IMG/VR virus record: IMGVR_UViG_3300031344_000004
Coordinates: 1 to 64,000 of that record
Strand: one strand, 5' to 3'
Source: a virus
Length of the DNA: 64,000 nt
Part shown: piece by piece, positions 1-64,000 of the stretch
Position numbering within the stretch: position 1 is the stretch's first letter
How the letters are laid out: every line of letters starts with the position of its first letter
Notes under the pieces: generated by a model
Database searches by the model: none
Told to the model about the DNA's origin: nothing
The model's input: only the letters and a program-made list of their open reading frames with translations
Translations under genes and position numbers: made by a program

Positions 1-70
1 GGAGGAGTAGCTCAGTGTAGAGCAGTGCCTGTACCGGCACAGGTCGTAGGTTAAACTCCTGCCTCCTCCA
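1..70 (+). tRNA. tRNA, probably Tyr(GTA), shortened anticodon loop
   Basis: Acceptor GGAGGAG pairs with CTCCTCC, the D-stem is GCTC/GAGC and the T-arm is GTAGG-TTAAACT-CCTGC. The anticodon arm is 16 nt, not 17: a perfect GTGCC/GGCAC stem encloses only six bases, TGTACC. GTA follows the only T that could be U33. CCA is not encoded. The gene begins at the first base of the window. Confidence 0.75.
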
Positions 71-76
71 CGATAC

Positions 77-147
77 GGGAGAGTAGCTCAGAGAAAGAGC
101 AGTGCCCTTGCTGGCGCAGGTCGGTGGTTTAATTCCATCCTCTCCCA
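77..147 (+). tRNA. tRNA, specificity uncertain, six-base anticodon loop
   Basis: Acceptor GGGAGAG/CTCTCCC, D-stem GCTC/GAGC, T-arm GGTGG-TTTAATT-CCATC. The anticodon stem GTGCC/GGCGC closes on a six-base loop, CTTGCT. The triplet could be TGC (Ala) or GCT (Ser), depending on which base acts as position 33. It lacks the G3:U70 pair that AlaRS needs. It resembles the preceding tRNA around the anticodon stem and variable region. Confidence 0.65.
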
Positions 148-168
148 CCGTCACTTCACGTGACGCAT

Positions 169-241
169 GCCCTCGTAGCTCAGTTTGCAGAGCGCCGTCG
201 ATTTTAGACGGAGGTCGGTGGTCCGATTCCATCCGAGGGCT
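169..241 (+). tRNA. tRNA, possibly Lys(TTT), without U33
   Basis: Full cloverleaf: acceptor GCCCTCG/CGAGGGC, D-stem GCTC/GAGC, anticodon stem CCGTC/GACGG, T-arm GGTGG-TCCGATT-CCATC. The seven-base loop is GATTTTA, so position 33 is A and the formal anticodon is TTT. A canonical tRNA-Lys(TTT) lies 16 bp downstream. Confidence 0.7.
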
Positions 242-256
242 CCACATTCAACACAC

Positions 257-328
257 GGATTCAGAACTCGAGTGGCAGAGTTCCCGGCTTTTACCCGGGT
301 AGTGACGGTTCGAGCCCGTCTGGATCCA
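257..328 (+). tRNA. tRNA-Lys(TTT)
   Basis: Acceptor GGATTCA/TGGATCC, D-stem ACTC/GAGT, anticodon arm CCCGG-CTTTTAC-CCGGG, T-arm GACGG-TTCGAGC-CCGTC. Canonical U33 and TTT anticodon. Confidence 0.9.
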
Positions 329-329
329 C

Positions 330-400
330 GCAGACGAGTGACGCGGTTCACTGAAGCTTCATACGCTTCAAACGCCATGGTTCGACTCCGTGGGTCTGCA
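330..400 (+). tRNA. tRNA-Met(CAT)
   Basis: The acceptor pairs 6 of 7 positions (GCAGACG/GGTCTGC). Anticodon arm GAAGC-TTCATAC-GCTTC, T-arm CATGG-TTCGACT-CCGTG. The D-arm is irregular (GTGA/TCAC with a single linker base). It starts 2 nt after the tRNA-Lys. Elongator, initiator and lysidine-modified Ile forms cannot be told apart here. Confidence 0.8.
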
Positions 401-408
401 ACCACTTT

Positions 409-481
409 CACCCCGTAGATCAGCGGCAAGATCGCTTGCTCGACACGCAAGAGACCGTGGGTTCGAGTCCCACCGGGGTGA
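409..481 (+). tRNA. tRNA-Val(GAC) with C33
   Basis: Acceptor CACCCCG/CGGGGTG, D-stem GATC/GATC, T-arm GTGGG-TTCGAGT-CCCAC. A perfect anticodon stem CTTGC/GCAAG encloses TCGACAC, so position 33 is C instead of the near-universal U and the anticodon is GAC. Confidence 0.85.
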
Positions 482-611
482 CGACGCGAATGAGCGTCAG
501 TGTAAGTAACTAACAACAGTACACATTGATATGGGTAGGTGAAAGCCGTCTCGGCCGGGACGATGAGTAACCACAGTACCTAAGCACTTCGGTGCTGGTG
601 CAACCAAACAT
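482..611 (+). other. Structured spacer in the tRNA array
   Basis: No tRNA could be folded here. Two compact hairpins are visible: CGTCTC-GGCC-GGGACG at 547-562 and AGCAC-TTCG-GTGCT at 583-596, the latter with a UUCG tetraloop. No T-tract follows, so these are not intrinsic terminators. They may be processing or stability elements of the polycistronic tRNA transcript, or a decayed tRNA. Confidence 0.4.
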
Positions 612-688
612 GGGGCCAACAGGCGAGTCGCGCAGCAAAGCCAACATGGAAGCTGAGCGCACGGCGGGTTCGACTCCCGCTGGCTCCA
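612..688 (+). tRNA. Degenerate tRNA-Ala-like gene
   Basis: The acceptor GGGGCCA/TGGCTCC includes a G3:U70 wobble, the alanine identity pair, and the T-arm GCGGG-TTCGACT-CCCGC is intact. The middle does not fold as normal D and anticodon arms. Instead CAGC/GCTG closes a 15-base loop. Either a decayed tRNA or an unusual tRNA-like RNA. Confidence 0.5.
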
Positions 689-756
689 CGAGTGACACCT
701 ACTGGATATTGCTAGCATCAAAAGTGGTGTGACATCGGGGAGAGACCCGACAATTT

Positions 757-827
757 GGGGCGTTGATCTACCGCGATGATTCCTGACCTGCAATCAGGCC
801 GACCGGGTTGGATTCCCGGACGCTCCA
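757..827 (+). tRNA. tRNA-Ala(TGC) with C33
   Basis: The acceptor GGGGCGT/ACGCTCC carries the G3:U70 alanine identity pair. Anticodon arm CCTGA-CCTGCAA-TCAGG gives C32, C33 and anticodon TGC. T-arm CCGGG-TTGGATT-CCCGG. The D-arm is weak (ATC/GAT). Cys(GCA) is an alternative reading if the loop register shifts, but G3:U70 favours Ala. Confidence 0.75.
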
Positions 828-840
828 CTCGTTGTGAATT

Positions 841-911
841 GGTGATGTGCGCCACGGGAGGCGACTTCCCTGTCTAGGAAGCGTACGCGGGTTCGAATCC
901 CGTCATCATCG
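841..911 (+). tRNA. tRNA-Asp(GTC)
   Basis: Acceptor GGTGATG/CATCATC, D-stem CGCC/GGCG, anticodon arm CTTCC-CTGTCTA-GGAAG, T-arm GCGGG-TTCGAAT-CCCGT. Canonical loop with U33. Confidence 0.92.
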
Positions 912-912
912 C

Positions 913-987
913 AGGGGTATCATTCAGCGGCTAGGATGTCCGCCTCCAAAACGGATCACCTCGGTTCGAGTCCGAGTGCCCCTGCCA
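913..987 (+). tRNA. tRNA-Trp(CCA)
   Basis: Acceptor AGGGGTA/TGCCCCT, anticodon loop CTCCAAA on a TCCG/CGGA stem, T-arm CTCGG-TTCGAGT-CCGAG. Discriminator G is followed by an encoded CCA, the only clear one seen in this window. Confidence 0.88.
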
Positions 988-997
988 CTTTTCTCAC

Positions 998-1065
998 GTC
1001 ACTGCTTCGGCGGCCGAAGTGAACCATGGGCACATCGCGCGCACGTTCGAGTCGTGCCGGTGACA
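998..1065 (+). tRNA. Degenerate tRNA-like element
   Basis: The acceptor GTCACTG/CGGTGAC and T-arm GCACG-TTCGAGT-CGTGC are intact. The D-arm has a three-base loop (TCGG-CGG-CCGA) and the anticodon arm retains only GTG/CAC around AACCATGGG. It is only 68 nt. Probably a decayed tRNA; no anticodon is assigned. Confidence 0.45.
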
Positions 1066-1094
1066 CACATAAATAGGAACGCAGGTTATCACAC

Positions 1095-1168
1095 TGGCCA
1101 CTCGTCTAAAGGCAGGACCCCGCGCTTTGAACGCGGATGAAATGTGGGTTCGACTCCTACGTGGCCAA
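1095..1168 (+). tRNA. tRNA-Gln(TTG)
   Basis: Acceptor TGGCCAC/GTGGCCA, D-stem GTCT/GGAC, anticodon arm CCGCG-CTTTGAA-CGCGG, T-arm GTGGG-TTCGACT-CCTAC. Last tRNA of the first array. Confidence 0.9.
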
Positions 1169-1171
1169 CCA

Positions 1172-1207
1172 GTGTAACTCCCCTTCAACCCATGTTAGGG
1201 TAAGACC
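1172..1207 (+). promoter_or_regulatory. Leaderless-type promoter
   Basis: GTGTAA at 1172, 18-nt spacer, TAGGGT at 1196, six bases, ATG 1208. It follows tRNA-Gln by 3 nt. Confidence 0.7.
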
Positions 1208-1522
1208 ATGGACTCGTCTGTACCCTACCGCGTCGGCGACATCGTCTCCATGACGGGCCCTTTCGGCGCTGACAGCGGGGCATTCGACGGTATCCTGTGG
1301 CGCGTGGTCATGATCAAGGAGATCACCAAGCACGCCCACAACCTCCGCATCGAATTCTGTTGGTGCGCGACGGGCAGCTCCAGCCTCAGGCCCAAGTGGA
1401 TCGCGGCCTCACGCGTCAAGCAGCGCTTTGACTTCGTTCGGCTCGGGCAATTGCGGATGCAGCTCGATGACCTGTGTCGGCAGGCGTTGAATCGTGAAGT
1501 CGATCCCATCCCGTTCGGATGA
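1208..1522 (+). CDS. Unknown 104-aa protein with KOW/SH3-like start
   Basis: First protein gene after the tRNA array. The N-terminus (residues 6-16, YRVGDIVSMTG) resembles the opening strand of KOW/SH3-like barrels and recalls the KPGD family found further along, although the rest is not obviously related. No membrane segment. The start is fixed by the promoter hexamer six bases upstream; there is no Shine-Dalgarno sequence. Function unknown. Confidence 0.7.
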   Translation: MDSSVPYRVGDIVSMTGPFGADSGAFDGILWRVVMIKEITKHAHNLRIEFCWCATGSSSLRPKWIAASRVKQRFDFVRLGQLRMQLDDLCRQALNREVDPIPFG

Positions 1523-1690
1523 AAGCCTGTGCCCTTGACCACGTTCAGGAGTGAACTCGTGGGTCGGAAGGTGGGTAACTACCTGCACGTGGGTTGGTTA
1601 TCCTAGGGCGGTCTGTGGGTGGTCAGGAATTACACTCGGGGTGTAACTCACGTCCTGAAGTCCGTGAGGACTGAAGCAATTTGGTAGCAG
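1523..1690 (+). other. Noncoding region with competing hairpins
   Basis: There is no ORF in 1523-1725. It holds a dyad element (1628-1648) and mutually exclusive helices: CTCACG 1647-1652 can pair with CGTGAG 1663-1668, while AGTCC 1659-1663 pairs with GGACT 1668-1672 around a GUGA (GNRA) tetraloop. The second fold resembles hammerhead stem II, but the flanking CUGAUGA and GAAA core is incomplete. Confidence 0.4.
1628..1648 (+). promoter_or_regulatory. Dyad element, copy 1
   Basis: Imperfect inverted repeat AATTACACTCGGGG followed by TGTAACT, 41 bp upstream of the GTGCAA of the next promoter. Related copies lie at 9677, 11221 and 22300. Candidate operator. Confidence 0.5.
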
Positions 1691-1725
1691 TGCAAGTCAC
1701 CCCATGACCGTGGTAGGATTAGATC
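1690..1725 (+). promoter_or_regulatory. Leaderless-type promoter
   Basis: GTGCAA at 1690, 18-nt spacer ending TGG, TAGGAT at 1714, six bases (TAGATC), ATG 1726. Confidence 0.75.
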
Positions 1726-1974
1726 ATGGCAATCAAAGCACTCAAGTACAAGCGCGAAATCCGCAAGCCCAACGGCATGACCATCGTTCACAACGGCTGG
1801 TGCACCACGCTGCCAGACTCCGCAGAGGAGATGCGTCAGCTCATCAGGCAGGGGCCCAACAGTGGGGGCAACGTCTTCTGCCGTGGGACGGGTGACGACT
1901 ACATCCTCAACAATCCGTGTGTCGTCAGGTACTACCTTGACGGAAAGTTCGTCAGGGCATTCACCTGCAAGTGA
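1726..1974 (+). CDS. Unknown 82-aa protein
   Basis: Basic N-terminus (MAIKALKYKREIRKP), two cysteines, no membrane segment and no recognised motif. Own leaderless-type promoter; monocistronic, because the next gene has its own promoter 2 nt after the stop. Function unknown. Confidence 0.7.
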   Translation: MAIKALKYKREIRKPNGMTIVHNGWCTTLPDSAEEMRQLIRQGPNSGGNVFCRGTGDDYILNNPCVVRYYLDGKFVRAFTCK

Positions 1975-1976
1975 CG

Positions 1977-2012
1977 GTGTAAGTCGCTGTCGATTCCTGA
2001 TAGGATCAGATC
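1977..2012 (+). promoter_or_regulatory. Leaderless-type promoter
   Basis: GTGTAA at 1977, 18-nt spacer, TAGGAT at 2001, six bases, ATG 2013. Confidence 0.75.
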
Positions 2013-2222
2013 ATGATCACCGTCAACCGAGATAAGCTCAAGAGCCTGCTGTACACGCCCCCTCCCGCTCCCGTGGGCTTCAATAGGCCACCGCCGAGCT
2101 ACAAGGGTTACGGAGCGTGGCTCGACTACAAGTCGGAGTTGCAGGACGCAGTCGATGAGCTGCTCGAGCAAGGCCTGACCGAGCAAGAAGCCGCGCGGGC
2201 CTGCAACCAGCTGTTGTCGTAG
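2013..2222 (+). CDS. Unknown 69-aa protein
   Basis: Proline-rich patch (residues 14-28) followed by an acidic helix ending QEAARACNQLLS. No recognised domain. The start is set by the six-base distance from TAGGAT. Function unknown. Confidence 0.7.
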   Translation: MITVNRDKLKSLLYTPPPAPVGFNRPPPSYKGYGAWLDYKSELQDAVDELLEQGLTEQEAARACNQLLS

Positions 2223-2226
2223 ACGA

Positions 2227-2262
2227 GTGCAAGTCTTCACCCGTTCGTGGTACAGTTAGATC
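2227..2262 (+). promoter_or_regulatory. Leaderless-type promoter
   Basis: GTGCAA at 2227, 18-nt spacer ending TGG, TACAGT at 2251, TAGATC, ATG 2263. With TACAGT there is no AGGA, so the conserved block is not a Shine-Dalgarno sequence. Confidence 0.75.
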
Positions 2263-2415
2263 ATGGTGAAGTTCAACGTCACGGTGATCGATCGCGGTGA
2301 ACAACGCATCGTCGAGGTCATGACGGCCAAGACGGAAGCAATTGTCCGTCGGTCGTTCCGTCGCCTGCAGAAGCAGCACGGCCGCGAGAACGCGGTGCTC
2401 GTTGGCCCAGTGTAA
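2263..2415 (+). CDS. Unknown 50-aa basic protein
   Basis: Short ORF (MVKFNVTVIDRGEQR at the start, Arg-rich middle RRSFRRLQKQHGR). It is supported by a leaderless-type promoter six bases upstream. Its TAA stop (2413-2415) forms part of the GTGTAA element of the next promoter. Possibly nucleic-acid binding from its charge; function unknown. Confidence 0.65.
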   Translation: MVKFNVTVIDRGEQRIVEVMTAKTEAIVRRSFRRLQKQHGRENAVLVGPV

Positions 2416-2445
2416 GTTCCACTTCGATCCTGGTACAGTTAGATC
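2410..2445 (+). promoter_or_regulatory. Leaderless-type promoter
   Basis: GTGTAA at 2410 overlaps the upstream stop codon; 18-nt spacer, TACAGT at 2434, TAGATC, ATG 2446. Confidence 0.75.
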
Positions 2446-2841
2446 ATGGCCACCAAGCGAACCCCAAAGCGGTCCCCTCTAGTTCAAGCGGCTCTCACCC
2501 ACCTCAAGACGACGGCCGACTACAAGGACGGCATCCCGAGGAGCTACATGCGCGGTGATGCCGAGAGCGGCGCCACCGAGTACGCCCTGCTCGCCTACGT
2601 CGAGGAGTTGGAGAAGCGTCCCAAGAAGGCGACGAAGAAGGCGACCTCACCTGACCTTCGTGATGCAGTCATCACCCGCATGCGAGACATGCTCCGTGAG
2701 GTGCAGGCGCTCCACTTTCACCGGCCCGACGCCGACGCGATGCAGTTCTGTGTAGGTTGTGGCGGTAACCCAAACCACACGCCACAACACGATGATGACT
2801 GCATCGTCGTCCGCCTTGCCCACCTCCTCGATGAGGTCTGA
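2446..2841 (+). CDS. Unknown 131-aa protein with Cys/His cluster
   Basis: Basic N-terminus (MATKRTPKRSP), Lys-rich linker around residues 58-67, then a C-terminal pattern CVGCGGNPNHTPQHDDDC (residues 102-119) that could bind one zinc. No known fold recognised. Own leaderless-type promoter. Function unknown. Confidence 0.7.
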   Translation: MATKRTPKRSPLVQAALTHLKTTADYKDGIPRSYMRGDAESGATEYALLAYVEELEKRPKKATKKATSPDLRDAVITRMRDMLREVQALHFHRPDADAMQFCVGCGGNPNHTPQHDDDCIVVRLAHLLDEV

Positions 2842-2867
2842 AAGCCGACGCTTGCAGAGGTCTAACG

Positions 2868-2897
2868 GTGCAAGGTCACTGACGATCGTGGTACAGT
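2868..2897 (+). promoter_or_regulatory. Promoter of the same class, with leader
   Basis: GTGCAA at 2868, 18-nt spacer ending TGG, TACAGT at 2892. The start codon is not six bases away; the transcript would carry a leader of about 14 nt containing AGAGG. Confidence 0.6.
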
Positions 2898-2917
2898 TGT
2901 TCTAGAGGTTGACTCCG

Positions 2918-3169
2918 GTGCCCGAAGAAGAATTCACCAGCCATCGTTGTCCCACCTGCGGGGGTGTCAGTCACCCGGCATCGGGGTGTGCTTACACGCC
3001 CACCTTCATAGTCTGCGGCCCTTGCACTCGCGAGGCGTGGAAATGGATCATCGAGATGACGGCATCGAAAGGTCGTCGCAAGGGCCGCCCGGCCTTCTAC
3101 GACCATGTCAACCGCATCAGCGCACCCATCGAAGTGAACGTTGAAGAAGCAGAGGTGCCACATGAATGA
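2918..3169 (+). CDS. Small zinc-finger-like protein, 83 aa
   Basis: Cysteines in CPTCGG, a single C, and CGPC suggest a two-pair zinc knuckle in the first 40 residues, followed by a basic stretch (KGRRKGR). A GTG start at 2918 is preferred because AGAGG lies 9 nt upstream; TTG 2909 is the alternative. First gene of an overlapping run to 4253 (8-nt overlap with the next). Function unknown. Confidence 0.6.
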   Translation: MPEEEFTSHRCPTCGGVSHPASGCAYTPTFIVCGPCTREAWKWIIEMTASKGRRKGRPAFYDHVNRISAPIEVNVEEAEVPHE

Positions 3170-3461
3170 GCGACCTGCAGAGTGCTACGTGCCCGTCGTT
3201 GAGGGCGAACGTTGGTACTACGCTACGTACAACGTCGAGCTGGCATACCCGGCAGTGTTCTTCTACTTCTCGGAGTGTTCAACGGGTCACAATTTCACTA
3301 TGAAGATGTCGATGACGTCGGCGGGTGAGATCGAGGTCGAGAAAGACCACGGGTGCGGCAATGAGTGCGGCTGCTCCACGATCTGCACCTACGTCCCCGT
3401 CGCCATCATGGCAGAATTCATGCGTCAGCACGGCTACACGATCGAAAAGAACGCACCATGA
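3162..3461 (+). CDS. Unknown 99-aa cysteine-rich protein
   Basis: Contains a Cys cluster CGNECGCSTIC (residues about 66-76). ATG 3162 is favoured because GAGG sits 6 nt upstream; longer readings begin inside the previous gene. The stop overlaps the next start by 4 nt, so the genes are translationally coupled. Function unknown. Confidence 0.65.
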   Translation: MNERPAECYVPVVEGERWYYATYNVELAYPAVFFYFSECSTGHNFTMKMSMTSAGEIEVEKDHGCGNECGCSTICTYVPVAIMAEFMRQHGYTIEKNAP

Positions 3462-3730
3462 AGCCCGGCGACCTGATCGAGTGGTATTACTCAACGCCTA
3501 GCCTCAAGAGCATGCCAGTCGTCAAGCATGAAAGCATGTGGTCGACCGTGACGGAGAGGTGGGTGCCGATCGATGGGGTCTACACGCTAGTTAGCATCGC
3601 CGATGACATCATGACGTGGTTTCACCCTAGCAAAGGTTTGGTGTCCGCGCGGACATATGACCATGAGTCAAGAGGCGTCTCCATCACACGAGGCTTCGTC
3701 AGGCCGCGGGTCTGTGATGTCACTTCGTGA
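3458..3730 (+). CDS. KPGD family small protein (subgroup A), 90 aa
   Basis: Begins MKPGDLIEWYY and carries the W-S-x-V-x-x-x-W-V core followed by a SIADDIMTWF strand, shared with the genes at 3727, 3990, 12865 and 25703. Short beta-strand pattern suggests an SH3/KOW-like barrel (inference). Most divergent of subgroup A. It overlaps both neighbours by 4 nt. Function unknown. Confidence 0.75.
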   Translation: MKPGDLIEWYYSTPSLKSMPVVKHESMWSTVTERWVPIDGVYTLVSIADDIMTWFHPSKGLVSARTYDHESRGVSITRGFVRPRVCDVTS

Positions 3731-3993
3731 AACCCGGCGATCTCATCGAGTGGGTGTACACGTCTGACAACAATGTCGTTGTCACGAATGAAGAGATATG
3801 GTCGTCGGTGATGAAGGAGTACGTCCTCATCGGCGGCGCTCACTTGCTAGTCTCTCATCGCGATGGAATTCTGTCGTGGCTACCCCTGGGTGTACGTCAC
3901 GCGCGATTGCTCTACGCTAGCGACTTTCTAGCGACATGCGGGGGCCGCATGTCGCGGCACCTCGGTTGCTTCGCTCACGCGAGGATGATATGA
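3727..3993 (+). CDS. KPGD family small protein (subgroup A), 88 aa
   Basis: GTG start in the GTGA overlap with the previous stop. MKPGDLIEWVYT, then IWSSVMKEYVLIGGAHLL, then DGILSWLPLG. Its 3' end (3964-3990) is an early copy of the 28-bp repeat that ends most subgroup A genes, but read here in a different frame. Tandem duplicate of the flanking genes. Confidence 0.75.
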   Translation: MKPGDLIEWVYTSDNNVVVTNEEIWSSVMKEYVLIGGAHLLVSHRDGILSWLPLGVRHARLLYASDFLATCGGRMSRHLGCFAHARMI

Positions 3994-4314
3994 AACCCGG
4001 CGACCTGATCGAGTGGGTGTACACGGATGATGGTTCCCCCGCCGTGCCACGTGAGGAGTTGTGGTCATCGATCGAGAAACGTTGGGTGCTGGTCGGAGGC
4101 GCCCACCTGCTGATAGCACTAGCCGACGGGATATTGACGTGGTTGCCTCTGCACGCATCCCATAAGGGGTTGCTCCACGCGCGCGAGGATGATACGATGA
4201 GCAACGACAACGGCCGCGCCTCGGGGGCGGTTGCTCCACGCGCGCGAGGATGATACGGCTGCCGCTCTCAAATTTCACGCGAATGGCAGGGTTGCTCCAC
4301 GCGCTCGAGGATGG
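3964..4314 (+). repeat. 28-bp repeat cluster, GGTTGCTCC...GATGATAC
   Basis: Copies begin at 3964 (diverged), 4168, 4229 and 4290 (diverged); the last three are spaced about 61 bp. Further copies occur at 13061, 25881 and 25945. The centre TCCACGCGCGCGAGGA is nearly self-complementary. The first copy in each cluster encodes the KPGD tail GLLHAREDDT; later copies are out of frame or noncoding. Confidence 0.65.
3990..4253 (+). CDS. KPGD family small protein (subgroup A), 87 aa
   Basis: MKPGDLIEWVYTDDG, LWSSIEKRWVLVGGAHLLIA, ADGILTWLPL, then GLLHAREDDT encoded by the 28-bp repeat at 4168-4195. Reading continues through a second repeat copy in another frame (ending APRARG), so the last 17 residues may be a read-on rather than part of the fold. 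ATG overlaps the previous stop. Confidence 0.75.
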   Translation: MKPGDLIEWVYTDDGSPAVPREELWSSIEKRWVLVGGAHLLIALADGILTWLPLHASHKGLLHAREDDTMSNDNGRASGAVAPRARG

Positions 4315-4358
4315 CGCGCCAACCTGACTGAGTGTCGTTTCACGACGCCGCAGGCGGA

Positions 4359-4388
4359 GTGTAAGGTACCCTGCAACTGGCATAGGAT
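4359..4388 (+). promoter_or_regulatory. Promoter of the same class, with leader
   Basis: GTGTAA at 4359, 18-nt spacer, TAGGAT at 4383. ATG 4411 lies 22 nt further on with AAGGAG between, so this copy drives a conventional leadered mRNA. Confidence 0.65.
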
Positions 4389-4410
4389 CTAATTCAAGGA
4401 GTCACATCTC

Positions 4411-4590
4411 ATGGCGACGATCAACATCAGTGACAAGCAGTTGGACACGTTGAAAGCGGTGCTCAACGCCAGTGATGACCTGTGTAGTTGTGTCATCGCT
4501 AGTGACATCGGGTCGATGAAGCGCGCTCTAACGCTGGCCGGCGCACTGTCCGAACTCAAACGCCAGGGTTTCCTCAAAGACGTGAAGTGA
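4411..4590 (+). CDS. Unknown 59-aa protein
   Basis: ATG preceded by AAGGAG at about 10 nt spacing and a promoter of the common class. Helical pattern with the short motif CSCVIAS in the middle. No recognised domain. Function unknown. Confidence 0.65.
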   Translation: MATINISDKQLDTLKAVLNASDDLCSCVIASDIGSMKRALTLAGALSELKRQGFLKDVK

Positions 4591-4711
4591 GCCACAAGAC
4601 CTGTACACCGCCCACTGGGTGGTTACATTGGTCTTAATTGGTTGGGCCGTCGGCACAACAGCTTCAATTACCCATCATGGGTCACAGTGTCACAACAAGG
4701 ACGAGGTCATA

Positions 4712-5095
4712 GTGCAGAAGAGCCAGAAGAATTCTCGGTTCACAGCATCTAGTGGTGTACGTACGCGGCAGCAAGTCATTTCCCAACCCGAGGTCGTCAG
4801 CGCAGACGTCCTTGGTACCATGCTCGATGAAGATCTCATCGTGCGCCTTCGAGTGCTCGATGAAGCGTGTCGGACGGCGACGTCGTCGGGCATTGACACT
4901 CGACCGTGGGAAGAGGAGATTGCCTACGTCAAGCGTGAGCAGCACCTCCGGCGCGCGCGCCGTGAACAGCACTTGATCTACGCTCGCAAGATCGAGCAGG
5001 AGTTCAACGATTCCGAGCGCGGGTTGCCTGCGGGTGACTTTGACAACTCGGCATTCGTCTACGCGGCATCGGGCGGTCGTCCGAGGTGGAACTGA
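4712..5095 (+). CDS. Unknown 127-aa charged helical protein
   Basis: Start uncertain: the frame is open from GTG 4619, but the plausible start is GTG 4712 (MQKSQKNSRF), which lies beyond a possible -10 (TTACAT near 4622). The rest is Arg/Glu-rich and predicted helical (YVKREQHLRRARREQHL). Its TGA overlaps the ATG of the sigma factor, so the two are probably coupled. It could be a partner or regulator of that sigma factor; there is no direct evidence. Confidence 0.6.
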   Translation: MQKSQKNSRFTASSGVRTRQQVISQPEVVSADVLGTMLDEDLIVRLRVLDEACRTATSSGIDTRPWEEEIAYVKREQHLRRARREQHLIYARKIEQEFNDSERGLPAGDFDNSAFVYAASGGRPRWN

Positions 5096-5931
5096 TGACG
5101 ATCGAAAATCGTACTGCGCACAACGTCGTCGGCACTTACCTCGACAACCTACAACACTTTTCACAGCTCAAACACCCGGAGCTCGTGGAGCTGTTCAAGT
5201 CCTACGAAGTCGGTTGCACCCGCGATGAGACGGGTGAGGTCACCGATCGTACTCCCGAGGCCTTCAAGCTGCGCAACAAGATCTTGGAGTGCAACCTGCG
5301 ACTGGTGGTGTCGATCGCCAAGCAGTACCGAGGTCACAACCTACCGATCGAAGACCTCATTCAAGAAGGCAACATCGGCCTGATGAAGGCAGTCGATCGG
5401 TTCAAGTGGGAGAAGGGCTTTCGCTTCTCGACCTACGCCACGTGGTGGATCAAGCAGGCCATTGGTCAGCACGTCCTCAAGCGCAAGCGGATGATTCGCT
5501 TGCCCGCTCACGCGGCGACGGTGCAGCGCAAGATGTTGCAGGCGGCCGAAGAGTACCGTGAAAGCAACAATTGCGAGCCCACGACTGAGGAGCTGATGGG
5601 CCTGACCGGCGCCAGCGCGACGGTGATGAAGGCGACGATTCACTCGGGTCGTGGCACCATTTCGTTGCAGCAACCCCTGTCGTCGAGCGGCGAAGGCGAC
5701 ACTCTCGAGGACAAGGTCGAAGACGATCGCCCGGGCTCGAATCCATTCGAGAACGTGGCCGAGAAGCAATTGCTCGAGATCACCAAGATGGTGCTCGGTG
5801 AGCTGTCGGCCAAGGAGGCGGCGATCCTTCGCCTGCGCTTCGGCCTCGTCGAGGACGCGACTGATGACCAGTCGTATCCCATCACCGAGGAAGAGGCACG
5901 CCAAGTCATGGCGGGGAAAGGCCTGACATGA
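5095..5931 (+). CDS. RNA polymerase sigma-70 family factor lacking the region 4.2 recognition helix
   Basis: 278 aa. Region 2 is clear: NLRLVVSIAKQYRG (67-80), DLIQEGNIGLMKAVDRF (87-103), FSTYATWWIKQAI (111-123), then RLPAH and region 3 (135-200) with the SLQQPL linker. Region 4.1 follows (ELSAKEAAILRLRFGL, about 236-251). The protein stops at residue 278 (EEEARQVMAGKGLT), just where the second helix of the region 4.2 helix-turn-helix should come. It would direct host RNA polymerase to phage promoters, probably by -10 recognition. ATG 5095 (TGATG overlap, GAGG upstream) is preferred over GTG 5086. Confidence 0.9.
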   Translation: MTIENRTAHNVVGTYLDNLQHFSQLKHPELVELFKSYEVGCTRDETGEVTDRTPEAFKLRNKILECNLRLVVSIAKQYRGHNLPIEDLIQEGNIGLMKAVDRFKWEKGFRFSTYATWWIKQAIGQHVLKRKRMIRLPAHAATVQRKMLQAAEEYRESNNCEPTTEELMGLTGASATVMKATIHSGRGTISLQQPLSSSGEGDTLEDKVEDDRPGSNPFENVAEKQLLEITKMVLGELSAKEAAILRLRFGLVEDATDDQSYPITEEEARQVMAGKGLT

Positions 5932-6071
5932 TCAGGTGGATTGCACTCACTGTCGTCGCCGGCGCCGGCGCTGCTTTCGCGGCAGGTTGCTGGTGTGGTT
6001 GGCAGACAACGCTACGGGTCATCGATAGTGTCGAGCGACGAACGAGGCGCATGCCAGATGCAAGCGCTTGA
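5928..6071 (+). CDS. Small lipoprotein-like or membrane protein, 47 aa
   Basis: ATG in the ATGA overlap with the sigma-factor stop. Hydrophobic start (MIRWIALTVVAGAGAAFAAGC) resembling a signal peptide with lipobox AAGC, then a short Arg-rich tail. It overlaps the next, also membrane-anchored, gene by 14 nt in another frame. A two-component spanin is conceivable from this architecture, but the order and lengths fit poorly. Function unknown. Confidence 0.5.
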   Translation: MIRWIALTVVAGAGAAFAAGCWCGWQTTLRVIDSVERRTRRMPDASA

Positions 6072-6360
6072 CTTCTTCACCGTCTGTGCCGGGGTGAGCC
6101 TCATCATCCTGTCCGCGGGCTTCATCACTGCACTCATCGTCAAGGCACACAGATCTGCTCGCGTTGATGCACGCGTAGCGGCACCCGTACAACACGAACG
6201 TCAACCATTAGAACCCACTGACCCACTGGCACGCCGCCTACACGAATTTCAGGAGACGCGCTTTGCCTCTCCCATCGTCAGGCGCCAACTCGAACAGGAC
6301 GTAGTCCCGATCCGTGATGCATCAACGTTGCCGCGACCACCGCGCAGGAGCCCTAAGTGA
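6058..6360 (+). CDS. Single-pass membrane protein, 100 aa
   Basis: One N-terminal transmembrane segment (about residues 7-28, FFTVCAGVSLIILSAGFI region), then a basic, proline-containing tail ending PRPPRRSPK. ATG 6058 is chosen because the membrane segment follows it directly; the frame is open further upstream. Function unknown. Confidence 0.6.
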   Translation: MQALDFFTVCAGVSLIILSAGFITALIVKAHRSARVDARVAAPVQHERQPLEPTDPLARRLHEFQETRFASPIVRRQLEQDVVPIRDASTLPRPPRRSPK

Positions 6361-6587
6361 AGGACGGACCCATCTACGTGTACGATGTTCGGAGCCAGTT
6401 CATGGAACCCGTCTTCATCGTCTACAATACTGATCACGTCGACGTCTTTGTCAAGGCCTTGGGCCTCGACGACGCCAACCTCCTCGCCTCTAAAGAAAGG
6501 CTACATCCGTACGAGGGCAATCGCTACAAGAACACGGGTAGCGGCGGATTTTGCCCGCCGCCCAAGGTAAAAGTCAACACTCGCTAG
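6357..6587 (+). CDS. Unknown 76-aa protein
   Basis: GTG start in a 4-nt GTGA overlap with the previous gene. Strand-rich N-terminal half (IYVYDVRSQFMEPVFIVYN). No motif recognised. Function unknown. Confidence 0.6.
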   Translation: MKDGPIYVYDVRSQFMEPVFIVYNTDHVDVFVKALGLDDANLLASKERLHPYEGNRYKNTGSGGFCPPPKVKVNTR

Positions 6588-6600
6588 GAGAATCACGCCG

Positions 6601-6903
6601 ATGGCACTGCACCGAGGTACCAAGGTCGATCGCGGTTACGCCACTGTCGCCGACGATGAGGGCGATAACTACCGTGAGATCGCCGACATGATGACGGAGA
6701 TGGGTTTCTCGATGAACCATTCGTCGGCACGCAACTACGTGCTGCGCGTGATGCGGAAGTTCGCCCGAGCCTTCGTCGAGCAGTGGAACATCGCACACGA
6801 TGATCAGAAGATCGATGAGATTGCCAAGAATCCGCAATTTCAACACGGCATCGCCGACCTGCTCCAGATCATCGAATCACAGCGCCGCGGGAATGGCGTA
6901 TAA
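6601..6903 (+). CDS. Helix-turn-helix protein resembling sigma region 4.2
   Basis: 100 aa. Residues about 23-60 (YREIADMMTEMG, then SMNHSSARNYVLRVMRKFA) match the layout of sigma-70 region 4.2: an EIA-type first helix and a recognition helix followed by a basic xxLRxMRK tail. The preceding sigma-70 gene lacks exactly this part, 670 bp upstream in the same gene run. It could act as a detached region 4, or as an independent DNA-binding regulator. AGGAG lies upstream of ATG. Confidence 0.7.
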   Translation: MALHRGTKVDRGYATVADDEGDNYREIADMMTEMGFSMNHSSARNYVLRVMRKFARAFVEQWNIAHDDQKIDEIAKNPQFQHGIADLLQIIESQRRGNGV

Positions 6904-6920
6904 TCAATGAGGGACACCAG

Positions 6921-7382
6921 ATGAGTAGAGATGGCCGTGGCAACCCAGGAAGGTACGAGCTGAAGAATCAGCCGAAGTTGAAGCTCGTTGACCTGTTGCG
7001 TCGCCGCAAGATGACGTTGAAACAACTGCTCGATGAGTTTGGCATCTCGACCTATGAGGCCTTGCACATCAGGTGCACCAGGATGGGCATCACTGCACCC
7101 ACGCAGGCCGAATTTGATGTGGTGATGCCGCCCGTCAAGGCTTGGGTCAACAGTGCGCAGGAAGGCGTTGTCGTCGTTGAAGCCCCGCGTGTCGTCGATG
7201 AGATCACCGGTCGGCAGATCGATCCCGATGCGCCCGTCGAGGTACCCTCCGTCACCGTGACGTCGGTGCCCTTCGTGCCCCCGACGCCCATGCCGCCCCC
7301 ACACTGGGGCGGTGCCCTACCGCCCATCGCTGACACACAGAAAAAACAGCGCAGGAAAAAGGATGACCAATCCACTGAGTGA
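6921..7382 (+). CDS. Unknown 153-aa protein with HTH-like N-terminus
   Basis: Residues about 21-58 (LVDLLRRRKMTLKQLLDEFG, then STYEALHIRCTRMGI) look like a winged-helix or MerR-like HTH. The C-terminal half is proline-rich and ends in a Lys-rich tail (KKQRRKKDDQ). Follows the HTH gene by 17 nt. A DNA-binding regulator is plausible but unproven. Confidence 0.6.
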   Translation: MSRDGRGNPGRYELKNQPKLKLVDLLRRRKMTLKQLLDEFGISTYEALHIRCTRMGITAPTQAEFDVVMPPVKAWVNSAQEGVVVVEAPRVVDEITGRQIDPDAPVEVPSVTVTSVPFVPPTPMPPPHWGGALPPIADTQKKQRRKKDDQSTE

Positions 7383-7427
7383 AGTGTAGGCCCTTATGAA
7401 CGCCCTGAAGCAGGTGGTACTTAGATC

Positions 7428-7820
7428 ATGATGGACTTGATCGTCAAGGGACTTTCGACCTGGTTCGCGGATCGCCTGCAAGGCATGCCCTGCACTCCTG
7501 AGACGACGGCTTATGTGGCTGGGGTGCTGGCCAAACGGAGAACCGAGGACGACATGAGCACCGAATCCCTGGTGCTCGCTTATCACGCCGCTTCAATCAT
7601 CGGCGACTTTGCGGGTTTTCAACGCATCGGTGACTACGTGCTGTGGATCGACTCGATCTACCCAGAATTCATCAACGATCACCGCCAAGTCATCGAGACA
7701 ATCGGTCGCCAATCTTACTCGTCGTGTCACCGGATCCTCAAGGGCCAGTGGAAAATCTACGATGAACTTGCGCAGACGCTTCCTTTGATTACTGCCACGG
7801 TGCGCCAAAAGCTAGTGTAA
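7428..7820 (+). CDS. Unknown 130-aa protein
   Basis: Preceded by a shortened version of the common promoter block (TGGTACTTAGATC directly before ATG), missing part of the -10 hexamer. Start 7428 or 7431. Mixed helical protein, no recognised domain. Function unknown. Confidence 0.6.
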   Translation: MMDLIVKGLSTWFADRLQGMPCTPETTAYVAGVLAKRRTEDDMSTESLVLAYHAASIIGDFAGFQRIGDYVLWIDSIYPEFINDHRQVIETIGRQSYSSCHRILKGQWKIYDELAQTLPLITATVRQKLV

Positions 7821-7849
7821 TTCGGCGCGAGGTATGTGCCTCAGACCGA

Positions 7850-7879
7850 GTGTAAGCTTGGCCGCCACCGAGGTAGATT
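7850..7879 (+). promoter_or_regulatory. Promoter of the same class, with leader
   Basis: GTGTAA at 7850, 18-nt spacer, TAGATT at 7874; ATG 7907 follows a 5' leader with AAGGAG. Confidence 0.65.
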
Positions 7880-7906
7880 GAAACAACCTACCAAGGAGCC
7901 TCTCTC

Positions 7907-9115
7907 ATGTCCACGACGTCCATGTCGATCGCGACCTTCAAGAAAGTCGCCGTCTGCCTGCCCCCGACCCGTTCGATCCTGCTCCGCGCCAATCACGGCG
8001 TGGGCAAGAGCAAGGTCATCAGGCAAGTGTCCACGCTGATCCGCCAGAAACTCCATGCCGACGGGGTCATTTACCTCGCCAAGAATCCGAACGCCTACCC
8101 GGTCATCGATCGGCGCGCCGGCCAGCTCACTGAGGGCGATGTCGTCGGCCTCCCGAGCACCGACGGCAACGTCACCCGCTTCAACCCACCTGACTGGGTC
8201 AAGAAAGCGTGCGTCGAGCCCTGCGTGTTGTTCCTCGATGAGCTTAACCGCGGCACCCAAGAGGTGATGCAGGCGATGTTTCAGATCGTCCTCGATCGGG
8301 AACTCAACGGTCACAAGCTGCACCCGTACACCCGGGTCTACAGCGCCATCAACGCCAGCGCGGCGTACTCTGTCAACGAGATCGACCCGGCGCTGCTCGA
8401 CCGCTTCTACGTCATCGACCTCGACCCCGATGCGACCGAATTCTGTGCCTGGGCGCGTAGCACCGACGCAGAGCAGGGCGGCAACCTCCACTACTTCATC
8501 CCCGACTTCATCACCTCGTGCGAACAGTGGCTATACCCTGCCAAACAGGCCGAGCCGAGCAGCAAGCAGCCGAGCCCGCGATCGTGGGAAATGGTCAACG
8601 AGTCGCTGGTCCACACTGACCTCATCGAGGACCCGCAGAACGACATGTTCTACCAGATCAGTCGAGGTTTTGTCGGCAATGAAGCGGCGATCGCCTTTCG
8701 CGACTACTGCATGAGCGTCGACAATCGCCTGACGGGCGAAGAGATCGTCAACGACCTGGACAAGAAAGCGATCGCAGCTAAGGTGGCGCGCCAGACGCAG
8801 GATCGGCAGAACGGCCTCATTGAGAAGGTCGCTGCCTATGTCACCGACAACTGTGCGACGCTGACTGACAAGCAAGGCAAGAACGTCCACACCTTCATGA
8901 AGTCGCTGCCCGATGAGCTCAAGATCTCGTTGTGGAGCAAGCTGACGAGCCACGGCATCGACAAGATCGAGCTGGCCAAGAGCATCCACAAGCACTGTGC
9001 AGAGACGGTGTTGTCGGTGTTCGGCGTGCCCATGGGTGAAGCCGGGATTGGCGTCACGCCTAACATACCCGGAGTCTTCAAGGAAAAGGCGAAGGACACC
9101 AAGGACACCAAGTAA
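7907..9115 (+). CDS. MoxR-type AAA+ ATPase
   Basis: 402 aa. Walker A ANHGVGKSK (28-36), Walker B VLFLDELNRG (107-116) and a sensor-type region around ALLDRFYVIDLD. MoxR-like AAA+ proteins act as chaperones or remodelling ATPases together with VWA-domain partners. A matching VWA protein is encoded at 24004-25449, 15 kb downstream on the same strand, under a promoter of the same class. AAGGAG lies 8 nt before ATG. The target of the pair is unknown. Confidence 0.85.
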   Translation: MSTTSMSIATFKKVAVCLPPTRSILLRANHGVGKSKVIRQVSTLIRQKLHADGVIYLAKNPNAYPVIDRRAGQLTEGDVVGLPSTDGNVTRFNPPDWVKKACVEPCVLFLDELNRGTQEVMQAMFQIVLDRELNGHKLHPYTRVYSAINASAAYSVNEIDPALLDRFYVIDLDPDATEFCAWARSTDAEQGGNLHYFIPDFITSCEQWLYPAKQAEPSSKQPSPRSWEMVNESLVHTDLIEDPQNDMFYQISRGFVGNEAAIAFRDYCMSVDNRLTGEEIVNDLDKKAIAAKVARQTQDRQNGLIEKVAAYVTDNCATLTDKQGKNVHTFMKSLPDELKISLWSKLTSHGIDKIELAKSIHKHCAETVLSVFGVPMGEAGIGVTPNIPGVFKEKAKDTKDTK

Positions 9116-9155
9116 GCGTCCTTCGACCATCACACCGACGTCACGGAGAATGTCA

Positions 9156-9542
9156 ATGAAACAGGGTCCTCGCAAGAACCTCCGTGACGTCGACCGGGCC
9201 ATCATTCATACGGTGATGTTCGACCAGGGCATCATTCCGATGGAGAGGGTCGACAATGACATGCGGCGGGTGCTGGCCCAACTGCCGCCCGGCGAGGCTC
9301 GTGCCCTGCGCCGCAAGTTTCGCAAGCTGTGGCGCCGCGCGCTCAAGCAGCTCACTCAAGGCGCGTCCGAGCGTAATGCGAAGAGGATCGAGACGCTCCA
9401 CGGCGTCGGCAAGAGCACGCCTTCACGCGCGGAGTTCAACGCTCGCAAGCAGCTGGTCTTCGATCGCCTGTGGAGCGATCACATCGAGCCCATGATCAGG
9501 AACTTTGAGGCCGGTGCACCCGGCAAATTTACCCAAACTTAA
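9156..9542 (+). CDS. Unknown 128-aa basic protein
   Basis: Starts MKQGPRKNLRD with GGAG 7 nt upstream. Rich in Arg/Lys helices (LRRKFRKLWRRALKQL). It follows the AAA+ gene by 40 nt and probably shares its transcript. Possibly nucleic-acid binding; function unknown. Confidence 0.65.
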   Translation: MKQGPRKNLRDVDRAIIHTVMFDQGIIPMERVDNDMRRVLAQLPPGEARALRRKFRKLWRRALKQLTQGASERNAKRIETLHGVGKSTPSRAEFNARKQLVFDRLWSDHIEPMIRNFEAGAPGKFTQT

Positions 9543-9625
9543 ACTTGGCCTCGGGCGCTCGCCGTTATACGGTGAGGGGCCATAAATAATGTGAACCGCG
9601 GGGATGCGCTCCTCCGCCAGTAACA

Positions 9626-9661
9626 GGGCCAGCGCAGCCTACAGTCGGCAGTGACTGGCCC
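9626..9661 (+). other. Hairpin after the AAA+ operon
   Basis: GGGCCAG 9626-9632 pairs with CTGGCCC 9655-9661, with a 22-nt loop, followed by ACTTTCTGT. It lies in the 229-bp gap between genes and may end the preceding transcript, but the T-tract is poor. Confidence 0.35.
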
Positions 9662-9676
9662 ACTTTCTGTCCCCAC

Positions 9677-9697
9677 AATTACACCCGGGGTATAATT
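9677..9697 (+). promoter_or_regulatory. Dyad element, copy 2
   Basis: AATTACACCC joined to GGGGTATAATT, the most symmetric of the four copies. The right arm contains TATAAT. It lies 39 bp before the GTGTAA of the next promoter. Confidence 0.55.
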
Positions 9698-9702
9698 TGC
9701 CG

Positions 9703-9779
9703 TCAGTGTAACACGGCACGATGTGCCTACACACAGTGTAAGTTCCCGGACAATCGTGGTAGGATTAGATCATGTTGAA
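9703..9779 (+). repeat. Duplicated promoter-proximal segment, copy A
   Basis: The segment from CAGTGTAACACGG through the promoter and first three codons of the gene at 9772 is nearly identical to about 11247-11324. The visible difference is one extra T in the CCTTACACAC part of the second copy. Confidence 0.7.
9736..9771 (+). promoter_or_regulatory. Leaderless-type promoter
   Basis: GTGTAA at 9736, 18-nt spacer ending TGG, TAGGAT at 9760, TAGATC, ATG 9772. Confidence 0.8.
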
Positions 9780-10467
9780 GCAGAACGTTCAAGACACCTA
9801 CGTAGCCGATCGTGCCGCTATCGCGCAGCGCATCCTCACCAGCCCGCTTGCTGCCTACGTGGGTTACTCGGGCGACCTCTATCGCCTCGACAAGCTGCAT
9901 AACATCGCCCGCGACGGAAAGGCACACACCGGTTACTCATTCCTGTCGGTCGAGTTCAAGAAGGCAGGCACTGAGTGTTCGCTCGAAATTCGTGAAGAGG
10001 GATCCGGGTACTCTGGTGGTGTGACCACCGACGCCGAAGGCAATGAGTATCACGAGTATACGCTGTCCTGTGCCGTCAACTTTCCCTGCCACGGCAGCAC
10101 CGCCTGCGGTGCGGTGTTGGCCCGCCTCGCCTTCTATCAGCAGGTCGCATTGTTGGCCGCCGAGATCGAGGCCGAGTTTGTCGTCAATCGACGTGTCAAC
10201 TACAAGATGACGCGGACCGCAGCCGAGGTCGTCGCCGACAACGCGAAGGTGGAAGCCCAGCGCATCGAGCAAGCGTATGCCGGTGTGACACTAAAGTATG
10301 GCGCTACCGGACTCCGCGTCGGCAAAGTGGTCGGTCTCGACCCCGAAGACCTCGGCAACTTGCCAGAAGGCAAGCGCGACGTCGAGACCAGCCGAGGCAA
10401 GAAGTTCTCGATCTCGATCAATGCCGATAATGGCATCAAGGTTGGCCTCATCACCCGCACCGCCTAG
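9772..10467 (+). CDS. Unknown 231-aa protein
   Basis: No recognised domain. The middle has CAVNFPCHGSTACG and a helical stretch (QQVALLAAEIEAEFVV); the C-terminal part is strand-rich. Strong leaderless-type promoter preceded by a dyad element, so it is likely a regulated early gene. First of a three-gene run. Function unknown. Confidence 0.7.
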   Translation: MLKQNVQDTYVADRAAIAQRILTSPLAAYVGYSGDLYRLDKLHNIARDGKAHTGYSFLSVEFKKAGTECSLEIREEGSGYSGGVTTDAEGNEYHEYTLSCAVNFPCHGSTACGAVLARLAFYQQVALLAAEIEAEFVVNRRVNYKMTRTAAEVVADNAKVEAQRIEQAYAGVTLKYGATGLRVGKVVGLDPEDLGNLPEGKRDVETSRGKKFSISINADNGIKVGLITRTA

Positions 10468-10473
10468 GCTACC

Positions 10474-10770
10474 GTGCCCGCCTTCGCCACCGACAGCTAC
10501 CCCGTCGGCACCCTGGTCACGACCCGCTATGATATGCAGTGCCCGCCACAACGTGCCAGCGTTGAAAAGTCAACTTTCCCAGTGCTGTTCTACGCCTTCA
10601 TCGTACGGCCCGCGGCGCTGCCCCGGGGCACTCCGATGATCTATGCGGGGCCCATTCGTGCGGCGACAACGCCTGACCTGCGTGCTGAACGTGAGCACAC
10701 CTTCATTGCACCCAAGTTCGGCCGTGTCATCATCTACCATCCCGACGTCAACGTTGAGCTCATACCATGA
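10474..10770 (+). CDS. Unknown 98-aa protein
   Basis: GTG start (MPAFATDSYPVGTLVTTRYD). The YPVGTLV opening recalls the small beta-barrel proteins elsewhere in the window. Overlaps the next gene by 4 nt. Function unknown. Confidence 0.6.
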   Translation: MPAFATDSYPVGTLVTTRYDMQCPPQRASVEKSTFPVLFYAFIVRPAALPRGTPMIYAGPIRAATTPDLRAEREHTFIAPKFGRVIIYHPDVNVELIP

Positions 10771-11096
10771 CCGTGACCACCAACGAGAGATTAGTGCGCC
10801 ACGATCGCCTAGTGCTAGGCACCCTGTGCGGTTACTTTCACCCGGCATCGAGCACTGACGCCGCCCGGGTCGTCACCGTCATCGGTACCTGGGATTGGGA
10901 CCACAACGCTGTCGGCCATCCACGCGACCTCACTCGTAAACAGGCGCGCCAGGGCCAAGACCCACGCACCGACGAGAGCGCCCGGGGCTACTTGCTGATG
11001 CCGTCGGATGGTTCACCGTGGATCTTTGCGTTCTTCGGCGCCGTCGCCGAGGGTGACCTGAAGCCCCTGTTTCCCGCGCTGCGCCTCGTCAAGTAA
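10767..11096 (+). CDS. Unknown 109-aa protein
   Basis: ATGA overlap with the previous stop. Contains TWDWDHNAVGHPRDLTRKQARQ and a strand-rich C-terminus. No recognised domain. Function unknown. Confidence 0.6.
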   Translation: MTVTTNERLVRHDRLVLGTLCGYFHPASSTDAARVVTVIGTWDWDHNAVGHPRDLTRKQARQGQDPRTDESARGYLLMPSDGSPWIFAFFGAVAEGDLKPLFPALRLVK

Positions 11097-11220
11097 CGAG
11101 GTGACTTGGCGGGTGAATTGTTCACCCTCGCTTCGGTCACGTGGGCACACGTGTGACGGGATGAAGGCAACTACCTTCGCTCGACCGCATTGTCCTAGGG
11201 CGGCCTGTGGGATTGGTCGG

Positions 11221-11241
11221 AATTACATCTCGGGTATAATT
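11221..11241 (+). promoter_or_regulatory. Dyad element, copy 3
   Basis: AATTACATCTCGGGTATAATT, 39 bp upstream of GTGTAA at 11280. The flank CCTAGGGCGG...GTGGG 5' of it is shared with copy 1. Confidence 0.5.
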
Positions 11242-11246
11242 TTGAG

Positions 11247-11324
11247 CAGTGTAACACGGCACGATGTGCCTTACACACAGTGTAAGTTCCCGGACAATCG
11301 TGGTAGGATTAGATCATGTTGAAG
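11247..11324 (+). repeat. Duplicated promoter-proximal segment, copy B
   Basis: Near-identical to 9703-9779, including dyad-to-promoter spacing and the start MLK of the gene. The downstream coding sequences are unrelated, so the regulatory cassette was copied without the gene. Confidence 0.7.
11280..11315 (+). promoter_or_regulatory. Leaderless-type promoter
   Basis: GTGTAA at 11280, 18-nt spacer ending TGG, TAGGAT at 11304, TAGATC, ATG 11316. Confidence 0.8.
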
Positions 11325-11537
11325 CTGAAGCCATTGTTTCTCGAGCAGATCTCACCGCTGGCACATCGCCAAGACGTGAGCATGACCGCAGTTATGAACT
11401 TCTTGATGACGGTGCAGTACAACGAGACCATCGACGCCGCGCTCGAGAACCTCAGGAGCGATGCCGCTTCGTACGGGTGGAACGCCGCGACGATCAAGGC
11501 GATCCGCGCCGGCATCCACCTCGCTGCGAAGGTCTAA
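11316..11537 (+). CDS. Unknown 73-aa helical protein
   Basis: Starts MLKLKPLFLEQISPLAHRQD; all-helical character, no membrane segment. Single gene between two promoters of the common class. Function unknown. Confidence 0.65.
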   Translation: MLKLKPLFLEQISPLAHRQDVSMTAVMNFLMTVQYNETIDAALENLRSDAASYGWNAATIKAIRAGIHLAAKV

Positions 11538-11545
11538 ACACGGCA

Positions 11546-11581
11546 GTGAAAGTTCCACTCCGAACCTGGTAGAGTTAGATC
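11546..11581 (+). promoter_or_regulatory. Leaderless-type promoter
   Basis: GTGAAA at 11546, 18-nt spacer ending TGG, TAGAGT at 11570, TAGATC, ATG 11582. Confidence 0.75.
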
Positions 11582-11896
11582 ATGTGGACAAAGGCAAGCA
11601 TTGCACAGTTGCTGCGCACCCACGACCATGCCGTCGAACGCGCCATCGTCGCCATCTACGAGCACCAGACGCTGGACGAGAAGGTGGCGCGCCACACGAA
11701 GCGCATCAATCCACGTGGCTTTCATGCCAACCACACCATCACGGGTTCGTACTACGCCATCTTGGTGCTCGCGGGCCGGCGCTTGGTCGGCTATCACCTC
11801 GCCAACGCCCGCAACATCGTCCTGTGTTACACTACGCAATTGGCCGACAGGGCCAACGCCCGGGCCGCGCGCCTTGCCAAACGAGAAGTAGCATGA
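11582..11896 (+). CDS. Phage conserved-type protein, 104 aa, function unknown
   Basis: The layout (AVERAIVAIYEHQTLDEK near residues 17-34, then GFHANHTITGSYYAILVLAGRRL and HLANAR) looks like a small conserved phage protein family known to me only as hypothetical. No catalytic motif identified. First of a run of small genes continuing to 13095. Confidence 0.6.
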   Translation: MWTKASIAQLLRTHDHAVERAIVAIYEHQTLDEKVARHTKRINPRGFHANHTITGSYYAILVLAGRRLVGYHLANARNIVLCYTTQLADRANARAARLAKREVA

Positions 11897-12048
11897 TCAC
11901 CATCAGTCGTCCCCTGCAATTTGCGGCAGGTTTTGTCATGGTGTGGTTGCTGTTGATCCGCGCCCTGGTGTGCATCAACAGCCACACCCCTCTGCCTCCT
12001 CCGCACGCAGCAAGCACCGTCGTGCACCCGCCCTACTACGCTAACTGA
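11893..12048 (+). CDS. Small membrane peptide, 51 aa
   Basis: ATGA overlap with the preceding stop. One hydrophobic segment (about residues 8-28, LQFAAGFVMVWLLLIRALVC) and a short Pro/His-rich tail. Too short to assign; a membrane-acting or lysis-related peptide is possible. Confidence 0.55.
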   Translation: MITISRPLQFAAGFVMVWLLLIRALVCINSHTPLPPPHAASTVVHPPYYAN

Positions 12049-12055
12049 GGTACCC

Positions 12056-12337
12056 ATGACACTCAAGCGCTTGTTGATGCTGACCGTCTGTCCCGTGCTC
12101 CTGTTGTTCCTCATCGTCGCATTGTTTGTGCTGATCCACTTCACGCAACCGCCTTGTACCTGCAAAGAAGTGATCAACATTCTCCCGCAACATGCTACTC
12201 GCGCGTATGTCACCTACCAGTGTACCGACAACACCATCAACGTGGGTTCATATCACTGGAGCAATGACTTTACGTGTGCGGGTAAGACGTACCACGTCGG
12301 CGACTACATCCCGGGTTACGGAACCAAGCAGTTCTAA
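12056..12337 (+). CDS. Membrane-anchored or secreted protein, 93 aa
   Basis: N-terminal hydrophobic segment (residues 5-29, LLMLTVCPVLLLFLIVALFV region), then a Cys-containing domain (PPCTCKEV, QCTDN, FTCAGK) consistent with periplasmic disulfides. GAGG lies upstream. Function unknown. Confidence 0.6.
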   Translation: MTLKRLLMLTVCPVLLLFLIVALFVLIHFTQPPCTCKEVINILPQHATRAYVTYQCTDNTINVGSYHWSNDFTCAGKTYHVGDYIPGYGTKQF

Positions 12338-12361
12338 ACCATCATCACCACCGAGACATCC

Positions 12362-12643
12362 ATGAAAAAGCCCACCAAGACGAAGAAGGACCGCACCGTC
12401 GGTCTCCACGAGTACCGCTGCGCCGCGAACCCCGACGAGAAGGCCTTCGCCGATGCGACCGCGCACTGCGATCCGCCAATGTTGGGCTACTTGCTCAACG
12501 AACCAGGCTCGCAGTATCAGTATCCACTCGACCCGACTGACCGCGACCGATGCGTCGCGGCAACGGTGGTGCAGTGGTTGGGTTCACCCGTCGGCAGGGC
12601 ATTCTTGAGTGAGCTGGGTTGGGTGAAGAAGGACGGGCGCTAA
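12362..12643 (+). CDS. Unknown 93-aa protein
   Basis: Basic N-terminus (MKKPTKTKKDR), C-terminal motif DRDRCVAATVVQWLGSPVGR reminiscent of small hypothetical proteins in other phages. No catalytic motif. Function unknown. Confidence 0.6.
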   Translation: MKKPTKTKKDRTVGLHEYRCAANPDEKAFADATAHCDPPMLGYLLNEPGSQYQYPLDPTDRDRCVAATVVQWLGSPVGRAFLSELGWVKKDGR

Positions 12644-12644
12644 C

Positions 12645-12881
12645 GTGGCCCGAGGCAGGTGGACGGACGCGGCCTTCAAGGACTATCCCAAACGCTACGC
12701 CACGCCCGACACGGTGCAGGAAGGCCAGTGGCTGTGCCATGCGCCGACGAAGACGTGGTTCGAGTTCTACGTGCTGATGGCTGACGGCGTGGCGGTCGGC
12801 TTCACTTTCGGTGACAAGGACTTCTTCAAGCCGCTGGTCGAGTGCTACCACCAGTGGGATCCCAGTGTCGACGCAGCGTGA
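12645..12881 (+). CDS. Unknown 78-aa protein
   Basis: GTG start 1 nt after the previous stop. Aromatic-rich, strand-like (TWFEFYVLMADGVAVGFTFG). Its 3' end overlaps the following KPGD gene by 17 nt. Function unknown. Confidence 0.6.
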   Translation: MARGRWTDAAFKDYPKRYATPDTVQEGQWLCHAPTKTWFEFYVLMADGVAVGFTFGDKDFFKPLVECYHQWDPSVDAA

Positions 12882-13095
12882 CCTAAAACCCGGCGACCTG
12901 ATCGAGTGGGTGTATGAACCCGAGAATGTGCTCGTGGCCGCCAATGAACAGCTGTGGTCATCGGTGATGAAGGCTTGGGTGTTCATTGGCGGTGCTCACT
13001 TGCTCATTGCCCGTGCCGAAGGCACCCTGACGTGGTTGCCCCTCAGTGCACTTGACAAGAGGTTGCTCCACGCGCGCGAGGATGATACAGTGTAA
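12865..13095 (+). CDS. KPGD family small protein (subgroup A), 76 aa
   Basis: Core LKPGDLIEWVY, LWSSVMKAWVFIGGAHLLIA, TLTWLPLSALDK, ending RLLHAREDDTV, with the tail encoded by the 28-bp repeat at 13061-13088. There is no ATG before the core; GTG 12865 (MSTQRDLKPGD) is the best start. Dispersed 9 kb from its closest relatives at 3458-4253. Confidence 0.7.
   Translation: MSTQRDLKPGDLIEWVYEPENVLVAANEQLWSSVMKAWVFIGGAHLLIARAEGTLTWLPLSALDKRLLHAREDDTV
13061..13088 (+). repeat. 28-bp repeat copy
   Basis: Exact-looking copy of the 4168 and 4229 units, immediately followed by the GTGTAA of the next promoter. Confidence 0.65.
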
Positions 13096-13125
13096 GTCAA
13101 CACCTAATCGGGGTATGATCTGATC
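13090..13125 (+). promoter_or_regulatory. Leaderless-type promoter
   Basis: GTGTAA at 13090, 18-nt spacer, TATGAT at 13114 (closest to the TATAAT consensus), six bases, ATG 13126. Confidence 0.75.
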
Positions 13126-13347
13126 ATGGTCGCTAGCAATAGAACAATCACTGACGTCTACCGGGTACTGCAGGTATGGGTGCCCGATCACTTGATCCGC
13201 GGCGACATGCTCGAAGGCCTGGCCATGGTGACTGGGAACCGCTCATTCACTGAGACCGTCAACAACCTGTTGGAGCTACACAGGAGTTTGCACCCGACGC
13301 CCGGTACGCCGCCCGCATCACCCGAGACCAATGAGATGTGCCCATGA
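13126..13347 (+). CDS. Unknown 73-aa protein
   Basis: Helical N-terminus (TDVYRVLQVWVPDHLIRGDML) and proline-rich tail. Overlaps the next gene by 4 nt. Function unknown. Confidence 0.65.
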   Translation: MVASNRTITDVYRVLQVWVPDHLIRGDMLEGLAMVTGNRSFTETVNNLLELHRSLHPTPGTPPASPETNEMCP

Positions 13348-13574
13348 TCACTGCCCTACCGCTACCTGGCACCCGCCTCAAGTGCACCAGCAACCGCGAT
13401 CGCCCTGAACTCGTCGAGGGTCAGGAGTACGTCGTGGTGCCAGAGGTCGCCCTCGACAAGATGCCCATCAACTACAAGCGCTTTCAACCTGACGACTTTC
13501 GGTTGATCGCCGTCGGTCAGGGCAGTCACGCCGTCGGCATCTTTCCCGTCGGCATCTTCGAGGTGGTGCCGTGA
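13344..13574 (+). CDS. Unknown 76-aa protein, SH3-like pattern
   Basis: Begins MITALPLPGTRLKCTSNRD; the LPGTRL and EGQEYVVVPEV elements are typical of small beta-barrel phage proteins, and the C-terminus repeats GIFPVGIF. ATGA overlap with the previous stop. Function unknown. Confidence 0.6.
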   Translation: MITALPLPGTRLKCTSNRDRPELVEGQEYVVVPEVALDKMPINYKRFQPDDFRLIAVGQGSHAVGIFPVGIFEVVP

Positions 13575-13864
13575 ATGTGCCCGCAGACTACGAGGCGTGC
13601 GGTGAGTGCGGCTTTGATCACGGCTATGAACAGACCAGCGCTGCACGTTGGCATGCTAAGGATACGATCACCGTCGCCAACAAGTACGTCGACAATGAGA
13701 GCATCATGGCGACCAGCGCAGTCGTCGCCCTCGATGACGCACAAGACCTGTTCGACAAGGGCGCGTACCCCGAGGCGGCCAAGCGAGCATTGACGTCGCT
13801 GAGTTACAGCCTGGGCATCTTGTCACCCGTTTACCAGCGGGCGAAGGCAAACCTGGGTTTGTGA
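13571..13864 (+). CDS. Unknown 97-aa protein
   Basis: GTG start in a GTGA overlap. CGECGFDHGYE near the N-terminus could be half of a zinc site; the C-terminal half is a helical hairpin with TPR-like spacing (DLFDKGAYPEAAKRAL). Function unknown. Confidence 0.6.
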   Translation: MNVPADYEACGECGFDHGYEQTSAARWHAKDTITVANKYVDNESIMATSAVVALDDAQDLFDKGAYPEAAKRALTSLSYSLGILSPVYQRAKANLGL

Positions 13865-13870
13865 GTGGCA

Positions 13871-13906
13871 GTGTAAGTTCGGTGGTGACTGTGGTAGAGT
13901 TAGATC
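13871..13906 (+). promoter_or_regulatory. Leaderless-type promoter
   Basis: GTGTAA at 13871, 18-nt spacer ending TGG, TAGAGT at 13895, TAGATC, ATG 13907. Confidence 0.75.
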
Positions 13907-14092
13907 ATGGACACCGCAACAATCATCGGTCTCTCTATCCTCGCCCTCTTCATCATTGGTGGCATGTTCATTTTCGCCTTCGTGGTGGGCAAAACTTACG
14001 ACGCAGCGCGGGCACTACCGACGACGCTGGGTCACGGTGCAGGCTCGTTTGCTCGAGCGTACGCCGAGGCGAAGAAGGGCAACAACCCGTAA
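13907..14092 (+). CDS. Small membrane protein, 61 aa
   Basis: One transmembrane segment (residues 5-27, IIGLSILALFIIGGMFIFAF region), then a small Ala/Gly-rich tail. Monocistronic. Function unknown. Confidence 0.6.
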   Translation: MDTATIIGLSILALFIIGGMFIFAFVVGKTYDAARALPTTLGHGAGSFARAYAEAKKGNNP

Positions 14093-14128
14093 GTGTAAGT
14101 CATCACACAACCGTGGTAGAGTTAGATC
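14093..14128 (+). promoter_or_regulatory. Leaderless-type promoter
   Basis: GTGTAA at 14093, starting in the base after the upstream stop, 18-nt spacer ending TGG, TAGAGT at 14117, TAGATC, ATG 14129. Confidence 0.75.
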
Positions 14129-14278
14129 ATGGTGGACATCAGGCAACTGGCGGCTGAATGGCTGCAGGAACACGAGCACTACGAAAGCGAGCCCACGTAT
14201 GAACAGGACCTCGCCGACCTAGTGAAGTTGCTAGAGGATGTCCTTGCACGTGCCACGCTGGATGGGATTGGATCATGA
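14129..14278 (+). CDS. Unknown 49-aa acidic protein ahead of DNA ligase
   Basis: Short acidic helical protein (MVDIRQLAAEWLQEHEHYE). Supported by its promoter and by a 4-nt ATGA overlap with the ligase gene, so the two are co-transcribed and coupled. Function unknown. Confidence 0.65.
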   Translation: MVDIRQLAAEWLQEHEHYESEPTYEQDLADLVKLLEDVLARATLDGIGS

Positions 14279-15669
14279 CTGACAAATCGGTGGTCGACAT
14301 TCTCGAAGAACTTGAGGCAACGGCGGGTTCGCTTGCCAAACGCGACGTGCTGCACCAGCACAGGCGCAACGAGTTGCTTAAGCAGGTGTTTGTCGCCGCG
14401 GGGGACCCGTACACCGTGTGGTATGTCAGCAAGGTGAAAATGCCCAAATTGGGTGTCCCGTCGCATGACATCTCCGAGGACGAGTTTGTCAATGACTTCA
14501 TCAAGACGCTGCGCACGCAGCTGGCCACGCGTAAGGTGACTGGCAACGCGGCGAAGGCGCTGGTCGAGAGCCGCCTCGCCGACATGCCCAGTGAACTGTG
14601 CCAGAAGTGGTGCGTTCGAATTCTCCTCAGGAACCTGCGCGTCGGAGTGCAGGAGAGCACCGTCAACAAGGTGTGGCCGGGCACGCTGAAGTCCTTCGCC
14701 GTCGCTCTGGCCGAGACGCTGAAGAGCGAATTCGTCAAGGGTGAGGGGATCAAGCTCCTCGAGCCAGTGACGTACCCCGTCCGCGTGGAGCCCAAGCTCG
14801 ACGGCCTGCGTTGCATCGCCGTCAAGAAGGACGGCGTGGTGACGTGCTACACCCGCAACGGCACCGTCATCGAGAACATGCCGACGATCAAGGCGGCGCT
14901 CGAAGCGGCGTCATACGACAACGTCGTCCTCGACGGCGAGGGCATGGCGGCCGATTGGAACCAGAGTTCGTCGATCATGATGTCGGGGCGTGGCTCTGAC
15001 AAGGGACGGGCCAAGGACGACAGTGGCCTCATCTACAACGTCTTCGACGCGGTGCCTCTCGCCGATTGGGTCGCACAGAAGACAGAACTGACGTATGCTG
15101 AGCGCTGCAAACTGGTGTATGAGGTTATCCTTGCCTGCACTGAGTTCAAGCAAGGTACAAAGTCACCAGTGTGTCAGGTGCCGCACATCATGGCGCAGGA
15201 CGAAACAGAGCTCAAGAAGTTCTTCGCCAAGTGCCTTGATGATGGGTTCGAAGGGGTGATGCTTAAGAGCATGGACGCTCCCTACAAGTGGAAGCGCAGC
15301 GACAACATCGTGAAATTAAAGCCCGTGACAACGTTTGAAGGTGTGATCGTCGGTCACTATGAGGGTCGGCGTGGGACGAAGCACGAAGGTAGATTTGGCG
15401 GCTTCAATGTAGTGCTGAGCAACGGCGTCATCACCCGGGTGGGCGGCGGTTTCAACGACAAGGTGCGGGCTGAAGTGCAGCTCGACGGAGCCGACGCCTG
15501 GGTGGGCAAGATCGTCGAGATCGAAGCACAACCTGACCCGCTGACGACTGACGGGTTGACGAAAGACGGCAAGGCCCGCTTTCCCGTCTACACCCGGTGC
15601 CGCGATGCTTCTGACGTCGATCCCAAGGTGTTGCGGGCCTACGCACAGTGGACACAGGAGAACCCATGA
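14275..15669 (+). CDS. ATP-dependent DNA ligase (T4 gp30-like)
   Basis: 464 aa, the size of T4-type ligases. Motif I EPKLDGLR with the adenylated lysine at about 174, motif III DGEG, motif IV FEGVMLKS and motif V VKLKP are all present. A C-terminal OB-fold follows (about 350 onward). It seals nicks with ATP during phage DNA replication and repair. An N-terminal helical domain of about 150 residues precedes the nucleotidyltransferase core. Confidence 0.93.
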   Translation: MTDKSVVDILEELEATAGSLAKRDVLHQHRRNELLKQVFVAAGDPYTVWYVSKVKMPKLGVPSHDISEDEFVNDFIKTLRTQLATRKVTGNAAKALVESRLADMPSELCQKWCVRILLRNLRVGVQESTVNKVWPGTLKSFAVALAETLKSEFVKGEGIKLLEPVTYPVRVEPKLDGLRCIAVKKDGVVTCYTRNGTVIENMPTIKAALEAASYDNVVLDGEGMAADWNQSSSIMMSGRGSDKGRAKDDSGLIYNVFDAVPLADWVAQKTELTYAERCKLVYEVILACTEFKQGTKSPVCQVPHIMAQDETELKKFFAKCLDDGFEGVMLKSMDAPYKWKRSDNIVKLKPVTTFEGVIVGHYEGRRGTKHEGRFGGFNVVLSNGVITRVGGGFNDKVRAEVQLDGADAWVGKIVEIEAQPDPLTTDGLTKDGKARFPVYTRCRDASDVDPKVLRAYAQWTQENP

Positions 15670-15830
15670 CCTACCTCACCGATGAGCAACTCGAGGCACT
15701 TCGCAAGTACGTGGGCGAGAGGATGCACTCAACGCTACCAGCGCTCGAGCACATGTTCGCCGCCATCACCGAGCTGCAGGAACGCCGCAAGAAAGACACA
15801 CAGGAGAACCCACATGCCGACCAAAGTTGA
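15666..15830 (+). CDS. Unknown 54-aa protein
   Basis: Overlaps the ligase stop by 4 nt (ATGA). Helical and charged (YLTDEQLEALRKYVGERM). Function unknown. Confidence 0.55.
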   Translation: MTYLTDEQLEALRKYVGERMHSTLPALEHMFAAITELQERRKKDTQENPHADQS

Positions 15831-16035
15831 AGACCTCAAACAACCTGAACGCCTGCCTGAAGACGGTACCGTCCGCATCGAGCGCACGGGCAATGGTGGC
15901 TTGATGATCTGCGAAGACGGCACCCACACCGCCGTCATCCTGAGTGAATTCAACGCTTGGCGCGTTTTCGGTATGTTGTCACTGATGCTGGGCATTCCGC
16001 TACCTGCTAAGGTCAGCAAAGCGATCAAACTGTAG
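15814..16035 (+). CDS. Unknown 73-aa protein
   Basis: ATG 15814 overlaps the previous gene by 17 nt, with AGGAG upstream. Strand pattern GTVRIERTGNGGLMI then a hydrophobic helix (FNAWRVFGMLSLMLGIPL). Function unknown. Confidence 0.6.
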   Translation: MPTKVEDLKQPERLPEDGTVRIERTGNGGLMICEDGTHTAVILSEFNAWRVFGMLSLMLGIPLPAKVSKAIKL

Positions 16036-16041
16036 GCTCAC

Positions 16042-16266
16042 GTGGTCAAGCCCGGTGACTTCGTGCAGATGAACTGCGGCATGATCGTGTCTGTTTTATT
16101 GCCCACTACCTATGGCGAGCCCATACGCGGCGTGTGGCTGATCAATGGTCAACTGCGCAATTACACCATCGGGTACAGTCCTGCATTTATGCAGGCCGTC
16201 GGCGTGGATGACAGAGGCATCGATAGGCTGAACACTAGCGAACGAGGAGAACTGTTCAGGTGGTGA
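16042..16266 (+). CDS. KPGD family small protein (subgroup B), 74 aa
   Basis: GTG start: MVKPGDFVQMNCGMIVSVLLP, then GVWLINGQLRNYTIGYS. First of nine consecutive, overlapping subgroup B genes (16042-18297). Shared core: (L)KPGD, a VVSV-type strand, a G-T-W-x-(V/M)-(N/D)-G-x-(L/V)-R strand, then a variable end. Probably a small SH3-like barrel; function unknown. Confidence 0.7.
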   Translation: MVKPGDFVQMNCGMIVSVLLPTTYGEPIRGVWLINGQLRNYTIGYSPAFMQAVGVDDRGIDRLNTSERGELFRW

Positions 16267-16478
16267 AGCCCGGTGACTTCGTGGGGGCAGGCGCCGGCAT
16301 GATCGTGTCCGTAACAAGACCCGTGTATGATGGCGAGTCCGTTAAGGGCACGTGGTTTGTCAACGGTCAACTGCGACACTATGTCTTAGCGTACTCTTCC
16401 TCGCGCGCTTGGGCGACAGCAGGCGGCGACACCGACGCGCTGTACCTCGACACGTCAGGAGCGCTGCGCAAATGGTGA
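16260..16478 (+). CDS. KPGD family small protein (subgroup B), 72 aa
   Basis: MVKPGDFVGAGAGMIVSVTRP, GTWFVNGQLRHYVLAYSSS. Closest relative of the preceding gene (a recent tandem duplicate by eye). Tandem GTG codons at 16260/16263; 7-nt overlap with the previous stop. Confidence 0.7.
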   Translation: MVKPGDFVGAGAGMIVSVTRPVYDGESVKGTWFVNGQLRHYVLAYSSSRAWATAGGDTDALYLDTSGALRKW

Positions 16479-16780
16479 AGGTATCGCGCCACGGCACGGC
16501 CTACGAAGACCTCACCCATAGGATCTACCCGGGCACGCTAGTCGGCACTTCGTTGGTCATCGCGGTGAAACTTCACACGCCATATACGCGGACGACGTGG
16601 GTGCTGCTGATGCAGAGCGACAGTTCCCTTCGCAGGTACATGGTCGGCCGCAATACGGCAGGTTCATGGAACCTTAATCACCCGTTTGACTTCGTCCTCG
16701 ATGAGCCCGGTGAGTGGTATGACACCAGGTGGGAATTCATCGGTGATGGGGACGAAGCGCAAGGACAGCGATGGCTATGA
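16472..16780 (+). CDS. KPGD-related small protein (subgroup B, divergent), 102 aa
   Basis: RIYPGTLVGTSLVIAVKLHTP replaces the KPGD motif by YPGT, then TTWVLLMQSDSSLRRYMVG matches the W-strand-L-R pattern. ATG 16472 or GTG 16475; overlaps both neighbours. Membership in the family is inferred from position and pattern. Confidence 0.6.
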   Translation: MVKVSRHGTAYEDLTHRIYPGTLVGTSLVIAVKLHTPYTRTTWVLLMQSDSSLRRYMVGRNTAGSWNLNHPFDFVLDEPGEWYDTRWEFIGDGDEAQGQRWL

Positions 16781-17061
16781 GGCCGGCGCCTTCATATCCT
16801 CGTGTATTGCTGCGACCTGGCGACATGCTCGACGGCATGTTGGTGGTGTCGGTCGAGGCCAAACCTGTCATCTGGGACTGCATCACGGGCACCAGGTTGT
16901 GTGTTTGGTCGAATGGGTCGTCAGAGTTCAGGTGCTTTTTTCTCGCCGCGCGCAGACCGACCACCCAGGAACACTTCGATCTTCGTGCGATATTTCAACC
17001 GTCTATCTACGCTTATGACTTCTATTACGTCGACCACCGAGGTAGGTTGACAACGTGGTGA
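16771..17061 (+). CDS. KPGD-related small protein (subgroup B), 96 aa
   Basis: PRVLLRPGDMLDGMLVVSVE then CVWSNGSSEFRCFFL. The last residues (VDHRGRLTTW) resemble the D-x-G-x-(I/L)-T/R-W end of other members. 10-nt overlap with the previous gene. Confidence 0.65.
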   Translation: MAMRPAPSYPRVLLRPGDMLDGMLVVSVEAKPVIWDCITGTRLCVWSNGSSEFRCFFLAARRPTTQEHFDLRAIFQPSIYAYDFYYVDHRGRLTTW

Positions 17062-17065
17062 TGTG

Positions 17066-17296
17066 ATGGTGAAATACCTCCTCGTCAAGCCGGGTGATTT
17101 ACTACACAATTGCCTCGTCGTTCACGTTGACTTTGCGCACGACTACGACATGGGCGTCGACGACAGCGTAATTGTCATCGCACGAGGAGACTGGCTTCGC
17201 GCCGACTGCGTGTACCCGTTCGTGCTGACCCGCCACCATATCATCGGTTGCCAGTGGTTTTCATGCCGCGAGCTGCAGAAAGTGCTGGGACTGTGA
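17066..17296 (+). CDS. KPGD family small protein (subgroup B), 76 aa
   Basis: KYLLVKPGDLLHNCLVVHVDF; the KPGDLLHNCLV string recurs almost unchanged in the gene at 17526, so these two are close paralogs separated by another member. GTG/ATG/GTG cluster at 17063-17071 leaves the start uncertain by one or two codons. Confidence 0.65.
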   Translation: MVKYLLVKPGDLLHNCLVVHVDFAHDYDMGVDDSVIVIARGDWLRADCVYPFVLTRHHIIGCQWFSCRELQKVLGL

Positions 17297-17529
17297 AGCA
17301 TCTCCTCAAACCGGGCGACTTGATCGAAGGTCACCTAGTGGTGTCCGTAAACGTTGGGGATCGCTCCTACGCCGTCACCGGGACGTACTGGTGTGAGCGT
17401 GAGGTGAGGGCGTTTGTCGTGCTGGCAGAGGGCACACATCTGTCAGTCTTGCCGGCTGACGACAACGTCGATGTGATGTCGAGGATAATGGCGGGCGCCG
17501 ACGTGTTCTATGAGGAGATGCTACCGTGA
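17293..17529 (+). CDS. KPGD family small protein (subgroup B), 78 aa
   Basis: GTG start in a GTGA overlap: KHLLKPGDLIEGHLVVSVN then GTYWCEREVRAFVVLAEG. The KPGDLIE string bridges subgroup B to subgroup A (KPGDLIEW). Confidence 0.7.
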   Translation: MKHLLKPGDLIEGHLVVSVNVGDRSYAVTGTYWCEREVRAFVVLAEGTHLSVLPADDNVDVMSRIMAGADVFYEEMLP

Positions 17530-17741
17530 AGCACCGCCTCATCAAGCCGGGTGATTTACTACACAATTGCCTCGTCATCAGCGTGTACGAACCGCTCGGC
17601 GTCGGCACCAACGTGGTGGTGCAGGGTAGGTGGCTGCGTCAGGGACGCGTTGCGGGGTTTGAGATCAGTACGATTCACATCAGCGGGTGTCACTGGTGCC
17701 AATACGCGGGCTTAGGTAGTAGGAAGCGTGGAATGTTGTGA
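17526..17741 (+). CDS. KPGD family small protein (subgroup B), 71 aa
   Basis: GTG start in a GTGA overlap: KHRLIKPGDLLHNCLVISVYE, then GRWLRQGRVAGFEIS. Close paralog of 17066-17296. Confidence 0.7.
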   Translation: MKHRLIKPGDLLHNCLVISVYEPLGVGTNVVVQGRWLRQGRVAGFEISTIHISGCHWCQYAGLGSRKRGML

Positions 17742-18022
17742 GCGTTCACACGTTGCAACCCGGTCACATGTTTGAGTGCGGCACGCATCGTTTGCATGCC
17801 GGCGCATTGATCGTCAGTGTCTCCCACCATTCATCACCTGATCGGGTTGTTGGCACGTGGTTGATGGACGGGCGTCTACACAATTTCTATGCAGTCCACA
17901 TGGATGATTTCCATGTATCGTGGTCGAGCCTGACGCTCGGACAACCATGCAGCATCGATTGCGACTTGGTGGGCATCGACGACGAGGATGTGATCGTGAA
18001 GTGGGTGTGGCAGTCACCTTAG
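17738..18022 (+). CDS. KPGD family small protein (subgroup B), 94 aa
   Basis: TLQPGHMFECGTHRLHAG, LIVSVSHH, VGTWLMDGRLHNFYAVH, ending GIDDEDVIVKWV. The motif is QPGHM here. Pairs with the next gene, which has the same QPGHMF and VGIDD/LGIDDD endings. Confidence 0.7.
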   Translation: MSVHTLQPGHMFECGTHRLHAGALIVSVSHHSSPDRVVGTWLMDGRLHNFYAVHMDDFHVSWSSLTLGQPCSIDCDLVGIDDEDVIVKWVWQSP

Positions 18023-18030
18023 GTGAAGCG

Positions 18031-18297
18031 ATGTCATTTCAACTACAACCCGGTCACATGTTTGCCAGAGCCACGCTGGTGTTGAGCATTGAGCGGTCAC
18101 GTCACGACGGGTCGACAACGGGCCCGTACTTGGTCGATGGGCAGGTGCGGAACTTCTGCGTATTCGCGGCGACGGACTTTTACGAGCGATGGCAGCGGCT
18201 GACGCGCGTCGAGAAGTACACTGCACCCCTACGTGTCGACTACTTGGGCATCGACGATGACGGGAACATCACGCGTTGGGCCCTCGCGCCCGGGTGA
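18031..18297 (+). CDS. KPGD family small protein (subgroup B), 88 aa
   Basis: SFQLQPGHMFARATLVLSIE, GPYLVDGQVRNFCVFA, ending LGIDDDGNITRW. Last gene of the tandem block. ATG 18031, 8 nt after the previous stop. Confidence 0.7.
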   Translation: MSFQLQPGHMFARATLVLSIERSRHDGSTTGPYLVDGQVRNFCVFAATDFYERWQRLTRVEKYTAPLRVDYLGIDDDGNITRWALAPG

Positions 18298-18301
18298 TGA
18301 G

Positions 18302-18337
18302 GTGCAACACCGCCCATGTCTGGCTTAGGATCGGATC
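18302..18337 (+). promoter_or_regulatory. Leaderless-type promoter
   Basis: GTGCAA at 18302, 18-nt spacer, TAGGAT at 18326, six bases (CGGATC), ATG 18338. Confidence 0.72.
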
Positions 18338-18634
18338 ATGCGTAACGGGTTCAGGTGGCAGTACTGGATGTTGGCACGTCGGGCCCCTACAAGCGTCATC
18401 GCCGGCACGCTCGCCTGTGCCATCGCAGCAGACGGCATCAACAACGTTGCGAGATCTCGCTCCCCCAGCGGAATGCTGTTCAAGGCGTTCGGGTGCGTCG
18501 TGTGTGCGTTGATCGCTATCTTCTTCTTCAACCACGATTTCCCGCTGATCGGCCTGCTGTTCGCGTGGCCCGCGGTGGGCTGCACGTACAAGGTGGTGAG
18601 GTACTGGAATTCGATTGACGCGAGGCCATTGTAA
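18338..18634 (+). CDS. Membrane protein, 98 aa
   Basis: Three hydrophobic stretches, around residues 18-32, 46-66 (FKAFGCVVCALIAIFFF) and 70-88 (PLIGLLFAWPAVGCTYK). Own promoter. Function unknown. Confidence 0.65.
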   Translation: MRNGFRWQYWMLARRAPTSVIAGTLACAIAADGINNVARSRSPSGMLFKAFGCVVCALIAIFFFNHDFPLIGLLFAWPAVGCTYKVVRYWNSIDARPL

Positions 18635-18683
18635 AGTTGTACCAGCGAGGCTTATTTTGGGGTCAAAGGATCGTCACCCCACC

Positions 18684-19649
18684 ATGCGTTTTCACCACGG
18701 CCTCATTGCCTTCACGTCGTCATTCATCACGACGTTCGCCTGCTCACGCGTTCCTGCGCCCACACACACGAGAGAACCCGTCAGCATCGAGCGCGATGTG
18801 AAGGCCAGCGATCCTGCGCCTGCATGCTCGGACGCAACGTGCACGACGCCAGTCGAGCAGATCCCGTTGGTGCCTGGGCGGTGCCCGGCCGACATGGTCG
18901 AGGTTGACGGTGAGTACTGCCCGAACGAACGCATCGTGTGCCTGTACAACACCGACAGCAATGGCAAACGCTTGCCGGGTAAAGGTTCGCTGGACAAGGC
19001 TTGCGGGGAGTACCAGAACCCGTCGGTTTGCCTCTCCAAGACGCAGCACATGGACTTCTGCATGGATCGCTATGAGTGGCCGAACAAGGAAGGACAAGTC
19101 CCGCAGGATTGGATGACCTACTTCGATGCCAAGAAGGCAACCGCTGCCGTCGGCAAGCGCCTGTGTACTGCGAAGGAGTGGACGCTGGCCGCCGAGGGCA
19201 AGAACATGCACCCGCTGCCTTACGGAGATGGCTATCACCGTGACAAGACCATCTGCAACTTCGATCGCCACTACACCGACATCTACGGTCTCCCGGCGTA
19301 TCAGGCCCTGCACCTGAAGGGCATCGATGTCTTTCATGCCAAGCGTCCCAACGATCCCATGAGCAAGGCCATTCGGCTGTTCTTGGTGCTGTCGGGTTCT
19401 GAACCGGGATGTCACTCCGACTTCGGGGTCTTCGACCTTTCGGGTAACGTCGATGAATTTGTGGTCAACGAAGGTGGTTCAACCTGCGTCCGCAAGTCGA
19501 CGGGGAACTGCATCTCGGGTCTCATGGGCGGCCATCAGTGGCACGTGAGGAACGCCAGTCGACCAATGACGACTGCCCATGGCGAGACGTTCGGATGGTA
19601 CGAAACCAGCACACGAGGATGTAAAGACGTCGCCGTTGTGAAAGAGTGA
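18684..19649 (+). CDS. Lipoprotein with formylglycine-generating-enzyme (SUMF1)-like domain
   Basis: 321 aa. ATG 18684 gives a signal peptide ending in a lipobox-like TTFAC (about residue 20); upstream in-frame codons would bury it. The mature part has the SUMF1/FGE-sulfatase fold signatures: FCMDRYEWPNKEG, a KRLCTAKEWTLAAEGK segment (the R-L-P-T-E-A-E-W-E equivalent), FDLSGNVDEFV and HGETFGWYETSTRGC near the end. Such lipoproteins are frequent in myxobacteria. In a phage it could modify the cell surface or be host-derived cargo. Enzymatic activity is uncertain. Confidence 0.8.
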   Translation: MRFHHGLIAFTSSFITTFACSRVPAPTHTREPVSIERDVKASDPAPACSDATCTTPVEQIPLVPGRCPADMVEVDGEYCPNERIVCLYNTDSNGKRLPGKGSLDKACGEYQNPSVCLSKTQHMDFCMDRYEWPNKEGQVPQDWMTYFDAKKATAAVGKRLCTAKEWTLAAEGKNMHPLPYGDGYHRDKTICNFDRHYTDIYGLPAYQALHLKGIDVFHAKRPNDPMSKAIRLFLVLSGSEPGCHSDFGVFDLSGNVDEFVVNEGGSTCVRKSTGNCISGLMGGHQWHVRNASRPMTTAHGETFGWYETSTRGCKDVAVVKE

Positions 19650-19682
19650 TGCACGACGTGTTAGACTGATCATAGATACACC

Positions 19683-20045
19683 ATGCGCCTCATCCGGTTA
19701 GTCCACACACATCACAGCCTGTATGTCCACACACGCCCAATATTTCACAAAGCCCTCGAATTGGGTTGCCAGTGGGACACGCTGACCACCGGTGGACTTA
19801 GCGCCTCACTGCGCTTCAATACCCGGGGCGACCATGCTGGCCTCAAGAGCTGGCTGGAATTGGGAAAGCTGTTGATCGAGTTTTCGATCTATGATCACCG
19901 GCACTGGAACGTGGCTTCAAAGGCGTGGATGAGCGACCTCGATTACCTACCTCAAGCGGGTGAAGATGAGCTCGACGAGGCCAACGCCGCGGGGGAAGAT
20001 GATGAGGCTGATGAAGAGGACGTCGATGACGAAGCAGATGTGTGA
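19683..20045 (+). CDS. Unknown 120-aa protein with acidic tail
   Basis: His-rich N-terminus (RLVHTHHSLYVHTRP), then a globular segment, then a strongly acidic C-terminus from about residue 92 (almost all Asp/Glu/Ala). TAGACT/TAGATA boxes lie 5' of ATG. Function unknown; the tail suggests a DNA mimic or a binding tail (speculation). Confidence 0.6.
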   Translation: MRLIRLVHTHHSLYVHTRPIFHKALELGCQWDTLTTGGLSASLRFNTRGDHAGLKSWLELGKLLIEFSIYDHRHWNVASKAWMSDLDYLPQAGEDELDEANAAGEDDEADEEDVDDEADV

Positions 20046-20099
20046 GTCGTCGCCTTCGTGAACCACTAAAAGTTCCGTCTGTGAGTGGAGAAAAGCCCA

Positions 20100-20288
20100 A
20101 TGTCAACATTCCTGTCAGTCAAATCACCCCCACGGCCAAACGTTCGACCACGTGTACCCAAAGTCGAAAACGATGCAGTCATCAACCTCGACGGTGACTG
20201 TGACGACGTGACGTTTGCAGATGATGACAACACGCCCATCTATCTTCTTACGCGGAAGCCGACGGCGTTGAGAGGCAGCAACACGTGA
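20100..20288 (+). CDS. Unknown 62-aa protein
   Basis: Proline-rich basic start (SPPRPNVRPRVPK), acidic middle (DGDCDDVTFADDD). ATG 20100 preferred over GTG 20085. Overlaps the next gene by 4 nt. Function unknown. Confidence 0.5.
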   Translation: MSTFLSVKSPPRPNVRPRVPKVENDAVINLDGDCDDVTFADDDNTPIYLLTRKPTALRGSNT

Positions 20289-20566
20289 ACATCACCGTCT
20301 ACAAGATCCGCGACACCGCGACGGGCCTATTCTCGACTGGCGGCATCCGCCCGAAGTGGACGAAGTGTGGCAAGACGTGGTCGTCGGTGGGTTCGGTGAA
20401 GTCGCACCTGACGTTGATAACGCAAGGCGACTGGGACTACGACGCCAGGGCCTATGCCCACCACGACATCCCGACCAGTTGGGAAGTGGTGCCCTTCACC
20501 TATCAATCCACCGAGGATAAGCCGTTCTCGGCCGCCGAGCTCGCGGCGCGCCCCGCCAAGAAGTGA
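20285..20566 (+). CDS. Unknown 93-aa protein
   Basis: GTG start: MNITVYKIRDTATGLFSTGG, then KWTKCGKTWSSVGSVKSHL. The pattern of a ruler-like beta domain with K-x-W-x-x-x-G-x-x-K is common in small hypothetical phage proteins. Function unknown. Confidence 0.6.
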   Translation: MNITVYKIRDTATGLFSTGGIRPKWTKCGKTWSSVGSVKSHLTLITQGDWDYDARAYAHHDIPTSWEVVPFTYQSTEDKPFSAAELAARPAKK

Positions 20567-20898
20567 TGCAGTCAAAGCACGCGTATCGCATCGCCACCGC
20601 GCTGGGCATCATCGGCCTGACGGTATGGTGGTTGTCACGTGGGCACCATGGGCTCGAGGTCGGCGACATCGTCACCCACGTTGCTGGCATTCCCGGTGGC
20701 GAGGACGCAGTCATTAATGGCACCCATGCACCCGGCGAACAATTCATCGTGGTGAAAACCTCATTCATAGTGCCACTCTCTAGTGGTGGCCGCAAGTCAC
20801 AACCTGCCTACGTGAGGGTGCGACAGTTGACAGGTGACAAGGCTGGTATGTTGAGCTGGCGGTTGCGGGCCAACATCAGGAAAATTCGCCGAGGCTGA
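20566..20898 (+). CDS. Membrane-anchored protein with KOW-like domain, 110 aa
   Basis: N-terminal transmembrane helix (residues 9-24, ATALGIIGLTVWWLS), then GLEVGDIVTHVAGIPGGEDA, a KOW/SH3-like opening. ATG 20566 or GTG 20563. Function unknown. Confidence 0.6.
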   Translation: MQSKHAYRIATALGIIGLTVWWLSRGHHGLEVGDIVTHVAGIPGGEDAVINGTHAPGEQFIVVKTSFIVPLSSGGRKSQPAYVRVRQLTGDKAGMLSWRLRANIRKIRRG

Positions 20899-20982
20899 TA
20901 TTTACAGGGTGATGACGATGACACGGTACACCGTAAAGGAACAGCACGCGGAACTGTAGTGCACCCTGAGGAGGGGCCTACA

Positions 20983-21198
20983 ATGATCGCCACGCATCCT
21001 GCAGTACAGTTTAATTGTCGCGACGCTCGTCGTCTCGTCTGCTACGGCTACAAGAGCCGTCGCCAAGACAAGCGCATCGCCAACCGTCGCCATCGGCGCG
21101 CCCTCAATTGCGCCACCCGTCGCATGTGCGCTGACGCTGAGCGGTGGTACGATGAAGGCTTCAACGCTCCGTCGCTGTCGTCGTGGGAACTTTGTTAG
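20983..21198 (+). CDS. Unknown 71-aa Arg-rich protein
   Basis: Very basic middle (KSRRQDKRIANRRHRRAL). Strong Shine-Dalgarno GAGGAGGGG upstream of ATG. Possibly nucleic-acid binding; function unknown. Confidence 0.65.
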   Translation: MIATHPAVQFNCRDARRLVCYGYKSRRQDKRIANRRHRRALNCATRRMCADAERWYDEGFNAPSLSSWELC

Positions 21199-21207
21199 CA
21201 CCCACAG

Positions 21208-21243
21208 GTGTAAACCTCTCCAGTTCAAGTGTAGACTTAAGCC
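21208..21243 (+). promoter_or_regulatory. Leaderless-type promoter
   Basis: GTGTAA at 21208, 18-nt spacer, TAGACT at 21232, six bases, ATG 21244. Confidence 0.7.
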
Positions 21244-21468
21244 ATGACGCAAGAAGAGACAGTTCGAACGGTTTCGATGGCCCTCGTCAACCACGGCGAG
21301 ACAGTGACAGTGGCAAAGAACGATGTGTCAGCGGGCGAATTCGCCTTCTCGCTGCAACCTCGCTACAACCCGGCGCGGACGGTGCAGTTCGCGCTGCAAC
21401 CCGTCGATGCAGAAGCGCTGCACAAGGCGCTGACGGTCTACCTGAAGGGTGCTCGCAAGTCGCAGTGA
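21244..21468 (+). CDS. Unknown 74-aa protein
   Basis: Strand-rich (ETVTVAKNDVSAGEFAFSLQP) then a C-terminal helix. Overlaps the next start by 4 nt. Function unknown. Confidence 0.65.
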   Translation: MTQEETVRTVSMALVNHGETVTVAKNDVSAGEFAFSLQPRYNPARTVQFALQPVDAEALHKALTVYLKGARKSQ

Positions 21469-21953
21469 TCACGAAGTGGTCACTGCGTCGTACCGATCCC
21501 GAGGCACTGCGACGTTTGGCTCGCTATTTAAAGCTACAGGACGTTGACAACACCCCACATAGGCTGTTGGCGGCACACGTGTACCGGGTGTTACGGGCGA
21601 AGGAGACTGAGACGATGGAAGAGCGACAGAAAAAGTGCCGTGACTTGCTCGACAGGTTGCCGGGGTACCAGATCAATCTGACCTTCGTCCCGCTGAACAA
21701 CGGCACCCCCAACAAGTCGGGTGCCATGGCTGACGTGCAGCCCTACGTCTTGGCGAGGTTGAAGGATCACGCCAACACGCTCGACGTGACTGAGCGGGCC
21801 GATGTGGGCGCGGACGGTGTGGTCGATGTGGTCGATCACGTCATCATCTGTGTCGTCGACAAGGCCGAGAAACTGCTCGCCGAACGTAGCACCAAGAAGA
21901 TCGCCGACCTGCACGTGCAGTTGGCGAAGGAAGAGGACAAGGCGAAGCCCTGA
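21465..21953 (+). CDS. Unknown 162-aa protein
   Basis: GTG start in a GTGA overlap (the frame is open further upstream but runs through the previous gene). Charged helices at both ends (TETMEERQKKCRDLLDRLP; VDKAEKLLAERSTKKIADL). No recognised domain. Confidence 0.6.
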   Translation: MITKWSLRRTDPEALRRLARYLKLQDVDNTPHRLLAAHVYRVLRAKETETMEERQKKCRDLLDRLPGYQINLTFVPLNNGTPNKSGAMADVQPYVLARLKDHANTLDVTERADVGADGVVDVVDHVIICVVDKAEKLLAERSTKKIADLHVQLAKEEDKAKP

Positions 21954-21970
21954 GGATGAAAGGAGCGCAC

Positions 21971-22225
21971 ATGGCCAACAAGTCACCCGCCGCGCAGGAA
22001 CAACGCGACATCGTCAGCTTCATCGAGTGGTTAGAATACGGCCTCGTCACTTTCAATCATGAGTTCGGTGCGATCGGCGACAAGTCGATGAAGTTCACCC
22101 GTCACGACGGACACACCTACAGCATGCGCCGGGGCAGCAAGGTCATCACTCTAACGTTGAAGGTGACCGACACGTCGGTGCCCTCGACTTCTCAAGGGGT
22201 TGTCCTACCTCCTCGACGTGTTTGA
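21971..22225 (+). CDS. Unknown 84-aa protein
   Basis: ATG 21971 has AGGAG 5 nt upstream and is preferred over ATG 21956. Helix IVSFIEWLEYGLVTFNHEF then strands. Function unknown. The 356-bp region after it carries no gene but a dyad element, a promoter and a candidate RNA. Confidence 0.6.
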   Translation: MANKSPAAQEQRDIVSFIEWLEYGLVTFNHEFGAIGDKSMKFTRHDGHTYSMRRGSKVITLTLKVTDTSVPSTSQGVVLPPRRV

Positions 22226-22299
22226 GCGTCCTGGGCCATTCGGTGGGCCGTCGGGCGGTACCTAGGCATGCCCGGGAGGACGACAGGCAAGTGGGGGAC

Positions 22300-22320
22300 A
22301 ATTACACTCCGGGTATAATT
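22300..22320 (+). promoter_or_regulatory. Dyad element, copy 4
   Basis: AATTACACTCCGGGTATAATT, only 9 bp upstream of the GTGCAA of the ncRNA promoter. Confidence 0.55.
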
Positions 22321-22329
22321 GCGAGGACA

Positions 22330-22365
22330 GTGCAAGTCGGCCCTCGACCGTGGTAAGATTGATTC
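22330..22365 (+). promoter_or_regulatory. Promoter without an ORF
   Basis: GTGCAA at 22330, 18-nt spacer ending TGG, TAAGAT at 22354, six bases, then A 22366 where other copies have ATG. No start codon or ORF follows. Confidence 0.65.
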
Positions 22366-22545
22366 AAGTGGTGGCAAAACGCCAGCGTTGCCAGGCGGTT
22401 CCCCGTGGGGTTCGATAATACCCCGCAGGCACGAGAGTAGGGAACCCACCACCTGCCAACGCTTGGTAAGCGGCGAAGCCGTAGTTTGCCGGGGGACGCC
22501 CTGGACACACTGAAGGGGAGTTCGCAACTCCCGCCCGGCACTAAA
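22366..22545 (+). ncRNA. Candidate structured noncoding RNA, about 180 nt
   Basis: Begins at the predicted start of an ORF-less promoter. Visible helices: GGTTCCC (22397-22403) with GGGAACC (22440-22446), flanked by GCGTTGCCAGG facing CCTGCCAACGC; GGCGAAGCC hairpin inside GGTAA...TTTGCC (22464-22490); GCCGGG...CCCGGC closing a domain; and GGGAGTT-CGC-AACTCCC (22516-22532) near the 3' end. The next promoter starts at 22546. No similarity to tmRNA or a known riboswitch was recognised. Confidence 0.55.
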
Positions 22546-22581
22546 GTGCAAGTTCAACCTCGATCCTGGTAGGATTAGATC
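22546..22581 (+). promoter_or_regulatory. Leaderless-type promoter
   Basis: GTGCAA at 22546, 18-nt spacer ending TGG, TAGGAT at 22570, TAGATC, ATG 22582. Confidence 0.78.
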
Positions 22582-23232
22582 ATGCCGATCAAGCAAGTCT
22601 ACCAAGAGCGCGATGCCAGTGGCGTTGAGCACCCCCGTGAAGAGCTAACCTTCGAGGGTCGGGTCGTCAAGGTACGCACCTACACCGCCAGTCGCAACCA
22701 CAGCGACACCCTTGACTACAGCGATTTTCGCAGCACGACGGTCACTGAGGCGCTGGTCTGGGTGGGCCGTGAAGTAGAAGCACTCGATTGGGTTCGTGAC
22801 GTCAAACACACGCAGCCCGTCGAGCCCAAAGATCGCTTCAAGTGGGTCGACTGCACCAACCTCTTCGTCTGGCGCGGGTCACCTGCAAGGACGCCCAAAG
22901 TCGACGTCCTTGCCTTGGCGATCCCGGAGCTGTTCGAGGACCTCGAGGCGTGGTTGAAGATTCAGGCCAATGAAGCGCAGGCGAAGGAGGCGGCAATTGA
23001 GGCCCGACGCGTGGCCCTCGATAAGGCCCGTGCCGACGACGAGCGGAACCGCCCCGTCATCGGCAAGCAGATGGTGGTTGCCAAAGGCCGCAAGGTCAAA
23101 GTCGGCACCGTGGGCACCGTCGCCTTCGTGTCTGACAGTGGACGGGTGTTGTTGAAGGATGACGACAAGTGGCAGGACCGCAAGTCGGACGGCACCTGGG
23201 TCGCGGCGGGAAACCTCAAGGCACGGGCGTGA
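22582..23232 (+). CDS. Unknown 216-aa protein with C-terminal KOW-like motif
   Basis: N-terminal strand-rich part (EELTFEGRVVKVRTYTAS), a central charged helix (NEAQAKEAAIEARRVALDKA, about 130-149), and a C-terminal KOW-like element (VAKGRKVKVGTVGTVAFVSD). A KOW fold usually contacts RNA or RNA polymerase, but the role here is unknown. Confidence 0.65.
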   Translation: MPIKQVYQERDASGVEHPREELTFEGRVVKVRTYTASRNHSDTLDYSDFRSTTVTEALVWVGREVEALDWVRDVKHTQPVEPKDRFKWVDCTNLFVWRGSPARTPKVDVLALAIPELFEDLEAWLKIQANEAQAKEAAIEARRVALDKARADDERNRPVIGKQMVVAKGRKVKVGTVGTVAFVSDSGRVLLKDDDKWQDRKSDGTWVAAGNLKARA

Positions 23233-23233
23233 A

Positions 23234-23283
23234 GTGCAAGTTCGCCTGCGACCGTTCGCCTGCGACCGTGGTAGGATTTGATC
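23234..23283 (+). promoter_or_regulatory. Promoter with an internal 14-bp duplication
   Basis: GTGCAA at 23234, TTCGCCTGCGACCG twice in tandem, TGG, TAGGAT at 23272, six bases, ATG 23284. The duplication pushes GTGCAA to 32 nt from the -10; the -10/ATG geometry is unchanged. Confidence 0.7.
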
Positions 23284-23481
23284 ATGACCAAGCTCACCCC
23301 CACCGTCAAGCGCATCATCACCGACGCCGTCCTCTGCGAGGCTCGGTCGCTGCGTGCAGAGGCTGACAGCCTCGAGAAGTGGGTGGAAGTGGCAAACGAC
23401 GCCGGCGAGGGGTTCGAGAGTCACTTTCACGCCATGAAGGCGTACGTCCTCGAGTGTGCCACGAGGAGAGGACGGAGGTAA
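23284..23481 (+). CDS. Unknown 65-aa protein
   Basis: Helical, charged (ARSLRAEADSLEKWVEVANDA). Basic C-terminus ATRRGRR. First of a three-gene run. Function unknown. Confidence 0.65.
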   Translation: MTKLTPTVKRIITDAVLCEARSLRAEADSLEKWVEVANDAGEGFESHFHAMKAYVLECATRRGRR

Positions 23482-23486
23482 TCACC

Positions 23487-23705
23487 ATGGGTCTCATCGG
23501 CATTGCAGCGATCATGACGGTGTTGTGGCTTGCATTCCCGAAGGGGTTCAAATACTTCGTTGGCAGTTGGGTCGGCGCGGTGGGCGGGGGCTTCTTCTGG
23601 AGCGTGTTCGCCATGTGCTTTGCCGGGCTGATCACCCTGGGTTGGTTCATCGCCTTCATCGTGGTGGGCATCGTGGTTGGGTGCGTGTTTGCGGCGAGAG
23701 GATAG
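23487..23705 (+). CDS. Membrane protein, 72 aa
   Basis: Hydrophobic throughout, with a likely three-helix layout (GIAAIMTVLWLAF; GAVGGGFFWSVFAMCFAGLI; WFIAFIVVGIVVGCVFA). GGAGG 9 nt upstream of ATG. Size and topology are compatible with a small holin-like protein, without further support. Confidence 0.6.
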   Translation: MGLIGIAAIMTVLWLAFPKGFKYFVGSWVGAVGGGFFWSVFAMCFAGLITLGWFIAFIVVGIVVGCVFAARG

Positions 23706-23712
23706 AGGGACA

Positions 23713-23964
23713 ATGGCGACCAAAAAGATCCACAGGTTCACCGACTGCGAGGGTTTCAACAGGTGGACGGACGACGTCGAGCGTGCCGCCAGGACGACGC
23801 AGTCGCTCTACAATGTCACCTGCGGCGCATGCAAGCAGCGCATCGTCAATGCCTTGGTCAAGGCTGACTGGCGTGCATTGAAACCCGAGACCCTGGCGAC
23901 GTTGAACAACGAAGTGTTGCCCATGATGTTCTTGCAGGAACACGACGAGGCGACGAAGTCTTGA
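23713..23964 (+). CDS. Unknown 83-aa protein
   Basis: Contains VTCGACKQRIVNAL (a single CxxC) in a helical protein. GAGGGA 5' of ATG. Function unknown. Confidence 0.6.
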   Translation: MATKKIHRFTDCEGFNRWTDDVERAARTTQSLYNVTCGACKQRIVNALVKADWRALKPETLATLNNEVLPMMFLQEHDEATKS

Positions 23965-23967
23965 GCA

Positions 23968-24003
23968 GTGCAACTGTGCGTCCCACGAAGGTAGGATCAG
24001 ACC
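23968..24003 (+). promoter_or_regulatory. Leaderless-type promoter
   Basis: GTGCAA at 23968, 18-nt spacer, TAGGAT at 23992, six bases (CAGACC), ATG 24004. Confidence 0.75.
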
Positions 24004-25449
24004 ATGACGGACAAATCTAAGGACGACGGCAAGACGGTGATGGCGGAGCAACACGTCGGTGGGGGTGGCCAATGGAGAGAGTGTGCGACGGACTACAACC
24101 TGTCGCGTCACATACTGCCGTTCCTCCAAGATTGTGCGTTCTATGCTAGCATCAGTCGCCACGTCAAGAAGCGCTTCACGCTCGACATTCCGACGGCCGC
24201 CGTCACCTTCGATCCCAAGGAAGACGAGATCATCATGTACGTCAACCCCGTCTTCATGGGCGGTGGCGAGTACACCGATCCGCACGGTAACGATGGCAAG
24301 GGTGAGCTCATCAAGCGTGAGAGCCTGACCAACCTGGAGACACGCGGAATACTGGTCCACGAGATGGATCACATCATCTTCGGTCACCTGTCGGCACGCC
24401 GGCGCCACCCGGATGACAAGCACAACATCGCCACCGACTGTGCCATCAACTCACTGATCGTCACCCACGCCGGCGCGCCGAAGAACGCCGAGCCGGGCCA
24501 GGTGCTGCGGGCGTTGCCCAAGGAAGGCCTAGTGCCGGGCCAGCGACCCTACATCGATCCGATCAAATTCGCCAAGTTGAAGCCCGCGCAGCAGGAAGCC
24601 ACGATGTGGCTGTGTGACCTGATCGAGAAGTTCCCGCCGCTGATGGCGTCGGAGTGGTACTTTCACAAGCTGCTCGAGGAGTGCAAGAAGCGACCGAATG
24701 GTGGCGAAGGCGACGAGTACATGATCGGCACCATGGACAGCCACGACGGTTGGGACGGCGTCCCGGAAGACATGCGGGAGTACGTCGAGAGCAAGGTCAA
24801 GGGCATCGTTGAAAAGGCAGTGCGCCACGCCGACGGGCAGGCCGACGGTTGGGGCAACATTCCGGCCGAGCTGCAGGCCGAGATCAGGCGGTCGATCAGC
24901 AAGATCATCGACTGGCGCGCAGTCCTCCGCCAGTTCATCGGCAGCATCACCCGCGGCGAGCGGTCGACGTCGATCAAGCGCATCAACCGGCGCTATCCCT
25001 ACATCCACCCGGGCGTCAAACGCGGTTACACCGCCAAGCTGTTCGTCGCTCTCGACGAGTCGGGCTCGGTCAGCGATGAGATGCTGGAGATGTTCTTCGC
25101 CGAGCTCGACGGCCTGACCAAGAAGACCAGCATCACCCTGTGTCACTTCGACTGCGACGCGGGTCCCAAGGACCTGTACGAGTGGAAGAAGGGCACGCGG
25201 CCCAAGTTGAAGCGGGTCAAGGGCGGTGGCACCAACTTCGACGCACCGACCAACATTGTCAATGACCCGAAGAATAGGGGGCGTTGGGACGGCATGATCA
25301 TCTGCACCGATGGGCAAGCACCCGCGCCGGGCCCGAGCCGCATCAAGCGCGCCTGGGTTTTGGGCCAAGGTTGCAAGCTCAACTTTTCTACCAGTGAGTT
25401 GGTCATCAACTTGACCAAGGAAGAACAGATGAAGGGGGCGTGGAGGTGA
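24004..25449 (+). CDS. VWA-like domain / zinc-metallopeptidase-like protein (DUF2201 type)
   Basis: 481 aa. An HExxH-type motif VHEMDHIIFGH (118-128) occurs in the N-terminal half, as in the metallopeptidase-like domain paired with VWA-like domains. The C-terminal half has a MIDAS motif ALDESGSVSDE (about residue 350), then GGGTNFDAP and the CTDGQAP strand. Proteins of this type work with MoxR AAA+ ATPases; one is encoded at 7907-9115. Their joint role, whether protein remodelling or anti-host activity, is unknown. Confidence 0.82.
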   Translation: MTDKSKDDGKTVMAEQHVGGGGQWRECATDYNLSRHILPFLQDCAFYASISRHVKKRFTLDIPTAAVTFDPKEDEIIMYVNPVFMGGGEYTDPHGNDGKGELIKRESLTNLETRGILVHEMDHIIFGHLSARRRHPDDKHNIATDCAINSLIVTHAGAPKNAEPGQVLRALPKEGLVPGQRPYIDPIKFAKLKPAQQEATMWLCDLIEKFPPLMASEWYFHKLLEECKKRPNGGEGDEYMIGTMDSHDGWDGVPEDMREYVESKVKGIVEKAVRHADGQADGWGNIPAELQAEIRRSISKIIDWRAVLRQFIGSITRGERSTSIKRINRRYPYIHPGVKRGYTAKLFVALDESGSVSDEMLEMFFAELDGLTKKTSITLCHFDCDAGPKDLYEWKKGTRPKLKRVKGGGTNFDAPTNIVNDPKNRGRWDGMIICTDGQAPAPGPSRIKRAWVLGQGCKLNFSTSELVINLTKEEQMKGAWR

Positions 25450-25454
25450 CGGCC

Positions 25455-25703
25455 ATGAAACCCAAGCGTGCAGACATTGTCCCGGGCGCGGTGCTAAGTG
25501 TACGCCCGGGCCATGAATTACAGCTCGATCCACACCTGCTGTTGTCGGGGCGCACGAGGATAATGGCGTCGGGAGGCGTGATCCACGTCATTGACAAGCC
25601 GCGTCGTGACAAGGACGGCATCAACCTCGTCAAGGTCAAGGTCGGTGCCAGCGGCGAGTACGAGTGCTTCTACTGCGACGTGCTCAATCACTGCGAAGTG
25701 TGA
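25455..25703 (+). CDS. Unknown 82-aa protein
   Basis: MKPKRADIVPGAVLSVRPGHELQ at the start, ending YECFYCDVLNHCEV (possible metal ligands). GGAGG 8 nt upstream of ATG 25455; GTG 25446 is an alternative. Its IVPGAVL opening is similar in style to the KPGD family. Overlaps the next ATG by 1 nt. Confidence 0.6.
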   Translation: MKPKRADIVPGAVLSVRPGHELQLDPHLLLSGRTRIMASGGVIHVIDKPRRDKDGINLVKVKVGASGEYECFYCDVLNHCEV

Positions 25704-25969
25704 TGAAACCCGGTGACTTGTTCGAGTGGGCGTATAATGTCGATGGTAGTGTTGTCCTTCGTAATGAACACACATGGTCATCGGTGATGAAGCAGTGGGT
25801 ACCCATCGGGGGTATCCACCTGCTGATAGCACTAGCCGATGGGATATTGACGTGGTTGCCCCTCGGTGCACTTGACAAGGGGTTGCTCCACATGCGAGAG
25901 GATGATACGCGTCGGTCCCACGAGAACGCGTTCTTGTCGAAGAAGGTTGCTCCGCGCGCAAGAAGATAA
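25703..25969 (+). CDS. KPGD family small protein (subgroup A), 88 aa
   Basis: MKPGDLFEWAYNVDGS, TWSSVMKQWVPIGGIHLLIALADGIL (a stretch nearly identical to the gene at 3990), ending GLLHMREDDT encoded by the 28-bp repeat at 25881. Reads on through a second, out-of-frame repeat (VAPRARR), exactly as in the gene at 3990. Confidence 0.75.
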   Translation: MKPGDLFEWAYNVDGSVVLRNEHTWSSVMKQWVPIGGIHLLIALADGILTWLPLGALDKGLLHMREDDTRRSHENAFLSKKVAPRARR

Positions 25970-25972
25970 TGC
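25881..25972 (+). repeat. 28-bp repeat, two copies
   Basis: Copies at 25881-25908 and 25945-25972 (diverged), 64 bp apart, matching the spacing at 4168-4290. Confidence 0.6.
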
Positions 25973-25999
25973 GCACATGAACACCGTGATTGAATGAGG

Positions 26000-26011
26000 T
26001 AGAATGTAGTG
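26000..26011 (+). promoter_or_regulatory. -10 element at leaderless distance from a GTG start
   Basis: TAGAAT 26000-26005, six bases, GTG 26012. The GTGYAA element is not recognisable (CATGAA at that position). Confidence 0.5.
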
Positions 26012-26260
26012 GTGAAGCTGTTTCATAACCCCGTCGGTTTCTACGCTTATCTCATCGTCTACACCTTCATCTTTGCCTTTTTCATCACACCCTTCATTTG
26101 GGCCGGCTGGAATTATGGCCTCGTCCATGCGTGCCCGATGTTTCATCCCATCAGTTGGTACGCGGCGTACTGGCTGTGCGTGCTGCTTCACACCGTAAAG
26201 CTGACGCCCGAATTTTCATCCACCCATACCACAGGAGTTGACCATGATGCAACCAAGTGA
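26012..26260 (+). CDS. Membrane protein, 82 aa
   Basis: Two hydrophobic segments (FYAYLIVYTFIFAFFITPFI, about 10-29; YAAYWLCVLLHTV, about 51-63). GTG 26012 chosen from the six-base rule; GTG 26009 is possible. Overlaps the next gene by 17 nt. Function unknown. Confidence 0.55.
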   Translation: MKLFHNPVGFYAYLIVYTFIFAFFITPFIWAGWNYGLVHACPMFHPISWYAAYWLCVLLHTVKLTPEFSSTHTTGVDHDATK

Positions 26261-26531
26261 CCAGCAACCCACTAAGCTTCAGAAGGTGATGATGAAGTAC
26301 CCGCTGTATGTCAGGATAGTCTGGGCCATGATCATCATGTTCGGCGTGGTGGGTCAGCTATTCGCGGGTGGGACGAAGCCCATGCTCATCCTGATCATGA
26401 CGGCGCTGGCGTGGACGATGGTCAAGATCATGAATGAGGCCACTGATGCCCTCGACGTCCTGCGTAGGATAAAGAAGGCCGAGCTTGAAATATCGGGTTC
26501 GAAGTCAACGGGTGATGGCCCCTCAGCTTAA
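26244..26531 (+). CDS. Membrane protein, 95 aa
   Basis: Two hydrophobic helices (VRIVWAMIIMFGVVGQLF; PMLILIMTALAWTMVKIM) followed by a charged helix (LRRIKKAELEI). AGGAG upstream of ATG. Pairs with the preceding membrane gene. Function unknown. Confidence 0.6.
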   Translation: MMQPSDQQPTKLQKVMMKYPLYVRIVWAMIIMFGVVGQLFAGGTKPMLILIMTALAWTMVKIMNEATDALDVLRRIKKAELEISGSKSTGDGPSA

Positions 26532-26583
26532 GTTCGGCAATTGTGTGTACACTGTGCGTTGAACCAGATACTCTAGTATAGAC

Positions 26584-26655
26584 GGTCCCATCGTCTAGCG
26601 ACTAGGACGCCACCCTCTCACGGTGAGAACACGGGTTTGAGTCCCGTTGGGATCA
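26584..26655 (+). tRNA. tRNA-Glu(CTC)
   Basis: Acceptor GGTCCCA/TGGGATC, D-stem GTCT/GGAC, loop CTCTCAC on a CACC/GGTG stem, T-arm ACGGG-TTTGAGT-CCCGT. First tRNA of the second array. Confidence 0.9.
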
Positions 26656-26715
26656 CGAATTCACTCGAAGCGAGATCAGTCATGATTATGAACAGATTAT
26701 CAACAGGGATGACAG

Positions 26716-26832
26716 GGGAACGGCGCACTAGCGTCGGTTGCCCGACGTCCACGTTGGTACACCTGTTTCCGCTCCGATCGCCGCGTCCCCTCAGGGGTTG
26801 AAAGCGGCAGGGTCGGGCGGAGACAGCCCGAC
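26716..26832 (+). ncRNA. Structured RNA domain between tRNA-Glu and tRNA-Pro
   Basis: The 200-nt gap between tRNAs folds by eye into three elements: GGGAAC 26716 with GTTTCC 26765 enclosing CGTCGG-TTGC-CCGACG (26732-26747); GCCGC-gt-CCCCT/AGGGG-ttgaaa-GCGGC (26780-26808); and GTCGGGC-GGAGACA-GCCCGAC (26812-26832). No start codon with a good initiation signal lies within. Candidate ncRNA processed from the tRNA transcript. Confidence 0.5.
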
Positions 26833-26855
26833 AGAAGAAGTGAAGAAGACCACAT

Positions 26856-26926
26856 CAGGGATTAGCCTAGTGGTGAGGCACTCGCTCTGGGCGCGAGCAA
26901 CGCGTGTTCGACTCACGCATTCCTGA
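26856..26926 (+). tRNA. tRNA-Pro(TGG) with C33
   Basis: Acceptor CAGGGAT/ATTCCTG, D-stem GCCT/AGGC, anticodon arm CTCGC-TCTGGGC-GCGAG (C33, TGG, G37), T-arm GCGTG-TTCGACT-CACGC. Confidence 0.85.
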
Positions 26927-27033
26927 CTGACAGCGATCCTCGAGTTCGTCGCCTCTATTGCCGTGATAACGGACATTGCGACTTGTGCGGGCACTTTGCC
27001 TGACGCCAATCGAGGTGAGAACTGTGAGAATTT

Positions 27034-27105
27034 ATGAGAGTAGTTCAGAGACAGAACGCCGCTTCCACACTGCGGATGTCACGGGTTTGAGTCCCGTCTC
27101 TCATA
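27034..27105 (+). tRNA. tRNA, probably Val(CAC), without U33
   Basis: Acceptor ATGAGAG/CTCTCAT, D-stem GTTC/GAAC, T-arm ACGGG-TTTGAGT-CCCGT. The anticodon stem CCGC/GCGG with a T-T mismatch below the loop gives TCCACAC: position 33 is C and the triplet CAC. If the register is shifted the loop is nine bases. Confidence 0.75.
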
Positions 27106-27106
27106 C

Positions 27107-27179
27107 CTGTGCATGGCGAAGGTGGTATCGCACTCCGTTCGGGGCGGAGGGATCGCGGGTTCGACTCCCGCTGCACAGA
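27107..27179 (+). tRNA. tRNA-Pro(CGG)
   Basis: Acceptor CTGTGCA/TGCACAG, D-stem GCGA/TCGC, anticodon arm CTCCG-TTCGGGG-CGGAG, T-arm GCGGG-TTCGACT-CCCGC. One base separates it from the previous tRNA. Confidence 0.92.
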
Positions 27180-27303
27180 CCGCGTTGTGGCATCTCCAAA
27201 AGGTCCCGGTAGAACCCCCGGCGCACGTATTAGGGAGTCGTGGCAGGCGAATTGACGCCAATGACGTTTGAACCTGAATGGTGCTGTGCAGAACAACGCG
27301 ATT

Positions 27304-27374
27304 GCCGACGTCGCCCAATGGTGGGCTGCACCTTCGTACGGTGCCCTGTGAGGGTTCGAATCCCTTCGTCGGCT
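27304..27374 (+). tRNA. tRNA-Thr(CGT)
   Basis: Acceptor GCCGACG/CGTCGGC, D-stem GCCC/GGGC, anticodon arm GCACC-TTCGTAC-GGTGC, T-arm GAGGG-TTCGAAT-CCCTT. Confidence 0.92.
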
Positions 27375-27375
27375 C

Positions 27376-27417
27376 GCAAGCGTGTGGTACCGCATCGGCG
27401 AACAGCCGAGCGCTTGC
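27376..27417 (+). ncRNA. 42-nt mini-cloverleaf between tRNAs
   Basis: Seven-bp closing stem GCAAGCG/CGCTTGC encloses two arms: TGTG-GTAC-CGCA and CGGC-GAACA-GCCG. It has the outline of a tRNA missing two arms and sits with 1 and 5 nt gaps between tRNA-Thr and tRNA-Phe. Either a remnant tRNA or a genuine small RNA. Confidence 0.5.
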
Positions 27418-27422
27418 TCCAA

Positions 27423-27497
27423 TCCACCCATGGCGTAGTTGGTATGCGCGCTGGCCTGAAGATCCAGAGGGACAGGTTCGATTCCTGTTGGGTGGAC
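27423..27497 (+). tRNA. tRNA-Phe(GAA)
   Basis: Acceptor TCCACCC/GGGTGGA, anticodon loop CTGAAGA on a CTGG/CCAG stem, T-arm ACAGG-TTCGATT-CCTGT. Confidence 0.88.
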
Positions 27498-27510
27498 ACC
27501 TACTTATTCC

Positions 27511-27810
27511 ATGAAGATCCGCTTGTCAGAGCTTCGCCGCCTCATCCGCGAGGCCACTGCAGGTACGCTTGGATGGCCCACCAAAGACATCACCCACGTT
27601 TACGGCGTGCCCGATCGGTTGGCTGACAAGAACCCGACCGACCTCGGCGACCTCAAATTACCCAAGGGTCCCAACTCACGCGATGACGCAGAGGATCGAC
27701 CGCTGACGGACATGGAGCCCGCTAATAACAAGGGCAAACGGAGTTACGGTGCCCGACGCGGGGTGGCCACCAGCAACAAGTCAAACAATAACTCAGGGTC
27801 AAGCACCTGA
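27511..27810 (+). CDS. Unknown 99-aa protein
   Basis: Starts 13 nt after tRNA-Phe. N-terminus MKIRLSELRRLIREA matches a helix motif (L-R-x-L-I-x-E) also found at the start of the HD hydrolase (29213). The rest is polar, ending in a Ser/Asn-rich tail. Its TGA stop overlaps the first two bases of the following tRNA-Cys. Function unknown. Confidence 0.7.
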   Translation: MKIRLSELRRLIREATAGTLGWPTKDITHVYGVPDRLADKNPTDLGDLKLPKGPNSRDDAEDRPLTDMEPANNKGKRSYGARRGVATSNKSNNNSGSST

Positions 27811-27884
27811 CGACGAACGCCAAAGGCTAGCGACGAAGCTGCAACCTTCGTGAATACATGTGGGTTCGACTCCCACCGTCGTCT
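27809..27884 (+). tRNA. tRNA-Cys(GCA)
   Basis: Acceptor GACGACG/CGTCGTC, anticodon arm CGAAG-CTGCAAC-CTTCG, T-arm GTGGG-TTCGACT-CCCAC. It begins inside the stop codon of the preceding gene. Confidence 0.88.
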
Positions 27885-27917
27885 CGAAGTCAAGTAACCA
27901 TCGGTGCCAAAACACCG

Positions 27918-27992
27918 TGACCCATGGCGGAAGCATACGCGGGCCGACAAAAAGGCTGGCAACGTTGTGGGTGTCAAATCCCACTGGGTGCA
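27918..27992 (+). tRNA. Degenerate tRNA-like element, possibly Leu(CAA)
   Basis: Only five acceptor pairs (ACCCA/TGGGT), D-stem GCG/CGC, an eight-base anticodon loop GACAAAAA on GGCC/GGCT, and an eight-base T-loop in GTGGG-TGTCAAAT-CCCAC. Two loops one base too long suggest decay or an unusual RNA. An intact tRNA-Leu(CAA) is at 37581. Confidence 0.45.
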
Positions 27993-28008
27993 GGTGAACG
28001 ACGATTTT

Positions 28009-28082
28009 GCTGACGTGGCATTTGAGGAAATGCACCAGTTTGGTATACTGGTCTAAAGTGGGTTCGACTCCCATCGTTAGCT
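28009..28082 (+). tRNA. tRNA-Thr(GGT)
   Basis: Acceptor GCTGACG/CGTTAGC, D-stem GCAT/ATGC, anticodon arm CCAGT-TTGGTAT-ACTGG, T-arm GTGGG-TTCGACT-CCCAT. Confidence 0.92.
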
Positions 28083-28083
28083 C

Positions 28084-28164
28084 GACCTCGTGGTGTAATG
28101 GCAGCCACGGCTCGCTTAAAACGAGCTGCTTTCGGGCGTGAGGGTTCGACTCCCTCCGAGGTTA
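28084..28164 (+). tRNA. tRNA-Leu(TAA)
   Basis: Class II. Acceptor GACCTCG/CGAGGTT, anticodon arm GCTCG-CTTAAAA-CGAGC, long variable arm, T-arm GAGGG-TTCGACT-CCCTC. Confidence 0.9.
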
Positions 28165-28170
28165 CGCGTA

Positions 28171-28247
28171 GTAACTGGTGTGCTAGTGTATTGGTGAGCA
28201 CACCCGTCTTGTAAGCGGGAAGATTCCGTTCGATTCGGAAGCGAAAG
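28171..28247 (+). tRNA. tRNA-Thr(TGT)-like gene with unpaired acceptor
   Basis: Anticodon arm CCCGT-CTTGTAA-GCGGG, D-stem GTGC/GCAC (long loop) and T-arm TTCCG-TTCGATT-CGGAA are good, but the seven bases on each side do not pair. An intact Thr(TGT) follows at 28262. Probably a defective copy. Confidence 0.5.
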
Positions 28248-28261
28248 TGAAACGCAAATTC

Positions 28262-28336
28262 GCCGACGTCGCCTAATTGGCATGGCCGCCCATTTGTATT
28301 GGGACATAATTGTGGGTTCGACTCCCACCGTCGGCT
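28262..28336 (+). tRNA. tRNA-Thr(TGT)
   Basis: Acceptor GCCGACG/CGTCGGC (same as Thr(CGT)), D-stem GCC/GGC, loop TTTGTAT, T-arm GTGGG-TTCGACT-CCCAC. Confidence 0.9.
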
Positions 28337-28340
28337 CCCC

Positions 28341-28376
28341 TTGCACATGTGCGATAGCGTAGTGTACAGTGTTGCC
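28341..28376 (+). promoter_or_regulatory. Leaderless-type promoter within the tRNA array
   Basis: TTGCAC at 28341, 18-nt spacer, TACAGT at 28365, six bases, ATG 28377. Confidence 0.65.
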
Positions 28377-28535
28377 ATGTGGAAAAACAAGCTCAAGATC
28401 GCCGCCATCGTCATCGCCGTCGTTGCAGGCATCGTCCTCTACAAGAAGCAGCACGACGACGCTGCCGATCGCAAACGTAGTCGCCATGATGACGACGATA
28501 CTGATGATCAACGTCACCAGCACGACCTCAACTGA
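28377..28535 (+). CDS. Small membrane peptide, 52 aa
   Basis: N-terminal transmembrane helix (residues 6-22, LKIAAIVIAVVAGIVLY), then a charged tail rich in His, Asp and Arg. The in-frame codons upstream run through a tRNA, so ATG 28377 is the start. Function unknown. Confidence 0.6.
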   Translation: MWKNKLKIAAIVIAVVAGIVLYKKQHDDAADRKRSRHDDDDTDDQRHQHDLN

Positions 28536-28602
28536 GGAACACAGACTTGGGGCTCGCGAGCCCAAGAGGTTCCGCGTTCCCTACACAAAACGCGGGCGTG
28601 TG

Positions 28603-28674
28603 GTGGGAATGGTGTAGTGGTCTGCACGGTCGGATGTGGCCCGACAAGTGAGGGTTCGATCCCCTTTTCTCACA
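28603..28674 (+). tRNA. tRNA-His(GTG)
   Basis: Acceptor GTGGGAA/TTCTCAC preceded by a G that could be G-1, D-stem GTGT/GCAC, anticodon arm GTCGG-ATGTGGC-CCGAC, T-arm GAGGG-TTCGATC-CCCTT. Confidence 0.9.
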
Positions 28675-28680
28675 CGTAAC

Positions 28681-28752
28681 GGCCCCATCTTCTAGCGGCT
28701 AGGATGCCTGATTTTCGCTCAGGTCACGCGAGTTCGAGTCTCGCTGGGGTCA
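28681..28752 (+). tRNA. tRNA-Glu(TTC)
   Basis: Acceptor GGCCCCA/TGGGGTC, anticodon arm CCTGA-TTTTCGC-TCAGG, T-arm GCGAG-TTCGAGT-CTCGC. The next gene's ATG is 3 nt after the discriminator base. Confidence 0.92.
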
Positions 28753-28755
28753 CGC

Positions 28756-29097
28756 ATGTTAACGCTACTCTTCTACCTGTTCGCCTCACACGCACTGTTC
28801 GACTTTCCCCTGCAAGGCGACGCCGTTGCCCGTGAGAAGAACAGGCACAGCACCACCGAGCTCCAGAAGCACGTGCCCTGGCCGTATTGGTTGACTGCAC
28901 ACGCGCTGTGCCATGCCCTCGGTGTCGCCCTGATCACTAACTCGGTAGGTCTTGGGTTGACCGAGCTCGTTGCCCACTGGTGGATCGACTTTTTCAAGTG
29001 TGAGGGCAAGTACTCGATCCACGTCGATCAGGCGCTGCACTTGGGGTGCAAGTTCCTGTGGGCGATGATCGCTGCGTTCTACTTCTGGCACGTGTGA
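28756..29097 (+). CDS. DUF3307-like membrane protein, 113 aa
   Basis: Hydrophobic helices with the pattern ASHALFDFPLQGD (residues 10-22) and a C-terminal YSIHVDQALHLGCK segment, as in the DUF3307 family found in phages and bacteria. ATG lies 3 nt after tRNA-Glu with no room for a Shine-Dalgarno site outside the tRNA. Function of the family is unknown to me. Confidence 0.7.
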   Translation: MLTLLFYLFASHALFDFPLQGDAVAREKNRHSTTELQKHVPWPYWLTAHALCHALGVALITNSVGLGLTELVAHWWIDFFKCEGKYSIHVDQALHLGCKFLWAMIAAFYFWHV

Positions 29098-29130
29098 CTT
29101 TTGCGCCGCGCCGAGATACTTATGAGACAC

Positions 29131-29211
29131 GCCGTCGTGGAGGAATGGTAGACTCGTCGGTTTGAGAGGCCGATGCTTCATTGCGTGAGGGTTCGACTCC
29201 CTCCGACGGCA
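29131..29211 (+). tRNA. tRNA-Leu(GAG)
   Basis: Class II. Acceptor GCCGTCG/CGACGGC, anticodon arm TCGGT-TTGAGAG-GCCGA, variable arm, T-arm GAGGG-TTCGACT-CCCTC. One base separates it from the next ATG. Confidence 0.9.
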
Positions 29212-29212
29212 C

Positions 29213-29716
29213 ATGCAAATCAAGTACGGCAACCTACGCATGTTGATCAGTGAAGTCGCTGGTCAGTCAACACTCGATCGGGCAGTCGCTCTGGCGACCG
29301 AGCTGCACAAGGACCAGCGTGACAAGGGCGGTGCGTCATACATCGGTCACCCGCTCCGCGTGATGAGGTCGGTGTTGTCAAAGGGCTACGACGAGGACGT
29401 GGCGATCGCTGCGGTTCTTCACGACACCGTCGAGGACACGCCCCTGACGCTCGACGACGTGCAGCAGGAGTTCGGCCCGCGGCGCGCCGCCACCGTCGCG
29501 CTGTTGAGCAAGCAACCGGGTGAAACTTACGATGCCTTCATTGACCGCATCATCGCCTCGGGTAACCGCGACGCCATGCAGGTGAAGTTGGCTGACCTCG
29601 AAGACAACAGCGATGTCAAGCGCTTGGGCCGCGAGCCCACTGACAGCGACAAGCAACGGTTGACCAAGTACCAGCGTGCCTCGCAGCGCATCATTGCCGT
29701 GTTGGAGGCCAAGTGA
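29213..29716 (+). CDS. HD-domain hydrolase of the MESH1/SpoT type
   Basis: 167 aa, single HD domain. Metal and catalytic signatures: ELHKDQRDKGG (31-40), YIGHPLRV (43-50), the HDTVED box AAVLHDTVED (66-75) and QVKLADLEDN (123-132). These match small alarmone hydrolases, which remove the 3'-pyrophosphate of (p)ppGpp; substrate specificity is inferred. There is no synthetase domain. It starts 1 nt after tRNA-Leu. It could suppress the host stringent response or disarm alarmone-type toxins. Overlaps the next gene by 4 nt. Confidence 0.85.
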   Translation: MQIKYGNLRMLISEVAGQSTLDRAVALATELHKDQRDKGGASYIGHPLRVMRSVLSKGYDEDVAIAAVLHDTVEDTPLTLDDVQQEFGPRRAATVALLSKQPGETYDAFIDRIIASGNRDAMQVKLADLEDNSDVKRLGREPTDSDKQRLTKYQRASQRIIAVLEAK

Positions 29717-30066
29717 ACCAAGAGCTCGAGCAGTACCGTAAGCAGGCGATCGACGATGTCAAGCACAACGCCGCCTTCATCCGCGACACTGCCCGTGACG
29801 TGTTGATGCGCCCGTGTCGCGCCGTCTACGTCGTGGGGTCCGTCCTCGACAAGGCGATGTTCCGGGAAGACTCTGACATTGACGTGGCGGTGGTGGTTGA
29901 CGGCCCGAGCGCTGACACGGGCCTCTCTGAGCCGCTCTCCGAAAAATTGCAGCACGAGATGGTGAGATACCCCATGGGAGACGTTGGAGTTGTCAATACG
30001 CTAGTCTTCGTCAATGAGCTCAAGCTCGTCAGGGGCAAGTCCCTGAAGGTCGCAACAGAAGAGTGA
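29713..30066 (+). CDS. MNT-type nucleotidyltransferase, 117 aa
   Basis: GTG start in a GTGA overlap with the HD gene. The polymerase-beta-fold signature GS-x9-DSDIDV is present (GS at 42-43, D53-S-D-I-D57). Minimal size as in MNT antitoxins, which AMPylate partner HEPN toxins; no HEPN gene is nearby. A phage-borne neutraliser of a host HEPN/MNT system is one possibility; another is a role with the coupled HD hydrolase. Confidence 0.8.
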   Translation: MNQELEQYRKQAIDDVKHNAAFIRDTARDVLMRPCRAVYVVGSVLDKAMFREDSDIDVAVVVDGPSADTGLSEPLSEKLQHEMVRYPMGDVGVVNTLVFVNELKLVRGKSLKVATEE

Positions 30067-30070
30067 AGAC

Positions 30071-30155
30071 GCCGTCGTGGTGAAATCAGGCAAACACACC
30101 ACGTTCAGAACGTGACGCCCGTACAGGCTTGAGGGTTCGACTCCCTCCGACGGCA
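30071..30155 (+). tRNA. tRNA-Leu(CAG)
   Basis: Class II. Acceptor GCCGTCG/CGACGGC (identical to Leu(GAG)), loop TTCAGAA on a CACG/CGTG stem, variable arm, T-arm GAGGG-TTCGACT-CCCTC. Confidence 0.88.
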
Positions 30156-30156
30156 C

Positions 30157-30230
30157 GCCCGTGTAGCTCAATGGAATAGAGCGCTGGTCTTCGAAACCAG
30201 ATGTTGTCAGTTCGACTCTGACCATGGGTA
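30157..30230 (+). tRNA. tRNA-Arg(TCG)
   Basis: Acceptor GCCCGTG/CATGGGT, D-stem GCTC/GAGC, anticodon arm CTGGT-CTTCGAA-ACCAG, T-arm GTCAG-TTCGACT-CTGAC. Confidence 0.92.
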
Positions 30231-30231
30231 C

Positions 30232-30315
30232 GCTCTTGTGGCGAAATGCTAGCACGCGCCTGTCTTAGGAACAGGTGTCCGAAAGGACGTGAGGGTTGGA
30301 CTCCCTCCAAGAGCA
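30232..30315 (+). tRNA. tRNA-Leu(TAG)
   Basis: Class II. Acceptor GCTCTTG/CAAGAGC, anticodon arm CCTGT-CTTAGGA-ACAGG, variable arm GTCC-GAAA-GGAC, T-arm GAGGG-TTGGACT-CCCTC. Confidence 0.92.
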
Positions 30316-30422
30316 CTCTCGCTTCAGTAACTATGCGTGGGCCTCCCCTAAGGGATGCTGTGACGGTGACAACAACGACCACATGTCGCACACTGCCTTT
30401 CAAGTGAACCTAGCGGGCGCGA

Positions 30423-30493
30423 TGCGGTGAGGCCGATGGAAAGGCAAGCGTTTCATAAGCGCTACGTAGTGGGTTTGAATCCCATCGCCGCAA
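30423..30493 (+). tRNA. tRNA with CAT anticodon (Met, or Ile after lysidine modification)
   Basis: Acceptor TGCGGTG/CGCCGCA, D-stem GCC/GGC, anticodon arm AGCGT-TTCATAA-GCGCT, T-arm GTGGG-TTTGAAT-CCCAT. Confidence 0.85.
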
Positions 30494-30497
30494 CGAA

Positions 30498-30533
30498 GTG
30501 CAATGTGATGAGTGTCTGGAGTAGAATGGGAGA
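30498..30533 (+). promoter_or_regulatory. Leaderless-type promoter
   Basis: GTGCAA at 30498, 18-nt spacer, TAGAAT at 30522, six bases (GGGAGA), ATG 30534. Confidence 0.72.
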
Positions 30534-30842
30534 ATGCAGGACGGCACACAGGACCACGTGGAAGCATTGAAGGCGGGCCAGACGATCAGGTTTCGCCCGC
30601 GGGGCAACAGCATGCGACCTCGCATCGAGAGCGGCCAGCTGGTCACCGTCGCACCGTGCGCATTGGGTGAGGCACAGGTCGGTGACATCGTCCTGTGTAA
30701 GGTCGACGGTAAGCAGTGGCTGCACCTCGTCCACGCGATCGGTGCCGATGGTCGCTACCAAATTGGCAACAATCGCGGCCACATCAACGGTTGGGCGACG
30801 CCGGACAACGTCTTCGGCATCGTCACGGGAATTGAGGTATGA
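30534..30842 (+). CDS. LexA/S24-like (signal-peptidase fold) protein
   Basis: 102 aa. GNSMRPRI (residues 24-31) with the serine nucleophile at 26, then VGDIVLCKV, LHLVHAIG, YQIGNNRGHINGW and a final FGIVTGI strand: the order of the S24/S26 beta fold. No DNA-binding domain and no clear catalytic lysine. It could be an autoprocessing or decoy LexA-like domain. Own promoter inside the tRNA region. Confidence 0.75.
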   Translation: MQDGTQDHVEALKAGQTIRFRPRGNSMRPRIESGQLVTVAPCALGEAQVGDIVLCKVDGKQWLHLVHAIGADGRYQIGNNRGHINGWATPDNVFGIVTGIEV

Positions 30843-30846
30843 AACC

Positions 30847-31323
30847 ATGAAGGACATCGTCATCTACAGCAGGTACGCCATCGAACACGCCGATCCACCC
30901 GACGTGCCGCACCTCATCGTGTCGATCAATTGTCCGGGTGAACCGCCCGCCAAGATCCGCACTCACCGTGGCACCTTGGGCCGCGTCGACCTGTTTTTCT
31001 GGGACCTCGACCACCGCCCGGGCGGCGTCATCATTGAACCCACCGGTGTCGAGCTCGATGCCGCCGCGATCCCGGATGAACACTTCTGCCAGTCGTCAGA
31101 CGCCAAGAAAGTCATTGACCTCATCGAGGCACACCCGAGTGCAGAACGCATCAATGTTCACTGCACCGCTGGTATCAGTCGGTCGTCGGCCACGGCTGCG
31201 GCCTTGCACAAGATCCTCAATGGCAGCGATGCCGTCATCTTCGACAACCCGCGCTACCGGCCCAACATGCGCGTCTATCGCATGATGCTGGACGAGTGGT
31301 ACGCACGGCACCCGGAGAAGTGA
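30847..31323 (+). CDS. Dual-specificity protein phosphatase-like protein
   Basis: 158 aa. The P-loop signature HCTAGISRSS (105-114, consensus HCxxGxxR) with C106 and R112 and an upstream acidic segment. It hydrolyses phosphate esters through a cysteinyl-phosphate intermediate; substrates in the infected cell are unknown. Starts 4 nt after the S24-like gene. Confidence 0.82.
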   Translation: MKDIVIYSRYAIEHADPPDVPHLIVSINCPGEPPAKIRTHRGTLGRVDLFFWDLDHRPGGVIIEPTGVELDAAAIPDEHFCQSSDAKKVIDLIEAHPSAERINVHCTAGISRSSATAAALHKILNGSDAVIFDNPRYRPNMRVYRMMLDEWYARHPEK

Positions 31324-31325
31324 CG

Positions 31326-31679
31326 ATGGCACGCACTAACCCGCGTGTTGAGCAATTAGAGCGTGAAGTCGCGACTTTACGCAAGATGCTGGCCTCTTCG
31401 CGAGCAGACACGGGCGACATGCCTTGTGCGGGTTGCGGCGACAATTCGTGCATCGTTCGTCAACCGACGGGCATGGCCACCAACGGTGGTTGTCGCTGTG
31501 AAGCTCGCGAACTCCGGCGTGCATTGATGTGGCACAAGCGCCGCTCCACGTTCCTTGAACAGACAATTAGAGAGCTAATGATCGCGCTGCGCGAGCTCAC
31601 CGACCAGATCGAAGCCGCTAAAACACAGTGTACACCGCAAAGTGATGAAACAACGGGCGCTAATGGCCATAGGATTTGA
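31326..31679 (+). CDS. Coiled-coil protein with Cys cluster, 117 aa
   Basis: Heptad-like N-terminus (PRVEQLEREVATLRKML), Cys pattern CAGCGDNSC...CRCE in the middle (possible zinc site), then a second long helix (TIRELMIALRELTDQIEAAK). Two nt after the phosphatase stop. Function unknown. Confidence 0.65.
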   Translation: MARTNPRVEQLEREVATLRKMLASSRADTGDMPCAGCGDNSCIVRQPTGMATNGGCRCEARELRRALMWHKRRSTFLEQTIRELMIALRELTDQIEAAKTQCTPQSDETTGANGHRI

Positions 31680-31681
31680 CC
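31670..31681 (+). promoter_or_regulatory. -10 element at leaderless distance
   Basis: TAGGAT 31670-31675, six bases (TTGACC), ATG 31682. The GTGYAA element is weak (TGAAAC). It overlaps the end of the previous gene. Confidence 0.55.
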
Positions 31682-32347
31682 ATGTCACCGATGAAAAAAC
31701 TGTTGACAGTTGTGACCGTCGTTGCCACCCAATTGATCGCCATGGTGCACCCATCGTGGGCCGATCCACGCAAGTCAACGCACCCGAGGATGCCGACGGT
31801 GCGCACGCCGATGACGCGCGTTGAGCTGTTGAGCGCCCTGCGCGACGGCCACGTCAAGGCGTTCGGAGTGCTGCCGTCACGCGAGCGATTGGCCATGGCA
31901 TGGGGCCAAGTCGCCTTTGAGAATGGTCACGGCAAGTACACTTACAACCACAACTTGGGCAACGTCGGCACCACGGCGAAGGATCAACCCACCTACTACA
32001 ACCGCGGCGATGGCCACTGGTACCGTCACCATGAAACTTTCGTCGATGGGGCTGCAGCGTACTGGGAGATCGTCAAGCGGTGTGCAACCGCTCTGCGTCG
32101 GTTCGATGCGGGTGATCCCGTCGATGCAGCCGCCAGCCTGAAGAAGTGCGGTTACTTCGAGGCCGACCTCGCCACCTACACACGCGGCTTCGTAGCGCTG
32201 TACCACTTTGCCAATGACAAAGTCTTCGTGGAGGAACAACGTGAACAGCAACGACAAGAAGAGCTCAATGCAGCCACCAACGACGAGCTCGTCAAGCTCA
32301 TGGAGACAGCCTCAAACACCAGAGCGAGTGCCGCCACCTGTCATTGA
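31682..32347 (+). CDS. Secreted glucosaminidase-like peptidoglycan hydrolase candidate
   Basis: 221 aa. Signal peptide (SPMKKLLTVVTVVATQLIA, cleavage near WADP). The catalytic-domain-like segment LAMAWGQVAFENGHGKYTYN and NHNLGNVG matches the layout of FlgJ/Slt-type glucosaminidase and lytic transglycosylase folds, with the glutamate in FENGHG a candidate acid. The C-terminal tail is Gln/Glu-rich. Likely a lysis enzyme reaching the periplasm by the Sec route, or a cell-wall-modifying enzyme. Confidence 0.65.
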   Translation: MSPMKKLLTVVTVVATQLIAMVHPSWADPRKSTHPRMPTVRTPMTRVELLSALRDGHVKAFGVLPSRERLAMAWGQVAFENGHGKYTYNHNLGNVGTTAKDQPTYYNRGDGHWYRHHETFVDGAAAYWEIVKRCATALRRFDAGDPVDAAASLKKCGYFEADLATYTRGFVALYHFANDKVFVEEQREQQRQEELNAATNDELVKLMETASNTRASAATCH

Positions 32348-32765
32348 CAGCTTTCGCTTTGAGTTTGGCTTCCTCAGCAACTTTCACGAGGCGTCAATTT
32401 GGGTCGACGGTGAGCGCTATAAGAGCGCTGAGCACGCTTATCAGGCTGCCAAAGCAAGCGACCCAACGACAAAACGGTTGATTCGAGAGGCCAAGTCACC
32501 TGGCATCGCCAAGAAGTTAGGCCATGCGGTGCAATTGCCCGCCGACTGGGAACAACGAAAGCTGGACGTGATGCGTGACTTGATCAGGCGCAAGTTTGAG
32601 AACCCACTGCTTAGGGCAATGTTGCTGGCGACGGAAGACGCCACGTTGATCGAGGGTAACACGTGGAATGACACTTTCTACGGTGTGTGCAAGGGGGTGG
32701 GTCAGAACTGGCTCGGGCGCATCATCATGGAAGTGCGCGATGAATGTCGACGTGAGAGTGAGTAA
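32241..32765 (+). CDS. NADAR family N-glycosidase (YbiA-like)
   Basis: 174 aa with GTG 32241 chosen for its GGAGGA Shine-Dalgarno, overlapping the hydrolase gene by 107 nt. NADAR signatures: FEFGFLSNFHEA (40-51), YKSAEHAYQAAKA (60-72), EAKSPGIAKKLG, LLATEDATLIEGNTWNDTFYG and GQNWLGRIIM. NADAR enzymes cleave N-glycosidic bonds of riboflavin intermediates, and members act on ADP-ribose attached to DNA guanine. A counter-defence role against DNA ADP-ribosylation is plausible (inference). The Ser/Pro-rich first 35 residues are outside the fold. Confidence 0.85.
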   Translation: MNSNDKKSSMQPPTTSSSSSWRQPQTPERVPPPVIDSFRFEFGFLSNFHEASIWVDGERYKSAEHAYQAAKASDPTTKRLIREAKSPGIAKKLGHAVQLPADWEQRKLDVMRDLIRRKFENPLLRAMLLATEDATLIEGNTWNDTFYGVCKGVGQNWLGRIIMEVRDECRRESE

Positions 32766-32815
32766 CTGACGATGTGCCAACCGGCGGTTGGTAGTAGGTG
32801 AAAGCTCTTACACTT

Positions 32816-32888
32816 CTCCACGTAATTCAGAGGACAGAATGTCGCTCTCCTAAGGCGAACGTCGAGTGTTCGAATCACTCCGTGGAGA
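32816..32888 (+). tRNA. tRNA-Arg(CCT)
   Basis: Acceptor CTCCACG/CGTGGAG, D-stem ATTC/GAAT, anticodon arm TCGCT-CTCCTAA-GGCGA, T-arm GAGTG-TTCGAAT-CACTC. Confidence 0.9.
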
Positions 32889-32892
32889 CCAT

Positions 32893-32964
32893 GCTCCTGT
32901 GGCCGAAGGAATAGGCGTCCGTCTTCTAAGCGGAGCAATGTGGGTTTGAATCCCACTGGGAGCA
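32893..32964 (+). tRNA. tRNA-Arg(TCT)
   Basis: Acceptor GCTCCTG/TGGGAGC with two wobble pairs, anticodon arm TCCGT-CTTCTAA-GCGGA, T-arm GTGGG-TTTGAAT-CCCAC. Confidence 0.9.
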
Positions 32965-33031
32965 CTTCTGTTGTAGATCTTTCGGGGTGATGGTACAGTG
33001 GAGCCTGAGGTACAATTGCGCACGGTGTTGA

Positions 33032-33053
33032 TGGCCATTTGGGCCAGATTTTT
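33032..33053 (+). terminator. Possible intrinsic terminator
   Basis: TGGCC-ATTTG-GGCCA hairpin followed by GATTTTT. The stem is short (5 bp), but placement between the tRNA pair and the OmpA gene is sensible. Confidence 0.5.
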
Positions 33054-33116
33054 CACATGTGCGTGAGCCGTATATAGTGGACCTCAAGTTCATTTACCCT
33101 GAAAGGACGCTAAACA

Positions 33117-34133
33117 ATGAAACGTTTCCTGCTACTGGCGGGCGCTGCAACCATCGCCTGTCTTTCATCGACAGCACGCGCTGAAAATTTTTCACTGCAC
33201 ATGCTCCCCGGCCTTGAAGTACCCATCACCCCTCCGCAGGGGACGCTGGTGTACAACCCGGGCGTGTCGCTCAACACCGAACTGCTCTTTGCGTTGTCAC
33301 CCAACTTCGCACTTGGGCCCGCAGTTGAAGGTGCATACCTGCCTCGCTCGACGAACACCAATGAGAATGCGGGGGTGCTCTGGCAATTGGGCGTGGCCGC
33401 ACGATTGCAAGGTAATCGAAGCGGTGATGCGAGCGTCTCGCCGTGGCTCGAAGGTAACCTGTCGTACGCTCGTACGGGGGAACTCAACCGACCTTCGTTT
33501 GGCATCCGCCTAGGCATTGACGTGTTCACTGATGATGCACATGTCGCCAGCAATGGTCCCTTCGTCGGTTACGTGCACACGTTCCAAACGTCGCAGACCG
33601 ACTCACCGACTGTCGCCCTGCTCGACGGTCGCGACTACAACAGTTTTCAGGTGGGCTGGAGCGTCAACTTTGACTTTCCCGTGCACCAGGTCGTCAAGAC
33701 GACCACTCGCACCATCAAGGACGAGCGCATCGTCTACGTGCACGATACCCAAGTGCAGCCCGCGGCACCCGAGACGTTCACTGAGCGCGTCTACTTCAAT
33801 TGGGACAGCGCCGTGATTCGTAATTGGGAACAGGCCGACAAGGTCGACGCCCTCATCAACAAGATGACGGCCGATCCCTTCATGACGGTCAAGGTCGAGG
33901 GCCACGCTAGCCCCGACGGCAACTACCAGCACAACGTGGCCCTTGCGGCCAAACGCACCGCGTCCGTCGTCAAGTACCTCGTCGATCACGGCGTTGATGC
34001 CAGTCGCCTGACGTCAGAGAGCTTCGGCCCCGATCGCCCCTTCGTTGCCAACACCAACCAAGAAGGCAAAGAGCGCAATCGCCGCGTCGAGTTCGACGTC
34101 AGCTTTAACACCACCAATTCATCGGTCAAGTGA
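33117..34133 (+). CDS. OmpA-family outer-membrane protein
   Basis: 338 aa. Signal peptide (MKRFLLLAGAATIACLSSTARA), an N-terminal part with beta-barrel-like alternation (residues 25-190), then a C-terminal OmpA peptidoglycan-binding domain: VYFNWDSAVI, VKVEGHASPDGNYQHNVALA, AKRTASVVKYLVDHGVD and ERNRRVEFDV. AAGGACG lies before ATG. Unusual in a phage; it could alter the surface of the infected cell, for example receptor masking, or stabilise the envelope. Probably host-derived. Confidence 0.88.
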   Translation: MKRFLLLAGAATIACLSSTARAENFSLHMLPGLEVPITPPQGTLVYNPGVSLNTELLFALSPNFALGPAVEGAYLPRSTNTNENAGVLWQLGVAARLQGNRSGDASVSPWLEGNLSYARTGELNRPSFGIRLGIDVFTDDAHVASNGPFVGYVHTFQTSQTDSPTVALLDGRDYNSFQVGWSVNFDFPVHQVVKTTTRTIKDERIVYVHDTQVQPAAPETFTERVYFNWDSAVIRNWEQADKVDALINKMTADPFMTVKVEGHASPDGNYQHNVALAAKRTASVVKYLVDHGVDASRLTSESFGPDRPFVANTNQEGKERNRRVEFDVSFNTTNSSVK

Positions 34134-34141
34134 GGAATTAC

Positions 34142-34840
34142 ATGAAAACGCGCAACCTGTCAATCCTGTTCTGTCTCGCCCTCATCGCCGGGTGCAGTGC
34201 CTCGAGTTCGATCTTTCCGCCCACCGACGTTGGTGATGCGGGTGGAGACGTCGCTAGCGACGACGCTTCGGCATCGTCGAGTGGCAGTTCATCGGGTGGA
34301 TCGTCCTCCTCTTCGAGCGGGCCGTCATCGTCTTCTGGCGGCACCGGATCTTCGTCGGGCGCCGTGGTTTGCCCTGACGCTGGCATGTCGTCATCGTCGA
34401 GCAGCGGGTCTTCGTCTGGAGCCAGTTCTTCGAGCAGCTCTTCTAGCTCCTCTTCGGGTGCTAACTCGTCGTCATCTAGCGGTGGCTCGTCGAGTTCAAG
34501 TGGTAGCGGCTCTTCTTCAGGTTACGTGCACGATGCAGGGCCCGATGTGACTCCCTGTCCCGATGCAAGCAACGACGTTAACGTGCCCGACGGTGGCCAT
34601 GACGCCGGCAGCGATGCCTCGCCACCCAAGGATGCATCGACCGACGCACCTAAGCCCAAGGATGCGGGCACCGACGCCAAGGTCTGTTACAATGACTGCG
34701 ACGACACCTTGACGATCTGCACCAAGGATTGCGACGATCACTACTTCGGTGGTAGCAAAGACTGTGATGATTGTCACACGACGTGCATCACCGTGCAAGT
34801 GGCGTGTCACAGCGACTGTGACGTCGCCTGCGGCAAGTAA
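34142..34840 (+). CDS. Lipoprotein with Ser/Gly linker and Cys-rich C-terminus
   Basis: 232 aa. ATG 34142 with GAGGA upstream. Lipobox LIAGC (about residue 19). A low-complexity Ser/Gly tract spans about residues 45-128, then an Asp/Ala/Gly-Lys-Pro segment (DAGSDASPPKDASTDAPK) and a C-terminal domain with about ten cysteines (YNDCDD, CTKDCDD, CDDCHTTC, CHSDCDVACGK). The style is typical of myxobacterial lipoproteins. Follows the OmpA gene by 8 nt, so probably co-transcribed. Confidence 0.8.
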   Translation: MKTRNLSILFCLALIAGCSASSSIFPPTDVGDAGGDVASDDASASSSGSSSGGSSSSSSGPSSSSGGTGSSSGAVVCPDAGMSSSSSSGSSSGASSSSSSSSSSSGANSSSSSGGSSSSSGSGSSSGYVHDAGPDVTPCPDASNDVNVPDGGHDAGSDASPPKDASTDAPKPKDAGTDAKVCYNDCDDTLTICTKDCDDHYFGGSKDCDDCHTTCITVQVACHSDCDVACGK

Positions 34841-34896
34841 ACAACGAAGGTATCCCGTCGTCCGGGGACAAAGTCAGGCGGTGAGGTACACGATGG

Positions 34897-34930
34897 GCAT
34901 GTGGCCTACTTACTAGAGTAGGCCACATGC
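34897..34930 (+). other. 13-bp perfect hairpin
   Basis: GCATGTGGCCTAC pairs perfectly with GTAGGCCACATGC around TTACTAGA. No T-tract follows. GGGCATG (34895-34901) could instead pair with CATGCCC (34937-34943), giving a competing fold. A T-arm-like GCTGG-TTTAAGT-CCAGC lies just downstream (about 34963-34979). Located in the leader of the Pth2 gene. Confidence 0.55.
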
Positions 34931-35031
34931 ACTCGCATGCCCTTCTACGACCCAACATAGCTGGTTTAAGTCCAGCACGAGACGCTGTGTCTCTGGTCGT
35001 TAGCGCGTTCTTTGATAATCCGGAGGAAACT

Positions 35032-35406
35032 ATGAGTGACGTTAAACAAGTCATCGTTGTGCGACGCGACCTGAACATGAAGCGGGGTGAGTTGGCACAA
35101 GAAGTTGCGTTAGCATCGATGCAGTTCTTGGTCGATAATAACGAGGCTGAACGTGGCGATGAGATCATGGTGAAGTTGTCGCCTGCCGAAGCAGAATGGT
35201 TGATGTCAGGGTCGCTTTCTAGTGTGGTGGGCTGTGATAGTGCTGATGCGCTACATGACCTGATCTTTCAGGCTGATCTCGCTGACGTCGAAGTCCACAC
35301 CAGTTCAATTGACGTCGACGGTGCGCCTACGCTGACATGTGCTGCTTTTGGCCCTTGCACCGCAGATGAACTCGATCGGATTGTCGGTAACCTCAAGTTG
35401 ATCTAG
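35032..35406 (+). CDS. Peptidyl-tRNA hydrolase 2 (Pth2)-like protein
   Basis: 124 aa. Pth2-type elements: KQVIVVRRDLNMKRGELAQEVALASM (5-30) and the C-terminal AAFGPCTADELDRIVGNLKLI. Pth2 releases peptides from peptidyl-tRNA, recycling tRNAs from stalled or abortive translation; this fits a tRNA-rich phage. GGAGGAAAC directly upstream of ATG. The bacterial enzyme is normally Pth1; Pth2 is archaeal/eukaryotic-type but found in phages. Confidence 0.8.
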   Translation: MSDVKQVIVVRRDLNMKRGELAQEVALASMQFLVDNNEAERGDEIMVKLSPAEAEWLMSGSLSSVVGCDSADALHDLIFQADLADVEVHTSSIDVDGAPTLTCAAFGPCTADELDRIVGNLKLI

Positions 35407-35439
35407 AACGGTGTAACCGTGAATTGACTGTGGTAATTT

Positions 35440-35526
35440 GGAAGTGTACTCAAGAGGCTGACGAGGCCCGGTTGCTAACCGGGTGATCCCTCACGGGATC
35501 CGTGCGTTCGAATCGCACCACTTCCG
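35440..35526 (+). tRNA. tRNA-Ser(GCT)
   Basis: Class II. Acceptor GGAAGTG/CACTTCC, D-stem CTC/GAG, anticodon arm CCCGG-TTGCTAA-CCGGG, variable arm GATCCC/GGGATC, T-arm GTGCG-TTCGAAT-CGCAC. Confidence 0.93.
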
Positions 35527-35536
35527 CGCAAATAAC

Positions 35537-35761
35537 ATGCAAATTTCGTGTCCCAATTGCAGTGAGCCAATCGAGCAGAACAGTGCCCCTGTCAGGGGTC
35601 CTGTCCACGATGGTTCTGAAGCGTGGGTGTGTCTCAAGTGTCCCACCGTCGTATGCGTTGGGTGCTATCACACCCACACTGCCAAGGAGCACCCGGAAGC
35701 GTATCAGCCTCACAAGCGGCCCACGAAAGGCGGCAAGAAAAATCAGAAGCACAAGAAGTAG
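35537..35761 (+). CDS. Small zinc-ribbon-like protein, 74 aa
   Basis: MQISCPNCSEP, then WVCLKCPTVVCVGCYHTH with a final Lys-rich tail (KGGKKNQKHKK). Four Cys pairs with His suggest two zinc sites. Starts 10 nt after tRNA-Ser; the longer upstream frame lies in the tRNA. Function unknown. Confidence 0.7.
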   Translation: MQISCPNCSEPIEQNSAPVRGPVHDGSEAWVCLKCPTVVCVGCYHTHTAKEHPEAYQPHKRPTKGGKKNQKHKK

Positions 35762-35771
35762 TGAGATACAT

Positions 35772-35856
35772 GGAACGGTGGCAGAGCGGCCTATCGCACC
35801 TGCTTTGAATACAGGAGGCCCGCAAGGGTCCGGGGGTTCGAATCCCTCCCGTTCCT
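35772..35856 (+). tRNA. tRNA-Ser(TGA)
   Basis: Class II. Acceptor GGAACGG/CCGTTCC, loop TTTGAAT on CCTG/CAGG, variable arm, T-arm GGGGG-TTCGAAT-CCCTC. Confidence 0.9.
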
Positions 35857-35868
35857 CGGAGAAGTTGT

Positions 35869-36111
35869 ATGCCAACGCGCAAGATCAGGGACGTCGAGGA
35901 ATTTCGCACCTGCACCGACCCGGAACACAACCCACCGTCGATGATGGTGTTTCAACCCGGCGTCTACGAACACGAGTGCCCGAGATGCGGTCGCAAGATC
36001 GAATTCACGGTGCGATCCAAGTACATGATGAGCTGTGAACTGTTTCCCAAGGTGTCGCTCGACACCGCATACAACTCCAACGCGCCTGACTGGCCGCTAG
36101 TCAAGCGGTAA
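35869..36111 (+). CDS. Small zinc-ribbon-like protein, 80 aa
   Basis: FRTCTDPEHNPPSMMVFQPG, then YEHECPRCGRKIEFTV: a Cys-His/CxxC zinc-ribbon pattern I associate with hypothetical proteins in other phages. Starts 12 nt after tRNA-Ser(TGA). Function unknown. Confidence 0.68.
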   Translation: MPTRKIRDVEEFRTCTDPEHNPPSMMVFQPGVYEHECPRCGRKIEFTVRSKYMMSCELFPKVSLDTAYNSNAPDWPLVKR

Positions 36112-36150
36112 TAAGCGCCGCTTTACACCACTAGAAGGATAGGTAAGACC

Positions 36151-36342
36151 ATGTGTCTGATGTGCATGAAGGACAACATCTTCGAAGGACGCAATCCCAC
36201 TTCGCTCGAACGAGCGCGCAAGCGGGCCCTCAAGATCAAGCAATTGCTGCTCGACGTGGACAATGAAGAACTGTGCTACGTCGGGGATGCCGCCGTCGAA
36301 CTCCTCAAGAAGGAGCAGTACGACTTGGCGAGAGAGCTGTAA
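36151..36342 (+). CDS. Unknown 63-aa protein
   Basis: MCLMCMKDNIFEGRN (CxxC at the start) and a charged helix (ERARKRALKIKQLLLDVDNE). AAGG upstream; the GGTAAGACCATG context matches that of the first gene of the window (1208). Function unknown. Confidence 0.6.
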   Translation: MCLMCMKDNIFEGRNPTSLERARKRALKIKQLLLDVDNEELCYVGDAAVELLKKEQYDLAREL

Positions 36343-36349
36343 CAGAACT

Positions 36350-36421
36350 GCGGGTGTAGCAGAGTGATAATGCGCGACGTTGCCCGCGTCGAGATCGTGG
36401 GTTTGATCCCCATCACCCGCT
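36350..36421 (+). tRNA. tRNA-Gly(GCC)
   Basis: Acceptor GCGGGTG/CACCCGC, D-stem GCA/TGC, anticodon arm CGACG-TTGCCCG-CGTCG, T-arm GTGGG-TTTGATC-CCCAT. Confidence 0.92.
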
Positions 36422-36429
36422 CAAGAGTG

Positions 36430-36441
36430 TAATATCAACAC
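36430..36441 (+). promoter_or_regulatory. -10 element at leaderless distance
   Basis: TAATAT 36430-36435, six bases (CAACAC), ATG 36442. A -35 would fall inside tRNA-Gly and is not evident. Confidence 0.5.
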
Positions 36442-37317
36442 ATGTTCCAGGGTCGACGTGTCGTGGTCTGCATCCCGGCGGGGCGCTATCGCTACTTGCG
36501 AGTGTTGCTCCCGTACCTGTTGTCACCGCGCAATTCGCAGGTCATTGATGAGATCAAGCTGTGGGTCAACACTGACGTACAGTCTGATCTCGATTACTTC
36601 GCTCGCATGGAACAGACGCACCCCAAGATCAAGCGAGCCTATGCCGCAGGCGCACTCGACAAGTTGCTCTACGATGCGTCACGTGACCACTATCAATACA
36701 ACAACTCAGTGTATCGCTTCTACAGTGACTGTGTCGAGTCCAACACCCTCTACGTCAAGGTCGATGACGACATCTGCTACGTGCACCCCGACTTCTTCAC
36801 CAACATCTTCGCCAACGTCATTGCGCGCGAGAAGACCAACTTTGCCTGCGTGGGCAACGTCCTCAACATCCCATACACCAGCCAGATCCTGCAGGACCGA
36901 GGCACCTTCGACGACAAGTTTGGTCACTCGACGGGTAATCCGCGGTGTCCCTTCGCCTGCACTTCAGGCGACTTCGCCGTCGGCCTGCACCGTCAGATCC
37001 TCGACCTCATCTCAATCAATGACATCGAGAGTACCTACTTCGACTCTCACTACATCACTGGTCGTCAACGGGTGGGCACCATGGCATGGTCTGGAGAGAA
37101 CTTTCAGACCTTCGGTGGACGAGTGGGCCCGCGGGATGAGGTTGAACTGACGACCCGGATCCCGGAGACCTTGCTCAAGCCCCTGTGGATAGTTGGGAAC
37201 GCGGTCGTCAGTCACTTCGCCTTTAGTCACCAGAGGGCCGCCCTCGAAGATTCGACCAACATCCTCGGCAGATATTTAGCTCTGTCGATCCAATTGAACG
37301 GCGACATCGCCGCATGA
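36442..37317 (+). CDS. GT-A type glycosyltransferase-like protein
   Basis: 291 aa. Starts FQGRRVVVCIPAGRYRYL, a nucleotide-sugar-binding first strand, and has YVKVDDDICYVHPDFF (about 110-125), a DXD metal-binding motif in the right context. Probably transfers a sugar to a surface or nucleic-acid target; the acceptor is unknown. Between two tRNA-Gly genes. Confidence 0.7.
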   Translation: MFQGRRVVVCIPAGRYRYLRVLLPYLLSPRNSQVIDEIKLWVNTDVQSDLDYFARMEQTHPKIKRAYAAGALDKLLYDASRDHYQYNNSVYRFYSDCVESNTLYVKVDDDICYVHPDFFTNIFANVIAREKTNFACVGNVLNIPYTSQILQDRGTFDDKFGHSTGNPRCPFACTSGDFAVGLHRQILDLISINDIESTYFDSHYITGRQRVGTMAWSGENFQTFGGRVGPRDEVELTTRIPETLLKPLWIVGNAVVSHFAFSHQRAALEDSTNILGRYLALSIQLNGDIAA

Positions 37318-37321
37318 GTTT

Positions 37322-37392
37322 GCGTCATTGGTGTAGTGGTAGCACGGTAGACTTCCAATCTATCTGCGTGGGTTCAAGTCCCACATGACGCT
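37322..37392 (+). tRNA. tRNA-Gly(TCC)
   Basis: Acceptor GCGTCAT/ATGACGC, D-stem GTGT/GCAC, anticodon arm GTAGA-CTTCCAA-TCTAT, T-arm GTGGG-TTCAAGT-CCCAC. Followed 3 nt later by an ATG. Confidence 0.93.
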
Positions 37393-37395
37393 CGA

Positions 37396-37554
37396 ATGAA
37401 GAAGCAAGTCAAGCACGCTCGTAGGAAGGTGACACAGGCACAGGTCGATGCCATGAACCGGGAGCTCATTCTCCTCGGTTCAAAGCTTCGCTATGCCGTC
37501 GACGAAGACGGACGCTTGTGTGTGATCGAAGATTACACTCACGACTGTTGGTGA
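37396..37554 (+). CDS. Unknown 52-aa protein
   Basis: MKKQVKHARRKVTQAQ, basic start, ending VIEDYTHDCW. ATG lies 3 nt after tRNA-Gly(TCC), with no independent Shine-Dalgarno. Function unknown. Confidence 0.6.
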   Translation: MKKQVKHARRKVTQAQVDAMNRELILLGSKLRYAVDEDGRLCVIEDYTHDCW

Positions 37555-37580
37555 AGGACTCGAGGATCGCTGTCAACAAC

Positions 37581-37661
37581 GCCGACGTGATGGAACGGTA
37601 GACAACGCACACTCAAAATGTGTGGCCGAAAGGCGTGAGGGTTCGACTCCCTCCGTCGGCA
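37581..37661 (+). tRNA. tRNA-Leu(CAA)
   Basis: Class II. Acceptor GCCGACG/CGTCGGC, anticodon arm GCACA-CTCAAAA-TGTGT, variable arm GGCC-GAAA-GGC, T-arm GAGGG-TTCGACT-CCCTC. Confidence 0.88.
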
Positions 37662-37711
37662 CCCTATGAAACGACCCTTCAACATATACCATGGCTGTCT
37701 TTCAACGCCGA

Positions 37712-37786
37712 CGGCCATGGCACTCCCGGTAGGGGTCAGGATCCTTATAAGTTCCTGTGACGTGGGTTCAACTCCCAAGTGGCCGA
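37712..37786 (+). tRNA. tRNA-Ile(TAT)
   Basis: Acceptor CGGCCAT/GTGGCCG, D-arm ACTCC-CGGTA-GGGGT (unusually tight), anticodon arm GGATC-CTTATAA-GTTCC with one T-T mismatch, T-arm TGGG-TTCAACT-CCCA. Confidence 0.78.
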
Positions 37787-37831
37787 CGCCATTGTGAAAA
37801 TTGGGCGCGCGGGTGGTACTATCCGTTCAAG

Positions 37832-38191
37832 ATGAGTGAACAAGATCCTGTTGTCACCGCGTTGATGAAGGTGGTGCTCAAGCACGAGCGCTACATCGGC
37901 CTGATTACCACCCTGGCACAGGTGGCTGCAGACCACTGTCGGTTGCTCGAAGCGGCGCTGATGGTGAGGTGCGATGCACGAGACGTGTGCACTAGTGCAG
38001 CGACAGTCAAACACGTGTTGTACGGCATCAATGCATGCGATCACTGTGCGGCTCAAGTCATCGTTAACGCATCAGCGTTGAATGGTGAAGACCAGTGGTC
38101 TGACCTGCCCAACGCGGAGCAGATCAGGCGGCTACAGGATCACCTGTGGGCGATGACCCGAGATGAAGAAATACCCTCGACGTTGCAGTGA
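37832..38191 (+). CDS. Unknown 119-aa protein
   Basis: Helical protein with CDHCAAQ and other cysteines. A TGG-TACTAT element lies 9 nt before ATG with GTGAAA 17 nt further up, giving a 3-nt leader at most. Overlaps the next gene by 1 nt. Function unknown. Confidence 0.65.
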   Translation: MSEQDPVVTALMKVVLKHERYIGLITTLAQVAADHCRLLEAALMVRCDARDVCTSAATVKHVLYGINACDHCAAQVIVNASALNGEDQWSDLPNAEQIRRLQDHLWAMTRDEEIPSTLQ

Positions 38192-38619
38192 TGCCCATGA
38201 AGAAGGTCAGGATCACCCTCAACGCAGGTTCCACGGGCAAGAAGTTCTACCTATTTCCCAGCGTCGAGGCCCTTTACTTGTGGACGTGTGCAATGGATCG
38301 CGGCGAGGCACTCGAAGTGCCGGGCATCGAAGAATTGTTGCTCGAACCCGCTGACTTCATTGAGGCTGAACTGCTCGGGTTCGAGTACGTCTATGATGAC
38401 GCTAAACACCGGCGCTTTGACCTTGTCAGGTTGGGTCGGGCACACGGAACCAAGAATGCATCAGGATTGCAGATCAATGCACACCAAGGATGGGTGACTG
38501 GCAACCTGTTACCTTTGAAGCAATACTCCGACGCTCATATCAACATCAGGGTCATCAATCACGATGAAGAACGACTTGATCTAAGCACATTGTTCAGCGA
38601 CGAAGCAAGCGAAGATTAG
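38191..38619 (+). CDS. Unknown 142-aa protein
   Basis: Start 38191, 38197 or GTG 38188. MKKVRITLNAGSTGKKFYL, an acidic middle and a C-terminal LDLSTLFSDEASED. Last plus-strand gene before the convergent virion block. Function unknown. Confidence 0.6.
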   Translation: MPMKKVRITLNAGSTGKKFYLFPSVEALYLWTCAMDRGEALEVPGIEELLLEPADFIEAELLGFEYVYDDAKHRRFDLVRLGRAHGTKNASGLQINAHQGWVTGNLLPLKQYSDAHINIRVINHDEERLDLSTLFSDEASED

Positions 38620-38628
38620 GCGCGCCCG

Positions 38629-38886
38629 TCACGCCTGTACTGTCCACATGCCCTCGACTTCAACGTCCTGTAGTGTATGCCCGGACGGGGGCGGAGATGT
38701 GGGATATACGCTGACCCAACGCTCTGTGATTGCTCCCGCGGCATAGTAACCGCTGATGACATAGTAGATAGTCGTCGTCAATACTGTTGGGTTGAGGGCA
38801 CGGATGACAATGGCTGCGATACCATTGATCGACGCGTTGCTCTGGGGCAAGGCATTGCTGTTGAAAGTGCCGCCGAACGAACCCAT
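38629..38886 (-). CDS. Small virion-type protein, 85 aa
   Basis: Last gene of the minus-strand structural block, 2 nt after the 414-aa gene. Strand-rich, ends TLQDVEVEGMWTVQA. Probably a small accessory of the fibre genes; no recognised domain. It converges with the plus-strand gene ending 9 nt away; AGGCG/CGCCT (about 38618-38636) could form a shared weak hairpin. Confidence 0.6.
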   Translation of the reverse strand: MGSFGGTFNSNALPQSNASINGIAAIVIRALNPTVLTTTIYYVISGYYAAGAITERWVSVYPTSPPPSGHTLQDVEVEGMWTVQA

Positions 38887-38888
38887 GA

Positions 38889-40133
38889 TTAGAAGTTGAC
38901 CCCTGTCCGCGTCGAGTTAGTGCCCGGATTAGTGGTGCCGTTCCAAGGTACTGCGAACAGTGCGTTACCACCGTTGGTGCCGAGAACGGCGATCGTTGAA
39001 CCGCTGTTAGCACTGTTGGCATTAGCGTTGAAGACCTCGGTGATGGAATTGACGTAGCCGACGAGGCCGAAGTCAGGACTCTCCCTAACTATCACCGGAA
39101 TCTTGAAGAGGTCGAGCGTCGCCGATGTGAACTGTTGATTAGGTTCCAAATTGGTGGTGTAGAGGTTATTGGTGTAGCGATCATTCCTGACACCTCTCGT
39201 TGGGTTCGTCATCTTGGCATTGACGCCACAGACACCTCCTTGCACCGCTGTAGTACCAGCGGTGTCGCCGTAGGTGCTGGCCACGTCAATGTAGGCCTGT
39301 GAACTTGCTTGCGAAGCGAACATGTACATGGGCATGGGACACGAGCTGGTCGTCGACCCTGCCGTCAAATTGGGAATGACGTCATAGACGCCGTGCATGC
39401 CAAAGCTGTCGTAGGAGTTGTTGTCGGTCTGATCGATGACAAAGAAGAACGAATCGCGGTCAGCCAAGAAGTGATAACGGAAGTTGACGTTAGCGTTGGT
39501 AGTCGATGAGATGTAAGCGGCCATGTTGTCAGCGGTGGCGGCAAAGCTACCACCTTGGCCCGATGAACGGGGCAACACATGGAGCGTCGACGTTGACCCT
39601 GAACTCGGATTGTTCGATATGTTGGTCCACACCGGCGATGACTTATTGTCCTGGCCCCACCGACCCACCCCCGCAGTGCCCGTGCTGAACGTGGTGCCGT
39701 TCCAACAGTTGCCACCGTCGTCGCGCCAGGCGACCTGCCAGCCGAAGACAGGCTGATTACCGGAGTTGGCACCGAGATAGTGAGCAGGACCTCCAGGTGA
39801 GGTACCTGGTGCGTTGAGAAACGACCACTGAAACAACACGTAGTAATCGACGGCACGTGCCGAGATCGACCCATCGGGTGCAGAACCCGATGGAATCCTA
39901 TAGACAGCCCAAGCATTCTCGCCGAAGGGTTTAGCTTGATTGTAAAAGTTAGTGCCGCCCGAAAAGTTGCCTGCAGCCAACGATCCAGTCTGGAGCGCGA
40001 TCAATTGTGCGTACGACGAGCTCTGCAATGTCTCGAAGAACTGGTAGCAGTTGGTGAAGATTTCCTGCATCGACGCTGTGTTCAGCGTCGTGTTTGTTAA
40101 ACAGTCTACGCGTCCTTTCCATGTCCCAGCCAT
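38889..40133 (-). CDS. Putative tail/adhesin structural protein, 414 aa
   Basis: Polar, Ser/Thr/Asn/Gly-rich beta protein starting MAGTWKGRVDCLTNTTLNT, with LHVLPRSSGQGGSF and RYHFLADRDSFFFVIDQTDN segments typical of large phage surface proteins. GAGAGGACG Shine-Dalgarno upstream. Likely a distal fibre or receptor-binding component from its position; no catalytic motif. Confidence 0.65.
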   Translation of the reverse strand: MAGTWKGRVDCLTNTTLNTASMQEIFTNCYQFFETLQSSSYAQLIALQTGSLAAGNFSGGTNFYNQAKPFGENAWAVYRIPSGSAPDGSISARAVDYYVLFQWSFLNAPGTSPGGPAHYLGANSGNQPVFGWQVAWRDDGGNCWNGTTFSTGTAGVGRWGQDNKSSPVWTNISNNPSSGSTSTLHVLPRSSGQGGSFAATADNMAAYISSTTNANVNFRYHFLADRDSFFFVIDQTDNNSYDSFGMHGVYDVIPNLTAGSTTSSCPMPMYMFASQASSQAYIDVASTYGDTAGTTAVQGGVCGVNAKMTNPTRGVRNDRYTNNLYTTNLEPNQQFTSATLDLFKIPVIVRESPDFGLVGYVNSITEVFNANANSANSGSTIAVLGTNGGNALFAVPWNGTTNPGTNSTRTGVNF

Positions 40134-40155
40134 TGTTACGTCCTCTCGTTAACTA

Positions 40156-43100
40156 TCATAACCATTCTAGGTCAAGGCCAACATCAGTGATCGTACATGC
40201 CGTCCCACCCGTGTCGATCCACGCTCGCGCCGCCAAGATGCCTGAACCCGTCACTGATGACAATACTGGCGTCAGCGACACCGATTGTCTAGTCAGGGTA
40301 CCCTGTGCGGAGCCCGTTAGGACAGCGCCGACGATGGGTCCAGGTGGAAAACGGACGATGCCGTTGTAGTCATACAGATCAACGTAGGCGTTGCCGCCAA
40401 TGCCTGCAGGAGCCAACGACGCGCGGAAGGTGTAGTTGATGGTGTCGATCGACTTGTTGAGTTTGGTAGCATCGAAGTAGCACGAGCCCACCAGTTGTTT
40501 AGTACCCGAGTTCAATGTCGTCGTCGCTGCTCCGGCAAGAATGGGTAGGCCGTCAATGCGGTATTCTGTCGAGCCCGTCACTGACCCGCCGGCGCTGCCA
40601 CTGATGATGACCTGTCCCAAGCTATTGGTGACGACGGTGACGTTGGGACCAGCGACGAGGTAGGCCAACCCGGTGTTCAACGTCGTCAAGCTGCCGCTGA
40701 GGCCCATCACCGCAGTCAGTGAGCCTGACACGAAGACGTCACCACCGAACAGCGCCTTGTTGCCGTTGTTGTGAGCGCCGCTGACGAAGAGGTAGACATC
40801 AGTGCCAATTTGTCCGGCCGTCCTACCTTGCGAATCGATGCTGACCGATGACGTAGTGTAGACGCCGTGCCCGGTGTCAGTCCACCCGCCTGCGGTGCTG
40901 AGGCCCTGACCGTTGGCACTGATCGTCAGGGTGCTGCCCGGGCCTAGGTCGGTGAAGACGATGCCGGTGCCTGCGGCCAGCGAACGGTCATTGGGCAATG
41001 ACGCAGTGGTCGACAAGACGAGGTAACTGGCCTTGTCGTCACCCGTTTTGGTGTTGCCGACGACGATCTGTCCCAGTGAATTAGTGCTGATGCTGATGCC
41101 CGGGCCTAGGGGCACGATGAATGCCAAGCCACCCGACGTCTGGGTGATCGAGCCCGTCAGGCCACCGAGGATGAAGGCGCTGCCGCTGATGTAGACGTCA
41201 CCCCCAAAGACTGACTTGCGGCCCGCTGAACCCGTCAGGCCGATGGTACCGCTGACGTAGAACCAGGTGTCGACGCCGTCCGTCGTCGCATAGAGACCCC
41301 GGGGATCAATCGCAATTGACGACGTGGTGTAGGCCTTATTGTTGCCGTCGACCCACACGCTGCCCCCACCACCCGTGCCACCACCAATTGCGGTGATGGT
41401 CAGAGAACTTCCTGGGCCACCGTCGACCAACGAGATGCCACTGCCCGCTGCCAGTGTCCGTGCCTTGAGGTCTTGCGCTGAACCCGACGCCAGCAGATAC
41501 GATGCATAGAGGTCAGCACCCACCGCGCTGGAGACAATGAGATTGGGTCGTGACAGGAGCTGCAGCGACGTGCCACCCGATGACGTCAGGATCAGTGCAT
41601 TGGGCAGTTGGGCGTCGGCGGTATAGAGGATGTAGTTCGCCGTCGGATCGGCACCGACGGACGATGACACATTGAACGTGGTCCCGCCACCGTTAGTGAC
41701 TGACGTGCCGCCGTTGCCCGTGACGGTGACGACCGACGAACTGACGGTGACGACAGAACCCACTGTAGACGTTGAAGTACCGCCCGAACTAGTCACCGCA
41801 GTGATGGTGCCCGCGCCGCCCCCTGAACCACTGATGATGATCTGGCCCAAGGAATTGGTAGTGATGGCGATCGTGCCAGTGCCCACAATGAAAGGATTAC
41901 CGGCAGTAGGTGTCTGCGTCAGGCTGCCGGTGATGCCGTTCATGAATTTGCCGGCGCCACCAGACACATAGAAGATGGTGCCTGGAGGGGCGAATGACGC
42001 CGACGTGACGACGGCGATGGTGCCCGTCGAGTAGGCCTGATTGCCGCCGTCAAACCAGATGTTATCGACGTATTGGGTGATCGACTGGGTGATCGACTGG
42101 GTGATGGCGTTGGTGATGAAGCTACCAGTGTTGATGATGGCAGTGCCACCGCCGGTGTTGATGTCAATTCGCAGCCTTTTGATGCTCACTGTCAGAGTGA
42201 CGCTTGGTTCGACGGCAGCACCGAAGACAAAGGCCATGTTGGCAATAGTTGGGTTGGCCGACTGCACGTTGGACATGTAGGTGATGTCAGTGCCGCCGCC
42301 CATCATGCCCAAGGGCTTGAAGGTGCTCAGTGAGGGGAAGGGCCCGCTGCTGACAGCAGCATGGTAGAAGCCGTAGAGAGGCGGCTGCATCAGGTTGCTG
42401 AACTCCATCATCCAACAACCGTCGACTGACGGGGTGACGATGTAGAAGCTGCCGTCCTCGGGCCCGAAGAGCTGGTGGTACTTCTGTGAGGCGATAGGGC
42501 TGCCCACGTCGATCTCATAGTCCCAACCTCCCGAGTTTCGGGTACCATATGCCATCGACGTCATTGACGACGTGGTGCCGTTGTCGGTGGCAATGAAGAC
42601 ATAAGAGTTGGCGCCGTTGGGATTGCTCACGTTCCAGGTGCCGACGTCGACGAAGACCCTGATGCATGTACCCCAATCGATGAGGTTGCTGATGTTCGCT
42701 AGTGAACAACTGAACAATGGAGCAGTGCGCTGTTGGATGGTATACGCCGAGAAGGGTGTATTACCGATGGGATTGAAGACCATACCGTCGGTGGTGCCCA
42801 CGGAAACGTGGGTCACCTCGTGACTGCTGTTGGCCTTACCCCAAGTCAGTGACTGTCCTAGCGAGTTGGAGCCGATGCTGTAGTAACCGTCGGTGGTGAA
42901 GCTGGCACTGGCCATGGTGGTGAAGTCGATGTCCATCACCGTCGTCCAACCTGAACCTGTGACATTGAAGATGCCACTAGCACCCGCAGAACCCGTGGGA
43001 CCTGGCGCGCCAGTGGTGCCTGAAATGAGGATCAGCGCAGTGCCGCCGCCTTGGTCAATCGCGGTGACGGCCGAACCACTGAAGTTGAACGTGGTGAACG

Positions 43101-43638
43101 AGGACGACGAGAGTAAGGTGCCCTGATTCTCGACCTTGATGCTGCCCCCGCCACCCGTGGCAATCGAACGCCACTGTCCGCTGAGCCAACACAACATCAA
43201 TGAACCGTAGGCTGTCGTCATCGTTTGCAGCGCGATATCGTCGATCAATTGGTCAGGCGCACCCGGGTAGACATTGATGTTCGTTTGTGAAGCAATGCCC
43301 GACATGTCTTTGACAATGAGTAGTTGGCCGTCGCGCGGGTTCGGTGGCAGGTAGGCATTGATGTTACCTGCCGTCGGCGTGGCTTGAGTGACGATGCCAG
43401 CGAATGACACATCATTGGAGACGTTGACGACGTTGTGCGTACGATCGACACTGTACTCGGCGCTGTTGAGCGAGAAGCGACCCAACAGTTGCAGCTCGGC
43501 TGGGTTGCCGAGCAGGCCGATCTGCATGTCCGCAGGTACAGCGATCCTCGACACTTCACCCGTGTTGACGTCACGGACACTGATGAACAGTGACTGCTTT
43601 GCGTGCTCGAGGGTGCCCGGGTTAGCTGCCATGATCAT
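40156..43638 (-). CDS. Large tail-fibre protein with repeats, 1160 aa
   Basis: Contains at least three T-N-S-L-G-Q-(I/V) strands (a fourth, SNSLGQSLTWG, is related) alternating with SLAAGTGIVFTDLGPGSTLTI-type and YTTSSxxxDxxG units, a repeat style of trimeric fibres. A short collagen-like piece (GTTGAPGPTGSAGASG) interrupts it. The N-terminal 150 residues are globular and may attach to the baseplate. Starts 4 nt before the end of its upstream neighbour. Confidence 0.75.
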   Translation of the reverse strand: MIMAANPGTLEHAKQSLFISVRDVNTGEVSRIAVPADMQIGLLGNPAELQLLGRFSLNSAEYSVDRTHNVVNVSNDVSFAGIVTQATPTAGNINAYLPPNPRDGQLLIVKDMSGIASQTNINVYPGAPDQLIDDIALQTMTTAYGSLMLCWLSGQWRSIATGGGGSIKVENQGTLLSSSSFTTFNFSGSAVTAIDQGGGTALILISGTTGAPGPTGSAGASGIFNVTGSGWTTVMDIDFTTMASASFTTDGYYSIGSNSLGQSLTWGKANSSHEVTHVSVGTTDGMVFNPIGNTPFSAYTIQQRTAPLFSCSLANISNLIDWGTCIRVFVDVGTWNVSNPNGANSYVFIATDNGTTSSMTSMAYGTRNSGGWDYEIDVGSPIASQKYHQLFGPEDGSFYIVTPSVDGCWMMEFSNLMQPPLYGFYHAAVSSGPFPSLSTFKPLGMMGGGTDITYMSNVQSANPTIANMAFVFGAAVEPSVTLTVSIKRLRIDINTGGGTAIINTGSFITNAITQSITQSITQYVDNIWFDGGNQAYSTGTIAVVTSASFAPPGTIFYVSGGAGKFMNGITGSLTQTPTAGNPFIVGTGTIAITTNSLGQIIISGSGGGAGTITAVTSSGGTSTSTVGSVVTVSSSVVTVTGNGGTSVTNGGGTTFNVSSSVGADPTANYILYTADAQLPNALILTSSGGTSLQLLSRPNLIVSSAVGADLYASYLLASGSAQDLKARTLAAGSGISLVDGGPGSSLTITAIGGGTGGGGSVWVDGNNKAYTTSSIAIDPRGLYATTDGVDTWFYVSGTIGLTGSAGRKSVFGGDVYISGSAFILGGLTGSITQTSGGLAFIVPLGPGISISTNSLGQIVVGNTKTGDDKASYLVLSTTASLPNDRSLAAGTGIVFTDLGPGSTLTISANGQGLSTAGGWTDTGHGVYTTSSVSIDSQGRTAGQIGTDVYLFVSGAHNNGNKALFGGDVFVSGSLTAVMGLSGSLTTLNTGLAYLVAGPNVTVVTNSLGQVIISGSAGGSVTGSTEYRIDGLPILAGAATTTLNSGTKQLVGSCYFDATKLNKSIDTINYTFRASLAPAGIGGNAYVDLYDYNGIVRFPPGPIVGAVLTGSAQGTLTRQSVSLTPVLSSVTGSGILAARAWIDTGGTACTITDVGLDLEWL

Positions 43639-43641
43639 TCA

Positions 43642-46600
43642 TCACAGTGTGATGTTGCCCTGAGGATCCTGCGTGATGGTCGTGATCGACTGATTGAGTG
43701 TCTGAACGTTGATAGCGTTCCTGCTCGTTGGAGTGTCCTCGATGTACGGAAACGACGAAGTGCACTCAAAGCTCAAGTTGTTTGACCATGTGTTGGCGGG
43801 ATCCGTTAGGCGCCCACCGGTGCCGATGAATTTGACAGTGATGACGCCGGGTTGGGTACCTTGCCTAAAGTGTGGATCCGACGGAGCGTTCTCGGGTGAC
43901 TGGTAGTACTTGGCGTAGGGACGTTGCTCCAACATGTCGCGGAATTGGCCGTACTTGTTGCGGCGCCAGTAGGCCTTGCTGAACGTCGGCAGCCCACTGT
44001 GAACGCCGTACTTCCACCCTCTAATCTTAGGTGAGTAGAGGTAGGTGTTGTTGTCGGTCTGCACGTGGGTGCCATCTGGGTGTGGGCCGGCCTGATCACG
44101 GAATTCGGCAAAGTGATTGGTACCCAACAGCGATACCGATGCATCGAGGTTGGTGTACAGGTTACAGGTGTTGTTGTCACCAAAGCCGAACAGCGCGCGG
44201 GCCGCGTCGGCAGACGGCACTGATCCTGTCGTGTAGTAGCCGAAGCTGTTGGTCGACAACAGGTTGACGTCAGCGACCCACTGGTTGATGACGGTACCCG
44301 ACAACTTGGAGATGGTGCCCGTCACGTTGGTCAACGCCGTCCCAATCGTCCCCGGGCCGAAGAAAAAGCCAACCAGCGCCGCCGGTGCCGAAGGAGATGC
44401 AGGTTGCGGGACGATGATCTGAAACGGAATGCCAAAGATGATGACAGTGTTGATCACGGGCGCGGGCAAGTACAGGTTAGAGACGATGCCAGTGTAGAAG
44501 TCGAGCTGCCGCGACACTCCCAAGTACCGAGGCTCAAACGGGTAGGCCTTCGTCCAGTTGCAATTGATGATGTTGCTGAACAGTGAGGCCTTGTCGCCGC
44601 TCAATTGGTCAAACCAGATCCACCCGATGTTGGTGGGACCGATGGCACCGCTGGCGAATTCTACCTGTTGCGGGTTACCGAAGATACTGGTGGGGGAGAT
44701 GAAGATGCCTGTGGCGTCGGCGGCAAAGCAATCGTCGATCTTGGGCATCATTGAATCATAGAAGCGTTCGGTGTTGTCGGTGAATTGTGACAACCTGACT
44801 GACCCAAACTGCTCCCACCAGGGTTGAGTGCGGTAGGCCTTTGATGTGTTGAGCGCGAGATCGGTAGAACTCGTCGTTAGTGTCGACACGTTCTGTGAAT
44901 TGATGATGCTGAGCATACGGGTGCGGTTGCCTTGAATGAAAGCCGCCGAACCCGAACCTTGCGTTGCCGGCGTCGTCAACGTCAATAGGTTGCCCACCAT
45001 GACGTTGTCGGTAAAGCTGCCCGTGTACTCGGCGCGGTAGGCCGACTCGAACTGGTCGAGGACGGGCTCGGCACCCAACAGTTCGTGGATGTCATCGGAC
45101 GCCAGAGGTTGATTGAGGGTGTCGTGGTACTCGGCACCCGCTTGAATCTGACTGCCGTACAACGTGACGTTGATGGTGCCCGCGCGCAGGGTGACGTCGT
45201 GGCCCGTGGCGCCGAACGTACCTGAGAATAGTGGTGCGGCGATGTTACCGTCACTGTACAGAACGGGACGCGTCTTGGAAATGCTGAGGATCAACTTGTC
45301 GCCCGGCATCACCAAGTACGGCGACGGAAAGTGGGTGACCATGGAGATTGCGGCGTATGAATCGATCACTGAGATGTTGTTGTTGAGTGCGGCGGTGATC
45401 TGTGCAGGGATAGTGCCCGAGATGTAGAAGGGATTGGGCACGGTCAAGCCCGTTTGATCGGTTAACCCCTGCAGGGTGACGTACTCATTGCCCAAGACAC
45501 TGCGACCCGACTGATCAAAGCCCGTGCCGGCGCGACCGAAGGGAGAGATGTAGGCATAGATCGTCTCTTGTTGCACCGTCACTGACCCCGGCGAGCCCAA
45601 CACCAACGTCGGAGTTTGCAGTAGGTTGAGGGCACCCACCTTGTTCTGCGCACCGGTACCGTTGAAGAACCTGCTGAATTCCAGCGTCGGGCCGACCGCG
45701 CTGAGGGCCTGTGCTGTCACCGCGACTGAACCCGTGAAAGTGTTGCCCCCGACCGGGACGACGGCACCGGGTGAAGAACCTGCATAGTGAACGAAGCCCA
45801 CGGGCCTGAGTTGAAAGTTGGAGTCGAACGCCGGAAAGTTCGACAACACGACATTGTTGATCATGTCGTTGGAGTGTGTCAGTGTACCCGTCAAGATCAG
45901 GTCACGAAGGGCCGGCGTCGATGAATTCTCCGACAGTTGAACCTGTCGGAACAGCGCGACGGTGATGCCGGGACCACCAAAGTCAAACGATGAACCCACC
46001 TGATCGAGCACGCTAAAGCACTGTGTGATGTCAGCGAACCAGCCGGCGCCCATCGCCAGCGGAATTTCAAACACCGCCTTTTCGATCAGGAAAGGTGCGT
46101 TGATGGGCAGGGTGAACGTTTCGGCCGGCGTGGCGGCGTAGCGATCACAGTTCCTGACGCTGTTGGCATATGATGTGCCAAGCACTTGTGCGCTCAATGT
46201 CGGATCCCACGTCAGACCGATGTTGGGATCCGACTGCAGGTTGTGGGTGATGGTACCCGAGGAGATGATGTTGCCGACAGGACCAAAGCCCTTGGAGTCT
46301 TCAATGATGCCGAGACCTCCACCCGAGAATTGAATGGGATTTGTCCAATCACCGCCCGTAGATCCGGGTGACGGGACGCTAGCCGTCAGGCCGAGCACGT
46401 AGCTCGAATTGAATGGCACTTCCCAACACTTGGTCTGTGCATTGTAGTAGTAGATGCTCGACGTCAGGCCGGGCATCACCACCTGCGTGTTGACCGGGAA
46501 TTGTACCCTGACCTGCGTCTTAGACTTCAATTGCTGATCGAAGTTGGCAGCAAACGTCGCCAGGCTCGAACCCGTAGCATAGAACGACGACGTCAGCGTT

Positions 46601-47958
46601 GCTTGATCTTGTTCGTACCTACGGTCCTCGTTGAAGGCTGGCATGGAGGTAGGCGGCAATTCACCGACGTATGCATCGATGGCGCTCTTGACGACGCTGC
46701 CCGTCACCAACATGTCATTGCTGAACAGGTTTTGCCGCTCGAACGTGCCGGGAGCGGTGCCACCAAAGAAGCGTGGCAGCGTCGTCGGATAATTGGTGAT
46801 GATGCCGCCTGCTTTGCTGCTCCCGCTGCCTGAGACGGCAAACGTCGTAGTGTACTGCGGTGATCGACGATCATCGAAGCCACCCAATGACACTCCCAAT
46901 CGATCGTCTCCCGTCCGTGCGACGAGGGGCAATGACAGCCGCGAACCCAACTTTCTGACCGACGACCGAGGCAATACTTGGCGCCTGTTGACGGGTGGTG
47001 AAAAGGTGAAGACGCTGCCCGCCGACGTCAGGCCGGGCCAATTGAACTGTGGGCGGAGGCCAATGACATACGACGCGCTGGCATTTGCCTCTTCATTGCC
47101 CGGGCCCAAGACGTCCATGAACGACGCATTGTACGTGAAGCCCCCGTAGATGTATTCCTGCCGTGACCCATCGAGGTAACCGAGGCCCTGAGCAAAGTCA
47201 CGAAAGCGGTTGGTACCATTGGGCATGAAGATACCGATGGTCGCGCCCTCGAACGTGGAGTTAGTCTGTCGGATCGACGTGCGAGGAGTGTACCTGAACT
47301 CGATCGTCCCATTCTCATAGATGACAACTTCGTAGGAGATCACCGATGACGCATCGAGGATGTTGTAGTAGTTGGTGATGACTGACCAGCGAACGATCAG
47401 GCGGCGACCCTTCGTCGACCTAACGTCTTGAAAGTACCTGACGCCGAAGGCGGTGCCATTGACGTGAGGATCCATCGGTTCAATGCCGTACTTGAGGTTG
47501 TTGACCTTCTGCGTGGAGTAATAGAGACCCAACTGGTCAGGTGTGCTGGCAATGTTGCGGGAGTCATCGAACCACGGTGCCAGCAGCACCGCCTTTGAAG
47601 TAAAGGTGGGCTTGATGAATGGGTTCTGCCAGATGCCGGAGCTGATCACCTCGTTGGCAGCAAAGGTCCCCGTTGTCGGATCGACCAGTACCATCCACCC
47701 ATGATTGACGACGACGAACTGTTTGTAGGTGATGCCGTCAAACAAGAAGTCAAAGCCGATCTGAAATGGGCCGCCGACGGCATCGCCCGAGAAGCCCACA
47801 CCAGGATCCTGATAACCTCCCAGTGCCGGCGAACAGGGCGTGAATCGATTGTCAGTGACGTTGGTCAGGCCCGCGCTCTGGTCGACGACACGCGTCAGCA
47901 CATAGTTCTCAAATCGGCGCGAAGGAGGCGTGCGGGTCGATGTGGGTGTGCCTACCAT
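43642..47958 (-). CDS. Very large virion structural protein, 1438 aa
   Basis: Largest gene of the window. Beta-rich and polar, with early LVRWSVI/FRYTPRTSI strands (residues 190-230) resembling extracellular beta-sandwich modules. No enzymatic motif. Between the 360-aa protein and the fibre, hence probably a long baseplate-associated or side-fibre protein. Adjacent gene boundaries are 1-3 nt, implying one transcript. Confidence 0.7.
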   Translation of the reverse strand: MVGTPTSTRTPPSRRFENYVLTRVVDQSAGLTNVTDNRFTPCSPALGGYQDPGVGFSGDAVGGPFQIGFDFLFDGITYKQFVVVNHGWMVLVDPTTGTFAANEVISSGIWQNPFIKPTFTSKAVLLAPWFDDSRNIASTPDQLGLYYSTQKVNNLKYGIEPMDPHVNGTAFGVRYFQDVRSTKGRRLIVRWSVITNYYNILDASSVISYEVVIYENGTIEFRYTPRTSIRQTNSTFEGATIGIFMPNGTNRFRDFAQGLGYLDGSRQEYIYGGFTYNASFMDVLGPGNEEANASASYVIGLRPQFNWPGLTSAGSVFTFSPPVNRRQVLPRSSVRKLGSRLSLPLVARTGDDRLGVSLGGFDDRRSPQYTTTFAVSGSGSSKAGGIITNYPTTLPRFFGGTAPGTFERQNLFSNDMLVTGSVVKSAIDAYVGELPPTSMPAFNEDRRYEQDQATLTSSFYATGSSLATFAANFDQQLKSKTQVRVQFPVNTQVVMPGLTSSIYYYNAQTKCWEVPFNSSYVLGLTASVPSPGSTGGDWTNPIQFSGGGLGIIEDSKGFGPVGNIISSGTITHNLQSDPNIGLTWDPTLSAQVLGTSYANSVRNCDRYAATPAETFTLPINAPFLIEKAVFEIPLAMGAGWFADITQCFSVLDQVGSSFDFGGPGITVALFRQVQLSENSSTPALRDLILTGTLTHSNDMINNVVLSNFPAFDSNFQLRPVGFVHYAGSSPGAVVPVGGNTFTGSVAVTAQALSAVGPTLEFSRFFNGTGAQNKVGALNLLQTPTLVLGSPGSVTVQQETIYAYISPFGRAGTGFDQSGRSVLGNEYVTLQGLTDQTGLTVPNPFYISGTIPAQITAALNNNISVIDSYAAISMVTHFPSPYLVMPGDKLILSISKTRPVLYSDGNIAAPLFSGTFGATGHDVTLRAGTINVTLYGSQIQAGAEYHDTLNQPLASDDIHELLGAEPVLDQFESAYRAEYTGSFTDNVMVGNLLTLTTPATQGSGSAAFIQGNRTRMLSIINSQNVSTLTTSSTDLALNTSKAYRTQPWWEQFGSVRLSQFTDNTERFYDSMMPKIDDCFAADATGIFISPTSIFGNPQQVEFASGAIGPTNIGWIWFDQLSGDKASLFSNIINCNWTKAYPFEPRYLGVSRQLDFYTGIVSNLYLPAPVINTVIIFGIPFQIIVPQPASPSAPAALVGFFFGPGTIGTALTNVTGTISKLSGTVINQWVADVNLLSTNSFGYYTTGSVPSADAARALFGFGDNNTCNLYTNLDASVSLLGTNHFAEFRDQAGPHPDGTHVQTDNNTYLYSPKIRGWKYGVHSGLPTFSKAYWRRNKYGQFRDMLEQRPYAKYYQSPENAPSDPHFRQGTQPGVITVKFIGTGGRLTDPANTWSNNLSFECTSSFPYIEDTPTSRNAINVQTLNQSITTITQDPQGNITL

Positions 47959-47959
47959 G

Positions 47960-49042
47960 TCAGTACGTCATCCCTCCGAAGGACAGTGAATCGGTGCCAT
48001 TGACCACAACGTTATCATACCACCACCCACACGTTGCAGATCGCTGATTGAAGTGAATGTAACTATCAGTTGACCCGGTCATCAGCGACAGTGCACCGAC
48101 GAGCGACGAATCTTCCGACGAGACGGCCTGATTATTGCGGACGTAGCGGGCATCGACAAAGGCACCCACCGCCGAACCGCTGACAACGTCGGCCGCCGGC
48201 GGTGCAGCAAGGACTTCAATGATGCTGCTCGATGCCACGTGTTTGACGCCACCAACGATGGTAGTGACGAAGCGATGTAGGGTGATGTTCTGTCCATTGT
48301 CGCTGAAAGGAGGCTGGTGCAGGCGCGTGTTGTAGTAGTCAACGGTCCTGACTTGGTCGGATCCACCGTTGACATCAACGTTGCCGGAACCCGCCTCGCC
48401 GACAACGAGGTGAGGGTTTGACGGCACATCACTATTGTAGAACGATGGTTGTAGGCGAATTGCCAGTGGCTCAATGGTGCCATTGAGGGTGGTGTAGCTG
48501 ATGTCCTGTTGCGTGCGGTACCTGACGACGCCGTCAGTCGTCTTGACGCTGGGCCCGGTCTTGTAGGTCAGTGAATTTTGTGCCGGGGCAGGAGCATTGG
48601 GTGCCGTCGGCAATGCTTGAATGGGAAACAGCACGATCGGAAAGGTCGGACTGTTCTTGACGACCGACGACGGAAAATTGAAGTACGACGTATCGTTGTC
48701 TGCAAAGGGGTTCGACGTGGCGGGACCCTGTTCGCCGTACCACGTCACCAACAGCTGGTGACCTGCTTCGCCTGACCACACCTTCGCGAAGCCTGCGTCG
48801 TGCCTCTTGAGCTGCGTCAATTCAACGCCTTGGGTGTAAGCGTCGATGGCTGACGTGTCGGTGCTGCCCGTCGCCAGGCCGTACGTCGGTACGATGGATC
48901 CCGACACTAGTGATGACGATAGAATCAGCGTCGTCTTCGACAACGGGATTGCAGGTGGAGTCGATTCATCGAATCCAGGATTGAAGCCGTGTTGCAGGCT
49001 CGGGTCGTAAAAGATGTCGAGGTCGTTTAGGAAGCGGGGCAT
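47960..49042 (-). CDS. Virion structural protein, 360 aa
   Basis: MPRFLNDLDIFYDPSLQHG start; mixed strands, no known domain seen. One base from both neighbours. Probably a baseplate or fibre-connector component by position. Confidence 0.62.
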   Translation of the reverse strand: MPRFLNDLDIFYDPSLQHGFNPGFDESTPPAIPLSKTTLILSSSLVSGSIVPTYGLATGSTDTSAIDAYTQGVELTQLKRHDAGFAKVWSGEAGHQLLVTWYGEQGPATSNPFADNDTSYFNFPSSVVKNSPTFPIVLFPIQALPTAPNAPAPAQNSLTYKTGPSVKTTDGVVRYRTQQDISYTTLNGTIEPLAIRLQPSFYNSDVPSNPHLVVGEAGSGNVDVNGGSDQVRTVDYYNTRLHQPPFSDNGQNITLHRFVTTIVGGVKHVASSSIIEVLAAPPAADVVSGSAVGAFVDARYVRNNQAVSSEDSSLVGALSLMTGSTDSYIHFNQRSATCGWWYDNVVVNGTDSLSFGGMTY

Positions 49043-49043
49043 G

Positions 49044-52000
49044 TCAATACTTCACGATCTGGCCGACGACCTGTTGTAGCAGGATGACGCTGTCGAGGTT
49101 GGTGCGGATCGAATCACCGAGATAGATCTGACTTGATAGGTACTCCTGCTTGTGACGTTCGAGCATGTGTGACTCGATGGTGAAATTGACGCCCTTGAAG
49201 TTGGTCTTACGCGGGATCAATTGCTCAATGAAGGTGCCGATCGATGAGTCAAACCAACGGAAGAAGTCGAAGAAGGCAGCAAAGTTCAACTTCTGCTTGA
49301 TGCGATTGAAGTAGACGTTACGCAAGTTCTCGATGTCAGGATAATCGGGTGAGAACAGCAGATCAGGAGAACCCATCGCGTTGTCGAGCGAATCAAGGGT
49401 ACCGAAGATGGCAATGATGTCGCGGTTCAATGCGTCGAGCAGCGAAAACTCCATGATGAACCTGACATCATCGGTGGGTTGTTCGCTGGGGTTGATCTCA
49501 TAGACGGGTGCCAATGAAGCCCACGGCGTCTTCTGCACCAGCGCAAAATCCTGGTACGAGCGCGATCTGACCTTTTCATTGGTCGTCGCCTCGTCGAAGT
49601 AGGGACTGAAGAAGCTGAGGTCGAAGACCTCACCGACCACGGTCTCCGCCGTCGTTGGGAAGTTGGTGCCCACCAGGTGCAAGTTATTCTCGCTGAAGTC
49701 AATGAGGGTGATCGCTCCGGTGGGACCAAGGCTTGCCGTTGCGTTGGCCGTCCTAACGTCCTGTTTCACCATTGCATTCAGCCTCATCTTACCCCATGAG
49801 CCTGATTGAGACGTCACGTAATTCCAGTTGGTCAGTGGGTCTTCAACGCCGGTTGAGCTGTAGTTCCTAATGTGCTCTTCCCACTCTGTCTCATTCAACG
49901 CCCGAGACCAGAACCTGACATTGCTGAGCCGACCATTGAAAGCGGCACTGCGTGCTTCACTAGGGGCCGCCAGATTATTGTTCAGGAAGCTGTAACCTAC
50001 TCCAGTACCGGCGGGAATGATTTGTGTGGTGCCCACTGCGAGGAACGGGCCGTGAGCGTTTGATGCAGCGTTCAATTGCGTGAAGGCGTTGACCTCTCCA
50101 CGCGGCGCTTCCTGAAAAAATGAGCTCGTCGTCGTCAAGTACTGCACCGTACCATTGTTCTGGTAGCCCAATCTCAGGAAGTACGACGACGAGACGGAGC
50201 TGTTGAGGCCGTCGTCACCGCGCTGGCAACCAAAGCTCACGTTCCACCGATCACCATTGAAGATGCCGAGGGGCGGCGGGCCCGTGTAGACGTTGGGCAC
50301 CGGCGTGTCGAGTTCAAGGCGGAGGACGGGTGAACCCGAGCCCGTCAATGCTCCCGCACAGACGTACAACACTAGCTTGGGTTGCACTGACGATGAGATG
50401 GCCAATAGGTTGGCAATGATGCCAGCACCGCCGTTGTTATTGCACGCCAAAGTGCCCGTGACACACAGCCGGGCCAGTGACTGCGTGGAACTGGTCTGCA
50501 CTGCAATCGATGCCGGCGTGAACTTGACGATGCCTTCCCACGTCCAGCTACCTGACGTCAACAGGCCGTCGCTGGGCACCGTGGTACCCACGTTGTGACC
50601 CTTACCATCGATGACGAAGGTACCTGCAGGTGGTGGAAAGCCCGGCTCCACGCGTGAGGCTGACAAGTAAGGCGAGATCACCGTGCTGGCCGTGGTGAAT
50701 TGCACCATTGCTCCGGGTTCGATCTTGCTCTCGCGGGCGAACGATAGCGCCTGTGTGGTCGGCCCGCCCACTTCGCGAAGTCGCATGATGTTGTTGGGAT
50801 CAATGCCCACCGCGCGGAGGAAGGCCTGAATGCTGTACTGCGTGCCCTTGGAACGAATGACAGACGGCAGGTTCTTGAGCACCCGCCGCGTCAGCGTGTG
50901 TTGCACGTAACGCAGTGTATTGTCGTTGGTCGCATACTGGTCAATGTCGACGTTTTCACCCCTGACATACTGATCAATGTCAGAGTCGGCGAACATGGGT
51001 GGCATGAAAAAACCCGTGTTGCTGATCAAGTTGTTCAAGAAGTTGTCAGGGACGGTGTCAGCGGCAATGACGTCGCCAGTATCGTAGTCGACGGTTCTCA
51101 ACGTGGTGAATGAATCAACGAACAACTTGATGTCGTCAAAGAAACGTGCGTAGATGTACAGCAATGACACCAAGATCTGCACGTTGCCCATTTTACCCTG
51201 GCCCGGCAACCCGTTGCCCGCGTAGGCTTGATTAGCAGTCCCCTCGGGTTCTTGAAAGCCATCCTGCATTGCACCTTCTAGCAGGTAGTGCTGTGGGATC
51301 AATTTAGTGATCAGGTTGGGATTCTCCTGATCGTAGGCACTGGCACTGGCCAACAGCGCTTGGTTGAGCGCAACGATGGGGGCATATGCCGGAAACAACA
51401 CGGGGCACGACTCGGGTCGTTCGAAAGTGATGGGACTGAGCGGGTCAGCCGCTGCATTGAGGCGCAGCGTGCCAGTGAAATTGCTGATCAACGCGTGCAG
51501 TGAATTGCCGCTGGAGTCGAGCACAATGCCATTGATGACGTCTGATGCGGACAGCGTGATGGGCGGAGGTGGCTCATTGAACTTGTAGTACAGCACCAGA
51601 TCGGTCGTCGCGTACAGTGCCTTTTGGGCATATGCCTGTTGTTGGGTGGGCGTCCGTGCCGAGAAGAACATGCGAAATTCGTCAAGGGTACCTGACAACG
51701 TTTGTGTCGGTGTGGTCGTCGTCGTGCCGAGGATGAATGCCGTCCCACTGCCGATGATAAAGTTTGAGGAATCAATGGCCAGGTTACCCATCTCGACCAT
51801 GGTCGGCGATTTGGCGACTGGGATGCCTTGCAAAAAGGCCTCAAGGAAGGGCATGCCGTCATCACGGTTTAATTCGACCGCGATGTGGTTGAACTGGCCC
51901 TTGGTCAATTGAACGGGCACTGACATGTAGCTCGAGCCCGATACCACGCTAAACTGTGCGGTGACAGACGATGTCGATGCGGTCGTCAACAAGCACAGTG

Positions 52001-52613
52001 AGTAACCTTGCGTTGCGGGGCCCGCGGCGGTGCCCGACAACATCTGACAGACGACTTGGGTGCCATTGGCGATCGGCGGCAGGTACAGCTGCATCTCGAG
52101 CGTGAGGCTGGTTGAACCCGTCGGATTCAACACAGGCAGGCCCGTGTCGTTGGTCGACAGTTCTGGGAACAAGGCTCCTGCGCGGTTCTGGACGACGATG
52201 TAGGTGCCTGCGGTGGGTGCCGTCTCCGACGTCTGTGTGCCAGAAAACGTCAGTTCGCCGTGATAGACCGGAAATTGGTCAAACACCCACTTGTCGAAGC
52301 CCGACAGGTTGTCAAAGAACACCTCGGTCTCCTGCCGGGTGCCGTCGAACGGAAACCCATTGATGATCTGGTCAAAGGCCAAGTTGACCTTGGCTTCGGC
52401 CGCCATGAAGAACGTGTGATTCTGGAACTGCGACCAGTCAACGTTGAGCTGCTGCGTTGACTTGATCCCGCCAGCCGCAGCATCGTACTGAAATGAGGCG
52501 GTGCTGGCGATGTTAGTGTCGCTGACGGCCGACCATACCAGTGACAGAGGACGGTTACCCGCGACGGCGGCCCTCAAGAACGATGGAATGTAGGGGGTGG
52601 GCGTTACGCTCAT
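49044..52613 (-). CDS. Large baseplate/fibre protein with LamG-like modules, 1189 aa
   Basis: Two concanavalin/laminin-G-like segments: GTLDEFRMFFSARTPT with LVLYYKFNEPP (about 310-355), and LSNVRFWSRALNETEWEEH (about 920-945). The LamG pattern of ...LDEFRxx...R...E is clear in both. The C-terminal region (NPSEQPTDDVRFIMEFSLLD onward) is helical and baseplate-like. LamG domains bind glycans, suggesting contact with the cell surface. Position after gp6 recalls T4 gp7, but homology is not established. Confidence 0.75.
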   Translation of the reverse strand: MSVTPTPYIPSFLRAAVAGNRPLSLVWSAVSDTNIASTASFQYDAAAGGIKSTQQLNVDWSQFQNHTFFMAAEAKVNLAFDQIINGFPFDGTRQETEVFFDNLSGFDKWVFDQFPVYHGELTFSGTQTSETAPTAGTYIVVQNRAGALFPELSTNDTGLPVLNPTGSTSLTLEMQLYLPPIANGTQVVCQMLSGTAAGPATQGYSLCLLTTASTSSVTAQFSVVSGSSYMSVPVQLTKGQFNHIAVELNRDDGMPFLEAFLQGIPVAKSPTMVEMGNLAIDSSNFIIGSGTAFILGTTTTTPTQTLSGTLDEFRMFFSARTPTQQQAYAQKALYATTDLVLYYKFNEPPPPITLSASDVINGIVLDSSGNSLHALISNFTGTLRLNAAADPLSPITFERPESCPVLFPAYAPIVALNQALLASASAYDQENPNLITKLIPQHYLLEGAMQDGFQEPEGTANQAYAGNGLPGQGKMGNVQILVSLLYIYARFFDDIKLFVDSFTTLRTVDYDTGDVIAADTVPDNFLNNLISNTGFFMPPMFADSDIDQYVRGENVDIDQYATNDNTLRYVQHTLTRRVLKNLPSVIRSKGTQYSIQAFLRAVGIDPNNIMRLREVGGPTTQALSFARESKIEPGAMVQFTTASTVISPYLSASRVEPGFPPPAGTFVIDGKGHNVGTTVPSDGLLTSGSWTWEGIVKFTPASIAVQTSSTQSLARLCVTGTLACNNNGGAGIIANLLAISSSVQPKLVLYVCAGALTGSGSPVLRLELDTPVPNVYTGPPPLGIFNGDRWNVSFGCQRGDDGLNSSVSSSYFLRLGYQNNGTVQYLTTTSSFFQEAPRGEVNAFTQLNAASNAHGPFLAVGTTQIIPAGTGVGYSFLNNNLAAPSEARSAAFNGRLSNVRFWSRALNETEWEEHIRNYSSTGVEDPLTNWNYVTSQSGSWGKMRLNAMVKQDVRTANATASLGPTGAITLIDFSENNLHLVGTNFPTTAETVVGEVFDLSFFSPYFDEATTNEKVRSRSYQDFALVQKTPWASLAPVYEINPSEQPTDDVRFIMEFSLLDALNRDIIAIFGTLDSLDNAMGSPDLLFSPDYPDIENLRNVYFNRIKQKLNFAAFFDFFRWFDSSIGTFIEQLIPRKTNFKGVNFTIESHMLERHKQEYLSSQIYLGDSIRTNLDSVILLQQVVGQIVKY

Positions 52614-52640
52614 GTGGCTGCCGTAGCTACGTATTGAAGC

Positions 52641-54137
52641 TTACTGCAATGCAACCACCTTGAATGGCGCCGAGACAGCCCGGTACAATTGTTGACTACC
52701 GTCGGTGATGATCAGGATGTCTATCACATAGGTGTGCCCAGCCGTCAAATTTGATGCGTCAAGTCGAAAGAACATGCCGGCTGAATCATTCGACAGGCGC
52801 GTCGAATTGGTCACGGTGTCAAACGGGATGGCAATGCCGGCGGTGTCGACGTCTCTGACTTGATAATGAGCGTCTCGTAGCACGATGCCCGGCAATTCAA
52901 CGGGCAACCTGATCGCTGTCATTAGAGCGGGTTGTGTGTAGTCAAAGAGGTTGACCCGTAACACCGGTGCTTCCGATACATCGAGGGTGTCAACCAAGTT
53001 GTGAACAGTAACGTTGAACTTTCGAGGAGACAGTGATTGTGGGCCACGCTGTGGTGGGTAGGCCTTGATGGTGCTGCCCGTCAAGTAAGTGACTGCCCCA
53101 TTGAGAGAGCCCCAGATCGGGGTGAAGGTAATGGAACCTGATGTCTGCCATTGCGGGAGCAGCAGGTGATCCGTCGATGAGATGAGGACTGATGCTGAAT
53201 AGATGCCCACTGCTGGGTTGTGACCGTAGTAGTGCTGTGATCCCGTGAAGTACATCGACCACGTGCCGCCCGACACGGGCGTAGTTAGCTGTAACAGTAG
53301 GCTCTGCGAACCCGTCACTGGCGTTGAACCTGACACTAGGTTGGCAGGAGCCTGGCGGACATAATTGTAGAGGAAGAGGTAGCTAGGTGAGTCGAGGTAC
53401 AGGTTGTCGGTGTCGTCTTGGATTGAGTCATCAAACCTGACCAACAATCGAGGTTGCAGGTCGACATTGTATGCGTCACGACTGGCGAAGCGTTTGACGA
53501 AGTAAGAGTGAGTGTCAGCCTCCAACGCTGAGTCGAGTGAGATCCTGAAGCCTGAGTTGGGGATCAACCCCGCCAACGTGGCTGATACCATGGTCGTCAC
53601 GTCGACGTCGAGGTCTTCGGTGCCCTTGACGAAGAACTGGCTGGCGCGATACGTGGTGAAGTAGTCACAGTTGGCAGTGCCCCCGCCACCACAACCTTGA
53701 GATTGCCAACTACCACTCGCCATAGATGACGTCAAGTAGTTGCATGGATAGGTGTCAGAGTAGTACACCACGTCGCGACCAATGCCTTCGTCGAATGACG
53801 CCGACAATGGATAGACGACGACGTTGAAGTTAGTGGGGGTAGGTTGCCCGCCGTAGACGTCGAAGAGGTGCAGGTGACACGAGAACGACGGCGCCGAAGC
53901 ATCGAGCAAACCTTGCGTCACCAGCGACTGTAACGGTGATAGATCGAACTGGATCAACAGCCTCGACAGTTCGGTGTTGGGCACCGATGAACTGCCGACC
54001 AGCGTTGAGGTGTACCCATACAACTTGAAGAGGTCGAGGGTCGCGGCGACGCCGACATTGGCATTCAATTGGGCTGCACCATTGACAACCCTGTTAGTAA
54101 TGTACGTGTCGGCGAGGGGGCGGAGTGTTTTGAACAT
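52641..54137 (-). CDS. Structural protein with DNRLRE-like N-terminus, 498 aa
   Basis: TLRPLADTYITNRVVNG, NVGVAATLDLFKLYG and LSRLLIQFDLSPLQSLV follow the layout of DNRLRE/CBM-type modules of secreted adhesins. The C-terminal half has further beta domains ending in TAGHTYVIDILIITDG. Overlaps the gp6-like gene by 1 nt. Likely part of the baseplate periphery. Confidence 0.65.
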   Translation of the reverse strand: MFKTLRPLADTYITNRVVNGAAQLNANVGVAATLDLFKLYGYTSTLVGSSSVPNTELSRLLIQFDLSPLQSLVTQGLLDASAPSFSCHLHLFDVYGGQPTPTNFNVVVYPLSASFDEGIGRDVVYYSDTYPCNYLTSSMASGSWQSQGCGGGGTANCDYFTTYRASQFFVKGTEDLDVDVTTMVSATLAGLIPNSGFRISLDSALEADTHSYFVKRFASRDAYNVDLQPRLLVRFDDSIQDDTDNLYLDSPSYLFLYNYVRQAPANLVSGSTPVTGSQSLLLQLTTPVSGGTWSMYFTGSQHYYGHNPAVGIYSASVLISSTDHLLLPQWQTSGSITFTPIWGSLNGAVTYLTGSTIKAYPPQRGPQSLSPRKFNVTVHNLVDTLDVSEAPVLRVNLFDYTQPALMTAIRLPVELPGIVLRDAHYQVRDVDTAGIAIPFDTVTNSTRLSNDSAGMFFRLDASNLTAGHTYVIDILIITDGSQQLYRAVSAPFKVVALQ

Positions 54138-55987
54138 TAGGCGCTCACGGTCGCAACGATGTCAATTTCGGGATACCTGATCTCGAAGATGCCACCCGCT
54201 GAGGGGAAGATCAGGCCGTGGTGGGTATTGGAATTGACATCAAAGGTGATGTTGCTGTACTGCATGTTGTTGACAAGGCCGTTGATGCCAGTGAACTGCA
54301 TGTTGTTGAGTGAAATGATGCCAGGCACGGTGTAGATGACGTTCCTGACGTTGTCGATGATGATGGGTTGATCGATCTGGAAGTTACCGATCTGGAAGTA
54401 CGTCTGGAGCTTTGTCAGTACGTTCTGCAACACGATCTGTCGATTCAACGACGGATCAATCAAGACATCAAAGTTGAACGTTAGGTCAATGACGCGAGCG
54501 TCGAGAATGTCGATGGCGTCGCTGATCATGCGGTAGGGATTGAGGTACTTGATCAAGTTCTGCTTAAGCGTGTCAGGAGAGGTGATCAATTGCCCTTGAG
54601 CATTACGGGAGACAATGAATAGTTGCGTCGCCAGTGGATTGTTGGGATTGGACCTGACGCCGGCTCGAAAGACGCGGCCAAAGTTGGCTGGAATGGTGTA
54701 GACGCGTGCCAAAAGGTCAGGACGGGTCACAATCCGCTCTTGACTGTTGCGGATCGCTGGTACCAACGCCGTCAAGTCAGCCGAAGAGGGCGCATCGTCA
54801 CCACCTGAGGCTTCGATCAAGTTGGTCACCTCGAGGCTACCTTTGACCGCCGCGGCGACCGCGGGCGTGGGGTTGCCCGGAAAGACCATGTTGAGCAACT
54901 TCACCGTCTGAATGCTGTCGTGTTCAACATTGTGACTGAGGCCACCACCGTAGCGATAGGTGATCTGGTACGTGGTGTTGGCCGCCGCAACACCCAACGT
55001 CGTCGTCTGGAGCAGTTGCTGCGGATTGATGGAGATCCGGGAGAACGTGGTGGTGTATGGAAAAGAGATGGCAAAGCTAGATGGGTCAGGAATGATGTCG
55101 TCGGTCAGCGTGTCAGCATTGCCACCGCCGAACGTCAATGTCGTTCGCCGAGTGTCAAGGGCCGTCGTGGCGGTGAAACGAAACGGCGCCGGAATGACCT
55201 TGATCGCGTTGGGGACGAGGTCATTGTCACCCGCGGTATTGGTGACGTTCTGGTAGACAACGTCATTCGTCAACGCATCGACCTCATAATAGGTGTTGCC
55301 CAATAGGTCATTGACGGTGACGATGTCAGACACGTTGGCATTCTGCAGGGTGATCTTGTTGAATGGAGTGAAGCCCGCGCCCACAATGATGTTCTCGGTC
55401 GTTTCCTGTCCCGAGATGCAGAGCCCGGATTGGGCCATGATGTAGGTTTGGGGCGTGCCATTGGGTGCCTTCTGACCGATCTTAATCGTCGCTGCATAGG
55501 CGCCATTTGACAGCGTCGCAGTGAAGTCAATGTCCTCAAGCAGGTTGAAGCTCGTCCCATTGTTGGCGATGAAGATTGAATTGGTCTTGATGATCGGAAT
55601 GGCGGCAGGCAGGGGCCCAATGGCATTATTGATGTTGGCGGCAGGCACCTCAACGTAGACGGTGACCGGGACGATGGCGGGGCTGGCACCGACGATGGGT
55701 ACGCCCGAAGTGTCAAGGATGCGTTGAATGTTGATGGTTTCGACGGCGGTGGAGGGATCGAGTTCACCGAATGCATGATCGATGTAGAATGAAAGGTTGT
55801 CCCCGACGATTCCTGCGAGATCGAGAAGGAGGCCCCCAAGGGATGCCTCCGAGAAGTCGCGTAGTCGATCGGGATAATATGTCCTCGCGTATTCTAGGAG
55901 TGTCGCGCGTAGTGAGTTAAAATCACGCGCAAGGTACTTGCGCTGACGCACAGTCTTTAAATCGTCACGTTGCAACGCCATGGTCAC
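54137..55987 (-). CDS. Baseplate wedge protein, T4 gp6-like
   Basis: 616 aa. N-terminal signature ARDFNSLRATLLEYARTYYP, DFSEASLGGLLLDLAGIVGDNLSFYIDHAF typical of gp6/baseplate-J-type wedge proteins, followed by the conserved ETINIQRILDTSGVP. It forms the inner iris of the baseplate with gp25. Next to the gp25-like gene, as in T4-related phages. Confidence 0.85.
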   Translation of the reverse strand: MTMALQRDDLKTVRQRKYLARDFNSLRATLLEYARTYYPDRLRDFSEASLGGLLLDLAGIVGDNLSFYIDHAFGELDPSTAVETINIQRILDTSGVPIVGASPAIVPVTVYVEVPAANINNAIGPLPAAIPIIKTNSIFIANNGTSFNLLEDIDFTATLSNGAYAATIKIGQKAPNGTPQTYIMAQSGLCISGQETTENIIVGAGFTPFNKITLQNANVSDIVTVNDLLGNTYYEVDALTNDVVYQNVTNTAGDNDLVPNAIKVIPAPFRFTATTALDTRRTTLTFGGGNADTLTDDIIPDPSSFAISFPYTTTFSRISINPQQLLQTTTLGVAAANTTYQITYRYGGGLSHNVEHDSIQTVKLLNMVFPGNPTPAVAAAVKGSLEVTNLIEASGGDDAPSSADLTALVPAIRNSQERIVTRPDLLARVYTIPANFGRVFRAGVRSNPNNPLATQLFIVSRNAQGQLITSPDTLKQNLIKYLNPYRMISDAIDILDARVIDLTFNFDVLIDPSLNRQIVLQNVLTKLQTYFQIGNFQIDQPIIIDNVRNVIYTVPGIISLNNMQFTGINGLVNNMQYSNITFDVNSNTHHGLIFPSAGGIFEIRYPEIDIVATVSA

Positions 55988-56005
55988 CCTTAAGTAGGAC
56001 GTACG

Positions 56006-56476
56006 TTAGATCGCGTACAACGTTACTCGTGTCTTGCGGTTAAAGATGTTCAGGTTTGGGATGCTGAATGTGATTGTGATTGTCACCTGTGCGATGCCCG
56101 GCGTCTGCCTACCCGTGCGGTCGATCTCCGACAGGAAGTTGACGAGGTCGATGTAGGGCATCCACCGTTGGACTGCATTCTTGATGCGGGTGACGGCCTG
56201 TGAGTCAAAGTCATCGGGCGACGTTAGGTCGCTGAGCAGGGGTTTGAGATTGGCACCGAAGTCATAGAGGCCCAAGCGCTCGCCCCAGTTGGTCTGCAAC
56301 AGGTTCCTGAAGTTGTCGACGACTTGGGTGCCGAGGTCGGTCGACGTCGCCAGCAGGTCGGTCGTCCCCAACATCAAGGGAGTGACGATGCCGATGACGG
56401 GCAGCGTGACGGCCAACTTATTGGCTTGCTGCGTCGCCTGGGTGATGCCTGATGACTTGAAGTTGTAGGTACCCAT
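56006..56476 (-). CDS. Baseplate wedge protein, gp25/GPW-like
   Basis: 156 aa from ATG 56476 (MGTYNFKSSG); the frame is open further upstream but not plausible. TNWGERLGLYDFGANLKPLL and TRIKNAVQRWMPYIDL match the gp25-like lysozyme-fold family (EPRV-type segment replaced by NWGERLG). Small wedge subunit binding gp6. Confidence 0.85.
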   Translation of the reverse strand: MGTYNFKSSGITQATQQANKLAVTLPVIGIVTPLMLGTTDLLATSTDLGTQVVDNFRNLLQTNWGERLGLYDFGANLKPLLSDLTSPDDFDSQAVTRIKNAVQRWMPYIDLVNFLSEIDRTGRQTPGIAQVTITITFSIPNLNIFNRKTRVTLYAI

Positions 56477-56481
56477 GGTGA

Positions 56482-56703
56482 TCAGGTGATCGTTCCAACG
56501 CCAGTGACAGGGCCTCCTGCTGCGCCCGGAGGGGCGATCAGTGCGGTGGGCAATACGAGGGCTTGGGCGACGATGACGGTGAAGATCTGACCCACGACAG
56601 TCTTCCACTTGTCGAGCGCCTCCGACTGTACGTCAGACGGAATGTTGAGGGCGGCGACGATGGCTTGAGCACACTGCGCCGCGGCGGCATCATTGAGGGG
56701 CAT
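56482..56703 (-). CDS. Small structural-region protein, 73 aa
   Basis: Helical, Ala-rich (MPLNDAAAAQCAQAIVAALN), then WKTVVGQIFTVIVAQALVLP, a hydrophobic stretch. Sits between the spike and gp25-like genes; many tailed phages have a similar small protein here. Function unknown. Confidence 0.6.
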   Translation of the reverse strand: MPLNDAAAAQCAQAIVAALNIPSDVQSEALDKWKTVVGQIFTVIVAQALVLPTALIAPPGAAGGPVTGVGTIT

Positions 56704-56730
56704 GATCTGTAACTACCTTTCGCATCGTCA

Positions 56731-58194
56731 TCACAAGAGAAGAATTTTCGTTGCGAACTCGCCATTAGTGGCGCCCGCGCCGTGCGAGCCGCCCATGCTG
56801 TCGACGATGGGTGCAGCCGTCACTTGACCCGAGCCGTCGCCGTTGCCGGTGATGGCCTTTGAACACAGGACGCTCAAGTTGGCACCGTCGCCGCCCAATT
56901 TGATGACGCCCTTCTTGGCGGGAGTGAAGACAATGTCGCCGTTGGTCCTGACGATGACAGACGCACAGTTATCGGGGTTAGCGTCAGGATCCTTGACGTT
57001 GCCATCGGCGTCCTTTTCCGTCGCCCCCATCACCAGGATGACCACGTCGTGCCGGGCGATCAACCTGATCTTGTCGGTCTTGACGCCTAGGGCACCCTCA
57101 CCTGAACCATCATTGATTGCCGTCGCCGAAGAGTGTGCAGCTACCACGCTGTCGATGCCGAATTTGGCGTCGGGCTTGGCTTTCTGTGACAGCAGGACTC
57201 GCGTCCTGTCGTTCTTGAAATCAACGTCGCCCTCTTGGCCCGTCAAGTCCTTCTTCGATTTTCCTAACTCCTTGCGACCCAATTCATTGACTTCGGCCTT
57301 ACCCGCCGTCAATGGAGTCTGCCCGCGGCCCACTACCACATCGATGGCCCCTGCTCCGCCCCTGATGTCACCAGCACATGGTTTGGGTACCATTCCCTGG
57401 TTGGGATCCGATGAATAATCTGAGATGGGCCCGGTGCGATCGGTACCCAGAATGATCAACGTGTTGTTGCTGCCTTCGAAGGCAATTTCATCGGGGCGTT
57501 TGCGGTATCGAGGCACCGCTTCGTACTGAATGATCTGTGAAGCATCGGACGTCGTCAACACCTTCTTGTAGGCATCGGGATCATCAGGTAGCGTCGCCGT
57601 CGATGGAATTGCATAGCGGTCGCCGTCCTTACTATTGACGACGCCATTCTTGAATTCATACTTGGGATCGTCGGTGCCATTAAAGACGTCGCTGAGGCCG
57701 GGCAAAAAAGATTGGTCGTGCTGTCGATCGGCGTGGGTGTAATTAAGATCCTCGACAAAGTTGGGTTGCACGATGCGACAGAACCAGTACCCGAGCTCAT
57801 TGGACTTGGCATCAGAGTGTTCAAACATCCCCCAAACGTGCTCTCCTGGTTTGGCAGGAAAGGCGAGGTGTGGCGGGAAAAACGGGTACAATACCATCAC
57901 CTTTTCACTGGCGCCTGAGTCACCTCCCATCACCCGGCGCGCGATGATCGAATTTCTCGGAGCGACGGTCGCGTATTGGATGTTGGCGACCTTTAGATCG
58001 TGTTCGTAGTGCGATAGCTTGGTGCCATCGAGCGTTGCCGGGTCGCTGATGACATCGAGAATGACAAAGCGTAGGAAGATCGGAAAGCCCCCGGGTGCAT
58101 GGTCGTACGCCGCCTTACGCCGCAGCACGTCGTCGGCGTTGCCTTCGGTGATGTGCTTGACCATCTCAAGCGCGTCATACTTGTTACCGGGCAC
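56731..58194 (-). CDS. Baseplate hub/spike protein, gp5-like
   Basis: 487 aa. An OB-fold-like segment MVLYPFFPPHLAFPAKPGEHVWGMFE (about 98-123) is typical of the gp5/VgrG N-terminal domain, followed by YWFCRIVQP. The C-terminal half has short, regular strands (KIRLIARHDVVILVMG; GDIVFTPAKKGVIKLGG) consistent with a spike beta-helix. No lysozyme domain is recognisable. It forms the membrane-piercing tip. Confidence 0.8.
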   Translation of the reverse strand: MPGNKYDALEMVKHITEGNADDVLRRKAAYDHAPGGFPIFLRFVILDVISDPATLDGTKLSHYEHDLKVANIQYATVAPRNSIIARRVMGGDSGASEKVMVLYPFFPPHLAFPAKPGEHVWGMFEHSDAKSNELGYWFCRIVQPNFVEDLNYTHADRQHDQSFLPGLSDVFNGTDDPKYEFKNGVVNSKDGDRYAIPSTATLPDDPDAYKKVLTTSDASQIIQYEAVPRYRKRPDEIAFEGSNNTLIILGTDRTGPISDYSSDPNQGMVPKPCAGDIRGGAGAIDVVVGRGQTPLTAGKAEVNELGRKELGKSKKDLTGQEGDVDFKNDRTRVLLSQKAKPDAKFGIDSVVAAHSSATAINDGSGEGALGVKTDKIRLIARHDVVILVMGATEKDADGNVKDPDANPDNCASVIVRTNGDIVFTPAKKGVIKLGGDGANLSVLCSKAITGNGDGSGQVTAAPIVDSMGGSHGAGATNGEFATKILLL

Positions 58195-58233
58195 CGGGTG
58201 ACCTCACCTCGATACGTAACCTACGCACGTGGA

Positions 58234-58623
58234 TCACGCCCCTTTGTTGATGCGATCGAACAGGTCGTCGGCGTCTAGCTCATTGTCCTTGCGTTCGGCT
58301 TGGGCGACGAGATCGGCGAGCTTGATCAGCTGGTCGTTGGCTTTTGCCATGCGTTCAATGCAGCTCGTCAGCGTTTTAGCGTGGACGGCGTATTCAGTGC
58401 TGGTGCTAGTGCTTTTGGCGTTGATCAGGTTGAAGACCTGCTTGAAGACGATGAAACTGTTCTGTCGATCGCTGATCGCGTTCTCATAGATGTTCTTCCA
58501 TAACTCACGTTTCTTGTCGCTGAGGTTCTCAATGTCCTTGAGTAGGTCACTGAAGTCACGAATTTTTGCCTCAAAGTCACGTTCGGAAATTTCAACAATG
58601 GACGTAGGATTAGGATCAGTCAT
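58234..58623 (-). CDS. Coiled-coil protein, 129 aa
   Basis: Charged helices with heptad character (FEAKIRDFSDLLKDIENLSDKKREL). Between the late sigma factor and the spike gene. Function unknown; it could be a chaperone or an accessory of late transcription or assembly. Confidence 0.6.
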   Translation of the reverse strand: MTDPNPTSIVEISERDFEAKIRDFSDLLKDIENLSDKKRELWKNIYENAISDRQNSFIVFKQVFNLINAKSTSTSTEYAVHAKTLTSCIERMAKANDQLIKLADLVAQAERKDNELDADDLFDRINKGA

Positions 58624-58648
58624 GACAATACTTAGGTGTAGGTGGATG

Positions 58649-59449
58649 TCAAAACAGCTTGAACTTTGGATCGAGCTTGAACCGACGGTACTGCTTCTTG
58701 ATCGCCTGCAGTGTCGTTGTCAATTGCTTGGGTGATAGCCCACTTAGTTCACGCATGTAGAGCAGGATGGCACTCTTGCTCAACAGGTCAATGTCATCAA
58801 TATTCTCGAAGATGGTAATAATGCTGTTGATGCACGCGAGTTCATTCTCCGACTTCACCTTGCTGCGGATCTCATATAGCAGACCCACCATCGCGTGCAC
58901 CGACGATTGATTTTCAAGCACCACATCTTGACCCGGGATAGTGCAGTGATCCTCAACAATGCGCTGTTCATTGGCTGACAGTGCTTCGGGATCGTCGAGG
59001 CTGACCGAACGGCGTACGCGTTGATTCTTCTGCTTCGTCTTGATGATGAGCCAGTTCTTTGAAACTACATTGAAGTATGAGAACGCGTTAGTTCCTCTGG
59101 TCGAGTCAAACTTATGTAGCGTCTCGAACAGGAAGTTGATGCAGTCGTTCTTCAGGTCATCGTAGGTGTCGTGCAGTGAAGTGAACTTATGGATGTTGAT
59201 CAGGTTCTCAACCAACTTCTGGAATGCCGGCAAGATGCTGGTGACGTAAAGCCTGTCTCGTTCCTTCTTGTCGCCGGCCTTGTCGGCGATCTGAAAGGCG
59301 ACAATGGCGGCCTGCGTGCCAGCATTGAAGTACATGCGGGCGGCCTTGGCGGCCGCCTTCTGCTCGGGCGTCAAGGGAGGTGTAGCAGGTTGAGGTTCGA
59401 CGATCATTGGATTGTGACCTTTGACGGCGACAACATTCTTACGCTTCAT
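58649..59449 (-). CDS. Late sigma factor, T4 gp55-like
   Basis: 266 aa. A region 2-like segment LVENLINIHKF, DLKNDCINFLFETLHKFDSTRG, AFSYFNVVSKNWLIIKTKQKNQ (about 88-140) matches gp55-type sigma factors, which lack region 4 and recognise a TATAAATA late-promoter -10 with the sliding clamp and gp33. It should direct transcription of the virion genes. This is the second sigma factor of the phage. Confidence 0.85.
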   Translation of the reverse strand: MKRKNVVAVKGHNPMIVEPQPATPPLTPEQKAAAKAARMYFNAGTQAAIVAFQIADKAGDKKERDRLYVTSILPAFQKLVENLINIHKFTSLHDTYDDLKNDCINFLFETLHKFDSTRGTNAFSYFNVVSKNWLIIKTKQKNQRVRRSVSLDDPEALSANEQRIVEDHCTIPGQDVVLENQSSVHAMVGLLYEIRSKVKSENELACINSIITIFENIDDIDLLSKSAILLYMRELSGLSPKQLTTTLQAIKKQYRRFKLDPKFKLF

Positions 59450-59482
59450 TGATCACCGGTTGAAAGGCCATGTTAGTTGATC

Positions 59483-59800
59483 TTACACCACATCGTCAGT
59501 CGTGGCCCCGGAACCGCCATAGGCCACGACCTTGCTGGCGACTGCCAACACGCTGTTGCGTGCCAGCTTGATGTCATGGATGACGTCTTGGATGACAGGT
59601 TCATCGCTGAGGACCGGGATTGCCGCGTGGTGAGCCAGCCGCGCGTAACAGTGATCGAGCACGTCGAGTGATTCTTCAATCTGATCGACGAGCTCTTCAC
59701 GTTGGTCGCTCAATGCTAGGTTCTGCCTCACCGTCACCAGGTTCAACCAGGCTGAGCCCAACAGTAACAACGTGACAATGATGGCCCATGCCCACAGCAT
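59483..59800 (-). CDS. Membrane-anchored coiled-coil protein, 105 aa
   Basis: N-terminal transmembrane helix (MLWAWAIIVTLLLLGSAWL), then a helical domain with DQREELVDQIEESLDVLD. Overlaps the glycosyltransferase start by 1 nt. A similar layout occurs in hypothetical genes of T4-related phages. Function unknown. Confidence 0.6.
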   Translation of the reverse strand: MLWAWAIIVTLLLLGSAWLNLVTVRQNLALSDQREELVDQIEESLDVLDHCYARLAHHAAIPVLSDEPVIQDVIHDIKLARNSVLAVASKVVAYGGSGATTDDVV

Positions 59801-60957
59801 CAGATGTACTCCTTGAGGGCGGCGTCGTACTGCTTGCAGATTGCACTGAGGCTGTACTTCTCCAACAACACTGGTGCCAGTTCAGTCGCCCACTGCTTGG
59901 GAATGGTGGGGCTCTGCCTGAACTTCAACACGCGCTTCTTCACATCTTCCTCACTGGCGTTGGCCCATCGGGCGCCCTTGACGAAGATCTTGTTATCGAT
60001 GCGGCTCGCGTGAACTTCGGCCAACTGGTAGTAGATGCTGACGTACTTGCCGTGCTTCATGAAGTCAAGGTGACCTGACCAGCCCGTGGCAATGACGGGT
60101 AGGCCCGACGCCGCGGCTTCGAGGATGGGGAGGCCATAGCCCTCGCCCCGCGTCAGAGTGACCAGTGCCTTGACCTTCGGGTGCTTGTACAGTGCAGCGA
60201 CCTCACCGTCGGTCATGTCGCCGTGAAGCAGGTAGGCCTTGGGAAACTTGTTGCCTCGCCGTGACTCATTGATGACGCCCGTCAATAGGTTCTTCGTCAG
60301 ACCGCGATCAATGAGGCTATTCTTACCGACGTTGGTCTTGAGGATGATGCCTACTTCGGCATCATCCTTGAACGTTTCACACAGCCACTTGATGGTGTAG
60401 AAGATGTTCTTGCGATCGCTCTCGGCGTTGGCGCCCGTCAGCTGGCCAAAGACCAAGAAGTTGAAGGGGGTGTCAAAGTCGAGCGCCAAGTCAATCGGAG
60501 GTTCGCTGATGGCGGTGCTGTAGGCCTCAGGAATGACGTAGAGGGGCCGCGTCACCGTGCCCGAATTGGTCAAGCACGCCTTGGTGTGCTGTGACGGGAC
60601 GACGACAGCAGTCATCTTGTTACATGCGGCGACCCACTCGGGATTGCAGCGGTCGGTCTCGACGCCGGCGGTGATGCCGATGTTGATGGGGGCAAGGGTG
60701 GGATCCCATTCATTGGGAAGTTGCAATTGCACCGTGACGTCGGCCTTGGTGTCGAAGGGCACGCTGCGCTGCATGATCTGTCCGACGAGGCCTCCGTGAA
60801 GCTCGGCGTCAATGAGCCAGGGTGTGTCTCCCCATGGCAGAGTACCAAACTTGACGTCAAGATCAGGACGAGACAGGAGCCACTTCGCCAGCTGGCGCGC
60901 GTGCACCCCGTAACCCGATTGTGTCAGTGAGGGTCCGCGAAGGAGGACGGTTTTCAT
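59800..60957 (-). CDS. Glycosyltransferase family 4-like
   Basis: 385 aa GT-B fold. N-terminal GYGVHARQLAKWLLSR, C-terminal TLTRGEGYGLPILEAAASGLPVIATGWSGHLDF, the E-x7-E motif of GT4 retaining enzymes. It shares the operon with the next glycosyltransferase (4-nt overlap). Possible targets: virion protein, modified DNA base or cell-surface glycan; not determinable here. Confidence 0.83.
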   Translation of the reverse strand: MKTVLLRGPSLTQSGYGVHARQLAKWLLSRPDLDVKFGTLPWGDTPWLIDAELHGGLVGQIMQRSVPFDTKADVTVQLQLPNEWDPTLAPINIGITAGVETDRCNPEWVAACNKMTAVVVPSQHTKACLTNSGTVTRPLYVIPEAYSTAISEPPIDLALDFDTPFNFLVFGQLTGANAESDRKNIFYTIKWLCETFKDDAEVGIILKTNVGKNSLIDRGLTKNLLTGVINESRRGNKFPKAYLLHGDMTDGEVAALYKHPKVKALVTLTRGEGYGLPILEAAASGLPVIATGWSGHLDFMKHGKYVSIYYQLAEVHASRIDNKIFVKGARWANASEEDVKKRVLKFRQSPTIPKQWATELAPVLLEKYSLSAICKQYDAALKEYI

Positions 60958-62210
60958 AGCTCCACCTTACTCCACCTCGCCGGCCGCTTGCCCGCTTTCC
61001 ACTCACTGACCAACTTAGTCAGTGACGTATCCCAATTAACAATCATCTGGTTGATGTTGTAGTCCCTCAAGGCATGTGCTCGGCACTTGATGCCTAAGGC
61101 GTCACGGCCCTCGGCACCCATGTCGTACACTGTCATGAAGGCCTTGGCCAGCGTTTCATGTGAACAGAAGTCCTCAAAGATGTAGGGCACAAGTTGATTG
61201 CCCACTAGCGTCTTGACCTCAGGTTCAATGGCCACTCCGTACTGCTCCCCCGTCTGATAGTCCTCGACCTGTCGCGTCAGGCCACCCGTCTTCAGTGCAA
61301 TGATGGGCTTACCTGCCATCTTGGCCTCGAGGATGGGTAGGCCAAAGCCTTCATTGCAGCTACGATTGACGACGGTGTCACAGACGTTGTAGAGGGCGTT
61401 CATCTCCGGGAAGCCGATGCGATCCTTCGAGAAGATGACGTGGTTGCGCAGGTGTAGCATGTCGATGACGTGGTGCAGGTTCGGGCCCTCAGGATCGAGG
61501 GGATCAGAGTGGCACACAAATGACGCCTTGCGGTGACCTTCCTTCTTCTCAAGCGCGTCGAGGAACTGCTTGAAGGAGACGATGATGTCGGACGGCACCT
61601 TGCGGCGTGCATTGCGGCTGACGAACAACACGGTGAAGTGATCGAGCCTGTCCTTACCCAGGACCAATTCCTTCAAGCGTGCCTTCTCGGAGGCGGGCAG
61701 TGGGAAGAAGATGTTGTCGGGGACGGCGTGCGGGATGTAGTTGGTCTTGTCGGGAAAGCGCTGGTGGACCATGTCGTAGGTCGGGTAGTTGATGCAATTG
61801 ACGAGGTCGATTGACTCGTAGATGACGCGATTGAACTCGGGCCACGGGGGATTGTCCCATAGGTGATTGTAGGCGATCGGACAGAGTTGGTGGATTTCGT
61901 CCTCAATCTCCCACACGTGCATGAAGAATCGTGGGTCAGTGAAAAGTAGTAACACATCGGGTCGTTCAACTGCAAGTACTTGTCGTAGGATGTTCTTGTT
62001 ACCAAAGCCATCAATGGGTTTGATGATGAAGTCATCGCTGACTTTGATGGTGTCGTAATTCTCGTGCTTGACGGCACCCCCGAATACTTTGAAGCTGTAC
62101 TTGCCGGTGTTGATGAGGCCTTGCGCGAGCCAACGGGACTGCGTTCCGACGCCCGAAGTAGACAACGGGTGATCTGCGAGCATCAGGATCTTCGTCTTCT
62201 GTTGTGTCAT
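60954..62210 (-). CDS. Glycosyltransferase family 4-like
   Basis: 418 aa from ATG 62210 (MTQQKTKILML), with GAAAGG upstream. SGVGTQSRWLAQGL near the N-terminus, FVSRNARRKVPSDII in the donor site, and SCNEGFGLPILEAKMAGKPIIAL with the E-x7-E motif. Upstream in-frame codons to 62318 lack support. Forms a pair with the preceding GT4. Confidence 0.83.
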   Translation of the reverse strand: MTQQKTKILMLADHPLSTSGVGTQSRWLAQGLINTGKYSFKVFGGAVKHENYDTIKVSDDFIIKPIDGFGNKNILRQVLAVERPDVLLLFTDPRFFMHVWEIEDEIHQLCPIAYNHLWDNPPWPEFNRVIYESIDLVNCINYPTYDMVHQRFPDKTNYIPHAVPDNIFFPLPASEKARLKELVLGKDRLDHFTVLFVSRNARRKVPSDIIVSFKQFLDALEKKEGHRKASFVCHSDPLDPEGPNLHHVIDMLHLRNHVIFSKDRIGFPEMNALYNVCDTVVNRSCNEGFGLPILEAKMAGKPIIALKTGGLTRQVEDYQTGEQYGVAIEPEVKTLVGNQLVPYIFEDFCSHETLAKAFMTVYDMGAEGRDALGIKCRAHALRDYNINQMIVNWDTSLTKLVSEWKAGKRPARWSKVEL

Positions 62211-62275
62211 TGCGGCCCAAGACCTTTCGTGATCAGCATCATACTCAACTCTAATCCTGTTGTGCAGGTATTGAT

Positions 62276-63145
62276 CTACGTACAGTGCGGCGTCTGGTAA
62301 AATTGACAGAACGTACAACTGGCCCGATTCTTCTTCGTCACCCCCGCCTTGATGCTAGTCAGCATGTTGTTGACGACCTGCAGCGACCGCCTCGTCGTCA
62401 CTTCCCCCACTGACACCGAGAACAATTCGCAGCGCGCGCCGGCCTTAGCAGTCCGCTTCAACAGAACGAAGCCACACCTGACGTCCTTGGGATCTGTCCC
62501 CGTCTTGATCGACCAATAGTTCTTGTAGAGGATGATCTGCGCCTTGACCATGTCGTCTTCTTTCTTCTCGCGCTTCCACCCCCAGCCACACGTCTTCCAG
62601 TCGAGCAACCAGACCAGTCGCTTCTTGAACGGTCCATCACACAGGATGACGCCGTCAATGTAACCCTTGAAGGCATGCGGGTGGCCCTCGATGGGTTCAT
62701 AGAGGTAGTGCTCGGCGTCGATGAACTCCCAATTCTTGAACGTCGCATCGAGCCACGCAGGTACTTCGGGCAGGATCGCCAATCCCTCCTTGCCGAACTG
62801 CGTGAAGGCATCGGTGGTGTAGTCACCAGGCAATCGGACGGCGTGCTCGGTCCACAGCTCTTTCAACTTGTCGAGAAAGATGCGCTTGACCATCTTGCGG
62901 GTGCGGAGGTAGTGCTCGCAGGCCGCGTGCATCGCCGTGCCGAAGTCCATGTGGACGCTGGGTAGATCGGCATCGATGTGGTCAATGTGCTGCAACTTGT
63001 GACGGTAACTGCATTCCGCCCAACCCTTGACTTCGCTGAAGGACACGTGCAGCTTACCCGTGGGCAATAACTCGAAACGCGACGGATCAATCGTTTCAGG
63101 TACCGCGCCGTCTGCACCAGCGACGATGTCCTCTGGTTCACTCAT
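62276..63145 (-). CDS. RecB/Cas4-like PD-(D/E)XK nuclease
   Basis: 289 aa. SFSEVKGWAECSYRHKLQHID (N-terminal motif), YIDGVI (Asp) followed by LVWLLDWKTCGWGW (the D-x-K core, about 175-188), and a C-terminal Cys group CTFCQFYQTPHC that, with C48, may ligate an Fe-S cluster as in Cas4/AddB-type nucleases. A phage recombination/replication exonuclease is likely. Start six bases after TAAGAT. Confidence 0.82.
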   Translation of the reverse strand: MSEPEDIVAGADGAVPETIDPSRFELLPTGKLHVSFSEVKGWAECSYRHKLQHIDHIDADLPSVHMDFGTAMHAACEHYLRTRKMVKRIFLDKLKELWTEHAVRLPGDYTTDAFTQFGKEGLAILPEVPAWLDATFKNWEFIDAEHYLYEPIEGHPHAFKGYIDGVILCDGPFKKRLVWLLDWKTCGWGWKREKKEDDMVKAQIILYKNYWSIKTGTDPKDVRCGFVLLKRTAKAGARCELFSVSVGEVTTRRSLQVVNNMLTSIKAGVTKKNRASCTFCQFYQTPHCT

Positions 63146-63180
63146 CCCATGATCTTATGCCACGTGCACGTCGAGTTCAA
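63146..63180 (-). promoter_or_regulatory. Leaderless-type promoter on the minus strand
   Basis: TTGAAC (63180-63175), 17-nt spacer, TAAGAT (63157-63152), six bases, ATG 63145. The -35 is close to the TTGACA consensus instead of GTGYAA. Confidence 0.65.
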
Positions 63181-63365
63181 CGGCCGCAGAACAGGCCTTC
63201 TCGCTGCATTGCTGCCAGGCAACGGTCGACAGCACCGGGCTCGCCGCCACGCTTGTTGGCCTCCTCGAGACGCTCGGCACAGCGTTGGAGGTGTTGTGCC
63301 TTGATGCCGTTGAGCAGGCCCGTCACCCACCACTTGTTGATGAGTTCAGATCGTTCTGTTGTCAT
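63177..63365 (-). CDS. Unknown 62-aa protein
   Basis: MTTERSELINKWWVTGLLNG, helical, basic. ATG 63365 is one base after the discriminator of the tRNA at 63367; the in-frame upstream extension would run through that tRNA. The region where a Shine-Dalgarno would sit is tRNA acceptor. Function unknown. Confidence 0.65.
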   Translation of the reverse strand: MTTERSELINKWWVTGLLNGIKAQHLQRCAERLEEANKRGGEPGAVDRCLAAMQREGLFCGR

Positions 63366-63366
63366 G

Positions 63367-63438
63367 CGCTCCCGGAGGGATTCGGACCCTCGCACATCCG
63401 GTTGAAATCGGACTGCTCTGCCACTGAGCTACGGGAGC
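63367..63438 (-). tRNA. tRNA with eight-base anticodon loop
   Basis: Only minus-strand tRNA. Acceptor GCTCCCG/CGGGAGC, D-stem GCTC/GAGC, T-arm GAGGG-TCCGAAT-CCCTC. The anticodon stem GTCCG/CGGAT (one G-T pair) encloses ATTTCAAC, eight bases, with a four-base variable loop. In-loop triplets include TTC (Glu) and TCA; a four-base anticodon is possible. Confidence 0.75.
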
Positions 63439-63444
63439 AGTGAT

Positions 63445-63858
63445 CTATGGCTTTCGAACGATGAGACTTGCTCGCGCCGCATTGCGCCGGAGGAGCTCTG
63501 CATAGAACTCCTTCTTCTGTGATCGCCATTCATCTAGATAGACGCGCTCTTCTGCAGGACGCCATGGGTTGACGTCCTCACCCGGTGATATGTAGTCGCT
63601 GGTCGTCGGTGGGTGCTTGAACTGCGCGAACAACCAGTCGAGGCACCACTCGCACAGCGAGAAGGTGTATGACGTCGAGTCGTCGAGTGCGCCACAGCCA
63701 TTGCCCGGCGTCGAGTCGTAGCCCCCACTGACGGTGCAGTTGATGAGGCCCATGGGTGATAGGGCATTGTCGGCGTGGTGCGGTGCCGCGCAGGCTTCCC
63801 CACACAGGTTGCAGGGAGGTAGGGGCTTGGTGGGCAGCAGTTGTTTGTCGTCGCTCAT
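63445..63858 (-). CDS. Cys-rich zinc-binding-like protein, 137 aa
   Basis: PPCNLCGEAC near the start and FSLCEWCLDWLF later form a four-Cys site; between them NCTVSGGYDSTPGNGCGALDD, a pattern I associate with hypothetical proteins of other phages. Overlaps the upstream gene by 4 nt (ATGA). Function unknown. Confidence 0.68.
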   Translation of the reverse strand: MSDDKQLLPTKPLPPCNLCGEACAAPHHADNALSPMGLINCTVSGGYDSTPGNGCGALDDSTSYTFSLCEWCLDWLFAQFKHPPTTSDYISPGEDVNPWRPAEERVYLDEWRSQKKEFYAELLRRNAARASLIVRKP

Positions 63859-64000
63859 TCGTAAAGTCCATATCCCCCGATGTTGATGTTCGGGCTTTCG
63901 TCTTCAGTGACCTTGTACTTGAAGTCAGGATTGCCTAATTGGGCGATGCGAAGCCAGAGCTCGGCGAACGCCCCACCGTTGTAGTCAAACGAGAGGTTCT
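63855..64000 (-). CDS. 3' end of an unknown gene (partial)
   Basis: Runs off the window edge. The last 47 residues are readable, beginning NLSFDYNGGAFAELWLRIAQ and ending NINIGGYGLYE, with no recognised domain. Its TGA overlaps the ATG of the next gene. Confidence 0.6.
   Translation of the reverse strand, partial: NLSFDYNGGAFAELWLRIAQLGNPDFKYKVTEDESPNINIGGYGLYE

What the first reader, a model, noticed from the sequence alone, without database searches (positions are those of the whole stretch)
22330..22545. Regulon promoter driving an ORF-less structured RNA
A full copy of the promoter (GTGCAA, 18 nt, TAAGAT) and a dyad element precede about 180 nt with no start codon at the usual position and no ORF, but with several long-range helices and a final 7-bp GGGAGTT/AACTCCC hairpin. 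It ends exactly where the next promoter begins. This is the best candidate here for a previously undescribed phage small RNA.
Basis: partly seen in the sequence, partly recalled or inferred. Interest (0 to 1): 0.72.

Follow-up and report, generated by a model that had tools for sequence, protein, structure and literature searches.

The report
Conserved structured RNA of giant phages
A giant, tRNA-rich phage makes, from one of its own promoters, a folded RNA of about 180 bases that codes for no protein; two distant relatives keep the same 3' fold while changing its letters, so it is very probably a real RNA gene of an undescribed family.

Summary
At 22330-22359 lies a full copy of a phage promoter (GTGCAA-18-TAAGAT) that recurs through a genome of probably more than 350 kb. 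Of 36 such promoters in this phage, 27 put an ATG at the start site, 8 have a short leader and then a gene, and only this one opens onto about 180 nt without a credible ORF. Comparison settles that it is RNA. The last 86 nt (22457-22542) recur in two divergent jumbo phages, in the same genome region, each behind a copy of the promoter: 80% identity in one (E 5e-13), covariance scores 93-105 bits. Eight of 20 base pairs changed on both sides and stayed paired (0 of 500 shuffles). Neighbouring genes differ in the three phages, which favours a trans-acting RNA over an mRNA leader. The 5' part is exchangeable: a small hairpin here, a 240-nt domain in the second phage, a tRNA with a 6-nt anticodon loop in the third. 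No Rfam family matches. Position, exchangeable 5' part and occasional embedded tRNA recall the phage tRNA-island RNAs GOLLD and ROOL, but it is much smaller and not a member of either. Function is inferred only; no transcript data were available.

The parts
22232..22250 (+). Upstream element TGGGCC-N-GTGGGCCG, about 100 nt before the promoter
   Evidence: Found before the RNA in all three phages (window 22232, L132 8088, L137 16673) and before one paralogous promoter of the same phage (L106 19018, minus strand) (paralog)
22299..22321 (.). Dyad CAATTACAC-N5-GTATAATTG, possible operator or activator site
   Evidence: the same element before other promoters of the phage (contexts)
22330..22359 (+). 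Phage promoter GTGCAA-18-TAAGAT; start site inferred at about 22366
22366..22542 (+). Structured noncoding RNA (whole unit)
   Evidence: No coding frame; z = -3.3; 3' part conserved with covariation
22384..22463 (+). 5' arm: 16-nt inverted repeat (22384-22399 with 22448-22463) enclosing a small core with GUUCCC/GGGAAC and GUGGGG/CCCCGC stems; not conserved in sequence
   Evidence: 88% complementary; fold
22457..22542 (+). Conserved 3' module; possible closing stem GCUUGGU (22461-22467) with GCCCGGC (22533-22539)
   Evidence: CM R1 102 bits; homologs in L132 and L137; RNAalifold
22472..22480 (+). Hairpin b: GGC-GAA-GCC here; CUC-GGA-GAG and CCC-GAA-GGG in relatives
   Evidence: two of three pairs changed on both sides
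22489..22504 (+). Hairpin c: CCGGGG-GACG-CCCUGG, loop GACG invariant
   Evidence: two of six pairs changed on both sides
22516..22532 (+). Hairpin d: GGGAGUU-CGC-AACUCCC, loop CGC invariant
   Evidence: four of seven pairs changed on both sides
22546..22575 (+). Next copy of the promoter, driving the leaderless gene 22582-23232
22582..23232 (+). Downstream gene, 216 aa, no PHROGs or Pfam match; no homolog found near the RNA in the two relatives
5086..5931 (+). Phage RNA polymerase sigma factor gene, candidate reader of the promoter
   Evidence: PHROGs 351 E 3.5e-46, Pfam Sigma70_r2 E 8.3e-23

Best explanation
22366-22542 is a noncoding RNA gene of a jumbo phage. Shown by sequence: a phage promoter stands in front of it, it holds no credible coding frame, and its 3' 86 nt are conserved as a structure in two other phages. 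Inferred: the phage's own sigma factor, with host polymerase, transcribes it with the early or middle gene set. The 3' module folds as a compact domain of three conserved hairpins (GRA, GACG and CGC loops) and is the functional part; the 5' arm is an exchangeable accessory. It acts in trans, most likely by binding a protein or the translation machinery during infection, as proposed for the phage tRNA-island RNAs GOLLD and ROOL. In the phage with an embedded tRNA, cuts at the tRNA ends would free the 3' module as its own small RNA. The RNA-gene claim is about 0.9 likely, trans action about 0.7, the translation link about 0.35.
For: Promoter present with AAG where 27 of 36 sister promoters have ATG. 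Fold z = -3.3. Homologs: L132 8540-8617, 79.7% identity, E 5e-13; L137/G013 16961-17043, 92.9 bits with R1. Both lie upstream of the same DUF2201/VWA gene and behind a promoter copy: GTGTAACCC...GTGGTAGAGT in G013, GTGTAA...TATACT in L132. Covariation: 96.7% of cells paired, 8 pairs with two-sided change, 0 of 500 shuffles; shifted controls have at most 1. RNAalifold finds hairpins b, c and d on its own. The module is about 80% identical in L132 where the phages' DNA ligases share only 64% of residues. Flanking genes differ among the three phages. The phages are tRNA-rich. Rfam has no match.
Against: Only three distinct sequences. R1 was built from them, so its hits to them are not independent; the discovering evidence is the BLAST match and reading the syntenic interval. 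No homolog in about 30 other related records, some of which cover the syntenic interval, so it is not essential to the group. No transcript data. No intrinsic terminator, so the 3' end is inferred. Nothing in the data names a partner.
Confidence: 0.72

Rival explanations
1. Cis-acting leader: transcription from 22330 runs through into gene 22582 (216 aa) and the structure controls its expression, like a riboswitch or ribosomal-protein leader.
For: No terminator after the RNA; gene 22582 follows at once. In the relative G012 a different structured RNA stands as a leader between a promoter copy and a gene with its own ribosome-binding site.
Against: Gene 22582 has its own promoter at 22546 with a leaderless ATG. 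The downstream gene differs in all three phages: a 216-aa gene here, a short Arg-rich gene in G013, tRNA-Glu and then a Cys/His-rich gene in L132.
Confidence: 0.14
2. Degenerate tRNA or tRNA-processing by-product: the 3' end (hairpin d plus CCCGGCAC) is a T-arm and acceptor strand.
For: The 3' end looks like the phage's own tRNA ends. A tRNA is embedded in the G013 copy and a tRNA-Glu follows the L132 copy.
Against: ARAGORN and Rfam find no tRNA here. In G013 the would-be T-loop position changed U-A to A-U as a base pair, so it is a stem with a CGC loop. The would-be 5' acceptor GCCGGG is really one arm of hairpin c.
Confidence: 0.04
3. A short protein gene (GTG or TTG start) or a decayed gene that lost its ATG.
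For: Promoter of a gene regulon; a 64-aa TTG frame at 22319-22513 and GTG at 22368.
Against: No frame scores as coding. Every + frame of the interval has stops in all three phages. Changes between phages fit helices rather than codons.
Confidence: 0.03
4. Conserved DNA element (protein-binding or recombination site) rather than RNA.
For: Dyad and upstream element nearby are DNA-type elements.
Against: G-U pairs occur in the conserved helices (columns 8-14 and 36-47), 3-4 nt loops are invariant, and a start site fixes the 5' end; these are expected of RNA, not of a DNA site.
Confidence: 0.05

Closest known systems
GOLLD RNA
   Same: Encoded by phages and prophages near tRNA islands; conserved 3' region with less conserved 5' region; tRNAs sometimes lie in its linker (PMC12286853). 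Here: conserved 3' module, exchangeable 5' part, embedded tRNA in G013.
   Different: Many GOLLD RNAs exceed 800 nt; this is 180-390 nt. No covariance match even at E up to 10 on the window RNA, L132 or G013 copies.
ROOL RNA
   Same: Phage and prophage RNA of unknown function near tRNA islands (PMC12286853).
   Different: Different size and structure; no Rfam match.
Phage K lnc001 and lnc002 and small ncRNAs
   Same: Intergenic phage noncoding RNAs of a lytic tRNA-carrying phage, one from its own early promoter; the authors compare the long ones with GOLLD and ROOL (PMC9241854).
   Different: lnc001 and lnc002 span about 0.6-1.2 kb in a staphylococcal phage; no sequence comparison was made here beyond the negative blastn against annotated phages.
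T4 tRNA-cluster species 1 and 2 RNAs (from memory)
   Same: Small stable phage RNAs of unknown function near phage tRNAs.
   Different: No dedicated sequence test done; cited as an analogy only.

Membership tests
GOLLD | Match to the Rfam covariance model | tested here: not met
   No match at gathering score nor at E up to 10
GOLLD | Length of several hundred nt, many over 800 | tested here: not met
   180 nt here, about 250 in G013, about 390 in L132
GOLLD | Conserved 3' region with variable 5' region, near tRNA islands | tested here: met
   resemblance of kind only
ROOL | Match to the Rfam covariance model | tested here: not met
tRNA or tmRNA | Cloverleaf, or tmRNA with tag frame | tested here: not met
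   ARAGORN and Rfam negative at 22366-22545
5S rRNA | 5S covariance match | tested here: not met
   Only a 14-nt identity (CGAGAGTAGGGAAC); the same 14-mer occurs in 48 stretches of viral DNA, where its surroundings align to neither the RNA nor 5S beyond chance, and no 5S match reached E 10
Any Rfam 15 family | Match above gathering score | tested here: not met
   (window); searches show only tRNAs around the homologs, the one inside the G013 copy at 44.4 bits
Phage small noncoding RNA (general kind) | Own promoter and no coding frame | tested here: met
Phage small noncoding RNA (general kind) | Detected transcript | not testable with these tools
   No expression data available

The most novel reading that the evidence does not exclude
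A new modular phage RNA family: a compact conserved 3' domain to which unrelated 5' domains are joined (a hairpin, a 240-nt domain, a tRNA with a 6-nt anticodon loop). The 240-nt domain also occurs elsewhere as a leader element, so jumbo phages would shuffle RNA domains much as they shuffle protein domains, with the 3' domain as a docking module for a common partner such as the ribosome or an RNA-binding protein.
Probability: 0.25. Interest if true: 0.82.

Novelty: new variant of a known kind. Interest (0 to 1): 0.62.

Why it matters
Structured RNAs of jumbo phages are little described. This one has a defined promoter, clear ends and covariation support in uncultured phages, and no Rfam model. 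It gives a small, testable counterpart to the large tRNA-island RNAs GOLLD and ROOL, whose function is unknown, and shows the same design (fixed 3' part, exchangeable 5' part, tRNA carried along) in 180-390 nt.

Tried and rejected
5S rRNA likeness (14-nt match) rejected as chance. tRNA-like 3' end rejected by covariation. blastn against annotated phages: nothing. Pattern scans of viral contigs for the 3' module: only the same three phages; the other hits (L201, L202, L204, L205, L207, L241, L242) lack the flanking hairpins and are chance. Scan of bacterial and archaeal genomes: six chance hits, none scored by R1. L026, sharing 18 nt, is an unrelated phage intergenic hairpin. A weak syntenic CM hit in L143 lies in a coding region. 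A first, misnumbered structure string gave meaningless counts and was replaced. The region upstream of the promoter (22226-22329) does not fold better than shuffles. Literature searches for a jumbo-phage RNA of this kind found nothing closer than phage K and GOLLD/ROOL; two searches for T4-type stable RNAs found no papers.

Full report
Setting. The window is 64 kb of a 99.8-kb IMG/VR phage record. Two further contigs match it at 99.99-100% over several kb: one of 215,857 bases covering the left part of the window and one of 141,862 bases covering 17762 onwards. If they are one phage, the genome is at least about 350 kb (inference). The window holds 36 ARAGORN tRNA genes, a sigma factor gene at 5086, an ATP-dependent DNA ligase at 14275 and a DUF2201/VWA gene at 24004.

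The promoter. A matrix built from sites seen in the window finds 19 strong sites in it, all on the + strand; shuffles give 0-1 above a much lower score. Across the two larger contigs 36 distinct sites pass; 27 have ATG 5-7 nt after the -10 box, so these mRNAs are probably leaderless; eight have a short leader and then a gene; the only site without a following ORF is 22330. The same promoter, often with the same GATCATG, is found in related phages, so the regulon is shared by the group.

The interval. From the inferred start 22366 to 22545 no frame resembles the phage's codon usage, and folding is stronger than in all 200 shuffles (z = -3.3). There is no intrinsic terminator. Rfam has no match, also at permissive thresholds.

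Homologs. Relatives were reached through the DNA ligase and the promoter. blastn of the RNA against them gave one hit: L132 (IMGVR 3300012987_000145) 8540-8617, 79.7% identity, E 5e-13. Reading the syntenic interval of a second relative, G013 (IMGVR 3300035696_000017), revealed the same motif with altered stems; a profile from the three gives 86-91 bits to each, and covariance model R1 gives 102, 105 and 93 bits, which is expected since it was built from them. No other record of about 50 searched, and no bacterial genome reached by the pattern, has it.

Structure and covariation. In the 3' module, hairpin b is GGC-GAA-GCC, CUC-GGA-GAG or CCC-GAA-GGG; hairpin c keeps its GACG loop while the stem changes; hairpin d keeps its CGC loop while the stem changes from GGGAGUU/AACUCCC to GUGGAU/AUCCAC. 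Counted: 96.7% of cells paired, 8 of 20 pairs with changes on both sides, 0 of 500 shuffles reaching any of the five measures, and shifted structures at most 1. RNAalifold finds b, c and d without guidance and adds a closing stem GCUUGGU/GCCCGGC of mostly invariant letters; the alternative is a small hairpin GCUU-GGU-AAGC. Invariant letters cannot decide between them.

The 5' part. In the window it is a 16-nt inverted repeat with a small core. In G013 a tRNA-like gene (44.4 bits, six-base anticodon loop) sits between the start and the 3' module. In L132 there is a domain of about 240 nt closed by a 16-bp stem; that domain is homologous to a promoter-driven, ORF-less leader RNA in a third relative, G012, with 11 of 21 counted pairs changed on both sides and all pairs kept. 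So the 3' module is fixed and the 5' part is exchangeable. At the proposed start sites the three RNAs begin AAGUGGUGG, AUCCGGUGG and AAGUGAUGG, and nucleotides 2-5 could pair with the 3' end in each; this was read by eye and in L132 needs a shift of four bases, so it is only a suggestion.

Mechanism. The RNA is fixed by its promoter and by conserved structure, while its neighbours on both sides change between phages. That favours a trans-acting RNA over a leader of gene 22582, which has its own promoter. The surroundings (tRNA-rich phages, a tRNA inside or beside two of three copies) point towards translation or tRNA-like processing, but no partner is shown. GOLLD is the best analogue: conserved 3' region, less conserved 5' region, near tRNA islands, tRNAs sometimes in its linker, ribosome pull-down reported (PMC12286853). 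Membership fails on the covariance match and on size.

Verdict. Confirmed observation, supported interpretation; a small RNA family not in Rfam, known here from three uncultured phages, function inferred.

Noticed in passing
L088 16827-17058 (minus strand; contig IMGVR_UViG_3300032053_008651): A second promoter-driven ORF-less structured RNA (z = -4.1) in a related phage, placed as a leader of the ortholog of the window gene after 2868; its core is homologous to the 5' domain of the L132 RNA, with a 16-bp stem kept through 9 two-sided changes.
   Followed up: partly
window promoters at 1690, 1977, 2227, 2410, 9736, 11280, 11546, 13090, 13871, 14093, 22546, 23968 and others: Phage-wide promoter with ATG at a fixed 6 nt after the -10 box: probably a large leaderless regulon, likely read by the phage sigma factor at 5086-5931.
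   Followed up: partly
window 22299-22321, 9676-9698, 11220-11242: Dyad AATTACAC-N5-GTATAATT just upstream of some regulon promoters; more copies in the 215-kb contig. Possible operator.
   Followed up: partly
window 22230-22360 and 215-kb contig G008:155390-155507 (minus): The upstream element, dyad and promoter are duplicated in the same phage at 75% identity; the other copy drives a leaderless gene, without the RNA.
   Followed up: partly
window 1-71, 77-149, 28160-28249, 63366-63438; L092 9786-9857 (minus): tRNA-like genes whose anticodon loop gives two- or four-base anticodons in ARAGORN; may be decoys, suppressors or decaying tRNAs.
   Followed up: no
window 9677-9785 and 11221-11329: 110-bp direct duplication (92%) containing dyad and promoter.
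   Followed up: no
window 18615-19649: Protein with an FGE-sulfatase (C-type lectin-like) domain, conserved in relatives; no reverse transcriptase search was made, so a diversity-generating retroelement was not tested.
   Followed up: no
window 22432-22445: 14-nt identity to the 3' strand of bacterial 5S rRNA (CGAGAGTAGGGAAC); judged chance.
   Followed up: yes
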